DNA of 64,000 bases, taken from positions 1-64,000 of the forward strand of contig DXIX01000017.1 in assembly GCA_019112635.1 (NCBI GenBank), in the 5' to 3' direction. Both the position numbers and the translations under genes were made by a program. Shown here one piece after another: positions 1 to 64,000 of this stretch. A model generated the notes under the pieces. The model was not told the origin of the DNA, did no database searches, and was given only the letters and a program-made list of their open reading frames with translations. Each line of letters starts with the position of its first letter. Within the stretch, counting starts at the first letter, position 1. Source of the stretch: Candidatus Blautia intestinigallinarum. GTDB lineage: Bacteria; Bacillota; Clostridia; Lachnospirales; Lachnospiraceae.

Positions 1-183
1 CATGTATAACCTGCGTCGAATGGGCAATACTATTATCAGATAAATAATTCGACAGCAGAAAACCAGAAATTCGGACAATACAATTATACATATCTGGTTC
101 TTATCAAAGAAGATTTTTCCCCATAGACACAGAAAATTTTACGCCCTCATCTGGGTAGTACTACGTATGGTCAGATTGGTTTT

Positions 184-597
184 ATGTTTTTGGTCGTACT
201 ATTTACTTCGATCTATTTTATCTTTCACCGGTGGGATTTCAATGCGCTTCTTGCAGGAACAGAGACTGCTGCAAGTCTCGGGATTCATGTGCGACGTCTG
301 ATTTTGGCCAATATGGTTTTATGTTGTTTGGCTGCATCTACCATTGTGTCATATGTGGGACTGATTAATTTCATCGGCCTGGTAGCTCCTCATATTGTGA
401 GAAGACTTGTGGGAAATAATCATATTTATTTAATCCCGGGCGCGATTCTTGCAGGTGCATCGTTGCTTTTACTGGGAGATTTGCTCGCAAGAACGATTGT
501 TAGTCCTGTAATCTTGCCTATTGGTGCAATCACTTCTTTTCTTGGCGCACCCTTGTTTTTGTATCTGCTTTTTAAGCGGAGGAAGAGCGTATGCTGA
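184..597 (+). CDS. FecCD-family metal/siderophore ABC transporter permease, 5'-truncated
   Basis: This is the C-terminal part of a BtuC/FecCD-type membrane permease, which imports chelated iron, cobalamin or a similar metal complex with a binding protein and the ATPase encoded next door. The 137 residues hold hydrophobic helices and the family motif GLINFIGLVAPHIVRR, followed by GDLLART and the usual end of the fold. Whole members have about 330 residues, so more than half is missing. Homology (MGSTTYGQIGFMF) can be traced back only to about position 150 in the same frame; a TAG lies at 124 and the first 120 bases give no FecCD-like translation in any frame. No ribosome binding site precedes the ATG at 184. 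The gene is therefore probably a broken remnant, although the ATPase gene behind it is intact. Pseudogene status is inference. Confidence 0.75.
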   Translation: MFLVVLFTSIYFIFHRWDFNALLAGTETAASLGIHVRRLILANMVLCCLAASTIVSYVGLINFIGLVAPHIVRRLVGNNHIYLIPGAILAGASLLLLGDLLARTIVSPVILPIGAITSFLGAPLFLYLLFKRRKSVC

Positions 598-1343
598 AGG
601 TGAGAAATTTAAAATTTCATTATCCAGGCGGAGCACAGGTTCTCAAAAAAATAAATTTTGAGTTGGAAGACGGAAGATTTCTTTCTGTTCTGGGCAATAA
701 TGGGGCGGGAAAAAGTACAATGTTGAAATGTTTTAACCGCATTATTGATCCGGAAGAGGGAAGTATTTCTCTTAATGGAGAGGAAATACGCAGAATGTCG
801 ATGCGTGAAGTGGCAAAAAGAATTTCATTTGTCGCACAAGCTATTCCCAATACCCAGATGACTGTTCATGACATGGTAATGCTTGGGAGAAAACCTTATA
901 TGCAGTGGGGATTTACAGAAAATGATCACAGGATTGTTCATGAAGCAATGGAGCAGCTTGGACTGGCGGATCTGAGAGGACGCTTTTTGAATGAGTTAAG
1001 CGGCGGAGAGCGTCAGAAGGTGATGCTTGCCAGGGCGTTGGCGCAGCAACCCAAACTTTTGCTTTTAGATGAACCGACTAGTAATCTGGATCTGAGAAAT
1101 CAGTATCAGGTACTTCAGAAAGTAAAAGAAATCTGTCAAAGGACAGGGATTACAGCTGTTATGGTGATACATGATCTTAATCTTGCGCTACAGTTTTGTG
1201 ATCGATTCCTTTTGATGCGTGATGGAGAAGTATTCCGATATGGAGATGCAAGGGTAGTGGACAGAGAAGCTATATGGAAGGTCTATGGAATTCATGGTGA
1301 GACGGCAGATGTTCGGGGACGTAAAATGGTTTTAGTAGATTAA
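591..1343 (+). CDS. ABC transporter ATP-binding protein, FecE/FepC type
   Basis: Cytoplasmic ATPase of a metal-chelate importer, 250 residues, the normal length. Walker A (GNNGAGKST) is near residues 35-43, the ABC signature LSGGERQ near 136-142, Walker B with catalytic Glu (LLLLDEPTSNLD) follows, and the switch histidine lies in VIHDLNLAL. The ATG overlaps the last codons of the permease gene, and a GGAGGAAGAG ribosome binding site sits inside that gene, so the two are translationally coupled. The following FmdE-type gene suggests a link to molybdenum, tungsten or another metal, but substrate cannot be read from the ATPase. With the permease truncated, the ATPase may have no partner here. 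Confidence 0.9.
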   Translation: MLKVRNLKFHYPGGAQVLKKINFELEDGRFLSVLGNNGAGKSTMLKCFNRIIDPEEGSISLNGEEIRRMSMREVAKRISFVAQAIPNTQMTVHDMVMLGRKPYMQWGFTENDHRIVHEAMEQLGLADLRGRFLNELSGGERQKVMLARALAQQPKLLLLDEPTSNLDLRNQYQVLQKVKEICQRTGITAVMVIHDLNLALQFCDRFLLMRDGEVFRYGDARVVDREAIWKVYGIHGETADVRGRKMVLVD

Positions 1344-1442
1344 GGGAAATTTTAAGGTGATGAAAATCAGCAGAGGATGTTGATTTCGTATTGGAAAGAA
1401 AAATTTGATATGTAAACAAATGATTACAATAAGGAGAGCAAA

Positions 1443-2003
1443 ATGGAGAATAAAAAACTTTGGGAAAAATGCGTGGCTTTTCATGGCCACGAATGTGGTG
1501 GACTGACTATTGGTTATAAGGCAGCGCTTTATGCATTAAAACTTTTGGATGTTTCAAAAGGAGACTCCTCTGAAAGTCAGGGCTGTGTTTCAAAGGACGA
1601 AGAACTGGTTTGTATTGCGGAGAACGATGCTTGCGGGATTGACGCGATTCAGGTAATTTTAGGCTGCAGTGTGGGAAAAGGAAATCTTTTATTCCATATG
1701 CGTGGAAAACAGGCGTTTTCTTTTTATAACCGGAGAAATGGAAAGTCGGTGCGTTTAGTATTGCGACCTCGGCCGGGAGGAATGACGCGGGCGGAATCTT
1801 TTGCATATTACCAGGCATTAAAACCAGAAGAGATGTTTGAGGTAAAAGATACCAAATTAGCATTGCCAAAAGGAGCCAAAATTTTCAGATCGATGGCCTG
1901 CAGTCGATGCGGGGAGATAACGTCTGAAAATATGATAAGAATACAGGGAGATGAAATTCTTTGTTTGGATTGCTATGAAGAATACAATCGGTTTTCTGTG
2001 TAA
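1443..2003 (+). CDS. FmdE-family protein with C-terminal zinc ribbon
   Basis: 186 residues resembling the FmdE family, named after a protein co-encoded with tungsten formylmethanofuran dehydrogenase. The N-terminal signature FHGHECGG lies at residues 13-20, with conserved cysteines in CVSKDEELVCIAENDACGID and the later GKG motif. The C-terminus has a four-cysteine ribbon (CSRCGE ... CLDCYE), the usual FmdE domain arrangement in bacteria. Family members often neighbour FecBCD-type ABC transporters and molybdoenzymes, and a metal-binding or metal-sensing role is assumed; the exact function is unknown. It follows the ABC ATPase after 99 bases and has an AAGGAGAG ribosome binding site. Confidence 0.85.
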   Translation: MENKKLWEKCVAFHGHECGGLTIGYKAALYALKLLDVSKGDSSESQGCVSKDEELVCIAENDACGIDAIQVILGCSVGKGNLLFHMRGKQAFSFYNRRNGKSVRLVLRPRPGGMTRAESFAYYQALKPEEMFEVKDTKLALPKGAKIFRSMACSRCGEITSENMIRIQGDEILCLDCYEEYNRFSV

Positions 2004-2111
2004 GGAAATAAAGATCTTAGTTGCAAAGTCTGCGGTGACAGAGGTATTATTAATATTAGTAAACTTAATAAGATGAGGAAATGCTTCTCACATATTGAAA
2101 GGAGAGAGAGG

Positions 2112-2624
2112 ATGGAATTTTCAGATGTAATTAAGGAACGCTATTCTTGTAAAAAATTTGATGGACGACAGATTGAAAAAGAACAGTTAGAATCTATTTT
2201 GGAGGCAGGAAGGTTGGCACCTACAGCGAAGAATCTTCAGGAACAGAAGATTTATGTGGTTCAAAGTGAAGAAGGACTGGCTAAGATTGACCGGGTGACT
2301 CCGTGCCGCTATGGAGCTCCGACAGTTCTCATTGTTGCCTTTGACAAAGATAATGTGTTCGTCTATCCGGGGGAAAAGAGAAATTCAGGCATCGAGGATG
2401 CCACGATTGTAGCCACCCATATGATACTTGCAGCAAAAAATGCAGGGGTTGACAGTTGTTGGTTGAACCGTTTGGATCCTGATGAAGTGGCAAGAGAATT
2501 TGCTCTGCCTGAGAATGAAGAAGTTCTCATGTTGATGGATCTTGGGTTTGCCGCGAAGGATGCAGGGCCTCTTGGACCACATGGCCAGCGGAAAGCTCTC
2601 TCTGAGACAGTTCGATACCTTTGA
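2112..2624 (+). CDS. Nitroreductase family protein (FMN oxidoreductase)
   Basis: An FMN-dependent NAD(P)H oxidoreductase of the nitroreductase superfamily, 170 residues, at the small end of the family. It starts with the typical FSDVIKERYSCKKFD segment, has the GRLAPTAKNLQ FMN-binding stretch, and the later GFAAKDAGPLGPHGQRK segment where members usually have the G-x-P region. The ATG at 2112 is preferred over one at 2073 because AAAGGAGAGAG directly precedes it and the family begins there. The physiological substrate cannot be predicted. It appears to be a single-gene unit. Confidence 0.88.
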   Translation: MEFSDVIKERYSCKKFDGRQIEKEQLESILEAGRLAPTAKNLQEQKIYVVQSEEGLAKIDRVTPCRYGAPTVLIVAFDKDNVFVYPGEKRNSGIEDATIVATHMILAAKNAGVDSCWLNRLDPDEVAREFALPENEEVLMLMDLGFAAKDAGPLGPHGQRKALSETVRYL

Positions 2625-2681
2625 TCCTTGTTTATATGCGCTGGTATCTGTTTTGTGCATACTGTAAGTAGAGAAAAATGA

Positions 2682-2735
2682 TCTGGTGCGGATAAGGAAG
2701 CAAACGAAAAAATACGCAGAGATTCGCACCAGAAA
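2682..2735. repeat. Dispersed inverted-repeat element, copy 1
   Basis: In the 330-base gap between the nitroreductase and DUF5714 genes. TCTGGTGCG (2682-2690) is the exact reverse complement of CGCACCAGA (2725-2733). The right arm with flanks, AGAGATTCGCACCAGAAA at 2718-2735, recurs base for base at 11946-11963, where a matching left arm also exists. It could be a small mobile or regulatory repeat. The rest of the gap is AT-rich apart from the terminator at 2787. Confidence 0.6.
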
Positions 2736-2786
2736 TTTAAAAAAGAGAAGGAATGGAAAGAATTATAGTATTATATTTTCTGAATA

Positions 2787-2812
2787 GTCATCTCGTACGA
2801 GGTGGCTTTTTA
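2787..2812 (+). terminator. Rho-independent terminator-like hairpin
   Basis: GTCATCTC and GAGGTGGC pair (with G-T wobbles) around a GTAC loop and are followed by TTTTTAT. It lies downstream of the nitroreductase gene and probably ends its transcript. Confidence 0.6.
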
Positions 2813-2954
2813 TATTCATAATATTGTGGAAAAAGAAAAAAGTTTTAAAAATTGGAAAAGATGTGTCAGGAATTAAGAGAATTGAAACTTATTGAAGATA
2901 TTTGGTATAATCAGGAAAAAGAGAACAGATAAAGAGTAAAGAAAAGGTGAATTT

Positions 2955-3674
2955 ATGGGTGAGGAATGTTTGATATGTAAGGCACCTCTGGAATATCTGA
3001 AAGAAGATATAGAAATGGAGTGTGAGTTGTGCCATAAGAAAGAAATGAGTAAGACCAGATGCCAAAATGGGCATTATGTATGTAATGCGTGTCACATGCA
3101 GGGGATCGACAGTCTTATGGGGATGTGTTTACAGGAGATGTCGGGAAATCCAATAGAAATTCTCAATAAGATGATGGCAATGCCATTTTGTCATATGCAT
3201 GGACCGGAACACCATATTATGGTGGGCATGGCGCTTCTGACAGCATACAAAAATTGTGGAGGAAAGCTGGATTTTGAGAAAGCATTGATTGAAATGTATC
3301 GAAGAGGACAGTCAGTGCCTGGGGGAGCCTGTGGCTTTTGGGGAGCCTGTGGGGCTGGGATTAGTACGGGGATGTTTCTTTCGATTGTGACAGAGTCCAC
3401 ACCTTTGGGCAGAGAAAATTTTGGACTTTCTCATAAAATGACTGCTCGTGCATTGGATGCCATTGGTGAGATTGGAGGTCCTAGGTGTTGTAAAAGGGAC
3501 TCTTACCTCTCAATCCTTCAGGCGATAACCTTTGTAAAAGAAAACTTGGGAATTGAGATGGAACAATCTAGAATTGTATGTTCTCATAGCAGTGAAAACA
3601 ATCAGTGTTTGGGAAAGAAATGCCCTTTTTTTGAAAAAAAGAAAAAAACTGTTGACTCCTACGTTGCGTCATAG
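2955..3674 (+). CDS. DUF5714-type cysteine-rich protein
   Basis: 239 residues of unknown biochemical function. The N-terminus carries cysteine pairs suited to metal binding (Cys5/Cys8, Cys23/Cys26, then CQNGHYVCNACH), and the body has GGACGFWGACGAG and GGPRCCKR, which match what I recall of the clostridial DUF5714 family. The C-terminus is again cysteine-rich (CSHSSENNQCLGKKC). An AAAAGGTG ribosome binding site precedes the ATG. The last codons overlap a MerR-type promoter with a 19-base spacer belonging to a deleted downstream gene, so the C-terminal residues TVDSYVAS are probably encoded by fused foreign sequence and may not be native. Confidence 0.75.
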   Translation: MGEECLICKAPLEYLKEDIEMECELCHKKEMSKTRCQNGHYVCNACHMQGIDSLMGMCLQEMSGNPIEILNKMMAMPFCHMHGPEHHIMVGMALLTAYKNCGGKLDFEKALIEMYRRGQSVPGGACGFWGACGAGISTGMFLSIVTESTPLGRENFGLSHKMTARALDAIGEIGGPRCCKRDSYLSILQAITFVKENLGIEMEQSRIVCSHSSENNQCLGKKCPFFEKKKKTVDSYVAS

Positions 3675-3682
3675 TTTATGCT
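3652..3682 (+). promoter_or_regulatory. MerR-type promoter with 19-bp spacer
   Basis: TTGACT (3652-3657) and TATGCT (3677-3682) are separated by exactly 19 bases, the overlong spacing typical of MerR-regulated promoters. The spacer holds an imperfect dyad, ACTCCTACG-TTG-CGTCATAGT (6 of 9 positions). It overlaps the 3' end of the DUF5714 gene and lies directly before the remnant of a TipAS-type MerR gene, as expected for an autoregulated MerR regulator. It may now drive the VOC gene downstream. Confidence 0.65.
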
Positions 3683-3684
3683 GT

Positions 3685-3759
3685 GAATACAATCGTTTTG
3701 GTGGAGAAGGAACGGCTGAATTTGTTACAGAGGCAATTCGTATCTATTGTGGAAAATAA
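3685..3759 (+). pseudogene. Remnant of MerR/TipAS regulator (last 24 codons)
   Basis: Reading in the frame that ends at TAA 3757-3759 gives EYNRFGGEGTAEFVTEAI followed by RIYCGK. This matches the conserved C-terminal end of the TipAS effector-binding domain of MerR-family regulators, from memory of that family. No start codon, helix-turn-helix or remaining TipAS sequence is present, and the fragment begins three bases after the -10 box of the MerR-type promoter. An internal deletion of almost the whole gene explains this arrangement. Confidence 0.6.
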
Positions 3760-3805
3760 AAGATATTTTTGGAAAAAAAGGTAAACAGATGGGAGTGAGA
3801 GATAA

Positions 3806-4168
3806 ATGAAACTGAAGAATGTATTGATTGTAGTGGAGGACATCGAGAAATCCAAACAGTTTTACCATGATCTTTTTGGACTTGAGACGGTTTTAGATTA
3901 TGAAGGAAATATGATTTTGACAGAGGGGCTTGTACTTCAAGAGAAAAAAATATGGAAAGATTTTCTTGGAAAAGAGATTATCCATGAGAATAATTCCTGT
4001 GAATTATATTTTGAAGAACAACAGATTGAAAAGTTTGTGGAAAAACTTGAAAAATTATATCCATCAATTCATTATGTAAATCGGTTGATGACACATAGCT
4101 GGGGACAAAAAGTGATTCGTTTTTATGATTTGGATGGAAACTTGATTGAAGTGGGAACTCCCGTGTGA
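3806..4168 (+). CDS. VOC-family (glyoxalase/bleomycin resistance-like) protein
   Basis: A 120-residue vicinal-oxygen-chelate fold protein. It opens with LKNVLIVVEDIEKSKQFYHDLFGLE, the standard first beta-alpha unit, and closes with VIRFYDLDGNLIEVG, the usual last strand pair with a metal-ligand Glu. Members act as lyases, dioxygenases or drug-binding proteins, and the specific activity is not predictable. A purine-rich GGGAGTGAGAG precedes the ATG. Transcription may come from the MerR-type promoter at 3652. The disrupted amidohydrolase gene begins 28 bases downstream, which suggests a shared transcript. Confidence 0.85.
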   Translation: MKLKNVLIVVEDIEKSKQFYHDLFGLETVLDYEGNMILTEGLVLQEKKIWKDFLGKEIIHENNSCELYFEEQQIEKFVEKLEKLYPSIHYVNRLMTHSWGQKVIRFYDLDGNLIEVGTPV

Positions 4169-4196
4169 AAATTTTTTTGAAGGAGGTTTTAAAATT

Positions 4197-5245
4197 ATGA
4201 TTATTGACTGTCATTCTCATCATATCAGTGCACCTTATAATACAAATTATTTATCATGGGTGAAACAAACGGGACATGAAGATTATGGACCAGTTATTTA
4301 TGGAATAATCCTGTATTTGAAGATATGGAGAAACGACTTGAGGTTATGAAACAGTATGGAATTGATTATTCTGTGATTACTTATAGTGCCAATACAGTTC
4401 AGATCATCGATAGTGCCGTTGATAAGACTCATTCGAAAGCTGAAGTAGTTTCAGATTTAAATCGCAGGACACAGGAACTTGTCTCGGCTTATCGGGAAAA
4501 GATTGGTGCAACTGCGTGGATTGATTTGCGATTGGGAGATTCAGTTTTGAAGGAGATGGAAGCTACTTCTGATTGGGTGCTGGGATATTCTGTTTTGACT
4601 GGTTATATTGTAAAAGGACAGTTCAAGATGTTAGATGCACCGGAATTTATTCCATTTTGGCAAAAAGCAGCGGAACTGGGAAAACCTATTTTTATTCACT
4701 TCAGTAGTCGATATTCTGCTGGTGATGTGGGAAATGCTATGCCTGGTTATATGAATGATTCAATGCTCCATGCAGGAATGGGTCAACTTGTGGAAAATAC
4801 CTTATGTTTGAGCAGGTTGGTTTTGAGTGGGGTTTTCGACCGATACCCATCTTTGAAGGTAGTTATGGGGCAGCTTGGAGGTATGTATCCTTTTATGCTG
4901 GAACGTTTTCAGATGCTCTATAATATGCATCTGAATGGAGCGACAGCAAAAGGAATCTGTGTGACGGATTTAAAAAATGCGGCAGCTTTTATGAGAAATT
5001 ATAAAAATTACACAGATAATATATATGTGGATACACATTCTATGAGTGAATGTGCGATTCGCTGTGCAGCAGAAATTATAGGGACAGATAAAATTTTATT
5101 TGGTTCGGATCTTCCAATTACACCGGCTGCATGGGGAATAGAGCACGGAATTGATCAGATTGAAAATTCGAAGATGTCTCACGAGGCAAAGGAGAGAATT
5201 TTATCAAAGAACGCAGTGGATCTTTTGAATCTTTCAAACCTTTAA
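4197..5245 (+). pseudogene. Amidohydrolase (ACMSD-like fold), frameshifted
   Basis: A metal-dependent amidohydrolase/decarboxylase of the amidohydrolase_2 group, split by a frameshift. The ATG at 4197 has an excellent AAGGAGG site and begins MIIDCHSHH, containing the H-x-H metal motif. That frame runs as far as GHEDYGPVIY and then becomes nonsense. The protein continues in another frame as WNNPVFEDMEKRLEVM from about 4301 to the stop at 5245. Loss of one T (expected TATTGG, observed TATGG near 4300) fully explains the break. Downstream, IFIHFSSR and LFGSDLP match family ligand regions, but the usual AHLGG histidine is Gln (GQLGG). The frameshift could be a recent mutation or a sequencing error. 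Confidence 0.78.
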
Positions 5246-5287
5246 ATAGTAATTGGATTAGAGACAATAATTTGACCAGACAATGTG

Positions 5288-5338
5288 TTGACAAAGCAGA
5301 GAAAAGCATTTATACTAAACATATCAAAAATAATTGAT
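5288..5338 (+). promoter_or_regulatory. arsR promoter with ATCAA-N6-TTGAT operator
   Basis: A consensus vegetative promoter has TTGACA at 5288-5293, a 17-base spacer and TATACT at 5311-5316. Just downstream, ATCAA-N6-TTGAT at 5323-5338 covers the likely transcription start. The same palindrome recurs at 5708-5723 before the permease gene, so it is the probable site of the ArsR repressor. Confidence 0.8.
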
Positions 5339-5353
5339 GTGAGGTGGAGTAGT

Positions 5354-5659
5354 TTGGGAATATATCAAGAACAAGCAAAAGTTTTTAAAGCTTTTTGCGA
5401 TCCGAAACGGCTTGCAATCCTTGAGCAGCTTCGAGATGGTGAAAAGTGTGCCTGTGTTTTGCAGGAACCATTGGATTTAACACAGTCTGGCCTTTCCTAT
5501 CATATGAGAATTCTATGCGATTCTGGCATTGTCACTAGCCGCCAGGAGGGAAAATGGACACATTACCGATTGAGTCCTTCCGGTAGAAGCTATGCGATCA
5601 AGTTATTGAAAGAACTAACTACTCCAAATTCAGAAAAAGAAGATACCTGTTCTTTCTAA
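5354..5659 (+). CDS. ArsR-family winged-helix repressor
   Basis: A metal or metalloid-responsive transcriptional repressor, 101 residues. The ArsR fold is clear: FKAFCDPKRLAILEQLRDGEKCACVLQ, recognition helix region TQSGLSYHMRILCDSGIV, and the wing RQEGKWTHYRLS. The CAC in EKCACVL lies where ArsR proteins carry sensing cysteines. The TTG at 5354 is chosen because GAGGTGGAG precedes it; the upstream ATG at 5285 overlaps the -35 box of the gene's own promoter. Two identical operator palindromes, one over its own start site and one before the permease, indicate autorepression and co-control of the permease-thioredoxin pair. Confidence 0.9.
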   Translation: MGIYQEQAKVFKAFCDPKRLAILEQLRDGEKCACVLQEPLDLTQSGLSYHMRILCDSGIVTSRQEGKWTHYRLSPSGRSYAIKLLKELTTPNSEKEDTCSF

Positions 5660-5666
5660 GACCAGT

Positions 5667-5692
5667 AAACGCCATCAGATTGGGTGGCGTTT
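5667..5692 (+). terminator. Terminator-like hairpin after arsR
   Basis: AAACGCCA and TGGCGTTT form a perfect 8-bp stem around a 10-base loop, followed by a short T-rich run (CTTT). It could attenuate read-through from arsR into the permease gene. Confidence 0.6.
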
Positions 5693-5707
5693 CTTTGAAG
5701 AAAACAT

Positions 5708-5723
5708 ATCAAATTATTTTGAT
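5708..5723 (+). promoter_or_regulatory. Second ArsR operator before permease gene
   Basis: ATCAA-N6-TTGAT, the same palindrome as at 5323-5338 with conserved flanks (ACAT before, GT after). It precedes a possible -10 (TATGCT, 5728-5733). No convincing -35 box was found. Confidence 0.65.
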
Positions 5724-5756
5724 GTAATATGCTAAATGAAAAAGAGAGGGTCTTGT

Positions 5757-6758
5757 ATGAAAATCGGGGAATTCGTTCAAAATCAGGTGCTTGGAATGAA
5801 GTGGCTCAATGAAATTATAGGACAGAGTCTTTTGAAATTAGGTGTAGATATTAATGACAGAATTGGCGGAAGTATTCAGTTTTTTATTTATGATGTTTTA
5901 AAAATTACTATATTGCTTTGTGTCTTGATTTTTGTAATTTCATATATACAAAGTTATTTTCCTCCAGAGCGCAGCAAACGTATTTTGGGACATTTTCGAG
6001 GAATTTGGGCGAATATCGTAGCGGCATTGTTGGGAACAGTAACTCCATTTTGTTCCTGTTCATCTATTCCCTTGTTTATTGGTTTTACAAGTGCGGGGCT
6101 TCCGCTGGGGGTTACTTTTTCCTTTTTGATTTCATCGCCGATGGTTGATCTAGGTAGTCTTATTTTGCTTATGAGTATTTTTGGAACAAAAGTAGCGGTA
6201 ATTTATGTTGTATTTGGGCTATTTATTGCAGTTTTGGGTGGTATGATTATTGAGAAACTTCATATGGAAAAGTATATTGAGAATTTTGTCCTTTCTTCCA
6301 GTTGTGTTGATATTGAATCCCCGGATTTGAGAATACAAGAACGGATGATTTATGCAAAAGAGCAGACTTTGGGCACATTTAAGAAAGTGTTTCCTTATAT
6401 TCTGGTGGGGGTTGGTATTGGTGCATGGATTCATAATTGGATACCAGAAAGTTGGATTGAGATGATTCTTGGCAGCAGTAATCCTTTTGGGGTAATTTTG
6501 GCAACTTTTGTTGGAATTCCAATGTATGCAGATATTTTTGGCACAATTCCTGTTGCGGAGGCTTTGCTTTCTAAAGGCGCTCAGCTTGGTACAGTTCTTT
6601 CTTTTATGATGGCGGTTACTACACTGTCTCTTCCTTCATTAATTATGTTGCGAAAGGCTGTTAAGCCCAAACTGTTAATATTGTTTGTTAGCGTTTGTAC
6701 GATTGGTATTATTATGGTGGGATATTTGTTTAATATATTTCAATTTATTTTAGTTTAG
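5757..6758 (+). CDS. DUF318/ArsP-type permease (UPF0718)
   Basis: An integral membrane permease of the DUF318 family, 333 residues, related to ArsP organoarsenical exporters and to other permeases found with small thioredoxins. The sequence shows about eight hydrophobic helices in two halves, and the diagnostic motif TPFCSCSSIPLFIGF near residues 95-110 with its cysteine pair, followed by GLPLGVTFSFLISSP. The second half repeats the pattern (GIPMYADIFGTIPVAEAL). The ATG at 5757 follows GAGAGGG at good spacing and is preferred over 5736. It is controlled by the ArsR operator upstream and followed after 11 bases by a thioredoxin-like gene. Efflux of a metalloid or thiol-reactive species is inference. 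Confidence 0.88.
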   Translation: MKIGEFVQNQVLGMKWLNEIIGQSLLKLGVDINDRIGGSIQFFIYDVLKITILLCVLIFVISYIQSYFPPERSKRILGHFRGIWANIVAALLGTVTPFCSCSSIPLFIGFTSAGLPLGVTFSFLISSPMVDLGSLILLMSIFGTKVAVIYVVFGLFIAVLGGMIIEKLHMEKYIENFVLSSSCVDIESPDLRIQERMIYAKEQTLGTFKKVFPYILVGVGIGAWIHNWIPESWIEMILGSSNPFGVILATFVGIPMYADIFGTIPVAEALLSKGAQLGTVLSFMMAVTTLSLPSLIMLRKAVKPKLLILFVSVCTIGIIMVGYLFNIFQFILV

Positions 6759-6769
6759 GAGGGATTTTT

Positions 6770-7108
6770 ATGGTATTGTTTCGTAAGAAAAAAGAAAAGC
6801 AAAAAGATTATTGTGAATATGGGAATATATCCGAAAAAATGCCGCAGGCAGAGAAAATGATTTTTAGCGTAAAGGTATTAGGATCAGGATGTGAAAAATG
6901 TAATGCATTGGAAAAAGCAGTATGTGGTGCTCTTATAGAATTAAACGTAGATATAGCCATTGAACATGTGACAGATTTTGCGCAGATTGCAGCATATGGA
7001 GTTATGACAACACCAGCACTTGTGGTTAACGATCATGTAATATCTTATGGAAAAGTTTTGAAAAAAGAAGAGGTTAAGATTCTGCTTCAAAAGTTTGCAA
7101 ATAGGTAG
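6770..7108 (+). CDS. Thioredoxin-like redox-active disulfide protein
   Basis: 112 residues with a lysine-rich N-terminal extension of about 30 residues and then a small thioredoxin-3-type domain. The active site is GCEKC in VLGSGCEKCNALEK, and the cis-proline loop is MTTPALVVND. This family is commonly paired with DUF318 permeases and ArsR regulators, and the gene lies 11 bases behind the permease with its own AGGAGGG site, so all three form one functional unit. A likely role is redox delivery of a metalloid or sulfur species to the permease; that is inference. Confidence 0.87.
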   Translation: MVLFRKKKEKQKDYCEYGNISEKMPQAEKMIFSVKVLGSGCEKCNALEKAVCGALIELNVDIAIEHVTDFAQIAAYGVMTTPALVVNDHVISYGKVLKKEEVKILLQKFANR

Positions 7109-7289
7109 AATCCGTTTTCTGAAATGAAATCTTTTATAGCTTGCAAGGACTTTTCTCGTTATTCAACTGTCAAACTCTTGGGTAATTCAAATATGACACA
7201 AAAGAGTCTATCCTTGCTTTTTAAATATTCAGTTGTAACACCTGTATTGTAATCCTACATTCTACTTTCTTTACAAGGAATATAGTGGC

Positions 7290-7318
7290 TTGACAAATAT
7301 CCGGAATCGGACTATACT
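7290..7318 (+). promoter_or_regulatory. Vegetative promoter of the marR-type gene
   Basis: TTGACA (7290-7295), a 17-base spacer and TATACT (7313-7318), upstream of the regulator at 7359. The rest of the 250-base gap is AT-rich without other clear features. Confidence 0.78.
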
Positions 7319-7358
7319 ATATCTGCTGTGGATTCAGTTGATATAGGGAGGGATTGGG

Positions 7359-7799
7359 ATGAAATCAGAGAGAAGAAAGATTTTTGAAGCCATTAATCGA
7401 CAATTGAAAATGTTGTCGGCCATATACCATCAAGTTGCGAATCAACATGGCATTTCTGATACGGAATTATGGATTTGGTATGCCCTTTTTACTTTGGATG
7501 GAGACCAATCGCAGCAGAGCATTTGTGATTTGTGGTCGCTTCCTAAACAGACTGTTAATTCTGTGGTCTCCGGTATGATAAAGAAAGGATATGTTTATTT
7601 GGAGAGTGTTCCAGGGACACGTAACAAAAAAGCAATTCGTTTGACAGAAGAAGGACAAAAATTTGGTGAACAGGTAGTTCACCGTATTTGTGAGGCAGAA
7701 CAGCAATTACTTGACAGTATATCTCCTGAAGAGGAGCGAATCTGTATGGAATTGTTTTCAAAATATGTTACGATTTTAAGTAAGGCAATCGAAGAATAG
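7359..7799 (+). CDS. MarR-family transcriptional regulator
   Basis: 146 residues with the MarR winged-helix arrangement: an N-terminal dimer helix, DLWSLPKQTVNSVVSGMIKKGYV as the helix-turn-helix, and the wing with RNKKAIRLTEEGQKF. These proteins usually repress an adjacent efflux pump or stress gene in response to phenolic or drug ligands. AGGGAGG lies before the ATG. The gene is closed off by its own promoter and terminator, and no transporter is next to it, so its target is not evident here. Confidence 0.9.
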   Translation: MKSERRKIFEAINRQLKMLSAIYHQVANQHGISDTELWIWYALFTLDGDQSQQSICDLWSLPKQTVNSVVSGMIKKGYVYLESVPGTRNKKAIRLTEEGQKFGEQVVHRICEAEQQLLDSISPEEERICMELFSKYVTILSKAIEE

Positions 7800-7806
7800 A
7801 TTTATC

Positions 7807-7846
7807 AAAAGCCACAGGGAGTTTGTTAACTTCTTATGGCTTTTTT
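7807..7846 (+). terminator. Terminator after marR-type gene
   Basis: AAAAGCCA (7807-7814) pairs with TGGCTTTT, and the 3' arm runs into a T6 tract ending at 7846. Confidence 0.75.
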
Positions 7847-7914
7847 ACAGGATAAAATTATTTGACAAAAATATGAAATTAGGATTTAATTCGCTTGAAA
7901 GGCTTAAAAGTGTG

Positions 7915-7965
7915 TTGACGTAAAGTTAGAACCGTGTTATATTAAAAAAAGTTGACATGATGTCA
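7915..7965 (+). promoter_or_regulatory. tetR-type promoter with TGACAT-G-ATGTCA operator
   Basis: TTGACG (7915-7920), a 17-base spacer and TATATT (7938-7943) are followed by a perfect 13-base palindrome, TGACATGATGTCA (7953-7965). The palindrome covers the expected transcription start and is the likely autoregulatory site of the TetR-family protein. Confidence 0.75.
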
Positions 7966-7991
7966 GTATAAAAAACAAAGGTGGGATGGTT

Positions 7992-8618
7992 ATGCCGAAA
8001 GGATCAGAAAAGTTAACTAATGCCAGAAAAGAAGAGATTATTCAGGCGTGTGCAGTTCTCTATGAAACTAAGAGTTTCAAGGATATTACGATCCGGGATA
8101 TTGGAGAAAAAACATCCTTTACCAGAACATCTATTTATAATTATTTTCAGACCAAGGAGGAGATCTTTCTGGCCCTGTTGCAGCGAGAACATGAAGCTTG
8201 GGTTGCAGATCTCAAAAAAATGATAGAGCAGAATGATTCCATGAGTGTGGAGACATTTGCCAAGTCTATGGCTCATATTCTGGAGAGACGGCAGTGTATG
8301 CTTAAATTGATGTCTATGAATATTTATGACATGGAAGTGAATAGCCGTCTGGAAAATTTGGTAGTGTTTAAAAAGGTTTATGCGGAGGCTTTTGACACTT
8401 TGACCAGATGCCTGAAAAAATTTTTCCCTATCATGACACAGGAAGATTTGCAGAATTTTCTGTATGCTTTTTTTCCGTTTTTATTTGGAATTCATCCATT
8501 TACTTCTCATACTGAGAAGCAGTTGGAGGCTATGAAACTTGCTGGGGTAGAAGATGGAGATGAGTCTGTCTATGGTCTGGTAGAGCCTTTTGTGATTCGT
8601 CTTTTGAAATCTTTTTAG
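7992..8618 (+). CDS. TetR/AcrR-family transcriptional regulator
   Basis: About 208 residues. The N-terminal TetR DNA-binding domain is clear: KEEIIQACAVLYETKSFKDITIRDIGEKTSFTR followed by TSIYNYFQTKEEIF. The C-terminal ligand-binding domain resembles the TetR_C group of clostridial regulators. The ATG at 7992 is preferred to 7986 because the AAAGGTGGG site would touch the earlier one. A perfect palindrome over the promoter suggests autorepression. A perfect 12-bp hairpin and then an IS110 remnant follow the gene, so a formerly linked target may have been lost (inference). Confidence 0.9.
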   Translation: MPKGSEKLTNARKEEIIQACAVLYETKSFKDITIRDIGEKTSFTRTSIYNYFQTKEEIFLALLQREHEAWVADLKKMIEQNDSMSVETFAKSMAHILERRQCMLKLMSMNIYDMEVNSRLENLVVFKKVYAEAFDTLTRCLKKFFPIMTQEDLQNFLYAFFPFLFGIHPFTSHTEKQLEAMKLAGVEDGDESVYGLVEPFVIRLLKSF

Positions 8619-8649
8619 TTACGTTCAGAAACTGGGGAGCAGTTGAAAA

Positions 8650-8681
8650 GTGGGGACAAGCTATGACAGGCTTGTCCCCAC
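8650..8681 (+). terminator. Perfect 12-bp inverted repeat after tetR-type gene
   Basis: GTGGGGACAAGC and GCTTGTCCCCAC pair perfectly around an 8-base loop. No T-run follows, so it is an atypical terminator or an mRNA-end stabilising hairpin. Confidence 0.5.
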
Positions 8682-8728
8682 ATTACTGTGCATAATAGAA
8701 ATTAAAGGTTGCATAAAATAATTTTTAT

Positions 8729-9159
8729 ATGAATAAAATAATCAAAATTGTCATGAATGTCCATAGCAAAAATTACACCTTATGTGCAATGGAACCCACC
8801 ATCGGGGCAGAAGACCGAATCTTTGGGAAAGTACAGGTCGCCCCGGACTACAAAGAAGTCATCTGCTTCATTGAATCCTCGAAGAGGGAACTCGGTTCTG
8901 ACAATAAATATTCTATTGAATGTGGTTATGAGGCAGGCTGTCTCGGCTATACCCTTTACCACCAGCTTACAGGCGCCAGGGTCAAAGGTGTCATGCTTGC
9001 ACCGACTATCGGAATACCTACGCGGCATTCCTGGGACTTGCACCTAGAGAGCATTCCAGTTCAGAGAATGTGAACCGGCTAGGCATATCCAAAGCAGGAA
9101 ATACACATTTGTGCTGCCTGTTAATTGAAGCAACAAAGGGTATTTGTAAGGGGCTGTGA
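8729..9159 (+). pseudogene. IS110-family transposase remnant, internally deleted
   Basis: The first part (8729 to about 9015) reads VMNVHSKNYTLCAM, then CGYEAGCLGYTLYHQLTGA and VMLAPT, the N-terminal DEDD domain of IS110-family transposases. The sequence then switches frame and continues as YAAFLGLAPREHSSSENV, NRLGISKAGNTHLCCLLIEA and TKGICKG up to a TGA at 9157-9159, which matches the C-terminal transposase_20 domain. About 140 residues survive of an expected 400 or so. The junction of the two parts implies an internal deletion of the middle of the gene with frame loss. It cannot encode an active enzyme. Confidence 0.8.
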
Positions 9160-9394
9160 TCCTGTAAGGTTCGAGCTATTTGCGTCCCTTCTATGCTGGC
9201 ACTTCGGTGATCCACGCTTTTGGATCACAGGGTTCTCGGCGGAACCATTAGCTTGTTGATAATCAATCTATGAATAACAGAGTGGCCACATGCCGGGAGC
9301 TGTTAAATCAGAGTTTCTTGTATGCAGTGATTGCATTACTCAGTTTTTCCAAAATAACAACGCTGTCGTCAAAGAAGAGAAAAAGTATTAAAAT
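9160..9394. other. Non-coding stretch behind the IS110 remnant
   Basis: GTGATCCA (9207-9214) and TGGATCAC (9221-9228) form a perfect 8-bp hairpin, and CTGTGATCC (9154-9162) is the exact reverse complement of GGATCACAG (9222-9230), so two pairings compete. This may be the end of the insertion element. No convincing gene lies here, and the IS boundaries could not be defined. Confidence 0.35.
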
Positions 9395-9907
9395 TTACGA
9401 ATCTGATTTTAATCGGGAATACATTTTCATGTCAAGAATTTTACCGTTTTTGATGGCGTTATTTCTTAAAGTTCCTTCATATTGAAAACCCGCTTTTTCC
9501 AGTACTCGGCAGGATGCTGTGTTGTAAGCAAACGGTTCTGCATAGATGCCGAGAATATCACTGTTGCTGAAAATGTAATCACATATTTGCTTTACTGCTT
9601 CGGGCATGATTCCCTTGCCCCAATATTCTTCGGCAAGATAATATCCAAGTTCAGCAGTTCTTCGGTGAACATTTTCTTGGCGAAAAGCAGCGATGCTTCC
9701 GACGATTTTACCTTCGACTGTGATCGCAAAAGCAAAAGTATCATTTTCGTTTGAGGAAAGAAGAAAAGATATATAGTCTATTCCATCTTGCTGTGTGTAT
9801 GGGTATGGAAGTCCATCCCGAAGGTTGTCCTGAATTTTTTTATTCGATATGATTGATGTTAGGTCAGCAGCATTAGATAATTTCCATTTTTCTAAATGAC
9901 AAATCAT
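9395..9907 (-). CDS. GNAT-family N-acetyltransferase (RimJ/RimL-like)
   Basis: 170 residues with the GNAT fold of the ribosomal-protein-alanine acetyltransferase type. It has LEKWKLSNAADLTSI at the start, AELGYYLAEEYWGKGIMPEAV as the acetyl-CoA motif A, and AEPFAYNTASCRVLEKAGFQYEGTLR at the end. The start at 9907 is chosen because AGAGGT precedes it at suitable spacing and it matches where the family begins; the open frame continues upstream to 10081 with unrelated sequence. It is a single gene, divergent from the WYL regulator. The substrate is unknown. Confidence 0.88.
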   Translation of the reverse strand: MICHLEKWKLSNAADLTSIISNKKIQDNLRDGLPYPYTQQDGIDYISFLLSSNENDTFAFAITVEGKIVGSIAAFRQENVHRRTAELGYYLAEEYWGKGIMPEAVKQICDYIFSNSDILGIYAEPFAYNTASCRVLEKAGFQYEGTLRNNAIKNGKILDMKMYSRLKSDS

Positions 9908-10126
9908 GTTTTTACCTCTTTCATTTTGAGAATATAGATGTAATTTTATCATAATCTCTGAGATAAAGTCTATATCTGTCGAATCTTTTATATCACTGGT
10001 TGGGCTTATCGGGTATACTGAGAATATGTGAATCAGATGATCCAAGAGAAAGTTTACGAAAACAGAAAACATACATGACATACAGATGTCTTGTCTGTTT
10101 TGGTAAGATAGGATTAAGGAGAACGA

Positions 10127-11038
10127 ATGAAGATTGATAGGCTAATTGGAATACTTTCGATCCTTTTGCAGAAGGAGAAAGTTACAGCGCCGGAGTTGGC
10201 AGAAAAATTTGAGGTTTCCAGAAGAACGATCGGAAGGGATCTGGATGTTCTTAGTAAAGCGGGAATTCCGGTTCAGACTGTTCAGGGCGCAGGCGGCGGT
10301 ATCCGTATTATGGAAGGTTATCGGATGGACAGAACTCTTCTGACTTCCAAAGATATGCAGATGATTCTGGCAGGCCTGAGAAGTCTGGACAGTATCGGTG
10401 GAAGCAGATATTATAGACAATTAATGGAAAAATTGAAGCTGGGGGCATCAGATTTTGTAAGTGGAAGAGATTCTATTTTGATTGATTTGTCATCTTGGCA
10501 TAAAGATTCTCTGGCGCCGAAGATTACCCTTATTTTGGAAGCTATAGATGAAAAGCGGAGAATCTCGTTTTCTTATTGCGCGCCATCAGGCGATACTATT
10601 CGGCAGATAGAACCGTATTATTTGATTTTCAAGTGGAGTAGCTGGTATACCTGGGGATGGTGTTTGGAAAGGAAAGATTTTCGTCTATTTAAGCTGAATC
10701 GTATGGATAATCTTCAAAAAGAAAACGAAAAATTTGAACAGCGAGCAGTTTCCATGCCGGATTTATCTAATGAGAAAATTTTTCCGGGAGATATCAAGGT
10801 CAAAGCATTGTTTCAACCACAGGCAAAATGGAGGCTGGTGGAAGAATTTAGCAGAGATTGTTTTGAGACAATGGAAGATGGAAGGCTGTTGTTTTGTATG
10901 GAGTATGCAAATGAGGAGAACATGATTAGATGGCTGCTGACATTTGGTGAATGCGTGGAAGTTTTGGAGCCGTTATCTGTGAGAGAAAAGTTTCAAGAAA
11001 TTGTCCTGAAAATGGAGAAAATTTATGGGAGGGGATGA
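10127..11038 (+). CDS. HTH/WYL-domain transcriptional regulator
   Basis: 303 residues. An N-terminal HTH_11 winged helix (RLIGILSILLQKEKVTAPELA, then FEVSRRTIGRDLDVLSKAGI) is followed by the central WYL domain (ISFSYCAPSGDTIRQIEPYYL, WSSWYTWGWC) and the C-terminal WCX region. WYL regulators sense nucleic acid or small ligands; most clostridial members of this YafY-like group control a neighbouring gene. An extended -10, TGGTAAGAT at 10101-10109, and a GACAT-N4-ATGTC palindrome just upstream could form its control region. The GyrI-like gene follows 108 bases downstream and may be its target or partner. Confidence 0.9.
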   Translation: MKIDRLIGILSILLQKEKVTAPELAEKFEVSRRTIGRDLDVLSKAGIPVQTVQGAGGGIRIMEGYRMDRTLLTSKDMQMILAGLRSLDSIGGSRYYRQLMEKLKLGASDFVSGRDSILIDLSSWHKDSLAPKITLILEAIDEKRRISFSYCAPSGDTIRQIEPYYLIFKWSSWYTWGWCLERKDFRLFKLNRMDNLQKENEKFEQRAVSMPDLSNEKIFPGDIKVKALFQPQAKWRLVEEFSRDCFETMEDGRLLFCMEYANEENMIRWLLTFGECVEVLEPLSVREKFQEIVLKMEKIYGRG

Positions 11039-11041
11039 AGA

Positions 11042-11131
11042 ATGAAAAAGGGGGATACGGGAGAAAAGTTGTGTGAGATGGTAAGAAGATGTATTCTGAG
11101 TTACCGGAGACGATTCCTAAAAAGAGATTAA
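11042..11131 (+). CDS. Small 29-residue ORF, uncertain
   Basis: An ATG preceded by GGGAGGGG at reasonable distance opens 29 codons ending with TAA at 11129-11131: it starts MKKGDTGEKLC and ends in a basic stretch (RRRFLKRD). It fills the gap between the WYL and GyrI-like genes almost exactly, and its stop overlaps the AGGAGG of the next gene. I recognise no family. It may be a real small protein, a translation-coupling leader, or chance. Confidence 0.3.
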   Translation: MKKGDTGEKLCEMVRRCILSYRRRFLKRD

Positions 11132-11146
11132 GGAGGAAAAAATCAG

Positions 11147-11785
11147 ATGGCATTTGATTATAAAAAAGAGTACAAAGAGTTTTATTTACCTAAGAAACGT
11201 CCGGAAATTATCGAGATGCCTAGTATGAATTTCCTTGCAGTGAGAGGAATGGGAGATCCGAATGAGGAAGGCGGCGATTACAAAATTTCAATTGGTTTGT
11301 TGTATGGAATTGCCTTTACGATCAAGATGAGTAAAATGGGAAATCGCAAAATTGAGGGATATTTTGACTATGTAATGCCGCCTCTGGAAGGTTTTTGGTG
11401 GCAGGAAGGAATGAGAGAAATGGATTTCACGAGAAAAGCTGACTTTCAATGGATTTCCATGATTCGCCTTCCGGATTTTGTGAAAAGGGAAGATTTTCAG
11501 TGGGCGAAAAATGAAGCACAGAGGAAGAAAAATCGGGATTTCTCTAGGGTTGAGTTTATGACTTTTCAGGAAGGCTTGTGTGTTCAGTGTATGCATATAG
11601 GGTCTTATGATGAGGAATCTGCTACAATGGAGGAAATGAATCGTTATCTGACCCGAGAGGGATTTGTTTTGGATTTTACAGAGGAACGGCGGCACCATGA
11701 GATTTATTTATCAGATGCCAGGAGAATTGCACCGCAGCGAAGAAGAACTGTAATTCGCGATCCAATTAAAAAGATACAAGAATAA
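11147..11785 (+). CDS. GyrI-like small-molecule-binding domain protein
   Basis: 212 residues matching stand-alone GyrI-like/SOUL-fold proteins of Firmicutes: FDYKKEYKEFYLPKKRPEIIEMPSM near the start, FLAVRGMGDPNEEGGDYK, the PLEGFWWQ segment and the late QCMHIGSYDEESATMEEM segment. Such proteins bind or hydrolyse small hydrophobic compounds and often pair with WYL or AraC regulators. It follows the WYL regulator on the same strand with an AGGAGG ribosome binding site. The ligand is unknown. Confidence 0.87.
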   Translation: MAFDYKKEYKEFYLPKKRPEIIEMPSMNFLAVRGMGDPNEEGGDYKISIGLLYGIAFTIKMSKMGNRKIEGYFDYVMPPLEGFWWQEGMREMDFTRKADFQWISMIRLPDFVKREDFQWAKNEAQRKKNRDFSRVEFMTFQEGLCVQCMHIGSYDEESATMEEMNRYLTREGFVLDFTEERRHHEIYLSDARRIAPQRRRTVIRDPIKKIQE

Positions 11786-12085
11786 GAAAAATAAAGTTGC
11801 GTAAAAAACAATTTTGATTAATACTATAGGAAAGAAGAATATGAATCTGTGGTGTTTGTCTAAACGGTTTTTCAGGTATACATTCGCATGTGGACAATTT
11901 TTACTATGTTTTTAGTGCGAATAGTATTTAAACAGATAATGTCCAAGAGATTCGCACCAGAAAAGGGAGGGGATTAGAAGAAAAAGTTGAGTCGTGGAAG
12001 ATATATGTTAGAAAAACTTAGGAATCATTCTTGAAATTAGGGGTTTTTACCTAAAAATACTGGCATGAAATTAGTAAAAATTGCT
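11786..12085 (+). promoter_or_regulatory. CRISPR leader region with repeat element copy 2
   Basis: 300 bases without a gene, AT-rich, directly before the first CRISPR repeat on its 5' side, where the leader is expected. The region contains GTGCGAAT (11915-11922) and ATTCGCAC (11950-11957), with AGAGATTCGCACCAGAAA at 11946-11963 identical to the copy at 2718-2735. An outer TGGACA/TGTCCA pair (11891-11896, 11940-11945) nests around the left arm. No certain promoter was found. Confidence 0.55.
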
Positions 12086-12574
12086 GTCACACCCTGCAAA
12101 GGGTGTGTGGATTGAAATATAGTCGCTGTAGTTATCAGATTCAGTCGGGGTGTCACACCCTGCAAAGGGTGTGTGGATTGAAATACAAAATCAAACGGCA
12201 ATGGACGAATGGATAGAATGTCACACCCTGCAAAGGGTGTGTGGATTGAAATCTATCTCTTTGATTGACAACCCTCCCTCTTTTACGTCACACCCTGCAA
12301 AGGGTGTGTGGATTGAAATAAGTGATTGTTTTTGCGCTTCTGTTTGCACTCTGTCACACCCTGCAAAGGGTGTGTGGATTGAAATAAAGACATTTGTCGC
12401 TTTACCAGAGAGGCAGAAAGTCACACCCTGCAAAGGGTGGATTGAAATATATTAGATATGAGTGTTACAGTTTGCTCATAGTGTCATACCCTACAAGGGA
12501 AGCGTGGATTGAAACATGTCCGATGGCGCTTTCGAGGCGATTGAAATTGGTCACCTTTAGCGGAGAGTGGAAAT
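12086..12574 (+). CRISPR. CRISPR array, type I-C-like repeats, no cas genes in window
   Basis: Five identical 33-base repeats start at 12086, 12152, 12220, 12287 and 12353, each opening GTCACACCCT and ending GGATTGAAAT. CACACCC and GGGTGTG form the internal stem. This fits type I-C repeats as I know them. Spacers are 33-35 bases. The sixth repeat (12420-12448) lacks four bases of the stem (GGGTGG in place of GGGTGTGTGG). The seventh (12483-12515) has several substitutions and ends GAAAC, and an eighth (12550-12574) is barely recognisable. Decay increases towards 12574, so this is the old trailer end and the leader is to the left. Seven spacers in all. The flanking genes (GyrI-like, ftsE) are unrelated to CRISPR, so the array is an orphan here. 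Confidence 0.95.
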
Positions 12575-12928
12575 AAGAGTAGCGATGTTTTGCTTTTCAG
12601 GTGTATGTATGGGCGAAAAGAATTGGTTGGAAAATTTGAATTTTTTTTGAAAAAACAATGTGAGATATTGCAAACTGTGAAGATTACAGGTATGATGTGA
12701 GAAAATCTGTTTGGAGATATTTTTATTCAGGTAAAGATTTTTTCCGGAAATGTAGACAATAATCTGACCGGAAAGGGGTCTTTGCCTGTGCATCATGTGA
12801 AAAAAACGTGAAATAACAGGGGATTACAAAAAAATCGCTTGCAATTCAGATTTAATATGTTACAATTATGTTACAAAAAAGTTAAATAATTGCACGAAAA
12901 TGAATGAAACGATATTAGGGAGGGTACT
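12575..12928. other. AT-rich gap between CRISPR array and ftsE
   Basis: About 350 bases. No gene is supported on either strand. A promoter for ftsE lies near the end; otherwise only A/T runs are visible. Confidence 0.5.
12839..12866 (+). promoter_or_regulatory. Putative ftsEX promoter
   Basis: TTGCAA (12839-12844) and TACAAT (12861-12866) are separated by 16 bases, 62 bases upstream of the ftsE start. Confidence 0.5.
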
Positions 12929-13615
12929 ATGATAGATTTGGAAAATGTAACCAAGTCTTATGACAAAGGACTTCCAGCGGTCAGTCATGCGACTTTACAT
13001 GTGGATAAAGGAGAGTTTGTTTTTGTTGTGGGAAGCAGTGGCTCTGGAAAATCCACATTGATTAAATTGTTATTGAAGGAATTGGATGCAACATCTGGTT
13101 CTATTGTTGTCAATGGGCAGAAACTTGACAACATGAAGAGAAGAAAGATTGCGAAATACCGTAGAAAACTGGGAGTTGTTTTTCAAGATTTCAGGTTGCT
13201 GAAGGATCGAAATGTATATGAAAATGTGGCATTTGCTCAGCGTGTGATCGGAAGACCTACCCGAGTAATTCGAAAAAGAGTGCCAGAGGTTCTCACTGAA
13301 GTAGGACTTGCAGAGAAATATAAATCACGTGTGACCGAACTGTCCGGCGGTGAGCAGCAGAGGGTGGCAATTGCGAGGGCATTGGTAAACAGACCAGATA
13401 TTCTTCTCGCGGATGAGCCCACAGGTAATCTGGACCCGCAGACAGCATTAGACATTATGAAGCTTTTAGAGTCCATCAATGACAGAGGAACGACTGTGCT
13501 GGTGGTAACACATAATAAGGATGTGGTCAATAAATTAAAAAAACGTGTGGTTACAATGAAAAAGGGTGTCATTGTGAGTGATGAACAGGAAGGAGAGTAT
13601 CGTTATGAGGCCTAG
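12929..13615 (+). CDS. ftsE: Cell division ATP-binding protein FtsE
   Basis: ATPase of the FtsEX complex, which couples division or elongation to peptidoglycan hydrolase activation at the membrane. The 228 residues include Walker A GSSGSGKST near 36-44, the characteristic VVFQDFRLL Q-loop, signature LSGGEQQR and Walker B ILLADEPTGNLD. It opens with MIDLENVTKSY, typical of FtsE. AGGGAGGG precedes the ATG. The 3' end overlaps ftsX by 11 bases, so the two are translationally coupled. Confidence 0.96.
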   Translation: MIDLENVTKSYDKGLPAVSHATLHVDKGEFVFVVGSSGSGKSTLIKLLLKELDATSGSIVVNGQKLDNMKRRKIAKYRRKLGVVFQDFRLLKDRNVYENVAFAQRVIGRPTRVIRKRVPEVLTEVGLAEKYKSRVTELSGGEQQRVAIARALVNRPDILLADEPTGNLDPQTALDIMKLLESINDRGTTVLVVTHNKDVVNKLKKRVVTMKKGVIVSDEQEGEYRYEA

Positions 13616-14513
13616 TACTTTCTGGTATAATTTCAAGCAGGGATTTAAAAATATCCGAAGAAACTGGATGTTTTCTCTGGCCTCGGTTATTACGATGGCC
13701 GCCTGCATTTTCCTGTTCAGTATTTTCTTCTCCATTGTGGAAAATTTGAATTTTATTACACGTACTGTAGAACAGGATGTGGCGATTACGGTCTTTTTTG
13801 ACGAGGGAACTACGGATGAGGAAATGCAGGAAATCGGGGAAAAGATTAAAGCCCGTCCAGAAGTGGCAAAGGTGAATTTTGTATCCGCAGATGAAGCCTG
13901 GGAGGAGTTTAAGGATGTTTACCTTGGCGGTTCCGAGGAGGCAGCAGAAGGATTTAAGGATGATAACCCTCTTGCGAACTCTGCAAACTATGAGGTATAT
14001 GTAAAACAGATTGAGCAGCAAAGTCAGCTGGTTGATTATATCAGTAATCTGGAGCATGTCAGAGAAGTCCGGCAGTCTGAAGAGGCGGAGGAGACACTGA
14101 CCTCCATCAACCGATTGATTTTCTATGTTTCATTGGGAATTATTGCTGTGCTGTTGATTATTTCTATTTTCCTGATCAGCAATACCGTATCTGTAGGAAT
14201 CTCGGTACGACGCGAAGAGATTGGTATCATGAAACTGATTGGCGCATCGAATTTCTTTGTAAGATTTCCATTTTTGCTGGAAGGTATCATTCTGGGACTG
14301 ATTGGTGCGGCAATTCCGCTGGGAGCTTTTTATTTCCTTTATAATGAGGCAGTGCGGATGGTTCTGACGAAGTTTAACGGATTATCTGATTTTATGCAGT
14401 TTATTCCAGTAAATGACATTTATCGTGTTTTGCTTCCGATAGGTCTGATACTGGGAATGGGAATTGGCTTGATTGGAAGTTACATAACTACAAGAAAACA
14501 TCTGAAAGTGTGA
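13605..14513 (+). CDS. ftsX: Cell division membrane protein FtsX
   Basis: 302 residues, membrane partner of FtsE. There is one N-terminal transmembrane helix after RNWMFSLASVITMAACIFLF, an extracellular domain of about 120 residues with the FtsX loop (VAITVFFDEGTTDEEM), and three C-terminal helices including IGIMKLIGASNFFVRFPF. The ATG at 13605 is chosen because GGAAGGAGAG precedes it and NWMFS is near the family's start; the in-frame ATG at 13578 lies deep within ftsE. In Firmicutes the extracellular loop activates a secreted peptidoglycan hydrolase. Confidence 0.95.
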   Translation: MRPSTFWYNFKQGFKNIRRNWMFSLASVITMAACIFLFSIFFSIVENLNFITRTVEQDVAITVFFDEGTTDEEMQEIGEKIKARPEVAKVNFVSADEAWEEFKDVYLGGSEEAAEGFKDDNPLANSANYEVYVKQIEQQSQLVDYISNLEHVREVRQSEEAEETLTSINRLIFYVSLGIIAVLLIISIFLISNTVSVGISVRREEIGIMKLIGASNFFVRFPFLLEGIILGLIGAAIPLGAFYFLYNEAVRMVLTKFNGLSDFMQFIPVNDIYRVLLPIGLILGMGIGLIGSYITTRKHLKV

Positions 14514-14562
14514 ATATGACAATGGCAGAATATTGCGCATAGAATAGAAACAGAAATAAGGT

Positions 14563-14599
14563 ACAAAAGGGGTTGTTCAATACGGCAGCCTCTTTTTGT
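14563..14599 (+). terminator. Possible terminator after ftsX
   Basis: ACAAAAGGGGTTG can pair, with wobbles, with CAGCCTCTTTTTGT, and the T-run is within the 3' arm. It is short of an ideal terminator and may be an attenuator before the protease gene. Confidence 0.4.
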
Positions 14600-14618
14600 A
14601 GTTGGAAACGGAGAGAAT

Positions 14619-15815
14619 ATGAAAGATAAGAAAAAATTCGCGGCGGGATTTGGAGCAGGTGTTATCTGTGTATTGATTATTGGCGGACTTCTTCTGGCGG
14701 GAGTGAAACTGCTGGGACCCAAGACAGTATTGTCAGATTATCAGCACCGGCAGAAATTAGCGTATCTGGAGAAGTTGATCGATCAGTACTATCTGGAAGA
14801 TAAAGATGAAGATCAGTTGGCAGAAGGAATCTATACAGGATTGCTCTATGGACTTGGGGATCCATATTCGGTGTATTATACTGCGGATCAGTATAAAAGC
14901 GCCAGTGAATCAACCCAGGGAGAATATACGGGAATTGGCGTGACAATTACGCAAAATGATAAAAAAGAAACAGTGATTGTGGATTGTTATGATGGGGGCC
15001 CGGCAGATCAGGCTGGTATTCAGGCAGGAGACATCCTTCTGGCTGTGAATGGAGAAGATGTTTCCGACATGGAACTTGCAGCTGTGACAGAAAAAATTAA
15101 AAATGCTTCCGAAGATCATGTGACGCTGACGATTCAAAGAGAGGGAGAGGAAGACAGTCAGGATATCGATGTCTCTGTCAAAGAAGTGGAAATTCCGTCT
15201 GTGAGTTATGAAATGCTGGACGACCAGATTGGATATATTAAAATATCCAAATTTACAGAAGTGACTTTTGAACAATATGAAGCTGCGTTTGATGATTTGA
15301 AAGGTCAGGATATGGAGCGGCTGATTATTGATTTGAGGGATAATCCGGGCGGACTTATGAACTCGGTATGTGATATTTTGAGAAAGATTCTTCCCAAGGG
15401 ACTCATTGTCTATACAGAGGATAAATACGGAAACCGGACAGAGGAAACCTGTGACGGAGATTCTCCTCTGGATATGCCTCTTGTAGTCTTGGTAAATGGA
15501 GAAAGTGCCAGTGCATCTGAGATTTTTGCAGGAGCTGTGAAAGATCATCAGGTAGGAACAATTGTGGGAACGACCACCTTTGGAAAGGGGATTGTTCAGA
15601 CCGTGCGGGAACTAGATGATGGAAGTGCTGTGAAACTGACGGTATCAAAGTATTATACTCCAAACGGAAATAATATCCATGGAGTGGGGATTCAGCCGGA
15701 TGTGGAAGTGGAACTGGATCCCAATATTACAGATCTCAATGAAATTGATCACAGTCAGGACAACCAACTGCAGAAAGGAATTGAGGTGGTTAAGGAACTG
15801 ACAGGAGAGAAATGA
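14619..15815 (+). CDS. S41-family C-terminal processing peptidase (CtpA/CtpB-like)
   Basis: A membrane-anchored serine protease of 398 residues acting outside the membrane. It has an N-terminal transmembrane anchor (residues about 7-29), a PDZ domain around 95-180 (EYTGIGVTI, GGPADQAGIQAGDILLAVNG), and the S41 domain with catalytic Ser in GESASASE and Lys in FGKGIVQ. The DLRDNPGG core is intact. In B. subtilis and relatives such proteases process regulators or cell-wall hydrolases, and next to ftsEX this gene fits a cell-envelope role. GGAGAG lies before the ATG. Confidence 0.93.
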   Translation: MKDKKKFAAGFGAGVICVLIIGGLLLAGVKLLGPKTVLSDYQHRQKLAYLEKLIDQYYLEDKDEDQLAEGIYTGLLYGLGDPYSVYYTADQYKSASESTQGEYTGIGVTITQNDKKETVIVDCYDGGPADQAGIQAGDILLAVNGEDVSDMELAAVTEKIKNASEDHVTLTIQREGEEDSQDIDVSVKEVEIPSVSYEMLDDQIGYIKISKFTEVTFEQYEAAFDDLKGQDMERLIIDLRDNPGGLMNSVCDILRKILPKGLIVYTEDKYGNRTEETCDGDSPLDMPLVVLVNGESASASEIFAGAVKDHQVGTIVGTTTFGKGIVQTVRELDDGSAVKLTVSKYYTPNGNNIHGVGIQPDVEVELDPNITDLNEIDHSQDNQLQKGIEVVKELTGEK

Positions 15816-15900
15816 TAGTTGAATCTGGGATATTTTAGTGCTATGATATCTCTGATATTATATTTCGAACGAAGAAAGTGAAATAGAGGGAGGCAGAGAT

Positions 15901-16770
15901 ATGAGTGAGTATGTAATTACGACAGATAATAATTCTGATTTGCCGGAGTCATATTATGCAGAACATAATGTGGGCTGCACCTACCTGAGTTATTCTATGG
16001 ATGGCCAAAATTACAGCCATGAAAATTTTCTCCCAGTGGAGGAGTTTTATGACAAAATGAGAAAAGGATCAATGCCGACTACAGCACAGGTAAATCCTGA
16101 GGCTGCAAAGGCTTTAATGGAGCCTTATCTGAAGGAAGGAAAAGATATTCTGCATATTGCCTTTTCTTCTGGATTGAGCGGAAGCTATAACAGTGCAAGA
16201 ATTGCTGGGGAAGAACTGATGGAGAAGTATCCGGATCGGAAGATTATTGTTTTGGATTCTCTTGCGGCTTCTTTGGGCCAGGGAATGATTGTCTATCTGG
16301 CACAACAGCAGAAGGAAGAGGGAAAAAGCATAGATGAGGTGGCGCAGTGGGTGAAGGGTCACCGATTGAATGTTGTGCATGCTTTTACGGTAGATGATCT
16401 GAATCATCTGTATCGAGGCGGAAGAGTGTCCAAGACGACAGCTGTCGTAGGAGGCGTTTTGAATATCAAGCCGGTTCTTCATGTGGACAATGAAGGAAAG
16501 CTGATTCCTGTCGGAAAGGTGAGAGGAAGGAAAAAATCTCTGCTCGCATTGGTAGATATGATGGATCAGAAACTGGGAAGCTATAAGGATTCCTGTGATA
16601 CAATTTTTGTCAGTCATGGAGACTGTATTGAGGATGCTCAGTTTGTGATTGACAAAATAAAAGAAAAATATCCAATTAAAACCGTATTGGTGAATTATGT
16701 CGGTGCTACTATCGGGGCACACTCCGGTCCGGGAACAGTGGCTTTGTTCTTCCTGGGAGATGAGAGATAG
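15901..16770 (+). CDS. DegV-family fatty-acid-binding protein
   Basis: 289 residues, the normal DegV length. Opens with YVITTDNNSDLP and contains TTAQVNPE, IAFSSGLSGSYNSARIA and the later HAFTVDDLNHLYRGGRVSKT segment, all diagnostic of DegV. The best-known members (FakB) bind a fatty acid and present it to the FakA kinase for phosphorylation and phospholipid synthesis; whether this copy serves FakA cannot be told. AGGGAGGCAG precedes the ATG. Confidence 0.93.
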   Translation: MSEYVITTDNNSDLPESYYAEHNVGCTYLSYSMDGQNYSHENFLPVEEFYDKMRKGSMPTTAQVNPEAAKALMEPYLKEGKDILHIAFSSGLSGSYNSARIAGEELMEKYPDRKIIVLDSLAASLGQGMIVYLAQQQKEEGKSIDEVAQWVKGHRLNVVHAFTVDDLNHLYRGGRVSKTTAVVGGVLNIKPVLHVDNEGKLIPVGKVRGRKKSLLALVDMMDQKLGSYKDSCDTIFVSHGDCIEDAQFVIDKIKEKYPIKTVLVNYVGATIGAHSGPGTVALFFLGDER

Positions 16771-16811
16771 ACATTTTTGCTGCACATTTTATAAGGCAGT
16801 GGATTATTCTG

Positions 16812-16850
16812 GCAGTGTGAGAAACTGAGGAATAGTACACTGCTTTGTGT
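16812..16850 (+). terminator. Terminator-like hairpin after degV-type gene
   Basis: GCAGTGT (16812-16818) pairs with ACACTGC (16837-16843) and is followed by TTTGTGTTTT. Confidence 0.45.
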
Positions 16851-16896
16851 TTTCTTAGCTTTGAAGTTGACACAAAAGAAATAAAGGAGAACAGAT

Positions 16897-18642
16897 ATGC
16901 AGGATATAAGACGATTGCTTGTATATATGAAAGGATATCGGAGGGATGCGATTACGGGAGCTGTTCTGGTAGCCATAGAGACTTGTCTGGAATTATTTAT
17001 TCCTGTTTTAATTGCGGATTTGATTGATGTGGGAGTAGCCAATAAGGACGTGTCTTATGTTTTTCATAAAGGGATACAGATGGGAATATGTGCTCTTCTG
17101 GCATTAATTACGGGATTGCTGTATGCACGGTTTGCGGCGAAAATGTCCTATGGATGGGGCGCAGCGATCCGGGAAGCCCAGTATGAGCGGGTTCAGAATT
17201 ATGCATTTGCTAATTTGGATCATTTTGACACTTCATCTTTGATTACCAGAATGACGACGGATGTGACTGTTTTACAAAATGCTGTGAATGGCGGTTTCAG
17301 GCCGCTGATTCGTGGTCCAGTGTTGCTGGTGATGGGAGTGGCTCTTTCTTTTTGGATGAATCCGCGCCTGGCTCTGGTTTTTGTGGTGTGTGCGCCGATA
17401 TTAGGGACAATTCTGGCACTGATTGTGCATAAGGTGGCACCTATGTATGAGCGGCTGCAAAAAGTTGTCGATCATCTGAATCAGGTAGTCCAGGAAGGTA
17501 TGACTGCGATTCGCGCGGTGAAGGCTTTTGTCCGGGGAGAATATGAAGAAGAACGATTTCAAAATGTCAATGAAAATCTAAAAGAGACCAGTCAGACAAC
17601 CTTTCACTATGCAGTTTTGAATCTTCCGGCTTTCCAGACAGTAATGTACTTATCCGTGGTTTTGATCATGTGGTTCGGTGGAAATATGGTTTTAAATTCT
17701 ACTTTACAGGTCGGGGATCTCACAGGATTTTTCAGCTATGTCATGCAGGTAATTAATTCTCTGATGCTGATAGCCAATGTATTCTTGCTGCTTACCCGTT
17801 CTTTGGCCAGCGCACACCGCATTGCGGAAGTACTGGATGAGGAGATATTACTCACTTCTCCTGAGAAACCGGATAAGGAGGTAAGAGATGGAAGTGTAGA
17901 CTTTGAGAATGTTTCCTTTAAATACCACAAAGATGCGCAGGAATCAGCTCTTTTTGGCGTGAATCTGCATATTGAAGCAGGACAGACCGTGGGGATCCTG
18001 GGTGGAACCGGCTCAGCGAAGACGACGCTGGTTCAGCTGATTCCCCGTTTGTATGACGCCACAGAAGGTGTGGTAAAAGTAGGCGGTATGGATGTGAAAG
18101 AGTATGATTTGCAGACATTGAGGGATTCTGTGGGAATGATTCTCCAAAAAAACGTGCTTTTTTCGGGGACAGTCCGTGAAAATTTAAGATGGGGAAATGC
18201 TGATGCGGATGAGGAAACGCTATGGAAGGCGTGCAGGATTGCCTGTGCGGATGAGTTTATTAAGCAGATGCCCAAGGGTTTAGACACCGATCTGGGACAG
18301 GGCGGCAATAATATTTCCGGAGGACAAAAACAGAGACTTTGTATAGCGAGAACACTGCTTAAAAATCCGAAAATTTTGATTTTTGATGATTCCACCAGTG
18401 CTGTGGACACGGCAACAGAAGGAAAGATCCGCAGCGCATTGTCAGAATTGCGGGATGTGACAAAGATTGTTATTGCTCAGAGAATCACTTCGGTTATGTA
18501 TACAGATTTGATCATCATCATGGAAGACGGCAAGATTCATGATATGGGAAATCACGAGGAACTGTTGGCGAGAGATTCTATCTATCAGGAAATATACCAG
18601 TCACAGATGAGAGGAGGCAGGGAAAATGGCACGTCCGTTTAA
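16897..18642 (+). CDS. ABC exporter subunit A with degenerate ATPase site
   Basis: A 581-residue half-transporter (six-helix membrane domain, then nucleotide-binding domain), forming a heterodimer with the next gene product. Walker A is GGTGSAKTTL and the signature is ISGGQKQR. Walker B is ILIFDDSTSAVD, in which Asp replaces the catalytic Glu, so the site whose Walker B comes from this subunit should hydrolyse ATP poorly. The same asymmetry is established for TM287/288 and BmrCD. The gene overlaps its partner by 17 bases. Substrates are typically drugs, peptides or lipids; none can be inferred here. AAAGGAGAAC is the ribosome binding site. Confidence 0.93.
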   Translation: MQDIRRLLVYMKGYRRDAITGAVLVAIETCLELFIPVLIADLIDVGVANKDVSYVFHKGIQMGICALLALITGLLYARFAAKMSYGWGAAIREAQYERVQNYAFANLDHFDTSSLITRMTTDVTVLQNAVNGGFRPLIRGPVLLVMGVALSFWMNPRLALVFVVCAPILGTILALIVHKVAPMYERLQKVVDHLNQVVQEGMTAIRAVKAFVRGEYEEERFQNVNENLKETSQTTFHYAVLNLPAFQTVMYLSVVLIMWFGGNMVLNSTLQVGDLTGFFSYVMQVINSLMLIANVFLLLTRSLASAHRIAEVLDEEILLTSPEKPDKEVRDGSVDFENVSFKYHKDAQESALFGVNLHIEAGQTVGILGGTGSAKTTLVQLIPRLYDATEGVVKVGGMDVKEYDLQTLRDSVGMILQKNVLFSGTVRENLRWGNADADEETLWKACRIACADEFIKQMPKGLDTDLGQGGNNISGGQKQRLCIARTLLKNPKILIFDDSTSAVDTATEGKIRSALSELRDVTKIVIAQRITSVMYTDLIIIMEDGKIHDMGNHEELLARDSIYQEIYQSQMRGGRENGTSV

Positions 18643-20467
18643 TGGAAAGAGACCGCAGAATTTACGATATACTTTGGGGATGCTTTTTCACTATTTGGGA
18701 CAGCACAGAATTTTGTTTCTCATTGTGACGGTCTTGGTGACGTTCAGTGCTCTGGGAAATCTTCTGGGAACTTATATGATTCGTCCGGTTGTGAATCATC
18801 TGGCCAATGGAGACTTGAGATCGCTTCTTCGGGGAGTGCTGGTGACTGCAATGATCTATGGAATTGGTGCGGCGTCTGCTTATGGATATACACAGACAAT
18901 GGTAAAGGCGGCACAACAGGTTCTCTATGATATTCGGAGGGACTTGTTTGCTCACCTGCAGACTCTGCCTTTAAAGTTCTTTGACTCAAACCGCCACGGT
19001 GATATTATGAGCTATTTCACTAACGACGTAGACACAATATCGGATGCTTTGAACAATAGTTTTGCTATGATTATTCAAAGCTTTATCCAGATGGCCGGAA
19101 CGTTGGTTGTGTTGTTCGTGCTTAGTTGGCAGTTATCGTTGATTGTGGCAGTCTGCTATGTGATAATGTTCTGGTATATTCAGTTCAGTGGAAAAAAGAG
19201 CAAAAAATATTACCTGCGTCAGCAGGAGAGTCTCGGAGATCTGGACGGCTATATTGAAGAGATGGTCAATGGCCAGAAAGTCGTGAAAGTCTTTAATCAT
19301 GAGCAGGAGAACCTGGAAGAATTCCGTAAAAAGAATAAGGCTTTGCAGGAAGCGGGAACAGGCGCCCAAAGTTATGCAGCTTCCATGATTCCGGCGGTGG
19401 TAACGATTTCTTATATTAACTATGCGATTGTGGCAGTTCTTGGAGGAATCATGGCCATGAATGGAATGATGGATGTGGGAAGCCTGGCAAGTTATCTGGT
19501 TTTTGTGAGGCAGGCGGCGATGCCGATTAACCAGTTCACCCAGCAGAGTAATTTTATGCTGGCAGCGTTAGCGGGAGCAGAGCGGGTTTTTCGTGTGATG
19601 AATGAGGAACCGGAGGTAGATCAGGGACAAGTGGAACTGGTCAATGTGCGGCAGGAGAACGGAGAATGGGTGACTTGCAAAGAGAAAACCGGCAATTGGG
19701 CCTGGCGTGGTTCAGATGGAGCTTTGACTATGCTCCGAGGCGATGTACGTTTTGAAAATGTGGATTTTTCCTATGAGGAAGATCATCCGATTTTGAAAAA
19801 TATCAGTCTGTATGCAAAGCCGGGACAAAAGATTGCCTTTGTGGGTTCCACCGGAGCTGGAAAGACAACCATCACCAATCTGATTAATCGCTTTTATGAT
19901 GTACAGGGAGGACGGGTGATCTATGATGGAATTGATGTAAAAGAGATCAAAAAAGATTCCCTGAGACGTTCGCTTGGCATCGTGCTTCAGGATACACATT
20001 TGTTTACTGGAACGATTGCAGATAATATTCGTTTTGGAAAATTGGACGCCACGATGGATGAAATTCGTCAGGCGGCTCAAATTGCCAATGCGGACTCTTT
20101 TATCCGGCGTCTTCCCAAAGGCTATGATACGATGATTACTGGTGATGGGGCAAATCTTTCTCAGGGACAGCGCCAGCTTCTTGCTATTGCCAGAGCAGCA
20201 GTGGCTGATCCGCCGGTTCTGATACTGGATGAAGCAACTTCATCGATTGACACGCGTACAGAGGCGTTGATTGAGAAAGGAATGGATCAGTTGATGGAAG
20301 GACGTACCGTCTTTGTGATTGCGCACCGTCTCAGCACGGTACGCAATGCTAATGCCATCATGGTTCTGGAACATGGGCAGATCGTGGAACGGGGAGATCA
20401 TGAGGATCTGCTCAGTCAGAAGGGAAAATACTATCAGCTCTATCACGGGATGTTTGAGCTGAGCTGA
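18626..20467 (+). CDS. ABC exporter subunit B with canonical ATPase site
   Basis: Partner half-transporter of 613 residues. The membrane domain is followed by a nucleotide-binding domain with Walker A GSTGAGKTT, an altered signature LSQGQRQ (second Gly replaced by Gln), and canonical Walker B ILILDEATSSIDTRTE with the catalytic Glu. A glycine/charged insertion between the membrane and ATPase domains (about residues 330-370) is usual for this subunit type. It is translationally coupled to subunit A. The 3' end overlaps the convergent AraC-type gene by 56 bases. Confidence 0.93.
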   Translation: MARPFNGKRPQNLRYTLGMLFHYLGQHRILFLIVTVLVTFSALGNLLGTYMIRPVVNHLANGDLRSLLRGVLVTAMIYGIGAASAYGYTQTMVKAAQQVLYDIRRDLFAHLQTLPLKFFDSNRHGDIMSYFTNDVDTISDALNNSFAMIIQSFIQMAGTLVVLFVLSWQLSLIVAVCYVIMFWYIQFSGKKSKKYYLRQQESLGDLDGYIEEMVNGQKVVKVFNHEQENLEEFRKKNKALQEAGTGAQSYAASMIPAVVTISYINYAIVAVLGGIMAMNGMMDVGSLASYLVFVRQAAMPINQFTQQSNFMLAALAGAERVFRVMNEEPEVDQGQVELVNVRQENGEWVTCKEKTGNWAWRGSDGALTMLRGDVRFENVDFSYEEDHPILKNISLYAKPGQKIAFVGSTGAGKTTITNLINRFYDVQGGRVIYDGIDVKEIKKDSLRRSLGIVLQDTHLFTGTIADNIRFGKLDATMDEIRQAAQIANADSFIRRLPKGYDTMITGDGANLSQGQRQLLAIARAAVADPPVLILDEATSSIDTRTEALIEKGMDQLMEGRTVFVIAHRLSTVRNANAIMVLEHGQIVERGDHEDLLSQKGKYYQLYHGMFELS

Positions 20468-21356
20468 CAGAGGATAGAAGATTCTTCCTGTATGCGGAAG
20501 GGGACATCCCTTTTCTCTGATGAAAGACTTTCGAAAAATAATTGGAATCATTGAAGCCGACACTTTCTGAGATTTCCTTCACAGAATAACGGGTGTTGCC
20601 CAGAAGTTTTAAGCTTTTTTCAATTCGATAGTCTAAGATAAAGTCAAAAAGAGAAAGGTTCATGTATTTTTTAAAGATACGGCAGCACTCTGAACGGCAC
20701 AGATGAATTTGTCCGGCGATTTCTTCCAAAGTCAGTTTGCGCTGATAGTTTTCTTCAATATAAGATAAAATATCGCGAATTCGATCGTAACTGCGCTGAT
20801 CTGTGGTATCAGATTTCAGCGCAGTTTTACTATGGATGGTCAGGAGTTTCCAGAATCTCAGAAGATCTGACAGAATCTCCAACTCATATGCTTCTGCCTT
20901 CGATTGCCAGATGTCCAACAGATGACGGATAATTTCAGTGCCTGTCTGATGCCATGGGCATGACTGGTCAAGGAAGATGGAAGAAATCTGATGATTCTGT
21001 GTGAGCGGGCGGACGTAGCGGATGTTGATCAGACTGTTTTCGTAGCCGTAGAGCAGTTTGGGATCAAAGGTAATGGAAGTATAGCTGCAGTCCATATGGC
21101 GGTAGCGCTGTCCGGAGTGCAGAACGTTGGAGTTCCCAAAAAGTATCTGGCCTTCTTTCAGATGAAAGGTATCATGGTTGATATGGTAAAGCATTTCTCC
21201 CTGGGTAACCAGAGTGATTTCGATTTCCGGGTGCCAGTGCCAGAGAAAGGAACCAGATTCATAATTGGATAAGGCTTCATAGCTGACCAGAACCGGGAAT
21301 GAATAATTGCCATGCTCTTTTATTTCCTTTTGATTTTGGTTTGTAATAATTTGCAT
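20412..21356 (-). CDS. AraC-family transcriptional regulator
   Basis: About 314 residues. The N-terminal cupin sensor domain contains HWHPEIEITLVTQGEMLYHIN and the NSNVLHSG turn, and the C-terminal pair of helix-turn-helices is seen in LTLEEIAGQIHLCRSECCRIFK and RYSVKEISESVGFNDSNYFSKVF. Such cupin-AraC proteins usually sense sugars. It is divergent from the galactokinase-family gene, which makes that gene the likely target. The start at 21356 follows AGGGGGA on the minus strand. The last 18 codons are antisense to the end of the ABC exporter gene, an uncommon gene-gene overlap. Confidence 0.92.
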   Translation of the reverse strand: MQIITNQNQKEIKEHGNYSFPVLVSYEALSNYESGSFLWHWHPEIEITLVTQGEMLYHINHDTFHLKEGQILFGNSNVLHSGQRYRHMDCSYTSITFDPKLLYGYENSLINIRYVRPLTQNHQISSIFLDQSCPWHQTGTEIIRHLLDIWQSKAEAYELEILSDLLRFWKLLTIHSKTALKSDTTDQRSYDRIRDILSYIEENYQRKLTLEEIAGQIHLCRSECCRIFKKYMNLSLFDFILDYRIEKSLKLLGNTRYSVKEISESVGFNDSNYFSKVFHQRKGMSPSAYRKNLLSSVSSAQTSRDRADSIFPSD

Positions 21357-21407
21357 CAGAATTCCCCCTGCGATCAAGTATCTTGGTATCAGCTTTTACA
21401 TAAAACG

Positions 21408-21471
21408 CAATATATTACGGATCTTGAAAAAAATTATACCATTGAGGAGAAAGTATCTCAATATATTACAG
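21408..21471. promoter_or_regulatory. Direct repeats CAATATATTAC, likely AraC-type sites
   Basis: CAATATATTACGG (21408-21420) and CAATATATTACAG (21459-21471) are direct repeats 51 bases apart (about five helical turns) in the gap between the divergent AraC-type and galactokinase genes. Paired direct half-sites fit AraC-family binding. Confidence 0.6.
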
Positions 21472-21512
21472 TTTTTTCTGGATTTATTTAAGGAAATCTG
21501 CGAAAATAATTC

Positions 21513-21518
21513 TATAAT
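21513..21518 (+). promoter_or_regulatory. -10 box of galactokinase-family gene
   Basis: A perfect TATAAT lies 42 bases before the next start codon. No good -35 box precedes it, as expected for an activator-dependent promoter, and the direct repeats lie just upstream. Confidence 0.55.
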
Positions 21519-21560
21519 AGTAGTAAGTAGGATTTCAGTGATGGGAAAGGAGAACGAACG

Positions 21561-22805
21561 ATGATTTTACCAAGCGGTTCTGCATTAGAAAAAATTTATG
21601 GAGAGAGCACAGAAAGCGCAAAAAGATTTCAGAGTCTGGCCGAGAATTTCAAAAAACAGTTTTCCTCTGATGAAATGGAATTTTTCACTTCTCCGGGAAG
21701 AACGGAGATTGTAGGAAACCATACAGACCATAATGGAGGGAAGATTCTGGCAGCCAGCATTGATATGGACACAGTGGGAGCAGCCCGTCCCAATGGAACA
21801 AACACGATTCGTATCGTCAGTGAAGGATATGGAAAACAGATCACGGTGGACATTGATAAAGTTGATTCTGTAAAAGCTGGAATCGGAACGGAGGTCCTGG
21901 TGGCAGGAATGGTTCAGGGAACCAGAGAATTTGGCTTCCAGGTATCCGGATTCGACGCATACGTATCCAGCAACGTGATTGGAGCTGCAGGAGTAAGTTC
22001 CTCTGCGTCTTTTGAGATGCTCATGTGCAGTATTATCAATTATTTCTTTAATGACGGACGGATGACTTATCCGGATTATGCACGTATCGGGCAGTATGCG
22101 GAGAATCATTTCTGGAACAAATCTTCCGGTCTGATGGATCAGATGGCTTGTGCAGTGGGCGGACCGATTCTTTTGGATTTTGCGGAAGGTGTTCACTATG
22201 AGAAAGTGGAATTTTCTTTTAAAAAGATGGGATACGACCTGGTAATTGTAAACACTGGAAAAGGACACGGAGACCTCAGTGAAGATTATTCAGAAGTGCC
22301 GGCTGAGATGAAAGCAGTGGCAAAAGAATTGGGAGCTGAAAGACTGTGTGAGAGCAGCCTGGAAAATCTTCTGGAGCATCTTCCACAGATCGAAGAGAAG
22401 CTGGGAAATGACCGTGCAGTTCTGAGAGCCCTGCATTTTTATGAGGAGAATCGCCGCGTGGAAGATGCGGCAAAAGCGGTTCAGGATCAGGATGTCAATG
22501 CATTGCTTCAGATTCTCACAGAATCTGGCAATTCTTCTTGGAAATGGCTGCAGAATTGTTACACACGGCTCAATTATAAAGAGCAGAAAGTGTCTTTGAC
22601 TCTGGCACTGACGGAGTTGTTCTTGAAAGAAAAGAAAGATGGATGCTGCCGTGTTCACGGAGGCGGTTTTGCCGGTGTTATTATGGGAATTATCCCTTGC
22701 GCCTACACGGATGAATATGTGGAATACATCGCGAAATATGTGGGAAGAGACAATGTATATCCAATGAATATTCGTCAGACCGGAGCCGTACACATTGAAA
22801 AGTAA
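21561..22805 (+). CDS. Galactokinase-family GHMP kinase
   Basis: 414 residues of the galactokinase group, which phosphorylates galactose or related sugars at C1 using ATP. FTSPGRTEIVGNHTDHNGG is the galactokinase signature, VIGAAGVSSSASFE the GHMP ATP-binding loop, and RVHGGGFAGVIMG the third GHMP motif. The protein is slightly longer than E. coli GalK (382), and no galT or galE gene is adjacent, so a related sugar substrate is possible. GGAAAGGAG is the ribosome binding site. The divergent AraC regulator is likely to activate it. Confidence 0.88.
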   Translation: MILPSGSALEKIYGESTESAKRFQSLAENFKKQFSSDEMEFFTSPGRTEIVGNHTDHNGGKILAASIDMDTVGAARPNGTNTIRIVSEGYGKQITVDIDKVDSVKAGIGTEVLVAGMVQGTREFGFQVSGFDAYVSSNVIGAAGVSSSASFEMLMCSIINYFFNDGRMTYPDYARIGQYAENHFWNKSSGLMDQMACAVGGPILLDFAEGVHYEKVEFSFKKMGYDLVIVNTGKGHGDLSEDYSEVPAEMKAVAKELGAERLCESSLENLLEHLPQIEEKLGNDRAVLRALHFYEENRRVEDAAKAVQDQDVNALLQILTESGNSSWKWLQNCYTRLNYKEQKVSLTLALTELFLKEKKDGCCRVHGGGFAGVIMGIIPCAYTDEYVEYIAKYVGRDNVYPMNIRQTGAVHIEK

Positions 22806-22841
22806 ATAAAATATTGCAAAGAAAAGCTCTATTTTAAGTTT

Positions 22842-22880
22842 TGGGGTGGGATTCGAAGAATCCCGCCCCATTTAAGCTTT
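22842..22880 (+). terminator. Terminator after galactokinase gene
   Basis: TGGGGTGGGATTC and GAATCCCGCCCCA pair across 13 positions with one G-T wobble around a 3-base loop. A short T-stretch follows. Confidence 0.7.
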
Positions 22881-22904
22881 AGCGGCAATTGATTTTCAGG
22901 AAAG

Positions 22905-22940
22905 GAACAAACATATAATCGAATGTTTGTTCTTCTTTTT
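22905..22940 (+). terminator. Second hairpin with T-run, upstream of uvrB
   Basis: GAACAAACAT (22905-22914) is the reverse complement of ATGTTTGTTC (22923-22932), followed by TTCTTTTT. It may reinforce termination before the uvrB promoter. Confidence 0.6.
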
Positions 22941-22972
22941 GCTCTCGATATATATACTTTTATTACTATATT

Positions 22973-22981
22973 TGCTATAAT
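22973..22981 (+). promoter_or_regulatory. Extended -10 promoter of uvrB
   Basis: TGCTATAAT at 22973-22981 is an extended -10 element (TGnTATAAT) 90 bases before the uvrB start. No clear -35 or LexA box could be identified by eye. Confidence 0.6.
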
Positions 22982-23070
22982 GTCCGAAAAGGTTGATTGT
23001 CATTTTGACTTTGCTGCAGGATATAAGAATAGATAGGGAAATCTACTAGAAAGAGGAGAAAGGATTAATC

Positions 23071-25056
23071 ATGGATCATTTCGAATTAGTATCAGAATAC
23101 AAACCCACTGGTGACCAGCCTCAGGCCATTGAGCAGCTGGTCAAAGGTTTCAAGGAAGGGAACCAGTGTGAGACACTTCTGGGTGTCACCGGTTCCGGAA
23201 AAACTTTTACGATGGCAAACGTCATTCAACAATTGAATAAACCAACATTGATTATCGCCCACAACAAGACTCTGGCAGCGCAGCTTTATGGAGAGTTCAA
23301 AGAGTTCTTTCCGAACAATGCAGTGGAATATTTTGTCTCCTATTATGATTATTATCAGCCGGAGGCTTATGTGCCTTCCACGGATACCTATATTGCGAAG
23401 GATTCTTCTATTAATGAAGAGATTGACAAGCTGCGCTTGTCTGCTACAGCATCCTTGGTGGAGCGAAAGGATGTGATTGTGGTGTCCAGTGTGTCTTGTA
23501 TCTATGGATTGGGTGAGCCGGAGAACTTCGAAAAGATGATGGTTTCCCTTCGGCCGGGTATGGAGAAGGACAGAGACGAGGTGCTGCGCCAGCTGATCGA
23601 TATTCAATACGACCGCAACGAGATGGATTTCAAGAGAGGAACCTTCCGCGTTCGAGGAGATGTGGTGGAGATCATTCCGGCCAACGAGGCAGACACGGCT
23701 GTGAGAGTGGAATTTTTCGGGGATGAGATTGACCGGATTACACAGATCGATGTGTTGACAGGTGAGATTAAGGGGGAGCTGGAACATGTGGCTATTTTTC
23801 CGGCTTCCCACTATGTGGTGCCGGCGGAGCAGATCCGCAGGGCAGCAGATGCCATAGAAGAAGAACTGAAAGAGAGAGTTCAGTATTTTAAGAGTGAGGA
23901 TAAACTCTTGGAGGCGCAGAGAATTGCGGAGAGAACCAATTTTGACGTGGAAATGTTAAAAGAGACAGGTTTTTGTTCAGGCATTGAGAACTATTCCAGA
24001 CACCTGGCAGGATTGAAGCCGGGACAGCCGCCTTATACACTTTTGGACTTTTTCAAAGACGATTTTCTCATTATCATCGACGAGTCGCATAAAACGATAC
24101 CACAGATCCGGGGAATGTATGCAGGAGATCAATCCAGGAAGACTACACTGGTGGATTATGGTTTTCGCCTGCCTTCTGCTAAGGATAACCGTCCGCTGAA
24201 TTTTACAGAATTTGAAGAGAGAATTGATCAGATACTGTTTGTGTCTGCCACACCTGGGGAATACGAGGCTGAGCATGAACTGCTGCGTGCGGAGCAGATT
24301 ATCCGTCCCACAGGGCTTTTAGATCCTAAGGTGGAGGTGCGGCCTGTGGAAGGGCAGATTGATGATCTGGTAGGCGAGGTGAATAAGGAAGTAGAGAATC
24401 ATCACAAGGTGCTTATCACAACCTTGACGAAAAGAATGGCGGAAGACTTGACAGATTATATGAAAGATCTGGGAATTCGAGTCAAGTATCTGCACTCAGA
24501 TATTGATACTCTGGAGAGAACGCAGATTATCCGGGATATGCGTCTGGATGTCTTTGATGTTCTAGTGGGGATCAATCTCTTGAGAGAGGGATTGGACATC
24601 CCGGAGATTACTCTGGTGGCAATTCTCGATGCAGATAAGGAAGGATTTCTGCGTTCAGAGACGTCTTTGATTCAGACCATTGGCCGTGCGGCTCGAAACA
24701 GTGAGGGACATGTAATTATGTATGCGGATGTGATGACAGATTCCATGCGGATTGCCATTGATGAGACAGAACGCCGCAGAACTTTACAGGAAGCATATAA
24801 CAAAGAACATGGAATTACACCGAAGACCATTCAGAAATCAGTGAGGGATCTGATCAGCATCTCCAAGGCAGTGGCTCAGACAGAGAGCAAGATGGAAAAG
24901 GATCCAGAGTCGATGAGCAAGAAAGAATTGGAGAAGCTGATTCACCAGGTGGAGAAGCAGATGCGCTCTGCGGCAGCGGATCTGAACTTCGAACAGGCAG
25001 CCGAGCTGCGTGACAAAATGATTGAATTGAAGAAAAGCCTTGCGGAAATAGAGTGA
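23071..25056 (+). CDS. uvrB: Excinuclease ABC subunit B
   Basis: UvrB, the damage-verifying helicase-like subunit of nucleotide excision repair, in full (661 residues). Starts with [17 protein letters not shown], Walker A GVTGSGKT, the beta-hairpin [18 protein letters not shown] that clamps DNA, and helicase motif [14 protein letters not shown]. The C-terminal UVR domain ([20 protein letters not shown]) binds UvrC. The ribosome binding site is GAGGAGAAAGG. uvrA is not immediately downstream, unlike in some genomes; the heat-shock operon follows instead. Confidence 0.97.
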
Positions 25057-25097
25057 TGAACTTTCACAGGAAATTCACAATTTTTCTGGATAAACTA

Positions 25098-25164
25098 TTG
25101 ACAAACTGGTGGCATAGTGCTATTTTAAACATAGATGTTAGCACTCCTTAATGTTGAGTGCTAA
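25098..25164 (+). promoter_or_regulatory. hrcA operon promoter with CIRCE operator
   Basis: TTGACA (25098-25103), a 17-base spacer and TATTTT (25121-25126) are followed by a perfect CIRCE element, TTAGCACTC-N9-GAGTGCTAA at 25138-25164. This is the known binding site of HrcA, so the operon is autorepressed and heat-induced. Confidence 0.95.
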
Positions 25165-25191
25165 TAATTCATAAGACAGGAGGGACGGATT

Positions 25192-26229
25192 TTGGACGAA
25201 GAATTAAGTGAACGTAAACGGAAAATACTTCATGCGATCATTCAGAATTATCTGGAAACCGGTGAGCCGGTGGGATCAAGGACGATTTCCAAATATACGG
25301 ACTTGAATTTGAGTTCAGCTACGATCCGTAACGAAATGTCTGATCTGGAGGAGTTAGGTTATATTATACAGCCGCACACTTCCGCGGGAAGAATTCCTTC
25401 AGACAAAGGATATCGTCTCTACGTAGATGAGTTAATGCATGAGAAAGAAGATGAGATTGCAGAGATCCGGAATCTGATGATTCAGCGCACTGATAAAATG
25501 GAAAACGTACTGAAGCAGGTGGTACGTGTGTTGGCATCAAATACGAACTATGCGACTATGATTTCGGTGCCGCAGGGGACCAGCAACCGCCTGAAATTTA
25601 TTCAGCTTTCCCGTGTCAGCGAGCTGCAGCTGCTGGCAGTAGTTGTGGCGGAAGGCAATCTGATTCGTAATAAGATTATTGAATTGGATGAGAGCATGGA
25701 TGATGAGACAATTTTGAAGTTGAATCTCCTGCTTAACACAAACCTGAACGGTCTGCAGATTGCCGAGATTAATTTTGGACTCATTGCAAAGCTGAAAGAA
25801 CAGGCAGGCATTCACAGCGGAGTGGTAGCCACAGTGCTGGATGAAGTGGCGAAGATGATTGAGTTTGAGGAAGAACCTGAGATTTATACTTCTGGGACAA
25901 CGAACATCTTCAAATATCCGGAACTGAGTGACAGCACCCGGGCCAGCGAATTGATCTCCACATTTGAGGAGAAGAAACAGCTGGTAGAATTGGTAAAGGA
26001 TACCATGGAAGCGGATGAGAACACTGGAATTCAGGTCTTTATTGGAAATGAGAGCCCAATACAGACTATGAAAGACTGTAGTGTTGTGACTGCCACATAT
26101 CAGTTGGGCAATGGACTGCAGGGAACGATAGGAATCATCGGACCGAAACGTATGGATTATGAGAATGTGGTTGACAGCCTGAAAACGCTGAAAACCCAAC
26201 TGGATAATATATTTAATAAAAAAACCTAG
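25192..26229 (+). CDS. hrcA: Heat-inducible transcription repressor HrcA
   Basis: 345 residues with the HrcA winged helix at the N-terminus (LSERKRKILHAIIQNYLETGEPVGSR, YTDLNLSSATIRNEMSDLEE) and the GAF-like domain behind it (AGRIPSDKGYRLYVDELM, NTNYATMISVPQG). It binds the CIRCE operator 28 bases upstream and depends on GroEL in the best-studied cases. The start codon is TTG at 25192 behind a strong AGGAGGG. First gene of hrcA-grpE-dnaK-dnaJ. Confidence 0.96.
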   Translation: MDEELSERKRKILHAIIQNYLETGEPVGSRTISKYTDLNLSSATIRNEMSDLEELGYIIQPHTSAGRIPSDKGYRLYVDELMHEKEDEIAEIRNLMIQRTDKMENVLKQVVRVLASNTNYATMISVPQGTSNRLKFIQLSRVSELQLLAVVVAEGNLIRNKIIELDESMDDETILKLNLLLNTNLNGLQIAEINFGLIAKLKEQAGIHSGVVATVLDEVAKMIEFEEEPEIYTSGTTNIFKYPELSDSTRASELISTFEEKKQLVELVKDTMEADENTGIQVFIGNESPIQTMKDCSVVTATYQLGNGLQGTIGIIGPKRMDYENVVDSLKTLKTQLDNIFNKKT

Positions 26230-26244
26230 AAAGGCAGGAGAGAC

Positions 26245-26883
26245 ATGTCAGAGGAAAAAAAGATCCAGGATGAAATGGAAGATGTAGAAACTGTACAGCC
26301 CGAGGAGGAAAAAGCTTCAGCGGAAGAGGAAGACAACAGTGGAGAGGCTAAGAAAGCTAAGAGCGAAGGAAGCGACACCGGGGAGAAACAGGAAGAGGAC
26401 AGTACAGAACAGAAGTCTAAGACTTCGTTCTTTGGTAAGAAAAAAGAAAAAAAAGATAAAAAGGATCAGCAGATTGCTGATCTGACAGACAGACTTCAAA
26501 GAACCATGGCAGAATTTGATAATTACCGTAAACGTACTGAAAAAGAAAAAGCAAGTATGTATATTATCGGAGCAAAAGAAATTATCGAGAAAATTCTTCC
26601 GGTGGTTGACAATTTTGAGAGAGGTCTTGCGACAGCGCAGGAGGGAGATGCCTTTGCGGATGGAATGAAAATGATCTATAAGCAGATGATGACAATCCTG
26701 GATGATTTGGGAGTAAAAGCCATCGAAGCTGTGGGCCAGCCGTTCGATCCGAATTATCACAACGCAGTGATGCATGTGGAGGATGAGAGCCTGGGAGAAA
26801 ATGTTGTAGCAGAGGAATTGCAGAAGGGATATACTTATAAAGATTTTGTGATTCGCCACAGCATGGTCAAAGTAGCAAACTGA
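26245..26883 (+). CDS. grpE: Nucleotide exchange factor GrpE
   Basis: GrpE exchanges ADP for ATP on DnaK. The 212 residues begin with a long acidic, low-complexity, probably disordered tail (about 70 residues rich in Glu, Lys and Ser), then the coiled-coil helix LTDRLQRTMAEFDNYRKRTEKEKA, and the beta domain near HNAVMHVEDESLGENVVAEELQKGY. The gene lies 15 bases behind hrcA with a GGCAGGAG site. Confidence 0.95.
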   Translation: MSEEKKIQDEMEDVETVQPEEEKASAEEEDNSGEAKKAKSEGSDTGEKQEEDSTEQKSKTSFFGKKKEKKDKKDQQIADLTDRLQRTMAEFDNYRKRTEKEKASMYIIGAKEIIEKILPVVDNFERGLATAQEGDAFADGMKMIYKQMMTILDDLGVKAIEAVGQPFDPNYHNAVMHVEDESLGENVVAEELQKGYTYKDFVIRHSMVKVAN

Positions 26884-26930
26884 CCGTACAGTCGGTTTGA
26901 CATAAATGTTATGGAAAATGCGATTTAAGA

Positions 26931-26946
26931 CTCGCCTTACGGCGAG
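26931..26946 (+). promoter_or_regulatory. Intercistronic hairpin between grpE and dnaK
   Basis: CTCGCC and GGCGAG form a perfect 6-bp stem with a TTAC tetraloop in the 90-base gap before dnaK. No T-run follows, so it is not a terminator. It may protect or define the 5' end of a processed dnaK transcript. Confidence 0.5.
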
Positions 26947-26952
26947 GAATGA

Positions 26953-28845
<1,893 letters not shown>

Positions 28846-28863
28846 TAAATAGGATGGTCAGAC

Positions 28864-30039
28864 ATGGCAGAGAAGAGAGATTTGTATGAGGTCTTAGGTG
28901 TCGACCGAAATGCAGATGAGACGACGTTAAAAAAAGCATATCGTAAGCTGGCTAAAAAATATCACCCGGATGTAAATCCGGGTGATAAAGATGCTGAGCA
29001 GAAATTCAAAGAGGCGACCAATGCGTATGCGATTTTGAGCGACCCCGAGAAAAGGAGACAGTATGATCAGTTTGGTCATGCAGCTTTCGAAAACGGTGGT
29101 GCCGGAGCAGGCGGTTTTGGAGGCTTCGGCGGCTTTGATTTCAACGGCGCGGACATGGGAGATATTTTCGGAGATATCTTTGGAGACCTGTTCGGAGGAG
29201 GCAGAAGCAGAAGAGCTCAGAATGGTCCTATGCGCGGCGCGAATCTGCGGGCACGGATTAATATTACATTTGAGGAAGCTGTTTTTGGCTGCGAAAAAGA
29301 ATTGGAGATCATGCTGAAAGATACCTGCAGCACTTGTCACGGTACCGGAGCAAAACCGGGGACCAGTCCGGTGACTTGTCCGCGGTGTCATGGAGAAGGG
29401 CAGATTGTGACAACAAGTCAGAGTATGTTTGGTATGGTTCGTAACGTACAGACTTGTCCGGACTGTCATGGAACCGGAAAGATTATCAAAGATAAGTGCC
29501 CGGATTGCAAGGGAACTGGTTATACATCTTCCCGCAAGAAGATTCAGGTATCTGTTCCGGCAGGTATTGACGATGGTCAGAGTATCCGGATCCGGGAAAA
29601 AGGAGAACCGGGAGTTAATGGCGGCCCCCGCGGGGATCTGCTTGTGGAGATTTCTGTGGCACGGCACCCAATATTCCAGAGACAGGATATGAATATCTTT
29701 TCCACGGCTCCCATCACTTTCGCACAGGCTGCTCTGGGCGGTGAGGTGAAGATCAGCACAGTGGATGGAGATGTGGTGTATGAAGTGAAGCCGGGAACTC
29801 AGACAGATACGAGAATCCGACTGAAAGGCAAAGGAGTTCCTTCCCTGAGAAATAAGAATGTACGGGGAGATCACTATGTTACTCTGGTGGTTCAGGTTCC
29901 GACAAAATTAAATGAGAAAGCCAAAGAAGCTTTGAGAGAGTTTGATGAGGCATGTGGAAATCGTCCGCCCTCAAAGCCTAAGACGGAAAAGAAGAAAAAA
30001 GGCTTTATGGATAAAGTGAAAGAAGCTTTTGAAGAGTGA
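28864..30039 (+). CDS. dnaJ: Chaperone protein DnaJ (type I Hsp40)
   Basis: Co-chaperone stimulating DnaK ATPase; 391 residues. The J domain with HPD lies at about residues 35-37, a Gly/Phe-rich region with repeated GDIFGD follows, and the zinc-binding region holds four CxxCxGxG repeats ([32 protein letters not shown]). The C-terminal substrate-binding domains and a Lys-rich tail are present. It begins 18 bases after dnaK and is the last gene before a strong terminator. Confidence 0.97.
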
Positions 30040-30062
30040 GCAGATACTCATCAGAAACAAAG

Positions 30063-30105
30063 AGAACGGATAAGAATATAAAAACTTATCCGTTCTTTTT
30101 CTTTC
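30063..30105 (+). terminator. Terminator of the heat-shock operon
   Basis: AGAACGGATAAG and CTTATCCGTTCT form a perfect 12-bp stem around a 10-base loop, followed by TTTTCTTTC. Confidence 0.85.
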
Positions 30106-30207
30106 TGCTAAAAAGAAACTCTTTTCAACCGCATACAAATCGTGTATTATAAGGAGATGGTATGTGAGTGTGACCAGAAGGAGAGAGAAGATGGAAGAGA
30201 ACAGAAG

Positions 30208-31131
30208 ATGAGTGTAGGTGTTATTTTTCAAGAAATGATTGTGATTTTTCTGCTGATTTTTGTAGGCTACCTTTTGTTTCACGGAAAAATGATTTCGGAA
30301 CAAAGTTCAGCAGATTTGTCCACCATGGTAGTGAAGGTATGCAGTCCGGCATTAATTCTTGTGAGTGCTCTGGAAGGCTGCCATAATCTGAAAAATGATC
30401 AGGTGTTTTGGGGATTTATTCTCGCTGGAGGTTTGTACCTGGTTTTGATTCTATGCGGTCTGCTGCTTCCATTTATTTTGAAAGTGCATGGTGTGGAAGC
30501 ACGCCAGTACAGGATGATGACGATTTTCGGAAATACGGGCTTTATCGGAATTCCGGTGGCATTGGCTGTTTTCGGGACGGATGCCATGGTATATGTGACA
30601 ATTTTTAATATTTATTTTAACCTGCTGGTCTATACATATGGGATTTATCAGGTAAATCAATGCGGAGCAAAGAGACAGCAGCCAGTCTGTGCAAAAATGT
30701 TTTTGAATCCAGGGAATATAGCGAATCTGGCAGCGATAGCGATTTTTATTTTTAAGCCGCAAATTCCGGAGATTGGAGAGGAATTTATCAATTACGTGGG
30801 AAATGCCACGGTATTTTTGAGCATGGTGATTGTGGGCGGTTTTTTAGCCAGGGCTCCGCTCAGAGAAATTTTTTCAGAAAAACGTATTTATTTGTTTGTC
30901 TTACTCCGGCAGATTTTACTTCCGGTTATTTTGACTCTGATTTTAAAAATGTGGATAAAAAATCCAATTATGCTGGGAACTTGTATGCTCATGGTGGCCA
31001 TGCCTGTCGGGAATATGGCACTGATTCTGGCAGAGCAGGTGGGAGCGGATGGAAGGATTCTGTCGAAGGGAATTATCGTGACAACGCTTGGAGCCATTGT
31101 CACAATCCCATTGGTAGCATTGTGTATGTAA
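30208..31131 (+). CDS. AEC-family (auxin efflux carrier-like) transporter
   Basis: About 307 residues with roughly ten hydrophobic helices in the AEC (BASS-related) fold: VIFLLIFVGYLLFHGKMI at the start, TIFGNTGFIGIPVALAVFGTDA in the middle, and MLMVAMPVGNMALILAEQVGAD near the end with the conserved P-x-x-N. Such transporters carry malate, malonate or other small acids; the substrate is unknown. The ATG at 30208 is favoured over 30142 since hydrophobicity begins right after it. It lies between dnaJ and prmA, with its own transcription start after the terminator. Confidence 0.85.
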   Translation: MSVGVIFQEMIVIFLLIFVGYLLFHGKMISEQSSADLSTMVVKVCSPALILVSALEGCHNLKNDQVFWGFILAGGLYLVLILCGLLLPFILKVHGVEARQYRMMTIFGNTGFIGIPVALAVFGTDAMVYVTIFNIYFNLLVYTYGIYQVNQCGAKRQQPVCAKMFLNPGNIANLAAIAIFIFKPQIPEIGEEFINYVGNATVFLSMVIVGGFLARAPLREIFSEKRIYLFVLLRQILLPVILTLILKMWIKNPIMLGTCMLMVAMPVGNMALILAEQVGADGRILSKGIIVTTLGAIVTIPLVALCM

Positions 31132-31153
31132 GAAAGAAGGAGAGAGTAAACAG

Positions 31154-32110
31154 ATGAGATGGAATCGATTTAGAATTAAGACAAAGACCGATGCGGAAGA
31201 CATGATTGTCTGCAGTCTTGCGGATTTGGGAATTGAGGGAGTGGAGATTGAAGATAAACAGCCCCTGACAGAGGAAGATAAAAAGCAGATGTTTGTGGAT
31301 ATCATGCCTGAGGGGCCAACAGATGACGGGATTGCCTATCTTAGCTTTTACCTGGAAGAGGGAGAAGATACAGAGGAAATGCTGAAAAAAGTCAGGGATG
31401 AGCTGGAATATCTGTCTTCTTTCATGGATATTGGAGAAGGGAGCATTGAAGAGTCGCAGACGGAAGACAAAGACTGGATCAACAACTGGAAGGAATATTT
31501 TCATCAATTTTACGTGGATGATATTCTCATCACTCCGTCCTGGGAGCCGGTAAAAAAAGAAGATCAGGGAAAGATGATTCTTCATATCGATCCGGGGACA
31601 GCTTTTGGAACTGGAATGCATGAGACTACGCAGCTTTGTATACGGCAGCTGAAGAAGTATGTGAAGTCCGATACACAATTGCTGGATGTGGGCACCGGAA
31701 GCGGAATATTGGGTATTATTGCGCTAAAACTTGGAGCAGCTCATGTTGTCGGAACAGATCTGGATCCCTGTGCGGTTCCGGCTGTGGAGGATAATTTGCA
31801 GGCAAATGATGTTTCGCCGGATCAGTTCCAGATGATGATCGGCAATGTGATCGATGATCCTGAAGTTCAGGAACAGGTGGGATTTGAGAAATATGATGTG
31901 GTAACTGCGAATATCCTGGCAGATGTACTGGTAGCTTTGACCCCGCAGATTGTTCATCATCTGAAAAAGGGAGGAATCTACATTACTTCCGGAATTCTGG
32001 ATGTGAAAGAAGATGAGGTAAAAAGTGCTGTGGAGAGAGCTGGAATGAAGGTTCTGGAAGTGACGCATCAGGGAGAGTGGGTGTCTGTCACAGCGAGAAA
32101 GGACGGATAA
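31154..32110 (+). CDS. prmA: Ribosomal protein L11 methyltransferase
   Basis: PrmA trimethylates ribosomal protein L11. The 318 residues include the N-terminal substrate-recognition domain (FRIKTKTDAEDMIVCSL, linker DWINNWKEYFHQF) and the SAM-binding Rossmann domain with LDVGTGSGILGIIALKLGA, the acidic ribose-binding site DLDPCAV and VTANILADVL, which includes the N-x-x-x catalytic region. Usual neighbour of dnaJ and rsmE in Firmicutes. Followed by rsmE after a single base. Confidence 0.95.
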   Translation: MRWNRFRIKTKTDAEDMIVCSLADLGIEGVEIEDKQPLTEEDKKQMFVDIMPEGPTDDGIAYLSFYLEEGEDTEEMLKKVRDELEYLSSFMDIGEGSIEESQTEDKDWINNWKEYFHQFYVDDILITPSWEPVKKEDQGKMILHIDPGTAFGTGMHETTQLCIRQLKKYVKSDTQLLDVGTGSGILGIIALKLGAAHVVGTDLDPCAVPAVEDNLQANDVSPDQFQMMIGNVIDDPEVQEQVGFEKYDVVTANILADVLVALTPQIVHHLKKGGIYITSGILDVKEDEVKSAVERAGMKVLEVTHQGEWVSVTARKDG

Positions 32111-32111
32111 G

Positions 32112-32852
32112 ATGAAACGTTTTTTCGTCAGAGAAGATCAGATCGAAGGCAATCAGATCTATATAACCGGAAGTGATGTGAATCATATCCGGCAAGTACT
32201 CAGGATGCATGAAGGTGATGAAATCTGGGTCAGCGATGGAGCAAAAAAAGAGTATCATTGTGTGATTCATGAGATGACGCCGGAGCAGGTACAGCTGGAC
32301 GTTCTATATGTCCAGGAGCCGGATTATGAACTGCCGGGAAGAATTTGCCTGTTTCAGGGACTTCCGAAGGGCGATAAGATGGAATTTATCATTCAGAAGG
32401 CTGTGGAGCTGGGGGCACATGAGATTATTCCGGTAGCCATGTCCAGATGTGTGGTGAAACTGGACGCGAAAAAGGCTCAGAAAAAGCAGGAACGTTGGCA
32501 GGAAATTGCCAGGAACGCGGCGAAGCAGTCCAGGCGGCTGTTGGTTCCCAAGATTCATCCGGTGTGTACTTTTGACGAAGCCTTAGAGTTGGCAGAGTCC
32601 TTGGACATCAGGCTGATCCCCTATGAGTTGGCAAAAGGAATGGATGAGACGAAAAGAGTGATCCACGCGATTTGTCCCGGACAGAGCATTGGTATTTTCA
32701 TTGGTCCGGAAGGAGGATTTGCGCCGGAAGAAGTGGAAAAGGCGATAAAGACAGGAATGCAGCCGATTACTCTTGGACACAGAATTCTGCGGACAGAGAC
32801 GGCAGGAATGACTATTTTGTCTGTTCTCATGTTTCGATTGGAGGAAGAATAA
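32112..32852 (+). CDS. rsmE: 16S rRNA (uracil-1498-N3)-methyltransferase RsmE
   Basis: SPOUT-family methyltransferase that modifies U1498 of 16S rRNA, 246 residues. The N-terminal PUA-like domain opens MKRFFVREDQI. SPOUT motifs LFQGLPKGDKMEFIIQKAVELG, IGIFIGPEGGFAPEEV and ITLGHRILRTETAGM (the knot) are complete. It starts one base after prmA stops. The cysteine desulfurase TTG follows its stop immediately, so the genes form an operon. Confidence 0.95.
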   Translation: MKRFFVREDQIEGNQIYITGSDVNHIRQVLRMHEGDEIWVSDGAKKEYHCVIHEMTPEQVQLDVLYVQEPDYELPGRICLFQGLPKGDKMEFIIQKAVELGAHEIIPVAMSRCVVKLDAKKAQKKQERWQEIARNAAKQSRRLLVPKIHPVCTFDEALELAESLDIRLIPYELAKGMDETKRVIHAICPGQSIGIFIGPEGGFAPEEVEKAIKTGMQPITLGHRILRTETAGMTILSVLMFRLEEE

Positions 32853-32854
32853 CG

Positions 32855-34009
32855 TTGGAAGCATATTTGGATAATTCAGCGGCGACGAGATGCTATCAGA
32901 GTGTATGTGATATAGTGATGAAGACTATGCTGGAGGATTATGGGAACCCTTCAGCAATGCACCAAAAAGGTGTGGAGGCGGAGAAATATCTGCGTGATAC
33001 CCAGGAAATTCTAGGAAAAATACTGAAAGTGAAGCCAAAAGAGATTTTTTTTACTTCAGGCGGAACAGAGTCAAATAATCTGGCATTGATCGGAACTGCG
33101 ATGGCGAATCAAAGAACAGGGAAACATGTGATTACCACTGCAATTGAACATGCGGCGGTGGCAGCGCCGGTTCATCATCTGGAAGAATTGGGGTTTGAGG
33201 TTACGGTCCTTCCTGTGGATACGCAGGGAGTTGTGAGAATGGACGTGTTGAGGGAGGCTCTTCGGGAAGATACGATTCTGGTCTCTGTCATGTATGTCAA
33301 CAATGAGATTGGTTCGGTTCAGCCAGTGGAAGAAATTGCCTCTCTGGTTCACGAGAAGAGCCCTAGAGCGGTTTTTCATGTGGATGCTATACAGGCTTTC
33401 GGCAAATATAAAATTCATCCCAGAAAGCAGGGAATAGACCTGCTCTCTGTCAGCTCTCACAAGTTCCATGGTCCCAAAGGGGTGGGATTTCTGTATGTGT
33501 CAGAGAAAGTGAAAATCCAGCCCCAGATTCTGGGCGGCGGACAGCAGGGCGGGATGCGCTCTGGAACAGATAATGTGCCCGGAATTGCGGGAATGGGTGT
33601 GGCAGCGAGGGAAGTCTATGATCACCTGGATGAGAATGTGGAGAAAATGTACGAACTAAAGCAGCATCTGATGGGAGGACTTGGTCAGATGGAGAGGGTA
33701 GTTTTAAACGGAATGCCCTGCATGGAGGGGGCTCCCCACATTGTGAGTGCAAGCTTCCTGGGAGTTCGAAGTGAAGTATTGCTTCATGCGCTGGAAGAAC
33801 GTCAGATTTACGTGTCAGCCGGCTCTGCCTGCTCTACGCACAAACGGTCGGCCAGTTCAACTCTGACTGCAGTGGGAATGGGCAAAGAACAACTGGAGAC
33901 TACCCTGCGTTTCAGCTTCTGTGATACGACTACCATGGAGGAGATTGATTACTGTCTGGATAATCTGAGGGAACTTTTGCCGATGCTGCGAAGATATTCC
34001 AGAAAATAG
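32855..34009 (+). CDS. Cysteine desulfurase (NifS/IscS family)
   Basis: PLP enzyme removing sulfur from cysteine as a protein persulfide; 384 residues. Starts LEAYLDNSAATRCYQSVCD in the NifS fashion; SSHKFHGPKG holds the PLP lysine, and SAGSACSTHKRSAS holds the persulfide cysteine. The TTG at 32855 follows GGAGGAAG inside the end of rsmE, whereas the in-frame ATG at 32672 lies deep in rsmE. Directly upstream of thiI, it almost surely supplies sulfur for tRNA 4-thiouridine (and perhaps thiamine), as the thiI-adjacent NifZ does in B. subtilis. Confidence 0.93.
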   Translation: MEAYLDNSAATRCYQSVCDIVMKTMLEDYGNPSAMHQKGVEAEKYLRDTQEILGKILKVKPKEIFFTSGGTESNNLALIGTAMANQRTGKHVITTAIEHAAVAAPVHHLEELGFEVTVLPVDTQGVVRMDVLREALREDTILVSVMYVNNEIGSVQPVEEIASLVHEKSPRAVFHVDAIQAFGKYKIHPRKQGIDLLSVSSHKFHGPKGVGFLYVSEKVKIQPQILGGGQQGGMRSGTDNVPGIAGMGVAAREVYDHLDENVEKMYELKQHLMGGLGQMERVVLNGMPCMEGAPHIVSASFLGVRSEVLLHALEERQIYVSAGSACSTHKRSASSTLTAVGMGKEQLETTLRFSFCDTTTMEEIDYCLDNLRELLPMLRRYSRK

Positions 34010-34042
34010 TCTTGGTTTTGATAAGAAAAGGATGGAGATAAA

Positions 34043-35221
34043 ATGATAAATGCTTTTTTGATTAAATATGCGGAAATCGCTTTGAAAGGGAAGAACCGCC
34101 ATCTGTTTGAAGATGCGTTGATTCATCAGATGAAACTGGCTCTGGAAAAAACAGAAGGAGAATATAAAGTGACCAAGGAGCAGGGGCGGGTTTATGTCCA
34201 TTGCCTTGGAGAATATGGCTATGAGGAGACGGTGGAAGCTCTGCAGAGAGTTTTTGGAATTGTGGGAATCTGTCCGGTGGCGATTTATGAGGAGGAAGGA
34301 TTCGACAAGCTGGCGCAGGATGTGCTCAGCTATATGAAAGAGTATCATCCGGGATTTGCCGGAACATTCAAAGTCAACACCCGCCGCGCCAATAAGAGAT
34401 TTCCCATGGAATCCATGGAAGTCAGTGCAGAACTGGGAGGAGAGATTCTGGAAGCTTTTCCGGAGGCATCTGTGGATGTGCATCAGCCGCAGCTGCGCTT
34501 GTCAGTGGAAATCCGTGAAAAAATATATATCTATTCTCAGACGATTCCAGGCCCTGGGGGAATGCCGGTCGGAACCAACGGAAAAGGCATGCTTCTTCTG
34601 TCGGGAGGAATTGACAGTCCGGTGGCTGGCTATATGATCGCGAAAAGAGGCGTTACCATTGACGCAGTGTATTTTCATGCACCCCCATATACCAGTGAGA
34701 GAGCAAAACAAAAAGTTGTGGATCTGGCGAAACTGGTGGCGCGTTACAGTGGGCCGATTGCGCTTCATGTGGTGAATTTTACAGATATTCAGCTGTATAT
34801 ATATGACCAGTGTCCTCATGAAGAGTTGACAATCATCATGAGACGTTACATGATGAGAATTGCTGAGCATTTCGCGAAAGAGAGAAAATGCCTGGGATTG
34901 ATTACCGGAGAGAGTATCGGACAGGTGGCAAGTCAGACGATGCAGAGTCTGGCAGCGACGAATGAGGTGTGTACTATACCTGTTTACCGTCCGGTGATTG
35001 GGTTTGACAAACAGGAGATTGTTGAGATTGCGACAAAGATCAATACCTTTGAGACATCCATACAGCCATTTGAAGACTGTTGTACGATTTTTGTGGCGAA
35101 GCATCCGGTGACAAAACCGAATCTGAATATCATCCACAGATCAGAGGAAAAACTGAATGAGAAGATTGATTCTCTGATGGAAGAGGCGATCAAGACGACA
35201 GAAGTGATTATGATTCAGTGA
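34043..35221 (+). CDS. thiI: tRNA 4-thiouridine synthase ThiI
   Basis: ThiI adenylates uridine-8 of tRNA and transfers sulfur to form 4-thiouridine. The 392 residues include an N-terminal ferredoxin-like region (LIKYAEIALKGKNR), the THUMP domain and the PP-loop LLSGGIDSPVAGYM, with the further motifs GESIGQVASQTMQSL and FEDCCTIFVAKHPVTKPN. There is no rhodanese extension as in E. coli, which is typical of Firmicutes, where the partner desulfurase delivers sulfur directly. AAGGATGGAG precedes the ATG. Same operon as the desulfurase. Confidence 0.96.
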   Translation: MINAFLIKYAEIALKGKNRHLFEDALIHQMKLALEKTEGEYKVTKEQGRVYVHCLGEYGYEETVEALQRVFGIVGICPVAIYEEEGFDKLAQDVLSYMKEYHPGFAGTFKVNTRRANKRFPMESMEVSAELGGEILEAFPEASVDVHQPQLRLSVEIREKIYIYSQTIPGPGGMPVGTNGKGMLLLSGGIDSPVAGYMIAKRGVTIDAVYFHAPPYTSERAKQKVVDLAKLVARYSGPIALHVVNFTDIQLYIYDQCPHEELTIIMRRYMMRIAEHFAKERKCLGLITGESIGQVASQTMQSLAATNEVCTIPVYRPVIGFDKQEIVEIATKINTFETSIQPFEDCCTIFVAKHPVTKPNLNIIHRSEEKLNEKIDSLMEEAIKTTEVIMIQ

Positions 35222-35242
35222 CAGAAACTGTAAATTCTGGAA

Positions 35243-35283
35243 ATAAAAATGCCGTACTTTTCTAAAAATAGAAATGTACGGCA
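35243..35283 (-). terminator. Terminator of the HPr-like gene (possibly bidirectional)
   Basis: TGCCGTAC and GTACGGCA form the base of a 15-position near-perfect stem, and TTTCTA/TAGAAA extends it. Read on the minus strand, the stem is followed by a T-rich run (complement of 35243-35249). It lies between the convergent thiI and HPr-like genes. Confidence 0.75.
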
Positions 35284-35304
35284 ATATCTGGATCTTCGTA
35301 TGAG

Positions 35305-35538
35305 TTAGACAATGTAGTCTTTGACAACGTCCATTACCTGATCAAGTGTGCTTCCGTCAGCGTGGATGTTCAGGTCAATGTTTTTGGACAGATCCAGGCT
35401 GAAGATACCCATGATGGATTTTGCATCGATTACATATCTTCCGGATACCAGATCAAAGTCGCAGTCGAATTTGCTGATTTCATTTACGAATGCTTTCACT
35501 TTATCAATAGAGTTCAGTGAAATCTGTACTGTTTTCAT
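35305..35538 (-). CDS. HPr-like protein lacking the phosphohistidine
   Basis: 77 residues with the HPr fold. The second half matches HPr well: AKSIMGIFSLDLS near residues 39-51 keeps the serine that HPr kinase phosphorylates (Ser46 in B. subtilis numbering). The first half, however, has no His; the HARPA region is replaced by NSIDKVKAFVNEI. It thus cannot act as a PTS phosphocarrier and is more like Crh, the regulatory HPr paralogue of bacilli which also lacks His15 and works in carbon catabolite repression with CcpA. The Crh-like role is inference. It is a single-gene unit with a good AGGGAGGT ribosome binding site. Confidence 0.88.
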   Translation of the reverse strand: MKTVQISLNSIDKVKAFVNEISKFDCDFDLVSGRYVIDAKSIMGIFSLDLSKNIDLNIHADGSTLDQVMDVVKDYIV

Positions 35539-35692
35539 AAATAGACCTCCCTAATTTGATTTCTATTATTTCTCTTACTTACAGCATTATCTTACATTTT
35601 GGACATATAAAAGTCAAGGTGAAATCAGATAAAAATAAACTATGTAATTGGTGAAATTGTATAAAACTTTTACAGATAAAAAGGAGTGGAAT

Positions 35693-37024
35693 ATGAAAAA
35701 GACCGTTGCTTTTCATAATTTAGGGTGTAAAGTGAATGCCTATGAGCTGGAAGCGATGCAGCAGATCCTGGAAAAGGCGGGATATCAGATCGTGCCGTTT
35801 GAGCCTGGAGCGGATGTCTATATCATTAATACCTGCACGGTCACGAATATTGCAGACAGAAAATCAAGACAAATGCTTCACAAGGCAAAAAAAATGAATC
35901 CGAACGCGGTTGTGGTAGCTGTGGGATGCTATGTCCAGGCGGACCTGCCGCGCCTGGAGGCAGATGAGGCTGTGGATTTGATCGTGGGGAATAACAGGAA
36001 GAAGGACATAGTGTCTTTGCTGGAAGCATATGATAAAACAAGGGACAGGCAGGAATGTGTCATCAATATCAATCAGACCAAAGAATATGAACCTCTTAGA
36101 ATTGACAGTACTGCAGAACATGTACGTGCCTATATTAAGGTGCAGGATGGATGCAATCAGTTCTGTACTTACTGTATCATTCCTTATACCAGAGGAAGGG
36201 TGCGGAGCCGGTCTATGAGTGATGTGAAAGATGAAGTGATTCGTCTGGCGCAGAAAGGCTATCAGGAAGTGGTGCTTACAGGAATCCATCTCAGTTCTTA
36301 TGGCGTGGATTTTAAAGATTCTGACCATAATCTTCTGTCATTGATTCAGTCGATTCATCAGGTGGATGGAATTACCAGAATCCGTCTGGGTTCTCTGGAA
36401 CCGCGGATTATCACAGAAGAATTCGTACAGACCTTATCCGGTCTGTGGAAAGTATGTCCGCATTTTCATCTTTCTCTGCAAAGCGGATGTCAGGAAACTT
36501 TGGAGAGAATGAACCGTAGATATACGGCAGATGAATACCGGGAAAAATGTCAGATACTGAGGAAATATTATGAGAATCCGGCGCTGACGACAGATGTCAT
36601 CGTAGGATTTCCGCAGGAAAGCTTAGAAGAGTTTCGAGAATCCTATGAATTTGTGAAAGAAATACAGTTCTATGAGACACATATTTTTAAATATTCCAGG
36701 AGAAAAGGCACCAAAGCAGATAAAATGGAAGGGCAGATTCCGGAGCAGGAAAAAACCAGAAGAAGTGAGCAGATGATTGCGCTGGGACAGGAACGGGCTT
36801 TTCAATATGAAAACAGCTTCCTGGGAGGAAAATTGGATATACTTTTGGAAGAGGAGATTCAGATCGACGGTAAATCTTATCTGACGGGACATTCCAGAGA
36901 GTATATCAAGGCTGCTGTACCGGCAGAAGGCGGATGGAAAATCAATGATTGTGTGTGTATGATTCCAGAGAGATTTTTAAAGGATCGTCTGCTGACAGGA
37001 ACAGTTACAAAGTTTTCGTTGTAA
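35693..37024 (+). CDS. mtaB: tRNA methylthiotransferase MtaB
   Basis: Radical SAM enzyme converting t6A37 to ms2t6A37 of tRNA, 443 residues. The N-terminal UPF0004 domain (FHNLGCKVNAYELEAM, NTCTVTNIADRKSR) holds the second iron-sulfur cluster, and the radical SAM motif is CNQFCTYCIIPYTRGR near residue 150. The TRAM-like C-terminus (EYIKAAVPAEG) is present. The start at 35693 follows AAAAAGGAG and is where the family begins; the ATG at 35648 is in a weak context. Confidence 0.95.
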   Translation: MKKTVAFHNLGCKVNAYELEAMQQILEKAGYQIVPFEPGADVYIINTCTVTNIADRKSRQMLHKAKKMNPNAVVVAVGCYVQADLPRLEADEAVDLIVGNNRKKDIVSLLEAYDKTRDRQECVININQTKEYEPLRIDSTAEHVRAYIKVQDGCNQFCTYCIIPYTRGRVRSRSMSDVKDEVIRLAQKGYQEVVLTGIHLSSYGVDFKDSDHNLLSLIQSIHQVDGITRIRLGSLEPRIITEEFVQTLSGLWKVCPHFHLSLQSGCQETLERMNRRYTADEYREKCQILRKYYENPALTTDVIVGFPQESLEEFRESYEFVKEIQFYETHIFKYSRRKGTKADKMEGQIPEQEKTRRSEQMIALGQERAFQYENSFLGGKLDILLEEEIQIDGKSYLTGHSREYIKAAVPAEGGWKINDCVCMIPERFLKDRLLTGTVTKFSL

Positions 37025-37197
37025 TTTATGGTAAGATATATTAAAATAAATGAAAGATCAATATTTGAGCGCAGGATAGCTGCAGAGCAATGTGCGTTCA
37101 CAGGAAACAGCGGAGAGCAATCCGGATGTCCGCTTTACAGCTGAAGAGAAAAGTAAGTTTCTCCCTGCAGAGAATTATGAAATAAGGACGTGAGAAA

Positions 37198-37467
37198 ATG
37201 GCAGAAAATCTTGGAAATACACAGTATTTTAGAACGAAACCAGAGATGGAGCTTCACATAAAAGAAGTTTTGGATCTGGTATATAATGCAATGTCAGAAA
37301 AAGGTTATAATCCGGTAAATCAGATCGTGGGATATATTATGTCCGGAGATCCTACTTACATCACAAGCTACAAAGGCGCCCGCAGTATGATTATGAAAGT
37401 GGAGCGGGATGAGCTTGTGGAGGAGCTGCTCACAGAGTACATCAAGAACAAATCCTGGGAAAGATAG
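37198..37467 (+). CDS. IreB-family regulatory phosphoprotein (UPF0297)
   Basis: 89 residues that align with IreB of Enterococcus over the whole length: [33 protein letters not shown], then [22 protein letters not shown]. IreB is phosphorylated by the PASTA-domain serine/threonine kinase IreK and modulates cephalosporin tolerance and envelope homeostasis. The ireB-ruvX-DUF1292 order is conserved in Firmicutes. AAGGACGTGAG precedes the ATG. Confidence 0.94.
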
Positions 37468-37471
37468 ACTT

Positions 37472-37954
37472 ATGAGAGTTCTGGGATTAGATTTCGGTTC
37501 GAAGACGGTGGGAGTGGCGGTCAGCGATCCGCTTGGATTGACAGCACAGGGAGTGGAGATTATCAGAAGAAAATCTGAGAATAAGCTGCGTCAGACTCTT
37601 GCCAGAATTGAGGCGTTGATAGAGGAATATCATGTGGGAATCCTGGTGTTGGGATTCCCTAAAAATATGAATAATACACTTGGAGACAGAGCTGAGAAGT
37701 CTCTGGAATTTAAGGAGATGCTGGAGAGAAGAACGGGACTGCCGGTCATTATGTGGGATGAACGCCTCACTACTGTGGAGGCGAACCGCACGTTGATTGA
37801 AGGAAGAATTCGTAGAGAACACAGGAAAGAGTACGTGGATATGTTGGCGGCCGTGTTCATTCTTCAGGGGTATCTGGATTCCGAACATATTCGAAAAGAA
37901 CGGGAAGAAACCGCCGGAGACAAAGAACAAGAGACCATCCGGGAGGATTCATAG
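37472..37954 (+). CDS. ruvX: Holliday junction resolvase-like protein RuvX (YqgF)
   Basis: 160 residues of the RNase H-fold YqgF family, which processes pre-16S rRNA and/or Holliday junctions. [20 protein letters not shown] holds the first catalytic Asp, [15 protein letters not shown] the central motif and [11 protein letters not shown] the next acidic residue pair, with the last Asp in [16 protein letters not shown]. The ATG at 37472 lies four bases behind ireB; the longer frame from 37409 is within ireB. A charged tail of about 20 residues follows the domain. Confidence 0.94.
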
Positions 37955-38212
37955 ATGGAGAAAATAAAATTTCAGACAGAAGATGGAATACAGGAATTCT
38001 ATGTGGAAGAGCAGACCAGAATCAATGGATTTAATTATCTGTTAGTTTCGGATTCTGTGACGGATGAGGAGGCTCAGGCATATATTCTGAAGGATGTATC
38101 GGATCCCACCAGCCAGGAAGCTTGTTATGTGATGGTGGAAGAGGAAGAAGAACTGGAAGTTGTGTCCGGAGTCTTTTCACAGATGATGGAGGATGTGGAT
38201 ATTAGAATGTAG
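37955..38212 (+). CDS. DUF1292 domain protein (YrzB-like)
   Basis: 85 residues, acidic. The DUF1292 pattern is clear: FQTEDGIQEFYVEEQTRINGFNYLLVSD, then EEAQAYILKDVSDPTSQEACYVMVEEEEE. The function is unknown. The protein is regularly encoded next to ireB and ruvX and corresponds in position to B. subtilis yrzB. The ATG follows the ruvX stop directly, so translation is coupled. Confidence 0.92.
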   Translation: MEKIKFQTEDGIQEFYVEEQTRINGFNYLLVSDSVTDEEAQAYILKDVSDPTSQEACYVMVEEEEELEVVSGVFSQMMEDVDIRM

Positions 38213-38503
38213 CGCAGGGATACGTGCGTGCTGCATTTTATAATAATAAACTGCAATTTATTCTATATTGAGATAGAAAGGAATCATGACTGCCTTAAGA
38301 GACAGTCTGGTCGGCTAATGGCAAAAAAGCCATAGGTATGTGAAACGAAAATGAAAATCGTGGAAAAGAAAAAGTTGGCTTAGAAAAAGCGAAGGAGCTT
38401 TTTGGAAGGAACGGAGTAAGTCTGCCAACTGTTTTTCTGTTACAGTCAGATTGACTGAAAATATAGAATAAACTGCCAAATAGAACAATACGGAGGTGCG
38501 ATA
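38213..38503 (+). ncRNA. Structured leader upstream of RNase J gene (unassigned)
   Basis: A 290-base gap with clustered hairpins: GACTG/CAGTC (38288-38307), ATGGC-A6-GCCAT (38318-38333), AGTTGGC/GCCAACT (38373-38430) enclosing AAAAAGC/GCTTTTT (38384-38403) and followed by GTTTTTCT, and CAGTCA/TGACTG (38443-38457). The third looks like a terminator. A ten-codon reading frame, MTALRDSLVG, with an AAAGGAA site (38286-38318) precedes it, and a five-codon frame (MAKKP) starts within its stop. It matches none of the riboswitch or RNA families I can recall. An attenuator or an RNase J autoregulatory site is possible. Confidence 0.4.
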
Positions 38504-40342
38504 TTGAAGAAAGAAAGCAAAAATCAGGCAGAAAATAAAAATGGAAGTCATTCTGCGAAACATCAGGAAGGGGTGAAAAAAAGTACCTCGAAACAACCTG
38601 TTGCCAAAAATAAAAGTAACGGAACTAAGAAACCGGTAAAGAATAATACGCGCTCAGCAGCCAGGCCAGCAGCAAAGAAAGGAAAGAAATCTGCTTCGAA
38701 ATTAAAGATTATTCCCCTTGGCGGTCTGGAACAGATCGGAATGAACATCACGGCCTTTGAGTATGAGGAGAGTATTGTAGTTGTAGACTGTGGATTATCA
38801 TTCCCGGAAGACGATATGCTGGGAATTGACCTGGTAATTCCGGATATTACTTATCTGAAAGAGAATATTTCAAAGGTAAAAGGTTTTGTGATCACTCATG
38901 GCCATGAAGATCATATCGGTGCCCTTCCCTATGTCCTCAAAGAAATCAATGTGCCGATTTATTCCACAAAACTGACATTGGGACTGATTACCAATAAGCT
39001 TCGGGAGCATAATCTGGTAAAAACAACAAAGCTGAAAGAGGTTCGCCACGGACAGGTAATTAATCTGGGACATTTTTCTGTAGAGTTCGTAAAGACGAAT
39101 CACAGTATTCAGGATGCCTCAGCCCTTGCGATTTATTCCCCGGCAGGAATTGTGGTTCACACAGGAGATTTTAAGGTGGATTACACGCCGGTATTTGGAG
39201 ATGCCATTGATCTGCAGCGTTTTGCGGAGATTGGCAAGAAAGGGGTACTGGCATTGATGTGTGACAGTACAAATGCTGAGCGAAAAGGCTTCACGATGTC
39301 CGAGAGAACGGTGGGAAGTGTCTTTGACAATCTGTTCAACGAATATAAAACTACCCGGATTATTATTGCGACATTTGCTTCGAATGTGGACCGGGTGCAG
39401 CAGATCATCAATTCTGCCTATAAATTCGGGCGTAAAGTGGCCGTGGAAGGCCGCAGTATGGTGAATGTCATCAGTACGGCCACAGAATTGGGATATCTGA
39501 AGATTCCGGATAAAACGCTTGTGGAGATTGACCAGATTAAAAATTATCCGGATGATCAGGTGGTGCTGATCACGACGGGAAGCCAGGGGGAATCCATGGC
39601 AGCACTGTCAAGGATGGCATCCAACATTCATAAGAAAGTTACAATCAAACCAAATGATACAATTATTTTCAGCTCCAATCCGATTCCAGGCAATGAAAAA
39701 GCGGTTTCCAAAGTGATTAACGAGTTGTCTCAGAAAGGAGCCAATGTTATATTCCAGGATGCGCATGTATCCGGACATGCATGTCAGGAGGAGATCAAAC
39801 TGATTTATTCTCTGGTGCATCCGCAGTACGCAATTCCAGTACACGGGGAGTATCGTCATCTGAAGGCACAGGCTAAGATTGCAGAGAGTCTGGGAATTCC
39901 GAAAGATAATATTTTCATTCTGGAATCCGGCGATGTGCTGGAACTGGACAGAGACAGCGCCCAGGTAACAGGTCATGTGCAGACAGGAGGAATTCTGGTA
40001 GATGGTCTGGGAGTTGGCGATGTGGGCAATATTGTCCTTCGGGATCGTCAGCATCTTGCCGAGGACGGTATTATGATTGTGGTGATGACCCTGGAGAGGC
40101 ACAGCAATGTGGTACTGGCAGGTCCGGATATTGTCTCCAGAGGATTTGTGTATGTGAGAGAATCCGAAGATCTGATGGGAGATGCGAAAGAGGTTGTCGA
40201 GGAAGCGCTTCAGACTTGTCTGGATCATCATGTCAGCGACTGGAGTAAGATTAAAAATGTGGTAAAAGATGCATTGGGAGATTTCCTCTGGAAGAGAACC
40301 AAGAGAAGACCGATGATTTTACCGATTATTATGGAGGCGTAA
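38504..40342 (+). CDS. Ribonuclease J
   Basis: 5'-3' exonuclease and endonuclease of the metallo-beta-lactamase/beta-CASP family, central to mRNA decay in Firmicutes; 612 residues. The domain begins near residue 68 with LKIIPLGGLEQIGMN; HGHEDHIGA near 131 binds zinc; GDFKVD and the later GRSMVNVI, TTGSQGE and SGHA motifs are present. The N-terminal ~65 residues are a Lys/Asn/Ser-rich low-complexity tail not found in B. subtilis RNase J1 (known from some clostridia). TTG start behind CGGAGGTG. A structured leader precedes it. Confidence 0.94.
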   Translation: MKKESKNQAENKNGSHSAKHQEGVKKSTSKQPVAKNKSNGTKKPVKNNTRSAARPAAKKGKKSASKLKIIPLGGLEQIGMNITAFEYEESIVVVDCGLSFPEDDMLGIDLVIPDITYLKENISKVKGFVITHGHEDHIGALPYVLKEINVPIYSTKLTLGLITNKLREHNLVKTTKLKEVRHGQVINLGHFSVEFVKTNHSIQDASALAIYSPAGIVVHTGDFKVDYTPVFGDAIDLQRFAEIGKKGVLALMCDSTNAERKGFTMSERTVGSVFDNLFNEYKTTRIIIATFASNVDRVQQIINSAYKFGRKVAVEGRSMVNVISTATELGYLKIPDKTLVEIDQIKNYPDDQVVLITTGSQGESMAALSRMASNIHKKVTIKPNDTIIFSSNPIPGNEKAVSKVINELSQKGANVIFQDAHVSGHACQEEIKLIYSLVHPQYAIPVHGEYRHLKAQAKIAESLGIPKDNIFILESGDVLELDRDSAQVTGHVQTGGILVDGLGVGDVGNIVLRDRQHLAEDGIMIVVMTLERHSNVVLAGPDIVSRGFVYVRESEDLMGDAKEVVEEALQTCLDHHVSDWSKIKNVVKDALGDFLWKRTKRRPMILPIIMEA

Positions 40343-40349
40343 TGGCCAG

Positions 40350-40688
40350 ATGGATATCATTGAGAGAAATGTGCAGATTCTGATCTCGGTAATCCGGCAG
40401 AGTTCTGTATACAAAGAGTACAAAAAACAGGAAGAAATCCTGAGCAAACAGCCGGAACTGAAAGAACGGGTGAATCGTTTTCGGGCCGGCAATTATCGGA
40501 CACAGCATGAGACACAGAAAGAATTTCTCTTTGAGAAAATGGACGAGTTAGTAAAAGAGTCCGAGGAGTTGAGGAAGATTCCTGAGGTGAATGCGTATCT
40601 GGACGCGGAGCTTGCTCTGTGCAGATTATTGCAGAAGACAACAAGAGAACTGACTTGCGGAATCGGACTGGATATTCCGGATTTGTAA
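40350..40688 (+). CDS. YlbF/YmcA-family protein
   Basis: 112 residues, predicted all-helical. The pattern VIRQSSVYKEYKKQEEILSKQPELKERVNRFR and the late YLDAELALCRLLQKTTRELT fit the YlbF/YmcA (DUF964) family. In B. subtilis the Y-complex (YlbF, YmcA, YaaT) acts with RNase Y in mRNA maturation, so a position directly behind RNase J is functionally apt. It follows after seven bases. Confidence 0.85.
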   Translation: MDIIERNVQILISVIRQSSVYKEYKKQEEILSKQPELKERVNRFRAGNYRTQHETQKEFLFEKMDELVKESEELRKIPEVNAYLDAELALCRLLQKTTRELTCGIGLDIPDL

Positions 40689-40707
40689 ACTGGCAGGGAG
40701 AAAAAAC

Positions 40708-41118
40708 ATGGGAAGTTTAAGTAACAGAGAAGATAGAGGAACATCAGAACTGGCTGGAAGCGTTCTGCGGATTCTGCTTTATATCTGCATTATCTTTCTG
40801 GTGATTTGGATTGCCAGAACTTCTTACCGCTTTGGATATGAGATTTTTAATCAGCAGGCGATGAGTCCGGATGACGGACAGGAAGTCACAGTTGTGGTCA
40901 AAGAAGGAGATTCTGTGTATCAGGTTGGAAAGACGCTGGAAAAAAGAGGTCTGATTGATGACGCGAAAGTGTTCGTGGTTCAGGAAAAATTGTCAAAATA
41001 CCGGGGACAGATTAAAGCGGGGACCTATATTCTGAGTACGGCCTATACACCGGACCGGATGCTTGCGATTTTATCCGGAGCAGAGGAGGAGACTGATGAA
41101 GGAGGGACCGTTTCTTAA
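40708..41118 (+). CDS. MltG-like membrane protein without catalytic domain
   Basis: 136 residues: a transmembrane helix near 20-40, then the LysM-like segment found at the start of MltG/YceG (TVVVKEGDSVYQVGKTLEKRGLIDD, GQIKAGTYILSTAYTPDRMLAILSG). The protein ends where the lytic transglycosylase domain, with its catalytic Glu, would begin in MltG. In B. subtilis full mltG (yrrL) precedes trmR (yrrM), and that gene order is kept here. It is thus either a shortened, non-catalytic form or a remnant; the frame is clean and ends in TAA, and the TAATG overlap with trmR suggests a maintained gene. Confidence 0.8.
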   Translation: MGSLSNREDRGTSELAGSVLRILLYICIIFLVIWIARTSYRFGYEIFNQQAMSPDDGQEVTVVVKEGDSVYQVGKTLEKRGLIDDAKVFVVQEKLSKYRGQIKAGTYILSTAYTPDRMLAILSGAEEETDEGGTVS

Positions 41119-41774
41119 TGATTGACGAACGGCTGACTACTTATATTAATTCTCTGGATACGGGGAACACAGAATTTCTGGAGCAGCTGGAGCGGTATGC
41201 CCATGAGACGTATGTGCCGGTGATTCGCCGGGAAATGCAGAGCTTTCTCAAAGTACTGCTGGCGATTAAGAAGCCGATGAAAATATTGGAGGTGGGGACA
41301 GCCATAGGCTTCTCCACACTTCTTATGTGCGAATACGGGCCGGCTGGATGTCAGATTACGACCATCGAAAATTATCAAAAGAGAATTCCCATAGCGAGAG
41401 AGAATTTTAAGAAAAGTGGTTATGAGAATCAGATCACATTGCTGGAGGGAGATGCAAAGGATATTCTCAAAGAACTGGAAGAGTCCTTTGATCTGATTTT
41501 TATGGATGCTGCCAAGGGGCAGTATATCCATTTTCTCCCGGATGTGTTAAGACTGCTCCGTACAGATGGGGTTCTGGTTTCCGATAATGTTTTGCAGGAT
41601 GGAGACATTTTGGAATCCCGTTATCTGGTGGAACGGAGAAACCGGACGATACACAAGAGAATGCGGGAATATCTGTACACACTGAAACATCACCCGCAGC
41701 TGGTTACAGCCGTTCTTCCGGTGGGAGACGGTATCACAGTCAGTTCCAAAATTCAAGCAGAGGAAAGAAAATGA
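41118..41774 (+). CDS. trmR: tRNA 5-hydroxyuridine methyltransferase TrmR-like
   Basis: 218 residues of the class I SAM O-methyltransferase_3 family. VGTAIGFSTLLMCEYGP is SAM motif I, TTIENYQKRIPIARENFKKSGY follows, FDLIFMDAAKGQYIHFLPD is the metal-binding region and DGVLVSDNVLQDGDILE the next. B. subtilis TrmR (YrrM) methylates 5-hydroxyuridine-34 to 5-methoxyuridine in tRNAs. The adjacent U32 protease homologue (hydroxylation pathway) supports this over the alternative of a small-molecule O-methyltransferase. Start overlaps the previous stop as TAATG. Confidence 0.88.
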   Translation: MIDERLTTYINSLDTGNTEFLEQLERYAHETYVPVIRREMQSFLKVLLAIKKPMKILEVGTAIGFSTLLMCEYGPAGCQITTIENYQKRIPIARENFKKSGYENQITLLEGDAKDILKELEESFDLIFMDAAKGQYIHFLPDVLRLLRTDGVLVSDNVLQDGDILESRYLVERRNRTIHKRMREYLYTLKHHPQLVTAVLPVGDGITVSSKIQAEERK

Positions 41775-43003
41775 AAAAACCGGAATTATTAGTACCTGCC
41801 AGCAGTCTGGAGGTCTTAAAAATAGCTGTTATATTTGGCGCAGATGCAGTTTATATAGGCGGAGAAGCTTTTGGTCTGCGTGCAAAGGCGAAGAATTTTA
41901 CAAAGACAGAAATGAAAGAGGGAATTGCCTTTGCCCATGAACATGGAGTAAAGGTATACGTCACGGTCAATATTCTGGCTCACAACCAAGATCTGGAGGG
42001 GGCGAAGGAGTATCTGGGAGAACTGGGAGAATTGGGGCCGGATGGCTTGATTATCGCGGATCCGGGAATTTTTATGCTGGCAAAAGAAATCTGTCCTCAG
42101 ATTGAGCGGCATATCAGTACCCAGGCAAATAATACCAATTATGAAACTTTTTTGTTCTGGTATAAACTTGGAGCCAAGAGAGTCGTGACAGCCAGAGAAC
42201 TTTCTCTGGAAGAGATACGACAGATCAGAGAACATATCCCTGAAGATATGGAAATTGAAACTTTTGTACACGGAGCGATGTGCATTTCCTATTCCGGGCG
42301 CTGCCTGCTGAGTAATTATCTGGTGGGAAGAGATGCCAATCGGGGAGCCTGTACACATCCCTGCCGCTGGAAATATTCTATCGTGGAAGAAACACGTCCA
42401 GGCGAATATATGCCAGTCTTTGAAAACGAGCGGGGGACCTATATTTTCAATTCGAAAGATCTGTGTATGATTGACCATATGGACGATTTGCTCCATGTCG
42501 GTGTGGACAGCCTGAAAATAGAAGGACGTATGAAGACGGCCTTGTATGTGGCCACAGTGGCGCGCACTTACCGGAAGGCCATCGATGATTACTTTGAGAG
42601 TCCTGAAAAATACAGGAAAAATCTTTCCTGGTACCAGGAGCAGATATCCAATTGTACGTATCGCCAGTTTACCACAGGATTTTTCTATGGAAAACCCGAT
42701 GAGAACGCGCAGATCTACGATAACAATACGTATGTGAAGGAATATACGTATCTCGGGTTTGTGGAGAGTGTCACAGAAGATGGAATGGCTCAGATTACCC
42801 AGAGAAACAAGTTCTCTGTAGGTGAGGTAATCGAAGTGATGAAACCGGATGGGGAAAACCAGAAGGTGACTGTGAGAAGAATATTAGATGAGAACCGACA
42901 GGAGGTGGAAAGCGCACCACATCCTCAGCAGAAACTGTTTGTGGATGCGGATGTGACCTTCCAACCTTACGATATCTTAAGACGACAAGAAGAGACGGCG
43001 TAG
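41771..43003 (+). CDS. Peptidase U32 family protein (TrhP/YrrO-like)
   Basis: 410 residues: KPELLVPASSLEVLKIAVIFGADAVYIGGEAFGLRA at the start, VHGAMCISYSGRCLLSNYLVGRDANRGACTHPCRW holding the conserved Cys cluster, and a C-terminal U32 collagenase-like domain (YTYLGFVESV, KFSVGEVIEVM). Related TrhP proteins are required for prephenate-dependent hydroxylation of U34 in tRNA, giving the substrate of TrmR, whose gene overlaps by four bases. Some members are annotated as collagenases, but the tRNA role fits the neighbours better. The end overlaps sigK on the other strand by 27 bases. Confidence 0.92.
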   Translation: MKKPELLVPASSLEVLKIAVIFGADAVYIGGEAFGLRAKAKNFTKTEMKEGIAFAHEHGVKVYVTVNILAHNQDLEGAKEYLGELGELGPDGLIIADPGIFMLAKEICPQIERHISTQANNTNYETFLFWYKLGAKRVVTARELSLEEIRQIREHIPEDMEIETFVHGAMCISYSGRCLLSNYLVGRDANRGACTHPCRWKYSIVEETRPGEYMPVFENERGTYIFNSKDLCMIDHMDDLLHVGVDSLKIEGRMKTALYVATVARTYRKAIDDYFESPEKYRKNLSWYQEQISNCTYRQFTTGFFYGKPDENAQIYDNNTYVKEYTYLGFVESVTEDGMAQITQRNKFSVGEVIEVMKPDGENQKVTVRRILDENRQEVESAPHPQQKLFVDADVTFQPYDILRRQEETA

Positions 43004-43603
43004 TTTCAACAGAGCATTTTTTTCAATACGGGACACGTAAGAGCGGCTGATTTTCAGCCGCTTTGCTATTTCACGCTGTGTATACTCCTGTTCCCCGAAA
43101 AGTCCAAATCGAAGACGGATTACTTCATATTCTTTGGGAGTCAGATTGTCGCTTACCAGGCGCAGTGCCTTTTGAATATCCTGTCTGACGGAATAATTTT
43201 CTACAACATCTTCGGCAGGGCTTTCTATGATATCCAGAAGATTGATTTCATTTCCTTCCTTGTCAGTCCCTATGGGTTCGTAGAGTGAGACATCTCTGGC
43301 ATATTTTTTCCGGACGCGGAGCATCATCAGAAGCTCATTGTCTATACATCTGGCGGCGTAGGTGGAGAGACGGTTGGATTTGGAAGTGTCAAAAGTGGTA
43401 ACCGCTTTGATCAGACCGATTGTTCCGATGGAGATCAGATCATCCAGATCTTCCTCCAGGCCCTGATATTTTTTTACCACGTGTGCCACCAGTCTCAGAT
43501 TACGTTCGATGAGAATGTCTTTTGCCTCGGGATCCCCTTCTTGATATTTTTTCAGATAGTATCGTTCTTCCTCCACAGTCAGGGGTTTTTGAAATGTCTT
43601 CAA
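42977..43603 (-). CDS. sigK: Sporulation sigma factor SigK
   Basis: RNA polymerase sigma factor for late mother-cell sporulation genes; 208 residues. Region 2 contains NLRLVAHVVKKYQGLEEDLDDLISIGTIGLIKAVTTFD, and region 4 YTQREIAKRLKISRSYVSRIEKNALLKLR. It is a single uninterrupted gene without the skin element known in B. subtilis and C. difficile. Only about seven residues (MKTFQKP) precede the conserved LTVEEERYYL, so no roughly 20-residue prosequence is present, the same as in C. difficile. Start codon TTG at 43603 behind GAGGTG. It indicates a spore-forming lineage. Confidence 0.94.
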   Translation of the reverse strand: MKTFQKPLTVEEERYYLKKYQEGDPEAKDILIERNLRLVAHVVKKYQGLEEDLDDLISIGTIGLIKAVTTFDTSKSNRLSTYAARCIDNELLMMLRVRKKYARDVSLYEPIGTDKEGNEINLLDIIESPAEDVVENYSVRQDIQKALRLVSDNLTPKEYEVIRLRFGLFGEQEYTQREIAKRLKISRSYVSRIEKNALLKLRRLFLSS

Positions 43604-43816
43604 AATTTCACCTCAATAGGGGATTTCTATATAGTTTATGTGAAGGACAGACAATTCGTGCTTTTCCCAAAGATTCTCTTTTACAGAGCATCATTGACAA
43701 AAGATAGGAAAATCGATATATTCAGAGGGGAGATGACCTCAGAGTCAAATCCTGAAATACCAACGGAAAAGTTTTATGGAAGTATACAGGAGGCAGAGAA
43801 ATTGGAGAGAGAGCAC

Positions 43817-45013
43817 ATGGCAGTTGCGACCCTGAAAAAAGGAGAAGGAAGAACACTGAAGGCGGGAGGAGCCTGGGTGTATGATAATGAGATTGAATCG
43901 GTGATGGGACATTTTGAAAATGGAGATCTTGTGTTAGTGAGAGATTTCGACGGATATCCCATGGGAAGAGGCTTTATGAATCAAAAATCAAAAATATGTA
44001 TCCGTATGATGACACGAGACGAAAATACGGAAATTGATCGGGATTTCCTTCGTATGCGGGTGAAGAATGCATGGGAGTATCGTAAAAAAACGGTAGATAC
44101 GTCCAGCTGCCGTCTTATTTTTGGTGAGGCAGATTTTCTTCCGGGACTGGTTGTGGATAAATTTGAGGATGTGTTGGTCGTGGAATCTCTTGCCTTGGGA
44201 ATTGATAAAATGAAAAAAGTGATTCTTGAGCTGACTCAAGAGGTACTGCAGGAGGATGGAATCCAGATACGCGGTATCTATGAGAGAAGTGACGCGAAAG
44301 TCCGTCTAAATGAAGGCATGGAGAGAGTGAAAGGTTTTTTGAGTGAGCCTTTTGACACAAATGTTCCAATTACCGAAAATGGAGTACGCTATATTGTGGA
44401 TGTCAAAGACGGACAGAAAACGGGATTTTTCCTGGATCAGAAATATAATCGTCTGGCCATTCAGAAACTTTGCAAAGGAGCGAGAGTCCTGGACTGTTTT
44501 ACCCACACAGGGTCATTTGCGCTCAATGCAGCTTTGGGAGGAGCCCAGTATGTACTCGGGGTGGACGCCTCACAGCTAGGGTGCAGACAGGCAGAGGAGA
44601 ATGCAAGGCTGAATCATGTGGAGGACAAGGTGGAATTTTTGTGTGCAGATGTCTTTGATCTTCTGCCAGAACTGGAAAAAAGAGGAGAACAGTTTGATGT
44701 GGTCATTCTAGATCCACCTGCTTTTACAAAATCCAGATCTTCCATCAAAAACGCGGTAAAAGGTTACAGAGAAATTAATTTGCGCGGAATGAAATTGGTA
44801 AAGGATGGCGGTTATCTGGCCACTTGTTCCTGTTCTCATTTTATGGATCCGGAACTTTTTGCGAAGACCATCGGACAGGCGGCGAAGAATGTCCATAAGC
44901 GGCTAAGACAGGTGGAATTCCGTACACAGGCGCCGGATCATCCGATTTTGTGGGGAGCAGGGGATTCCTATTATTTGAAGTTCTACATTTTCCAGGTATG
45001 TGACGAGAAATAA
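43817..45013 (+). CDS. rRNA large-subunit methyltransferase, RlmI-like (PUA + SAM)
   Basis: 398 residues from the chosen start. PUA-like N-terminus (ATLKKGEGRTLKAGGAWVYDNEI), a central RlmI domain (DFLPGLVVDKFEDVLV), then the SAM domain with VLDCFTHTGSFALNAALGGA and the NPPY-like catalytic motif DVVILDPPAFTKS. E. coli RlmI makes m5C1962 in 23S rRNA. The ATG at 43817 follows GGAGAGAGAGCAC and matches the usual family start; an ATG at 43733 with a GAGGGGAG site would add 28 residues. It is divergent from sigK. Confidence 0.9.
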   Translation: MAVATLKKGEGRTLKAGGAWVYDNEIESVMGHFENGDLVLVRDFDGYPMGRGFMNQKSKICIRMMTRDENTEIDRDFLRMRVKNAWEYRKKTVDTSSCRLIFGEADFLPGLVVDKFEDVLVVESLALGIDKMKKVILELTQEVLQEDGIQIRGIYERSDAKVRLNEGMERVKGFLSEPFDTNVPITENGVRYIVDVKDGQKTGFFLDQKYNRLAIQKLCKGARVLDCFTHTGSFALNAALGGAQYVLGVDASQLGCRQAEENARLNHVEDKVEFLCADVFDLLPELEKRGEQFDVVILDPPAFTKSRSSIKNAVKGYREINLRGMKLVKDGGYLATCSCSHFMDPELFAKTIGQAAKNVHKRLRQVEFRTQAPDHPILWGAGDSYYLKFYIFQVCDEK

Positions 45014-45033
45014 GACAAGTTTGGAAATTTCAA

Positions 45034-45939
45034 TTACAATCCTTCCAGATTAAAGGGTGGAGTGTATTCTTCCTTCGCGCTGGTACGCTCCTGCATATAA
45101 CCCTGGTCAAGGCCCAAAGACAGGGCGGTATCCAGTACTTTGTTGTATTCATAAGTGGTGATTCTCCGATTAATTTCTGGATATTTTTCTGCATGGAAGA
45201 ACGGGGTATACTGGCTCATCAGGCTGATGAGCCATTTTTTTCTGGGCAGATTTTTTTCCATCCAATGCAGAAGATGGATGGAATCCTCTTTTTGTCCGGG
45301 AAGAACCATATGACGGACCAGGACACCGCGTGTGAGCATACCATTCTTGTCAAATATGGGATTGCCGCATTGACGGATCATCTCCTGGATGGCCTGGGAA
45401 GCGTATTGGAAATAGTCAGATGCCCCGGAATATTTCTGGGATACATCAGAAGAAAAATATTTGAAATCTGGAAGATATACATCCACATATCCCTCCAGTG
45501 CCCGAAGTGTTTCTACCCGTTCATAGCCTCCGCAGTTGTATACCACTGGTATATGAAGAAAGGGACGAACTTTATCCAGCACAGGCAGTATGGAAGGGAG
45601 AAAATGTGTGGCAGTGATCAGGTCGATATTTTGAGCTCCTTTTTCCTGCAATTCGAGAAAGATTTCCCCCAGTCTTTCCGGAGAGATTTCTTTTCCGAGA
45701 TTTCCCTGGCTGATCGGATAATTTTGACAGTAACAGCATTTTAGCGTACAGCCAGAGAAAAAGACGGCTCCGCTTCCGCCATTTTCACTCAGACAGGGTT
45801 CTTCCCAGAAGTGAAGCGCTGCTCTGGCAGCCGTTATGTCAGTGCCTTGTCCACATATGCTGCGGTTTTGTCTGCGGTTTACATGACACATGCGGGGACA
45901 TAGGGTGCAGTTTTCGTATAAGTAAGAGAGATTTTTCAT
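45034..45939 (-). CDS. Radical SAM protein, PflA-related (AmmeMemoRadiSam-like)
   Basis: 301 residues. An N-terminal cysteine region (CTLCPRMCHVNR, SICGQG) comes before the radical SAM motif FFSGCTLKCCYCQNYPIS near residues 60-75. The following part (SQGNLGKEISPERLGEIFLELQEKG and NIDLITATHFLPSILPVL) resembles pyruvate formate-lyase activase relatives. Such proteins generate glycyl radicals or modify unknown partners; the target here is not apparent. The start at 45939 is chosen for its AGGAAA site and for the family start; the frame is open to 46053. A long palindrome lies 30 bases upstream. Confidence 0.87.
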   Translation of the reverse strand: MKNLSYLYENCTLCPRMCHVNRRQNRSICGQGTDITAARAALHFWEEPCLSENGGSGAVFFSGCTLKCCYCQNYPISQGNLGKEISPERLGEIFLELQEKGAQNIDLITATHFLPSILPVLDKVRPFLHIPVVYNCGGYERVETLRALEGYVDVYLPDFKYFSSDVSQKYSGASDYFQYASQAIQEMIRQCGNPIFDKNGMLTRGVLVRHMVLPGQKEDSIHLLHWMEKNLPRKKWLISLMSQYTPFFHAEKYPEINRRITTYEYNKVLDTALSLGLDQGYMQERTSAKEEYTPPFNLEGL

Positions 45940-45968
45940 GATATAATTTCCTATTGCAAAAGAGAACT

Positions 45969-45998
45969 GGGGAGCTTTGGAATATTCCGAAGCTCCCC
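45969..45998 (-). promoter_or_regulatory. 30-base near-perfect palindrome upstream of radical SAM gene
   Basis: GGGGAGCTTTGGAAT and ATTCCGAAGCTCCCC pair across all 15 positions, with one wobble (T against G). It lies 30 bases before the radical SAM start, within the 5' leader, and would fold into a strong hairpin near the ribosome binding site. No T-run adjoins it on either side. Confidence 0.5.
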
Positions 45999-46402
45999 GT
46001 TCAAGGGTCGTACAATGTATAATCAGCATTGGATCGTTGGATGTGAGAAACAAAGATAATTTATATTTATTTTAAAAATGATCCGCAACTGATTAACAAA
46101 CTCATAGTGAGTCTGTGCCAAATTTTAGAGCATTTTTATGATAGCAGAACAGATAGGGAATGTCAAGCAGGTATATTCTGGAAAAAGTCTGGGAAAACTG
46201 AAAATAGATGAAAAATTCAACAAAAATATACCTTACGATATATAGACAGAATGTACAAAAAATAAAAAAATAAAGAAAAAACATTTGTGAAATTTAAAAT
46301 GAGATGCTAAACTTAATAAGGAAGATAAAAGAATTTACAGAATATTAGTATGTGTCTAAAAATGTTAAAATTATGTGGAGAGAATGGAAGTGAGGGACAC
46401 AA
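45999..46402. other. AT-rich gap before the CarD-family gene
   Basis: About 400 bases without a supported gene on either strand. Contains long A/T runs and a small ACTCA/TGAGT repeat near 46100. Presumably holds the promoters of the divergent radical SAM and CarD genes, but none could be fixed with confidence. Confidence 0.5.
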
Positions 46403-46954
46403 ATGTTTGAAAAAGGGACTTGTATTGTATATGGAACCATCGGTGTCTGCCGCGTGGAAGAAATTGGTCCCATCAAGGGAATATCGGGATCGGATCCGGG
46501 GAAAGTGTATTATAAGCTGAAACCTGTGAGAAGTGGAGGGACGATTTATATTCCTGTGGACAGCAAGGTGTTTATGCGCAGAGTGATGACGAAACAGGAG
46601 GCGGATGATCTGATTCATCAGATGCCTTCCATCAGCGAGGAGGTCTGCAACAGCAGAGATCAAAGAATTTTGAATGAACATTATAAAGCATCTTTGCGGA
46701 TGCATTCCTGCGAAGAACTGGTGAGACTGATCAAGTCTGTGTATGTGAAAAACCGAAGACTGATCAAGAGCGGAAAGAAGGTTGGAAAGACAGATCTGGA
46801 GTATCGAAAAAAAGCAGAAAATCTGTTATACGATGAACTTTCCGTATCTCTGGAAGTACCTTTTGAACAGGTAAAAAGATATGTGGAGAATCAGGTAAAA
46901 AATATGGGCAAAGAGCGGACAGCTGCAAGGGAAGTGGCCCAGGAACAGACATAA
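46403..46954 (+). CDS. CarD-family RNA-polymerase-binding regulator
   Basis: 183 residues. The N-terminal RNAP-interacting Tudor-like domain is clear: MFEKGTCIVYGTIGVCRVEEIG and KVYYKLKPVRSGGTIYIPVDS. The C-terminal half is helical and basic (VKNRRLIKSGKKVGKTDLEYRKKAENLLYDELS), as in CarD/CdnL proteins that stabilise open complexes at promoters such as those of rRNA. Clostridia often have more than one copy and the target genes of this one are not known. A GTGGAGAG purine stretch precedes the ATG at a distance. Confidence 0.92.
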   Translation: MFEKGTCIVYGTIGVCRVEEIGPIKGISGSDPGKVYYKLKPVRSGGTIYIPVDSKVFMRRVMTKQEADDLIHQMPSISEEVCNSRDQRILNEHYKASLRMHSCEELVRLIKSVYVKNRRLIKSGKKVGKTDLEYRKKAENLLYDELSVSLEVPFEQVKRYVENQVKNMGKERTAAREVAQEQT

Positions 46955-46960
46955 GTAAGA

Positions 46961-46999
46961 AAATTCCTCTCAGGTCTAGACGACGGAGAGGAATTTTTT
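46961..46999. terminator. Bidirectional terminator between CarD and LysR genes
   Basis: AAATTCCTCTC (46961-46971) pairs with GAGAGGAATTT (46986-46996), the 3' arm running into T6. The hairpin lies between convergent genes and overlaps the last codons of the LysR-type gene; A-rich sequence on the left gives a T-rich run on the minus strand. Confidence 0.8.
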
Positions 47000-47863
47000 G
47001 ATGAGGGGATTCTGGCTTTGATTGTGCCAGGCAATGACAATATCTACTTGCAGATGATCCTCTGCCAGCGGGACAGACTTGATATTTCCAAGACTGTGCG
47101 CAAGAAAAGTAGCGTAAGAGGGCAGCAGGGCAAGCCCCAAAGTGGAAGCTACCATGAGAAGAACCGCCTCGAAGTTATTGGATTCTCTCACAATGGTAGG
47201 CACGAAACCAGATTGTATAAAGAAATCCAGCAACTCTCTGTTATAACCGGAAGGATCATCCTGCAGGTCAGGAAAGATCAATGGCTCTTTGTTGAGATCG
47301 GATAGACTGAGAGAACTCTTCTGAGCTAAGGGGTGGCTGGATGGGAGAAAGACAGACAGGGGATAGGTGGCCAATGTCTGGCAGGAGATATTGGAAGGGA
47401 CCGAGCCATTGGAAGATATAATTGTATTAAAGACTACATCCAGCTTTGTCTCCTGCAAATTTGCGTAAAGGGTGCTGGCGTTGGAGCGGTATACGGAAAT
47501 GGGAATTGAGGGATTCTGGGCGCAGAAACGCTGCAGGGCGCCTGGCATGTCAGAATGTTCATATCCTTGAACGACACCAATCCGCAGTGCGTTTGTAGAA
47601 CCATTGTAGGCGAGTTTGGTCTTTACAATAGCTTTTTGCATTTTGTCCAGAATTTCCTGGGCCTCAGGCAAAAAGACTGCACCGGCAGAAGTGAGCTGAA
47701 CTTTTCTTTTTGTTCTCTGAAAAAGAGGAACCCCCAATTGGTTTTCCAGAGATTTAATCTGCTGCGTGACGGCAGTCTGTGAGATATAAAAGACTTCGGC
47801 AGTCTTGGTGAAGCTCAGCGTCTCTGCCAGTGTGACAAAATATTTTAATTGACGAATATTCAT
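46976..47863 (-). CDS. LysR-family transcriptional regulator
   Basis: 295 residues with the standard LTTR arrangement: MNIRQLKYFVTLAETLSFTKTAEVFYISQTAVTQQIKSLE as the N-terminal DNA-binding domain, then the periplasmic-binding-protein-like effector domain (LRIGVVQGYEHSDMPG, SNNFEAVLLMVASTLGLALLPSYA). It is divergent from iorAB with a 252-base gap, so iorAB is the most likely target, as LTTRs usually regulate the divergent operon. The effector could be an aromatic amino acid derivative (inference). Confidence 0.93.
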   Translation of the reverse strand: MNIRQLKYFVTLAETLSFTKTAEVFYISQTAVTQQIKSLENQLGVPLFQRTKRKVQLTSAGAVFLPEAQEILDKMQKAIVKTKLAYNGSTNALRIGVVQGYEHSDMPGALQRFCAQNPSIPISVYRSNASTLYANLQETKLDVVFNTIISSNGSVPSNISCQTLATYPLSVFLPSSHPLAQKSSLSLSDLNKEPLIFPDLQDDPSGYNRELLDFFIQSGFVPTIVRESNNFEAVLLMVASTLGLALLPSYATFLAHSLGNIKSVPLAEDHLQVDIVIAWHNQSQNPLIKKFLSVV

Positions 47864-48030
47864 TTGAGTACCTCCGGATACGGTTTTAAAAATCGTGCAT
47901 TTATTGTGTTTGATTATAAAATGTGATTTCAGGGCTGTTTTAAATGGGAAAAAGCCTTGGATTAATTATGCGAAATATACAAAAAATAGATACAAATTTC
48001 ATTATTTATGTGTATAAATAACATTTTCTT

Positions 48031-48072
48031 ATAAGTTAATTATAAAACAATATTGGATTTTGGGCAATATTG
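48031..48072 (+). promoter_or_regulatory. Inverted repeats upstream of iorA, possible LysR sites
   Basis: ATAA-GTTAA-TTAT (48031-48043) and CAATATT-N11-AATATTG (48048-48072) lie 45-85 bases before iorA in the gap between the divergent LysR-type and iorA genes. Dyads with about this spacing fit LysR-type binding sites (T-N11-A). Confidence 0.5.
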
Positions 48073-48115
48073 CTGATAAGATTAATATATACCATTACGT
48101 GAGGAGGAATATGCA

Positions 48116-49888
48116 TTGAAACAATTAATGACAGGCGATGAAGCCATTGCCAGAGGTGCATGGGAAGCAGGCGTTCAGTTCGCATCTGCTTATCCAGGTA
48201 CTCCAAGTACCGAGATTCTCGAGAATATATCAAAATATGATGAGGTCTTTTCTGAGTGGGCTCCAAATGAGAAAGTAGCCCTGGAGGCGGCAATCGGCGC
48301 TTCTTTTGCTGGAGGACGTTCGATGGCAGCTATGAAACATGTAGGTTTGAACGTGGCAGCAGATCCTCTGTTTACTCTGTCTTATGTGGGCGTGACAGGT
48401 GGGCTGATGGTAGTTTCAGCAGATGATCCCGGACTTCATTCTTCCCAGGATGAGCAGGATAACCGCTATTACGCGAAAGCTGCGAAGATTCCAATGTTGG
48501 AGCCGTCTGATTCTCAGGAGTGTAAGGATTTCGTGAAAGTTGCTTTTGAGATCAGTGAAAAGTATGATGCTCCGGTGTTGATGAGAATGACAACTCGTGT
48601 CTGTCACAGTAAATCCATCGTGGAGCTGGGCGACAGAAAAGAAGTACCTTTCATTCCGTATGAGAAAAAAGTAAAATACGACCCGATTCCAGCAGTGTCC
48701 AGAATCTTACATAAACATGTCGAGGAGAGAATGGTTGAGCTTGAGAAATTCTCCAATGAGACAGATCTGAACTATGCGGAATACCATGACAAAAAGATCG
48801 GAATTGTGTCAGCGGGCGTTGCATATCAGTATGCGAGAGAAGTGTTTGGTGAGAACGCTTCTTACTTGAAATTAGGATTTACCCATCCTCTTCCAATGGA
48901 GAAGATCCGCGCATTCGCAAATGAAGTGGAGACCCTGTACGTGGTGGAAGAGCTGGATCCATTTATGGAAGAACAGATCAAGGCAGCAGGCATTGACTGT
49001 GTTGGAAAAGACAAGATTCCGCTTCTGTATGAGCTGAATCCGGATATTGTGCGCAAAGGTCTGCTGAATGAAGAGAGTGAGACCATTGAGATCAATCCTG
49101 CTGAGATTGCAAAACGTCCTCCGACTATGTGTGCAGGATGTCCTCACAGAGGTTTCTTCTATCAGCTTTCCAAAGAGAAGAGGGCTGTTGTTGTCAGTGA
49201 TATCGGCTGTTATGCGTTGAGCGGTATGGAGCCTTTGAACTGTAAAGACATCGCAATCTGTATGGGCGGTGGCTTCTCAGTGGCACATGGCGCACAGCTG
49301 ATGTTTGATAAGGCAGAGACTGGAAAGAAATGCTTTGGTGTTATGGGTGACTCCACCTTCTTCCATTCAGGAATGACAAGTCTTCTGGATGCGATCTACA
49401 ACAACAGCAATGTTGTTCTGACGGTCCTGGATAACCGTATCACAGGAATGACGGGTCATCAGGAAAACCCGGGAACCGGATATAACATCAAGGGAGAGCC
49501 TGCAAATGCAACCAGCGTTGAGGAGGTTGTGAAGGCTCTGGGATGTAAGAATGTCAAAGTGATCAATCCGCTGAAGCTGGATGAAGTAAAAGAGGCAATC
49601 AAATGGGGTATTGAAGTAGAAGGTCCTGCAGTGATCATTACCCGCTGGCCTTGTGTTCTGAAGAGACTCTCTGCAGAAGACAAAGAGGAATTCGGAAATT
49701 ACAAAGCTACTAACGTAGTGGATCATGATAAATGTATCGGATGTAAGATGTGTATTAAGACTGGATGTCCGGCATTGGGATACGACAAAGCAACGAAGAA
49801 AGTAAGCATTAACAAAGCTCAGTGTGTAGCCTGCGATGTTTGTGCTCAGGTTTGCCCGAAGAAAGCAATCGGAAGGGAGGAAAAATAA
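48116..49888 (+). CDS. iorA: Indolepyruvate:ferredoxin oxidoreductase, alpha subunit
   Basis: 590 residues. IorAB decarboxylates aryl pyruvates from aromatic amino acids to aryl-acetyl-CoA, reducing ferredoxin, in anaerobic amino acid fermentation. The pyrimidine-binding part starts with MTGDEAIARGAWEAGVQFASAYPGTPSTEI; the TPP domain contains CAGCPHRGFFYQL, VVSDIGCYALSG, MGDSTFFHSG and LDNRITGMTGHQENPG. Two 4Fe-4S motifs end the protein: CIGCKMCIKTGCP and CVACDVCAQVCPKKAI. Start TTG at 48116 with GAGGAGGAA. Co-transcribed with iorB. Confidence 0.96.
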   Translation: MKQLMTGDEAIARGAWEAGVQFASAYPGTPSTEILENISKYDEVFSEWAPNEKVALEAAIGASFAGGRSMAAMKHVGLNVAADPLFTLSYVGVTGGLMVVSADDPGLHSSQDEQDNRYYAKAAKIPMLEPSDSQECKDFVKVAFEISEKYDAPVLMRMTTRVCHSKSIVELGDRKEVPFIPYEKKVKYDPIPAVSRILHKHVEERMVELEKFSNETDLNYAEYHDKKIGIVSAGVAYQYAREVFGENASYLKLGFTHPLPMEKIRAFANEVETLYVVEELDPFMEEQIKAAGIDCVGKDKIPLLYELNPDIVRKGLLNEESETIEINPAEIAKRPPTMCAGCPHRGFFYQLSKEKRAVVVSDIGCYALSGMEPLNCKDIAICMGGGFSVAHGAQLMFDKAETGKKCFGVMGDSTFFHSGMTSLLDAIYNNSNVVLTVLDNRITGMTGHQENPGTGYNIKGEPANATSVEEVVKALGCKNVKVINPLKLDEVKEAIKWGIEVEGPAVIITRWPCVLKRLSAEDKEEFGNYKATNVVDHDKCIGCKMCIKTGCPALGYDKATKKVSINKAQCVACDVCAQVCPKKAIGREEK

Positions 49889-49889
49889 G

Positions 49890-50468
49890 ATGTCAGAAGT
49901 AAAAAATATTTTATTGTGCGGCGTCGGCGGTCAGGGAACGATTCTCGCCAGCAAAATCCTTTCCTATGCACTGGTGGAAGCCGGATATGATGTAAAAATG
50001 TCAGAGATTCATGGTATGTCTCAGAGAGGTGGAAGCGTAACTACACAGGTACGCTATGGAGATAAAGTGTACTCACCGATTATCGGACAGGGTTCTGCAG
50101 ATATTCTCGTTTCCTTTGAGGCCATGGAAGCATATCGTTACCTGGAGACTCTGAATCCAAAGGGATTCGTAGTTGTAAATGATTTCCATATGGACACAGC
50201 AACGACTCTGTCAGGATCTGAGGATTATCCGGAGAACATCATTGACAAAGTAAAAGAAAAAGCAACTACAAAAGTGCTGGATGCAGCTAAAATTGCCTCT
50301 GATCTGGGCAATTCCAAAGCAATGAACGTAGTACTTTTGGGTGCTCTTGTAAAGCTGATGAACCTGGAAAGCCTGGATTGGGACGGCGCTCTGGCAGCGT
50401 GTGTGAAACCGGCATTTCTGGAGCTGAATAAGAAAGCTCTGGCAGCAGGCATGGAAGCAGTAGCATAA
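49890..50468 (+). CDS. iorB: Indolepyruvate:ferredoxin oxidoreductase, beta subunit
   Basis: 192 residues, the gamma-type domain of 2-oxoacid oxidoreductases: ILLCGVGGQGTILASKILSYALVEAGYDVKMSEIHGMSQRGGSVTTQVR and, at the end, the helical part. ATG lies one base behind the iorA stop, after GGGAGGAAAAATAAG. Forms the enzyme with IorA and shares its presumed LysR control. Confidence 0.96.
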   Translation: MSEVKNILLCGVGGQGTILASKILSYALVEAGYDVKMSEIHGMSQRGGSVTTQVRYGDKVYSPIIGQGSADILVSFEAMEAYRYLETLNPKGFVVVNDFHMDTATTLSGSEDYPENIIDKVKEKATTKVLDAAKIASDLGNSKAMNVVLLGALVKLMNLESLDWDGALAACVKPAFLELNKKALAAGMEAVA

Positions 50469-50489
50469 AACCTAACATAGCAAGAATTG

Positions 50490-50538
50490 ATACCGCTGTG
50501 GTTTTGGAAAATATTTTCTGAAAGCGCAGCGGTATTTC
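50490..50538 (+). terminator. Terminator of iorAB
   Basis: ATACCGCTG (50490-50498) pairs perfectly with CAGCGGTAT (50527-50535), followed by TTCTG. The long 28-base loop makes it a modest terminator. Confidence 0.6.
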
Positions 50539-50592
50539 TGTTGAAAGGCTTTCTTCTTGTATATAAAAATGGTAAGATATTACTATGTGAAT

Positions 50593-50610
50593 ACCGCACC
50601 GTACTGCGGT
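50593..50610 (+). promoter_or_regulatory. Hairpin in the leader of the 1,615-residue protein gene
   Basis: ACCGCA-CCGTAC-TGCGGT forms a perfect 6-bp stem 64 bases before the start codon. No T-run follows. Role unknown; it may affect mRNA stability or translation. Confidence 0.4.
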
Positions 50611-50673
50611 GATAAAGGGGTAGCTGAAAAGTAAAGGGAATGAACCGTAATTTGATAGATTGGAGGGGAAAAA

Positions 50674-53600
50674 ATGACTCCCAAGATGGTGAATGAGGTA
50701 TTCCGGAGTCTGCAGGAAAAGTTGATGCAGAAATCGGTTTTGCGGAAAATGAAGCTGACAAAGAAAAAAATGCAGAGTCTTCTCAAGAATGTTTCTTTTC
50801 GAAATCAACTGGGTTCTGTGCTGGAAGGAAGACAGGTGAGCTGTGAAGAGGTACTCAGTCTGTGCGAAGAGATTATGCGGGAATTGTCTCCGGTAGCACC
50901 GGAGTCAGGATGGCTGCAGTATATCTACTGTTATGTGAGAAAAGGGCTGTTTCCGGAGAGTTGCCAGTCTGAGGAGAATCTGGAGTTTGAGAAAGCATCT
51001 ATTTTCTATCTTGAGGTGCTGCATAATTTATTTTTGTGGGAGAAGAAGTGGCAGTCGTTTGAGAGAACGAGGGATTTTGATTTCCCGGAGAATGTGGGAG
51101 ACAGCCATTATACAGAAGAGTATGCGCGTTTTCTGAGTTGTTTTCGGGAACAGTATGTCTATGAGCTGATGCGGATTGGAAGGGAGATCATGCCCTTTGA
51201 CCTCCTGGCCCATGTGGCAGGTGTGCATTACGTGGCCATGCATGTGGCAAGACAGCTTCACCAGGCGGGAGTACCCATTGATCTGCGTTTGATATCAGGA
51301 GCAGCAGCCTGTCATGACATTGGAAAATATGGGTGCAAAGATTCGGAAGTGCGCAGAATTCCATATCTTCACTACTATTATACAGATGTGTGGTGCAGGC
51401 GAAACCACTTGCTGACCATCGGGCATGTGGCAGCGAACCATTCCACCTGGGATCTGGAACTGGAGGATTTGCAGGTGGAAGCCCTGGTGTTGATTTATGC
51501 AGATTTCCGTGTCAAGACCAAGGAACGTGTGAACGGGAAGGAGATTATGGGATTTTACAGCCTGCGGGATTCTTTCCAAGTTATTTTGGACAAGCTGGAT
51601 AATGTGGATCAAAAGAAAGAAGACCGTTATCGGCATGTCTATGCGAAGCTGAAAGACTTTGAAGATTATATGGAGTCTCTGGGAGTGAATGTGGATTTTG
51701 CCACAGATCAGCTGAAAGAAGTGGAAAGAAAAGACAGAGTACTGTTGAGTATGCCTGAGACAGTGGATGCTTTGAAGCATATGACTTTTGCCCATAATAT
51801 CAGCCTCATGCATAAAATCAGCCATGAGATTTCTTTTGGAACAATTTTGGAGGCAGCCCGGAGTGCGAAAAACTGGAAAAACAGCCGGGCATATATTAAC
51901 ATTTTCGAAGAATATTTTACATATATGACGCAGAAACAGAAGAATGTCACCCTTCAGTTTCTCTATGAGCTGCTGATGCACAGAGAAGGAGATATCCGGA
52001 GACAGGCAGCAGATTTGATGGGAAATATCATTGTCAATTATGATGAAGATTACCGGAAGGAACTGCCGGAGGGTGTTCACGTGGATACAGGTGAGATTAC
52101 CAGCGTGCAGCTGTGGGATCGTTATCTGGGAATGATTATCCATCCGGACCATAAAGTGACAGAGAGACACCGCAGATGGATTGGCTATGCCTTGAAGCGA
52201 ATGGCGGAGTCTGTTCTGAGCAGATGCAAGGAAAAGGAGCAGGAAAGTTATCTGAAATGCTTTTTGAAATACTACCGTGTGCGGGAGCTGTCTGACGCGG
52301 AAGCATTTATTCTTCTGGACACGATGCCGGTTCTTCCCTTGGACTGGTTATCAGAGGCGGAAGTACTGAATCTGTTGAATTTCGCGGAAGTGTATCTGGA
52401 AAGACCGATTCTGGAAATTCATGTGGCAGTGCTGCGTTTTCTGAGACATCTGACGGAGAATCTGGACAAGACACCGAAGCTGGAAGAGAAAGTCTTAAGA
52501 ATTCTGGATCAATTGGAATTAAACGGAAAAGTCGGGCTGCGCTACAAAGTGAAATTGATTCTCAATAACTGGTCTATGGAAGAAAAACAGCAGGAGAAAT
52601 GGGATTTCTCAGATTTATTTGATGAAAACGCGATTTCCGATATTCTTCTGGAAAATTTAAAGGCGGCCACTCCATGGATTGTAAAAGCTGTGAATATTGA
52701 ATATCTGTTTATGCGGGCAAAGACGGGAGGAAATGTATCTGCTCTGCAGCTGGCGACTCATTTTTCCAACTTGCTGAAGGTCAGTGAACAGGTGACGGTG
52801 CGCCACAGAGCTGGGGAAGCTTTGGTGAGCCTGGCACCGCTTTTGACCAAGGATCAGAGAAATGAGATATCCATTGAGCTTATTAAGGGTCTTGAGATCG
52901 GCGAATATGAGTTTTCCAAATATATTCCCAAATACCTTGGAAGATTTGCGTTGTATCTGGGCCCTGATGAGTTGGACGAGTTCCTCATGGAGATACGCAG
53001 GCTTCTGGTGAGCACGAATGAGAGAGTGAGCTGTGTAGCCTTGGACACAGCTGCTGTGATTGTGCAGCACTACAATGTGTATCAGCACCGTTTTACAGAG
53101 CCGGAAGAATGCTTCCAGAAAAGAAGAAAGATGATGCTTGGCTTCCTTCTGAGCGGACTTGCGAACTACCGAGACGCAGTGAGCCAGGAGGCAATTCTGG
53201 TTATCGGACATTCCATTTTCGAGGAAGAAGTTCTGACATTGGAAGAAAAGAAAGATATTTTCCAGATTATCGGGAAAAAATTTGTGTCTCTTCTGGAGAA
53301 CAGAGAAAATTCGGAATTGGCATTTTTCAACAATGCGGCATCATTGAATTACCTGTATCGTTTCATCGGAAATTATCTGTTTCAATATAAGAAATTCACG
53401 TTTGAGGAGCCGAAGAAAATTGCGTTTTTCCCAGGCACTTATGATCCCTTCTCCCTGGGGCATAAGGAGATTGCACGGATGATCCGGGATATGGGATTCA
53501 CCGTCCATCTGGCTTTGGATGAGTTCTCCTGGTCAAAGAAGACACAGCCCCATATGATCCGCAGAGAGATCATCACCATGTCTGTGGCAGATGAGGAGAA

Positions 53601-55521
53601 TATCTATGTGTTTCCAGATGACAGACCGGTAAATATTGCGACTCCAAGTGATCTGCAGAAACTGCGGGCATTGTTTAAGGGAAAAGAAGTTTATATGGTT
53701 GCCGGAAGCGATGTTCTGAGAAATGCTTCTTCTTACCAGGTCCCTTGTGTGGAAAATTCGATTCAGACTTTCCCCCACATCCTGATTATGCGTGGGGAAG
53801 AGAATCTCTCTGAACTGAAAGAGAAGGTGAAGGCGCCTATCTGTTATCTGAATCTTCCGGAACGGCTCAAAGACATTAGTTCCACAAAAATCAGAGAAAA
53901 TATTGATGATAACCGTGATATCTCTTCTCTGGTAGATCCTGTGGTACAGAATTATATTTATGAGAACAGCCTCTACCTTCGTGAGCCTCAGTATAAGCAG
54001 ATTTTGAGAGGACGGGCAGTCCAGACGGAAGTCTTCGAAATTCCCACAGACCGGGTAGAAGAAGAGATCTTGAGGACTGTGGAAGGCCGGCCGGAGGCAG
54101 AGGAATTCCAAAGAGCAGCTAAAGTGGAAAATATCCGTTATACTTTGATCCGCGATCAGGATCAGGGTGGAAAGATTGTGGGAGCCGTGGCCTTCCACGG
54201 CCAATCCACCAATAGCCTGTATCAGGAGTTCCAGAGTATTGAGATTGCAGAACATATCCGTGAGAACACATCGGGGCGTATCGTTCTGGTGGTGGCAGTC
54301 TATATTTCAAACCAGACGGAGATCCGGGACATTGCCCAGCTGCTGGCGACTGAGACTCTGACTTTTTGCATGAAGAAAGACTATACCTATGCGGTCTTCA
54401 GCCCTTATCACGGACATATCACAGATAAAACCAGTGAGACTCTGGAGCGTCAGGGATTCCAAAAGATTGGTGAAGGCCTGGAAGGGCGGGATGTCTATGC
54501 TGTGGATATGAAGACACCGGTTGTAATCTTCCAGAATCTGGGGACTGTTTTGAAAGCACCTTTTGACAGTAATGAGCGGGTTCAGGAGACTCTGCAGAAA
54601 ACGCACCGGCGTCTGCAGATTGCGATGACCAAACTTTATCCGGGACAGCTGGTTCTCTCCTTGCAGTCTGAGATTATGTATTATCGTCTTGTGGAGAGAA
54701 TTACCCGTGCGAATCAGGTGCCCAGTGAGCCGACGAAAGTGCGCAGGCTAGGTCCTTCCATGTGTGTGCCTTTTGGAAAGATCCTAAGGGGAAATGCTGT
54801 GCCGAATACCGTGACAAAGGCTCTTCACACAGAGAAAACCTTTGAGCCGGAGGTGACGGGCTTTTCCATCACGGAATATCCGAATTATTCACCGCTGGCC
54901 ACACAGGTAAGAACAATTAAATCTTTTAACCGGCCGGTGATTCTGGTGGATGACCTGCTGCACAAAGGGTATCGGATCAAGGAACTGAATCCTCTGTTTG
55001 AGCAGGAACACGTGAAAATTGACCGTATTATTGTGGGGCTTTTGTCTGGACGGGGAAAAGATTTGATGGAAATTCAGAACCGGAAGGTGGAAAGTGTCTA
55101 TTTTATTCCTTCCATCAAAGCTTGGCTGGTGGAATCCACAATCTATCCGTTTATTGGGGGCGACAGTATTAAATCCCAGACGGAGAGCAAAGGGACTCTG
55201 CTAAATTCCATCAATCTGATTTTGCCGTATGTGATGCCGGGATTTATGCATGGCGCTTCCAACGATGCGATCTATGATCTGTCCATGACTTGTCTGGAGA
55301 ATTCAAGAGATATTTTAAAGGTTCTGGAAGAAGAGTATCAGGCTGTATTTGAGAGAAATCTGACTTTGAACCGGTTAAGTGAAGTGATCTTATCTCCTTG
55401 CTGTCCGGACAGAGGAGATCATTTGAGTTATGATTATCATCTGGCGCCTTCGGTTTATGTGGAAAATGATATTGTCCGCCTGATCCGATTAAAAGAATTG
55501 ATTAAAAAGGATGTCAGGTAA
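50674..55521 (+). CDS. 1,615-residue HD / NadD-like nucleotidyltransferase / GNAT / PRTase fusion protein
   Basis: A very large cytoplasmic protein with several enzyme-like domains. An HD phosphohydrolase region at about residues 175-260 has AACHDIGKYG and a downstream HVAANHSTWDLEL. Residues 300-900 are helical, HEAT-like. From about 910 a nucleotidyltransferase of NadD type starts with FFPGTYDPFSLGHKE (the H-x-G-H motif) and ends with the diagnostic ISSTKIREN near 1070. About 1150-1290 resembles a GNAT acetyltransferase (ending in LERQGFQKIGEG). The end contains VILVDDLLHKGY near 1422, like a phosphoribosyltransferase PRPP loop, and further conserved sequence. NadD uses nicotinate mononucleotide; HD and PRTase parts also suggest nucleotide chemistry. 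GGAGGGG site before ATG. No signal or membrane segment. Function unknown. Confidence 0.8.
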   Translation: MTPKMVNEVFRSLQEKLMQKSVLRKMKLTKKKMQSLLKNVSFRNQLGSVLEGRQVSCEEVLSLCEEIMRELSPVAPESGWLQYIYCYVRKGLFPESCQSEENLEFEKASIFYLEVLHNLFLWEKKWQSFERTRDFDFPENVGDSHYTEEYARFLSCFREQYVYELMRIGREIMPFDLLAHVAGVHYVAMHVARQLHQAGVPIDLRLISGAAACHDIGKYGCKDSEVRRIPYLHYYYTDVWCRRNHLLTIGHVAANHSTWDLELEDLQVEALVLIYADFRVKTKERVNGKEIMGFYSLRDSFQVILDKLDNVDQKKEDRYRHVYAKLKDFEDYMESLGVNVDFATDQLKEVERKDRVLLSMPETVDALKHMTFAHNISLMHKISHEISFGTILEAARSAKNWKNSRAYINIFEEYFTYMTQKQKNVTLQFLYELLMHREGDIRRQAADLMGNIIVNYDEDYRKELPEGVHVDTGEITSVQLWDRYLGMIIHPDHKVTERHRRWIGYALKRMAESVLSRCKEKEQESYLKCFLKYYRVRELSDAEAFILLDTMPVLPLDWLSEAEVLNLLNFAEVYLERPILEIHVAVLRFLRHLTENLDKTPKLEEKVLRILDQLELNGKVGLRYKVKLILNNWSMEEKQQEKWDFSDLFDENAISDILLENLKAATPWIVKAVNIEYLFMRAKTGGNVSALQLATHFSNLLKVSEQVTVRHRAGEALVSLAPLLTKDQRNEISIELIKGLEIGEYEFSKYIPKYLGRFALYLGPDELDEFLMEIRRLLVSTNERVSCVALDTAAVIVQHYNVYQHRFTEPEECFQKRRKMMLGFLLSGLANYRDAVSQEAILVIGHSIFEEEVLTLEEKKDIFQIIGKKFVSLLENRENSELAFFNNAASLNYLYRFIGNYLFQYKKFTFEEPKKIAFFPGTYDPFSLGHKEIARMIRDMGFTVHLALDEFSWSKKTQPHMIRREIITMSVADEENIYVFPDDRPVNIATPSDLQKLRALFKGKEVYMVAGSDVLRNASSYQVPCVENSIQTFPHILIMRGEENLSELKEKVKAPICYLNLPERLKDISSTKIRENIDDNRDISSLVDPVVQNYIYENSLYLREPQYKQILRGRAVQTEVFEIPTDRVEEEILRTVEGRPEAEEFQRAAKVENIRYTLIRDQDQGGKIVGAVAFHGQSTNSLYQEFQSIEIAEHIRENTSGRIVLVVAVYISNQTEIRDIAQLLATETLTFCMKKDYTYAVFSPYHGHITDKTSETLERQGFQKIGEGLEGRDVYAVDMKTPVVIFQNLGTVLKAPFDSNERVQETLQKTHRRLQIAMTKLYPGQLVLSLQSEIMYYRLVERITRANQVPSEPTKVRRLGPSMCVPFGKILRGNAVPNTVTKALHTEKTFEPEVTGFSITEYPNYSPLATQVRTIKSFNRPVILVDDLLHKGYRIKELNPLFEQEHVKIDRIIVGLLSGRGKDLMEIQNRKVESVYFIPSIKAWLVESTIYPFIGGDSIKSQTESKGTLLNSINLILPYVMPGFMHGASNDAIYDLSMTCLENSRDILKVLEEEYQAVFERNLTLNRLSEVILSPCCPDRGDHLSYDYHLAPSVYVENDIVRLIRLKELIKKDVR

Positions 55522-55547
55522 AATGGGAAGAAAGAGGAATATAGAAA

Positions 55548-56702
55548 ATGAGAGAAGAGCAAATGTACACGGTGACAGAAGTAAACCGTGATCCGAAAAA
55601 ATCGAAAGGGAGTTTTCTGGCTGTAAATCCAGGAATGCTTAAGGGAGAGGAAGGTCTTCACTGGCTGGATGCCAATCAGCTGGATACCATTTCCGGAGAA
55701 TTTCAGGCAGTGACGGTACGAAATATGGCGTGGAAAGACGCAAATGCATGGGAGGAGAGGCAGAAGTACTGGGAAAATTGGATGCAAAAAAAGAAACGGG
55801 TACATCTTCTGGCTCTTGGAGATGTGGGGAGTACTGTTTTGATTGGACTAAAGCTTCTGGGCGGGGACTGTATCGAAGAGATCGGTATCTGTGATTTGGA
55901 TGAAAATGTCTGCAAGAGGTGGGAATGCGAGATGAACCAGACCGCATTTCCGTGGGAATATGACAGACTTCCTCAGGTGAAGATTGTGGATACAGAGCAT
56001 CTGTTTGACTGTGATCTGTTTATCTTCTGTGCGTCAAAAGGAATTCCGCCGGTTGGCTCTGAGGTGAAAGACGTCCGCATGGCGCAGTTCGAGGCGAACC
56101 GGTCGATTGTGGGAATGTATGGAAAGATGGCCAGGGAGAAAGGATTTCAGGGGATTTTCGCAGTGGTCTCGGATCCGGTAGATCCTTTGTGCAAAGCGGC
56201 TTTTTTGGCATCCAATGAAGATGCAGAGGGGAACTTTGATGCAAAGGGGCTTCTCCCGGAACAGATCCAGGGATATGGATTGGGAGTCATGAATGCCCGG
56301 GCTGCTTATTATGCGAAACAGGACAGCAGATTTGCAGATTTCCTGACCGACGGCAGAGCCTATGGCCCTCATGGTCAGGATCTGGTTATCGCCAACAGTA
56401 TTCAAAATTATGACGATGAGCTGTCGAAGGAACTGACACAGATGACGGTTGAGGCAAATCTGCGAACCAGAGAGTTGGGATTTAAACCTTATGTGGCACC
56501 GGCACTGTCTTCCGCGGCGATTTCACTGATTCTCACCATGGAGGGCAAATGGCATTACAGTTCTAATTTCCTGGGCGGAGTGTATATGGGAAGCAGGAAC
56601 CGTTATACCATGGGAGGACTGGAGATAGAACCGCTTCCGCTTCCGGGAAAATTATACGAAAGGCTGCAGAAAGCCTATCAGGGATTGGAGGCTGTCTTAT
56701 GA
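55548..56702 (+). CDS. Lactate/malate dehydrogenase-like NAD-binding protein
   Basis: 384 residues with the LDH/MDH layout. VHLLALGDVGSTVLIGLKLL at about residues 85-105 is the NAD-binding loop, ICDLDENVCKRW the following acidic residue, IFCASKGIPPVGSEVKDVRMAQFEANRSI the next strand and mobile-loop area, and VVSDPVDPLCKAA the S-x-P-V-D motif. YGPHGQDL lies where LDH and MDH have the catalytic GEHG. A non-standard 80-residue N-terminal extension precedes the Rossmann domain. The substrate is unknown and the extension is unlike normal LDH. It lies 26 bases behind the giant gene and overlaps the next gene by four bases (ATGA). Confidence 0.78.
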   Translation: MREEQMYTVTEVNRDPKKSKGSFLAVNPGMLKGEEGLHWLDANQLDTISGEFQAVTVRNMAWKDANAWEERQKYWENWMQKKKRVHLLALGDVGSTVLIGLKLLGGDCIEEIGICDLDENVCKRWECEMNQTAFPWEYDRLPQVKIVDTEHLFDCDLFIFCASKGIPPVGSEVKDVRMAQFEANRSIVGMYGKMAREKGFQGIFAVVSDPVDPLCKAAFLASNEDAEGNFDAKGLLPEQIQGYGLGVMNARAAYYAKQDSRFADFLTDGRAYGPHGQDLVIANSIQNYDDELSKELTQMTVEANLRTRELGFKPYVAPALSSAAISLILTMEGKWHYSSNFLGGVYMGSRNRYTMGGLEIEPLPLPGKLYERLQKAYQGLEAVL

Positions 56703-57760
56703 CGGATCTGGTGGTGGTTCAGCCGAAGTGCCAGGATAAACAAAAGACAATGCGGCTGAAAAAAGTTCTGGATTATGCTTTGGAGGGGCGGTCGTATCGG
56801 AAGATTGACCGCCTGGAAGATTTTCAGGATCTGAAAAATCAAAAGATACTTTTTGCGATCTCTCAGGGAATTTCCGGAATTAATCTGGAATACTTCCGTT
56901 TTCTGAAAAAACTGCGTATGGATCCTCAGATGCTGGAGGGCTCTGTGGGAGGAATCATTGTGGACGGTGAGAGCGAGCTGTACACGAAATCCATTGCCAG
57001 GGATTTTGTATTCACAGCCAATCAATCTGGCTGCACATTTCCAGGGAGACCTCTGGTAGAGGGGACAGGTTCTCTCCAGAATTTTAATATACAGGCGATG
57101 AATCTGGAGACAGATAATATGGGGGCTTACCTGACAGCGGCCAGGGAACTGGCGGATACGGTGATGGAATTCCGTCAGAAACCGAAAAAAATCCCCAAGA
57201 TTTTGATGCTTCATGCCAGTAATTTTAAGACCTCCAACACAGTCAATTTCTGGCAGATGGTCAGAAAACATCTGGATGGGTGCCAGATTGAAGAGATTTC
57301 TCTTCGCAATGGCTCCATCCAGGATTGTGCAGGATGTCCCTACAAAATGTGTATGCATTTCAGCCGGCAGTCCAACTGTTATTACGGAGGGGTGATTGTG
57401 GAACAGGTCTATCCTGCGGTGCAGGAATGTGATGCTGTCGTAATGCTCTGCCCCAATTATAACGATGCAATCAGCGCAAATCTGTCGGCATTTATCAACC
57501 GGCTGACGGCGTTATTCCGGAAGAACCGGTTTTCCGAAAAAAATCTGTTCGCCATTGTGATTTCCGGATACAGCGGGGGTGATCTGGTGGCGGAACAGTT
57601 GATTTCCGGACTGAATATGAACAAGAGTTTCATATTGCCGTCCCGTTTTGTTTTTCTGGAGACGGCCAACAATCCAGAAAGTATTCTGGAAGTAGAACAG
57701 ATACAGGATAAGGCAAAGATGTTTGCCCACCATATTTTGGATATCGTCAAAAAAGATTAG
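56699..57760 (+). CDS. Flavodoxin/NADPH-dependent FMN reductase-like protein
   Basis: 353 residues. The C-terminal half has the flavodoxin fold of NADPH-dependent FMN reductases: ILMLHASNFKTSNTVNFW (phosphate loop), CAGCPYKMCMHFSRQSNCYYGG (the C-x-x-C and following cysteines common in this family), VVMLCPNYNDAISANLSAFINRLTAL. The N-terminal half (residues 1-150) is not recognisable to me and has a GGIIVDGESELYTKS segment. The start overlaps the LDH-like stop, so the two probably act together. The 3' end overlaps the convergent nudC-type gene by four bases. Confidence 0.75.
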   Translation: MTDLVVVQPKCQDKQKTMRLKKVLDYALEGRSYRKIDRLEDFQDLKNQKILFAISQGISGINLEYFRFLKKLRMDPQMLEGSVGGIIVDGESELYTKSIARDFVFTANQSGCTFPGRPLVEGTGSLQNFNIQAMNLETDNMGAYLTAARELADTVMEFRQKPKKIPKILMLHASNFKTSNTVNFWQMVRKHLDGCQIEEISLRNGSIQDCAGCPYKMCMHFSRQSNCYYGGVIVEQVYPAVQECDAVVMLCPNYNDAISANLSAFINRLTALFRKNRFSEKNLFAIVISGYSGGDLVAEQLISGLNMNKSFILPSRFVFLETANNPESILEVEQIQDKAKMFAHHILDIVKKD

Positions 57761-58599
57761 AAGGGAATTTCATTCTTCTTGAATTTCATGATCATCTCTC
57801 TTGTCAGACTGATGTCGTATTCATCCAGATCGATTTCATCGCGGGTAAACCATCCGGCTGTGGCAAGTTCGTTGTGGTCAAGGTGAATTTCATCATCTCC
57901 GTCCACTTCACAGAAGAAGCCCATGAGGAGACTGTCGCTGAATGACCAGGGTTGGCTTTTGTAAAAGCGCAGATTCTTTACTCTCAGACCGACTTCTTCC
58001 ATGACTTCCCGGCGGACGGTGCCTTCGATGGTCTCTCCGATTTCTGCAAATCCGGCAATCAGTGCATAACTTTTCACATCCCTTCCAGCGTAGGTGGATA
58101 AGAGAATGCGGTCGCCGTTTAGGATGCCTACAATGACTGCGGGACAGATTTTCGGGTATTCTATAGTATGGCATTCAGGACAGTAGACCATTCTCTCCCG
58201 GTCACTGTGAACCATAGGGGTACGGCATTTTCCACAGTAACGGTGTGTATCGTACCAATGTGAAAGCTGCATGCCTGTGATTCCGGCAAAAGCCAGATGA
58301 GCCGGATGGGCGTTTCGTAGGACACGGATGGGCTGGAAGGAATAATCTTCCAGAAACGCAGCCTGCTGTTCGGTGCCGAGGAAAAAACGGTATTCATCAA
58401 TGGAGAACAGATATTGAAATGTCTCAGGCTGGCGGCGAAATGCGGCAGGCAGTTCGCTGATTTTGGGAATGATGAAAGAAGATCCGTCCGTGCGCAGAAG
58501 AATCTGCTGCTGTTGATAGATGAGAAGATAATCTTCAGGTTCTGGCGCGCATGGATGATATTCATTGTGGTATACATAGGGTGCGATATCTTGTAACAT
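57757..58599 (-). CDS. nudC: NADH pyrophosphatase NudC-like (Nudix)
   Basis: 280 residues. A zinc ribbon near 122 (CGKCRTPM ... CPEC) separates an N-terminal domain from the Nudix domain, whose box GFAEIGETIEGTVRREVMEEVGL is complete. The SQPWSFSDSLLMGF segment behind it is the NudC family marker for NADH/NAD+-capped substrates. NudC hydrolyses NADH to NMNH and AMP and decaps NAD-capped RNA in other bacteria. It is convergent with the flavodoxin-type gene, next to the NadD-like giant protein. Confidence 0.93.
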   Translation of the reverse strand: MLQDIAPYVYHNEYHPCAPEPEDYLLIYQQQQILLRTDGSSFIIPKISELPAAFRRQPETFQYLFSIDEYRFFLGTEQQAAFLEDYSFQPIRVLRNAHPAHLAFAGITGMQLSHWYDTHRYCGKCRTPMVHSDRERMVYCPECHTIEYPKICPAVIVGILNGDRILLSTYAGRDVKSYALIAGFAEIGETIEGTVRREVMEEVGLRVKNLRFYKSQPWSFSDSLLMGFFCEVDGDDEIHLDHNELATAGWFTRDEIDLDEYDISLTREMIMKFKKNEIPF

Positions 58600-58697
58600 A
58601 AGTCAGCCTCCTTGCTGTGTCGTTTTTTGCCGAATCTTATCTAACAGTTTACTACTTTTTTGAGTGGATGTCAGCGGCTTTTTTGGGATTTTCAAGA

Positions 58698-58726
58698 CAA
58701 AAAAATAAAACAGCCGCAGCTGTTTT
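58698..58726 (-). terminator. Terminator of the XRE-type regulator
   Basis: AAAACAGC-CGCA-GCTGTTTT is a perfect 8-bp stem. On the minus strand it is followed by a T-rich run (complement of the A-rich stretch at 58698-58706). Confidence 0.8.
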
Positions 58727-58744
58727 ATAACAAAATTTTCTCCT

Positions 58745-58975
58745 TTACGGGTTATTTTTCTCTGGATTCCAGCGGGGATCATCGGTTCTTCCAACCAGAT
58801 AGTCAACACTGGTGTGATAGTAATTTGCCAGACGGATTAACATATCCACAGGAATGTTACGTGTGCCATTCTCATAGTGTGAATAGGTGCGGGGACTGAT
58901 ATGAAGATATTCACTAAGCTGTTTCTGAGTCAGATCGGCGTCTTCCCGCAGATCTTGGATACGTTGATATTTCAT
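58745..58975 (-). CDS. XRE-family small DNA-binding protein
   Basis: 76 residues forming one Cro/C1-type helix-turn-helix: IQDLREDADLTQKQLSEYLHISPRTYSHYENGTRNIPVDMLIRLANYYHTSVDYLVGRTD. There is no ligand domain. It is divergent from a 55-residue gene, and the gap holds two copies of a CGGAACAAA motif that could be its operator. Ribosome binding site AAAGGAA. Confidence 0.92.
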   Translation of the reverse strand: MKYQRIQDLREDADLTQKQLSEYLHISPRTYSHYENGTRNIPVDMLIRLANYYHTSVDYLVGRTDDPRWNPEKNNP

Positions 58976-59017
58976 AGAATTCCTTTTCCTTTATAAAATG
59001 CATATTAAAATTATAGC

Positions 59018-59063
59018 CGGAACAAATTGGTCTATTGCATTTCGGAACAAAATGGGCTAAACT
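59018..59063 (+). promoter_or_regulatory. Promoter with direct-repeat operator for small gene
   Basis: CGGAACAAA-T-TGG (59018-59030) and CGGAACAAA-A-TGG (59043-59055) are direct repeats 25 bases apart. The second lies within the spacer of a promoter TTGCAT (59035-59040), 17 bases, TAAACT (59058-59063). Both repeats also lie between the divergent XRE and 55-residue genes, so they are likely XRE binding sites. Confidence 0.6.
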
Positions 59064-59081
59064 TAGTGAGGAGGATACCAA

Positions 59082-59249
59082 ATGAAAAACGAGGAATTCA
59101 TCTGGAAGCTTTATCATATTTTAAACCGGACCAGACAACTGGATCTGGCATCACTGATTGTGGAAGAACATAAAGACCGCATTTATCTGGAACTGATGAA
59201 TGGGGAGAAGTTTTGTCTGTTGATCGAAAAGACAGATAAAATGTTTTAA
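59082..59249 (+). CDS. Small protein of 55 residues, unknown function
   Basis: An ATG behind a strong GAGGAGG opens 55 codons ending in TAA at 59247-59249. The protein starts MKNEEFIWKLYHILNRT and contains IVEEHKDRIYLELMNGEKFCLLIEK, a plausible small mixed alpha/beta domain. No family is recognised. It is divergent from the XRE regulator and behind a good promoter with putative operators. The arrangement resembles a regulator with a small effector. Confidence 0.65.
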   Translation: MKNEEFIWKLYHILNRTRQLDLASLIVEEHKDRIYLELMNGEKFCLLIEKTDKMF

Positions 59250-59369
59250 CAATCATTTCTGATTTCATATCTCAGGGAGAGATTCTGCTCCCGTTTCTCA
59301 AAAACAAAAACAAAGATACGGCTATATCAGGCTGCGAGATGGATTCTGATGCACAGAGAGGAGAATGCT

Positions 59370-60896
59370 ATGTTCAGCAGTGTATTGTCGGCGTCCATCC
59401 AGGGGATGAATATCTGTCCGATTCAGGTGGAAGCAGATGTGAGCGACGGACTGCCTTCTTTTGCCATGGTGGGTTACGTGACTTCTCAGGTGAAGGAGGC
59501 TCAGGAGAGGGTGCGGACAGCCTTGAAAAATACCGGGATTGCGATCCCGCCTAAACGAATTACGGTGAACCTTGCGCCGGCAGATATCCGCAAGGAAGGG
59601 GCCGGTTATGACTTACCTATCACAGCGGCAATTCTGTCGGCGGCCGGGAAGATTCCGAGGAACCTTCTGAGAGGAGTTCTGATGATCGGGGAAGTAAGCT
59701 TAAGCGGAAAATGCAGTCCCGTGTCAGGAATCCTTCCAATCGTTATGAAAGCGAGGGAGTTGGGATGCCATACCTGTATTCTGCCTGTTCAGAATGCCTT
59801 GGAGGGGATGCTGGTTCCTGATATTCAGGTGATTGGTGTGGAATCCGTGCGGGATATGTGTGAGATTTTACAGGGAAAAAGAAAACCGGTTGATGGGATA
59901 CAAAAAAATCCGGCACAGCCGTACAGCGAGGAAAAATATGAAGATTTTCAGGATGTACAGGGACAGGAGGGAGCCAGGAGAGCAGCGGAGATTGCAGCCA
60001 GTGGGTTTCACAATCTATTGCTGATCGGGGCGCCGGGCACCGGAAAGTCTATGATTGCCAAAAGGATGCCGGGAATTTTGCCAGAACTTGACAAGCACGA
60101 GAGCCTTGAAGTGTCGAAAATCTACAGTATTGCGGGACTGTTGCCGGCAGAGCATCCATTTATCACAACCAGGCCATTCCGCTCTCCCCATCACACCGCA
60201 TCGGCACAGGCTCTGGCAGGAGGCGGAAAGAATCCCAAGCCCGGGGAAGTGACACTGGCTCACCGGGGAGTGTTGTTCCTGGATGAGATGCCTGAGTTTT
60301 CCAAAAAAAGTCTTGAGATTTTGAGACAGCCAATGGAAGATCGCTATATCCGTCTGTCCAGAGTTCAGGGAAACTACTGCTTCCCCGCAGATTTCCTTCT
60401 TCTGGCCGCTATGAATCCCTGTCCTTGTGGTTATTATCCGGACATGAACCGATGTACCTGCAGCCAGGGGGAGATCACCGGATATCTGCGGAAAATCAGT
60501 CAGCCTTTACTGGATCGGATTGATCTGTGTGCAGAGGCAGATCCCATGAGCTATGAGGAGTTATCTGCGAACCGGAAAGCAGAAAGTTCATCCGAGATTC
60601 GAAGGAGGGTGGAGAAGGCTGTGCAGATACAAAAAGAACGGTACAAAAATACGGATTTCAGATTCAACGGTGATCTCCCTGCAAAAGCTTTGGAACAATA
60701 CTGTATCCTGAGCAGCCAGGGAAGAGAACTCCTGAGGAAGGCTTATGACCAGTTGGGAATCAGTGCGCGGGCATATCACAGAATCTTGAAAGTTGCCCGG
60801 ACAATAGCCGATATGGAGAATTCAGAAATCATTCAAAAGGAACATCTTCAGGAGGCGATTGGATACCGGGTTTTGGATAAAAAATATTGGAGGTGA
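59370..60896 (+). CDS. comM: YifB/ComM-family Mg-chelatase-like AAA+ ATPase
   Basis: 508 residues. N-terminal ChlI-like domain (MFSSVLSASIQGMNICPIQVEADVSDGLPSFAMVGY and ERVRTALKNTGIAIPPKRITVNLAPADIRKEG), then AAA+ with Walker A GAPGTGKSM near 222, the Walker B FLDEMPEFSKKSLEILRQPMED and the C-terminal helical part. ComM extends branch migration during natural transformation in Gram-negatives; in Firmicutes the role is less defined. The ATG at 59370 follows GAGAGGAG and fits the family start. dprA follows after nine bases. Confidence 0.93.
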   Translation: MFSSVLSASIQGMNICPIQVEADVSDGLPSFAMVGYVTSQVKEAQERVRTALKNTGIAIPPKRITVNLAPADIRKEGAGYDLPITAAILSAAGKIPRNLLRGVLMIGEVSLSGKCSPVSGILPIVMKARELGCHTCILPVQNALEGMLVPDIQVIGVESVRDMCEILQGKRKPVDGIQKNPAQPYSEEKYEDFQDVQGQEGARRAAEIAASGFHNLLLIGAPGTGKSMIAKRMPGILPELDKHESLEVSKIYSIAGLLPAEHPFITTRPFRSPHHTASAQALAGGGKNPKPGEVTLAHRGVLFLDEMPEFSKKSLEILRQPMEDRYIRLSRVQGNYCFPADFLLLAAMNPCPCGYYPDMNRCTCSQGEITGYLRKISQPLLDRIDLCAEADPMSYEELSANRKAESSSEIRRRVEKAVQIQKERYKNTDFRFNGDLPAKALEQYCILSSQGRELLRKAYDQLGISARAYHRILKVARTIADMENSEIIQKEHLQEAIGYRVLDKKYWR

Positions 60897-60905
60897 AGAT
60901 ATATA

Positions 60906-61787
60906 ATGGAAGAAATTTATCATACAGACATAGAATGTATTGATAAAAGCAGTAGCCGCTACCCCAAAAGGCTCAGGAATTACAAAGGGATGCCAAAAAG
61001 ACTGTATGTGCGGGGAAATCTGCCCCGGGATGACTGCCCTACTGTGGCAGTGGTGGGAGCTAGAAGGTGCAGTACTTACGGCAGCAGACAGGCCTATTAT
61101 TATGCCAAGGAGCTCAGCAGAGCTGGAATTCAGGTGATCAGCGGCCTTGCCCTGGGAGTGGACGGACGCGCACACAGCGGAGCACTGGAAGGCGGAACAG
61201 CCACATATGCGGTTCTGGGATGCGGAGTGGATATCTGCTACCCCAGACAACATTATGATTTGTACCGGCAGGTCTGGCAGTCTGGAGGGCTGATCAGTGA
61301 ACAACCGCCAGGCACCCGTCCGCTGGGATGTTATTTTCCGGCCCGCAACCGTATCATCAGTGCGTTGGCGGATGTGATACTGGTTGTGGAAGCCAGGGAA
61401 AAAAGCGGAGCGTTGATCACTGTGGATTTTGCTCTGGAACAGGGGAAGACGGTCTATGCTCTGCCAGGACCTGTGGATTCCAGTCTGAGTGTGGGATGCC
61501 ACAGGCTTCTGGAACAGGGAGCGGGGGTGGCATGGTCCGTTCAGACCCTGCTTGGAGAATGGGGATTGGAGGGAAGTACGGAGGAGACTTCCGCAAAAAA
61601 AAGACATTTAAGACTTGCAAGCGATCTCAATTTGGTGTATAGTTGTCTGGATTTACAGCCTAAAAGTCCCCATGAGATTATCGAAATGACTCATTTTTCG
61701 GCGAAGAAGGTAATAAACAGTCTTACGGAACTGGAATTGGAAGGTTTTGTGGGGAGGATCGGGCAGAAATTTTATCAAAAAAAGTGA
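60906..61787 (+). CDS. dprA: DNA processing protein DprA
   Basis: DprA loads RecA onto incoming single-stranded DNA in transformation. The 293 residues have the Rossmann-like core: VAVVGARRCSTYGSRQAYYYAKELS, VISGLALGVDGRAHSGAL, YAVLGCGVDICYPRQHYDLY, then FPARNRIISALADVILVVEAREKSGALIT. A short C-terminal winged-helix follows (SPHEIIEMTHFSAKKVINSLTELELEG). GGAGGTG lies before the ATG. The comM-dprA-topA order is common in Firmicutes. Confidence 0.95.
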   Translation: MEEIYHTDIECIDKSSSRYPKRLRNYKGMPKRLYVRGNLPRDDCPTVAVVGARRCSTYGSRQAYYYAKELSRAGIQVISGLALGVDGRAHSGALEGGTATYAVLGCGVDICYPRQHYDLYRQVWQSGGLISEQPPGTRPLGCYFPARNRIISALADVILVVEAREKSGALITVDFALEQGKTVYALPGPVDSSLSVGCHRLLEQGAGVAWSVQTLLGEWGLEGSTEETSAKKRHLRLASDLNLVYSCLDLQPKSPHEIIEMTHFSAKKVINSLTELELEGFVGRIGQKFYQKK

Positions 61788-61877
61788 TTTTATAAATATT
61801 TAAGAAATTGTGACACATAAGCTGCACAGACAACAGGGTCACGGATTTTCAACATGGAGCAATATAGGAGAGAAGAC

Positions 61878-63956
61878 ATGGCGAAATATTTAGTGATTGT
61901 GGAATCACCGGCAAAGGTGAAAACGATTAAGAAGTTTTTGGGAAATAATTATGATGTACAAGCTTCCAACGGTCATGTGAGAGATCTGCCCAAAAGCCAG
62001 ATGGGAATTGATGTGGATCATGACTTTGAATTGAAATATATTACAATCCGGGGAAAGGGTGAACTGCTGACAAAATTGCGCAAAGCGGCAAAAAAGGCAG
62101 ATAAGATTTATCTGGCAACGGACCCTGACCGGGAGGGAGAGGCCATCTCCTGGCATCTGTCTCAGACACTGAAGGTGGAAGAGGAAAAGATGCAGAGAAT
62201 TACCTTCAATGAGATTACCAAGACGGCTGTGAAATCATCCATCAAGCAGGCGAGAAAGATTAACATGAATCTGGTGGAAGCACAGCAGGCGCGAAGAGTT
62301 CTGGACCGTCTGGTCGGCTACAGCATCAGTCCTTTGCTGTGGGCAAAGGTAAAAAGAGGGCTCAGTGCGGGGCGTGTACAGTCGGTAGCTCTTCGTATTA
62401 TCGGTGACAGGGAAGACGAGATTAACTCCTTTATTCCGGAGGAATATTGGGATCTGGAGGGAGATTTCCAGGTAGAGGGTGAGAAGAGACCCCTGACTGC
62501 GAAATTTTATGGCACTGATAAGAAACTTGCGATTAAGAGCAAGGAGCAGATGGATGAAATCCTGGAGGAGCTCAGACAGTGTTCCTATGAGGTGGCTGAG
62601 GTGAAAAAAGGAGAGCGGCATAAAAATGCTCCGCTTCCGTTTACCACCAGTACTCTTCAGCAGGAGGCAGCTAAGACATTGAATTTTTCCACGCAGAAGA
62701 CTATGCGTCTGGCTCAGCAGCTATATGAGGGAATTGATATTAAGGGAAACGGCACAGTCGGTGTGATTACCTACCTGCGTACAGATTCTACCCGTATCTC
62801 AGAGGAAGCAGATCAGGCGGCGAGAGCTTATATCGCACAGGAATACGGGGCGGATTATGTATCTGAGAAACCGAAGGTCTCCGGAAATAAGCAGAAGATC
62901 CAGGACGCTCACGAGGCGATACGTCCCACGGATATCACGAGAACTCCTCTGTCTTTGAAGGAATCCCTTTCCAGAGATCAGTACCGCCTGTATCAGCTGA
63001 TCTGGAAACGGTTTGTGGCCAGCCGTATGAGCAGTGCCAAGTATGAGACGACATCTGTGAAGATATCTGCCGGAAAATATTTTTTCACGGTGGCAGCGTC
63101 AAGACTTCTGTTTTCCGGATTTCAGACGGTCTACACACAAGAGGATGATACGAAAAAGAAGACCAATGTGCTGGCAAAGAGCCTGACAAAAGGAATGCCG
63201 CTTCAGCTTCTCCAGCTGAATCCGGAACAGCATTTCACACAGCCGCCGGCCCATTACACAGAGGCCTCTCTGGTTAAAACTCTGGAGGAGTTGGGAATTG
63301 GGCGCCCGAGTACTTATGCGCCTACGATCACTACAATTATCGCCCGCCGTTATATCTCAAAAGAGAACAAAAATCTCTATATGACGGAATTGGGAGAGGT
63401 TGTCAATAATATTATGAAACAGGCCTTTCCAAGTATTGTCGATGTGAATTTTACTGCGACCATGGAAGGATTGCTGGACTGCGTGGAGGCAGGGACTGTA
63501 TTCTGGAAGACGGTTGTCAGGAATTTCTACCCGGATTTGAAGCGGGATGTGGAGAAGGCTGAAAAAGAACTGGAACAGGTAAAAATAGAGGATGAGGTGA
63601 CGGATGTCATCTGTGAGGAATGCGGACGCCATATGGTGATTAAATATGGCCCCCATGGCCGTTTTCTGGCCTGCCCCGGATTTCCGGACTGCAGAAATAC
63701 AAAGCCATACTACGAGAAGATTGGAGTTCCTTGTCCGCTGTGCGGAAAAGAAGTGGTTCTGAAGAAAACAAAAAAAGGAAGAAAGTATTACGGCTGCGAA
63801 AATAATCCAGAATGTGAGTTCATGTCCTGGCAGAAACCTTCCAGAAAGAAATGCCCGAAATGCGGCAGTTATATGGTTGAAAAAGGAAATAAACTGGTAT
63901 GCAGCAGTGAAACCTGTGGTTACGTGGAAAAAATGCAAGAAGTCACAAAAGCCTGA
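61878..63956 (+). CDS. topA: DNA topoisomerase I
   Basis: Type IA topoisomerase relaxing negative supercoils, 692 residues. TOPRIM domain at the start (MAKYLVIVESPAKVKTIKKFLG, DPDREGEAISWHL); the catalytic tyrosine lies in VGVITYLRTDSTR, with QSVALRIIGDRE, GRPSTYAPTI in the core. The C-terminus has three zinc-finger-like cysteine groups (CEECGRHMVIKYG, CPLCGKEVVLKK, CPKCGSYMVEKG). Start at 61878 is behind ATAGGAGAGAAG; the ATG at 61854 would add eight residues. Confidence 0.97.
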   Translation: MAKYLVIVESPAKVKTIKKFLGNNYDVQASNGHVRDLPKSQMGIDVDHDFELKYITIRGKGELLTKLRKAAKKADKIYLATDPDREGEAISWHLSQTLKVEEEKMQRITFNEITKTAVKSSIKQARKINMNLVEAQQARRVLDRLVGYSISPLLWAKVKRGLSAGRVQSVALRIIGDREDEINSFIPEEYWDLEGDFQVEGEKRPLTAKFYGTDKKLAIKSKEQMDEILEELRQCSYEVAEVKKGERHKNAPLPFTTSTLQQEAAKTLNFSTQKTMRLAQQLYEGIDIKGNGTVGVITYLRTDSTRISEEADQAARAYIAQEYGADYVSEKPKVSGNKQKIQDAHEAIRPTDITRTPLSLKESLSRDQYRLYQLIWKRFVASRMSSAKYETTSVKISAGKYFFTVAASRLLFSGFQTVYTQEDDTKKKTNVLAKSLTKGMPLQLLQLNPEQHFTQPPAHYTEASLVKTLEELGIGRPSTYAPTITTIIARRYISKENKNLYMTELGEVVNNIMKQAFPSIVDVNFTATMEGLLDCVEAGTVFWKTVVRNFYPDLKRDVEKAEKELEQVKIEDEVTDVICEECGRHMVIKYGPHGRFLACPGFPDCRNTKPYYEKIGVPCPLCGKEVVLKKTKKGRKYYGCENNPECEFMSWQKPSRKKCPKCGSYMVEKGNKLVCSSETCGYVEKMQEVTKA

Positions 63957-63969
63957 AAATTTCTTAAAA

Positions 63970-64000
63970 AAAATGCTGTCTATAAAATAGACAGCATTTT
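63970..64000 (+). terminator. Terminator of topA
   Basis: AAATGCTGTCTA and TAGACAGCATTT form a perfect 12-bp stem around a TAAAA-type loop. The 3' arm ends in T's at the window edge. Confidence 0.85.

What the first reader, a model, noticed from the sequence alone, without database searches (positions are those of the whole stretch)
50674..58599. NAD-themed cluster around a 1,615-residue fusion protein
One reading frame joins an HD phosphohydrolase region (AACHDIGKYG), a long helical part, a NadD-type nucleotidyltransferase (H-x-G-H in DPFSLGHKE, later ISSTKIREN), a GNAT-like region and a PRTase-like end (VILVDDLLHKGY). It is followed by an LDH-like protein, a flavodoxin-type reductase coupled by a four-base overlap, and a convergent NudC-type NADH pyrophosphatase. 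All neighbours touch NAD(P) or nucleotides. The functional link is inference; the domain order is read from the protein. It could be a multifunctional NAD or nucleotide salvage, storage or stress protein.
Basis: partly seen in the sequence, partly recalled or inferred. Interest (0 to 1): 0.8.

Follow-up and report, generated by a model that had tools for sequence, protein, structure and literature searches.

The report
Unnamed three-gene nucleotidyltransferase–redox system
A giant five-part bacterial enzyme and two smaller redox proteins travel together as a set in many anaerobic bacteria; the set matches no system I could find described and probably builds, checks and uses an unknown nucleotide-linked compound.

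Summary
The 1,615-residue fusion is real: one open frame with a helical N-terminus, HD domain, HEAT-like solenoid, NadD-like nucleotidyltransferase, GNAT fold and PRTase-like end (two AlphaFold2 half-models, pLDDT 89). Of 481 related stretches found, the best 80 were kept, and all 80 are nearly full length.

Two of the three neighbours belong to it. The LDH-like and FMN-reductase/Cys4 genes lie just downstream in 63 of 65 testable loci. In a 295-genome order sample all three genes occur in exactly the same 18 genomes. In four genomes where they are unlinked, the pair is still present elsewhere. NudC and IorAB are incidental (NudC 0 of 80 loci).

The NAD label is only half right. The ATP side of the NadD-like domain is fixed, but residues that NadD keeps for its acceptor (PPHK, S/T-Y-T, W) are replaced by other fixed residues, and the genome has its own NadD–YqeK pair. 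The acceptor is probably not NaMN.

Best reading (mechanism inferred): a nucleotidyltransferase with a built-in HD hydrolase makes and edits a non-NaMN nucleotide product. The PRTase-like domain supplies or binds the nucleotide, and the redox partners make or use the product. My paper searches found no description.

The parts
50674..55521 (+). Giant fusion protein, 1,615 aa, first gene of the three-gene set
   Evidence: Single open frame; 80 nearly full-length relatives kept of 481 stretches
50674..51123 (+). Residues 1-150: variable N-terminal helical region
   Evidence: AF2 helices; 70% identical to G729, against 90-92% for HD, NadD-like and PRT parts
51121..51783 (+). HD domain (residues about 150-370); H180, H214, D215, H233, H256, D277 invariant
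   Evidence: Pfam HD in 37 of 45 segments at E<=0.1; these residues 93 of 93
51766..53388 (+). HEAT-like alpha-solenoid (residues about 365-905)
   Evidence: All-helical AF2 model, pLDDT 89; Foldseek to Kap121 and PP2A scaffold, low TM-scores
53386..54009 (+). NadD-like nucleotidyltransferase domain (residues about 905-1112)
   Evidence: Pfam CTP_transf_like; Foldseek NadD TMt 0.79; ATP-side residues fixed, acceptor side changed
54001..54543 (+). GNAT-fold domain (residues about 1110-1290), poorly conserved; place inferred from the gap between the two flanking domains
   Evidence: Fold matches only; no Pfam GNAT hit in 10 segments
54523..55518 (+). PRTase-like C-terminal domain (residues about 1284-1615), motif DDLLHKGYR
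   Evidence: Weak Pribosyltran in 24 of 45; D1426 92 of 93, D1427 89 of 93; in 8 of 8 genomes hit it lies in a 1,573-1,667-aa frame
55548..56702 (+). LDH/MDH-superfamily protein, 384 aa, second gene of the set
   Evidence: hhalign to 11 LDHs 98.0%, E 1.5e-13, 266 columns; H275, R251, R177 and M248 in 83 of 83
56699..57760 (+). FMN-reductase-type protein with four invariant Cys, 353 aa, third gene; 4-base overlap with the LDH-like gene
   Evidence: Pfam FMN_red 73.2 bits; C210, C213, C218, C227 in 75 of 75; overlap
57757..58599 (-). NudC-type NADH pyrophosphatase: neighbour, not part of the set
   Evidence: NF001299 195.2 bits; 0 of 80 loci

Best explanation
A tightly linked three-protein system. 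Shown: the fusion and its LDH-like and flavoprotein partners occur together, and catalytic-type residues of the HD, NadD-like, LDH-like and flavoprotein parts are fixed. Inferred: the NadD-like domain transfers a nucleotidyl group (probably AMP from ATP) to an acceptor that is not NaMN. The PRTase-like domain makes or holds the phosphoribosyl or nucleotide part of that acceptor. The HD domain hydrolyses wrong or surplus product, as YqeK does for NadD. The solenoid holds the active sites together or docks the partners. The LDH-like dehydrogenase and the FMN/Cys4 flavoprotein either make the acceptor or use the finished product in redox metabolism.
For: Same 18 of 295 genomes carry all three genes. 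LDH-like gene downstream on the same strand in 63 of 65 testable loci, flavoprotein gene in 63 (61 on the same strand). Predicted junctions are 4-base overlaps in 11 of 72 (fusion/LDH) and 17 of 62 (LDH/flavoprotein). Four genomes with the pair unlinked from the fusion still hold it: G244, G616, and those of L113 and L057. Gene order kept in 6 of 7 other phylum-sample carriers, down to 36% identity. G921, D924, H930, D1013, S1069, S1070, R1074 and the HD ligands in 93 of 93. S/T-Y-S/T is in 25 of 25 NadD rows and in 0 of 93 fusion segments in that region; W is 25 of 25 against Y 93 of 93. Constraint on HD, NadD-like and PRT parts. Precedent for transferase plus HD hydrolase in one chain: NadD-YqeK (PMC9426524, abstract and passages).
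Against: No substrate or product is known. The PRTase loop is H-x-G-x-R instead of T-x-G-x-T, so PRPP chemistry is uncertain. The HD domain is not recognisably YqeK. The two halves were modelled separately, so contact between active sites is untested. The NadD-to-fusion alignment has gaps around PPHK and S/T-Y-T, so column-by-column replacement there is not certain. Two of 8 genomes checked gave no LDH-like hit: G740 (72% complete) and that of L101 (completeness not told; contig ends 330 bases past the fusion). 17 of the 18 order-sample carriers are in one family, so the counts are not independent. No known riboswitch in the window stretch (E-value mode) or in 18 of the 80 loci (gathering mode). 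Other neighbours vary.
Confidence: 0.35

Rival explanations
1. Metabolite damage control: the fusion recognises and removes or rebuilds damaged or wrongly made NAD-type dinucleotides, with the dehydrogenase and flavoprotein re-reducing or re-oxidising damaged forms.
For: NadD-YqeK precedent, where the HD domain cleaves NaAD analogues that NadD can make (PMC9426524 passages); PerR-like and rubrerythrin-like genes upstream in 5 loci, named by eye.
Against: Acceptor-side NadD residues not kept; HD not YqeK-like by hhalign; the own genome already has nadD-yqeK.
Confidence: 0.17
2. Macromolecule modification: the solenoid binds a protein or RNA, and the nucleotidyltransferase and GNAT-fold domains modify it, with HD reversing the mark.
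For: Solenoids of the families matched bind proteins or nucleic acids (established knowledge); GNAT-type fold matches.
Against: The NadD branch acts on small mononucleotides (established knowledge); the LDH-like and flavoprotein partners are not explained; the GNAT part is the least conserved.
Confidence: 0.15
3. NAD(H) salvage or storage enzyme, acting on NaMN or NMN.
For: NadD fold; the partners' folds suggest NAD(P)(H) and FMN use.
Against: NadD cut-offs missed; acceptor residues replaced; canonical NadD present; NudC not a conserved neighbour.
Confidence: 0.08
4. A sensor or regulator in which the enzyme-like domains bind nucleotides and redox state but do not catalyse.
For: Altered PRTase motif and LDH Asp-to-Met; GNAT-fold domain without a recognisable profile.
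Against: Metal and phosphate ligands of the HD and NadD-like domains are invariant in 93 of 93, as expected for catalysis.
Confidence: 0.1

Closest known systems
NadD-YqeK fusion / nadD-yqeK gene pair
   Same: Nucleotidyltransferase of the NadD fold and an HD phosphohydrolase in one chain or operon
   Different: HD comes first, with an about 540-residue solenoid between; HD not YqeK-like; NadD acceptor residues replaced; adds GNAT-fold and PRTase-like domains and two redox partners
NadD, nicotinate mononucleotide adenylyltransferase (TIGR00482)
   Same: Fold, GTFDP, last His of HxGH, G-x-D, SS-x-x-IR
   Different: Below equivalog cut-off; PPHK, S/T-Y-T and W not kept; embedded in a giant chain
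L-lactate dehydrogenase family
   Same: Homologous over 266 columns; positions of the catalytic His and both substrate Args kept
   Different: Asp of the His-Asp pair is Met in 83 of 83; far below family cut-offs
NADPH-dependent FMN reductase (PF03358) and iron-sulfur flavoproteins
   Same: FMN_red domain above cut-off; four clustered Cys
   Different: Spacing C-x2-C-x4-C-x8-C differs from the recalled compact Isf motif; an extra N-terminal region of about 160 residues
Type I phosphoribosyltransferases (PF00156)
   Same: Acidic pair and following Gly; weak profile matches at the motif
   Different: TTGxT replaced by H-x-G-x-R; in 398 genomes found only inside the giant frame

Membership tests
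NadD (TIGR00482 equivalog) | Score over curated cut-off | tested here: not met
   53.8 against 112.45 bits
NadD (TIGR00482 equivalog) | ATP-side residues (GTFDP, last His of HxGH, SS-x-x-IR) | tested here: met
   G921, D924, H930, S1069, S1070, R1074 93 of 93
NadD (TIGR00482 equivalog) | Residues that NadD keeps on the acceptor side: PPHK, S/T-Y-T, W | tested here: not met
   25 NadD rows (24 distinct; picked by a pattern demanding HxGH): K, Y, W 25 of 25. In 93 fusion rows: K column gap, Y column A 88 or S 5, W column Y 93. The alignment has gaps there; that these residues serve NaMN is recalled
YqeK (TIGR00488) | Profile similarity of the HD domain | tested here: not met
   hhalign probability 0.2% against 15 YqeK rows; TIGR00488 not among the 12 hits of the fusion
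HD superfamily | H...HD...D metal ligands | tested here: met
   H180, H214, D215, D277 93 of 93; Pfam below cut-off for the window protein, 37 of 45 segments at E<=0.1
L-lactate dehydrogenase | Catalytic His and carboxylate-binding Arg | tested here: met
   H275, R251 83 of 83, placed by hhalign
L-lactate dehydrogenase | Asp of the His-Asp pair; curated cut-off | tested here: not met
   M248 83 of 83; TIGR01771 24.6 against 303.55 bits
Type I PRTase | PRPP motif DDxxTTGxT (recalled) | tested here: not met
   DDLLHKGYR in the window; acidic pair kept, Thr positions replaced
NADPH-dependent FMN reductase (PF03358) | Score over gathering cut-off | tested here: met
   73.2 against 24 bits
Iron-sulfur flavoprotein | Bound [4Fe-4S] cluster | not testable with these tools
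   Four invariant Cys only, 75 of 75
Anti-phage defence systems (PADLOC-DB) | Model match | tested here: not met
   0 families for the three proteins at E<=0.01

The most novel reading that the evidence does not exclude
A self-contained pathway for an undescribed nucleotide-type cofactor: the dehydrogenase and flavoprotein (or their products) supply a ring or acid, the PRTase-like domain attaches or holds it as a mononucleotide, the NadD-like domain joins it to AMP to give an NAD-like dinucleotide, and HD edits it; the same redox partners then use it.
Probability: 0.2. Interest if true: 0.95.

Novelty: categorically new. Interest (0 to 1): 0.74.

Why it matters
A 1,600-residue enzyme with fixed active sites, with relatives in 481 stretches of a one-genome-per-species collection (record titles include Flavonifractor, Oscillibacter and Clostridium symbiosum), has no assigned function that I could find. 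Its tight co-occurrence with a dehydrogenase and a flavoprotein defines a closed three-gene system that can be expressed and assayed as a unit. If the acceptor is a new mononucleotide, it would add a cofactor or a nucleotide-editing route to anaerobic metabolism, and it warns against annotating these proteins as NadD or LDH.

Tried and rejected
NudC and IorAB as members: rejected, 0 of 80 and 1 of 80 loci (flanks up to 8 kb, some cut by contig ends). Misbinned contig: unlikely, because same-genus G729 keeps LysR-IorAB-fusion-LDH-FMN-NudC-ChlI-DprA in order. Mobile element: no relative in viral contigs or phages; one 2.63-Mb record labelled plasmid matched. Defence system: no PADLOC hit. YqeK-like HD: not supported by hhalign. 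Riboswitch: none in window 47500-59500 (E-value mode) or in 18 of the 80 loci (gathering mode). Nitrogen or oxygen-stress context: GDH-like, AsnB/GlnN-like and PerR/rubrerythrin-like neighbours recur in 8, 6 and 5 loci only, so not used for function. The hhalign of the NadD-like profile with the own NadD as a single sequence was weak (17.9%; BLASTP E 5e-4); fold and Pfam evidence was used. A first LDH comparison included one mis-sliced row, L217, and was repeated without it. PRTase comparison used 7 of the 8 own-genome hits.

Full report
What is there. The frame 50674-55521 (+) codes for 1,615 aa without interruption. Domains in order: variable helical N-terminus; HD domain (about 150-370); HEAT-like solenoid (about 365-905); NadD-like nucleotidyltransferase (about 905-1112); GNAT fold (about 1110-1290); PRTase-like end (about 1284-1615). 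Two AlphaFold2 models on 81-row alignments have mean pLDDT 89.0 and 89.2, pTM 0.87 and 0.86. Foldseek finds NadD structures for the C half (best E 3.9e-8, TMt 0.79) and solenoid proteins for the N half, the latter with low TM-scores. The GNAT fold is seen only by structure (acetyltransferase hits, aligned range not printed), and none of 10 segments scanned gave a GNAT profile hit. The PRTase likeness is weak by profile (24 of 45 rows at E<=1, best 0.0016). With 7 of the 8 own-genome PRTases, hhalign aligns the DD-motif region at E 0.0002-0.022 for six and 0.22 for one, at probabilities of only 0.3-48%.

It is a widespread, fixed architecture. A scan of a collection of one genome for each of 84,980 species found 481 encoding stretches; only the best 80 were kept and examined. 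All 80 cover nearly the whole protein, at 43-62% identity in the best segment: 77 Bacillota, 1 Spirochaetota, 2 unassigned. The scan's two search patterns lie in and beside the HD domain, so relatives without HD could not appear. An independent search with the PRTase-like profile hit 8 of 398 genomes of the phylum, each time inside a 1,573-1,667-residue frame.

Two partners travel with it, one neighbour does not. Of the 80 loci, 65 have at least 2.6 kb downstream. The LDH-like gene follows within 1.3 kb on the same strand in 63, and the FMN-reductase gene is present in 63 (61 on the same strand). With starts chosen by a simple rule, the fusion/LDH junction is a 4-base overlap in 11 of 72 and at most 60 bases in 52; the LDH/flavoprotein junction is a 4-base overlap in 17 of 62 and at most 60 bases in 49. 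In the order sample of 295 genomes, full-length fusion (18), LDH-like (18 at E<=1e-20) and flavoprotein (18 at E<=1e-40) lie in the same 18 genomes: the window's own and 17 of one other family, 6 genera in all. The other matches are to the NadD-like part only (e.g. residues 909-1105). Where the pair is unlinked it is still present: G244, G616 and the genomes of L113 and L057. Two of 8 genomes checked gave no LDH-like hit: G740 (72% complete) and that of L101 (completeness not told). Within the genus 7 of 60 genomes carry the fusion, so its presence is patchy. In the phylum sample 6 of 7 other carriers have the trio adjacent, down to 36% identity. In the Spirochaetota MAG L070 the flavoprotein gene is adjacent but on the other strand. 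NudC is beside it in 0 of 80 loci and IorB in 1. Same-genus G729 repeats the whole window order, which speaks against misbinning. These counts are of related genomes, not independent events.

Active sites. In 93 aligned relatives H180, H214, D215, H233, H256 and D277 (HD) and G921, D924, H930, D1013, S1069, S1070 and R1074 (NadD-like) are invariant; PRTase-like D1426 is in 92 and D1427 in 89. Against 25 NadD rows (24 distinct), the ATP side is shared. NadD's K of PPHK, Y of S/T-Y-T, and W (25 of 25 each) meet a gap, A or S (88 and 5), and Y (93 of 93); no fusion segment has S/T-Y-S/T in that region, and S-W-S-K and N987 are fixed instead. The alignment has gaps around the first two, so those column matches are uncertain; the W/Y column is not gapped. 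The first His of HxGH is S or T, but the NadD rows were chosen by a pattern requiring HxGH, so that contrast is partly built in. That these residues serve the NaMN side is recalled from NadD structures, not tested here. The LDH-like protein aligns with 11 LDHs over 266 columns (98.0%, E 1.5e-13). The positions of the catalytic His (H275), substrate Arg (R251) and loop Arg (R177) are kept in 83 of 83, while the Asp partner is Met248 in 83 of 83; the role of these LDH residues is recalled. The flavoprotein keeps C210, C213, C218 and C227 in 75 of 75 and is over the FMN_red cut-off.

How it probably works. Shown: tight co-occurrence, constraint, intact transferase and hydrolase residues. Inferred: nucleotidyl transfer to a non-NaMN acceptor, editing by HD, nucleotide or PRPP handling by the PRTase-like domain, and redox steps by the partners. 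The closest working precedent is the mycoplasma NadD-YqeK fusion, whose HD domain cleaves NaAD analogues that NadD can form (PMC9426524; abstract and passages seen). The HD domain here is not recognisably YqeK, and the own genome has separate nadD and yqeK genes side by side. So it may work like that fusion without being a member.

Novelty. No Pfam, NCBIfam or PADLOC model in the scans covers the fusion; PHROGs was not scanned. Paper searches by domain and gene terms (search listings only) showed no description; most subscription papers and bioRxiv are outside that library, so a description elsewhere is possible. I rate it categorically new because for NadD, YqeK, LDH and type I PRTase a tested defining feature is unmet and the HD and FMN_red memberships name only single domains. 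The caveat is that all folds are known and the chemistry is not.

Noticed in passing
window 48116-50468: IorA/IorB pair whose listed frames overlap by 53 bases, with a LysR-like gene upstream on the other strand; the genome has two further IorA copies (57% and 54% identical).
   Followed up: partly
G000 contig C12 (L031, L156): Canonical nadD and yqeK lie side by side in the window's genome.
   Followed up: yes
L208 (NZ_CP154629.1): A 2.63-Mb Acetoanaerobium noterae record labelled plasmid pTPELB2, with only 4 features in the table, carries the trio; it looks like a chromosome listed as a plasmid.
   Followed up: partly
L060, L064, L065, L068, L087 upstream of the fusion: A glutamate dehydrogenase-like gene lies on the other strand about 186-297 bases upstream; L079, L081 and L108 have one 5-7 kb downstream (names by eye).
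   Followed up: no
L081, L095, L098, L105, L108 upstream of the fusion: Fur/PerR-like and rubrerythrin-like genes lie on the other strand within about 4.3 kb upstream (names by eye).
   Followed up: no
L053-L055, L058, L059, L061 downstream: Asparagine synthetase-like (convergent) and glutamine synthetase III-like genes follow the trio (names by eye).
   Followed up: no
LDH-like genes of L060, L064, L065, L068, L069, L070 and others: 19 of 72 predicted LDH-like proteins are under 340 aa and lack about the first 80 residues of the window's protein, so that extension seems dispensable.
   Followed up: no
L057 and L072 downstream of the fusion: Both have the same other gene (a helix-turn-helix-like start) 74 bases after the fusion, where the LDH-like gene normally is; the pair lies on another contig.
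   Followed up: partly
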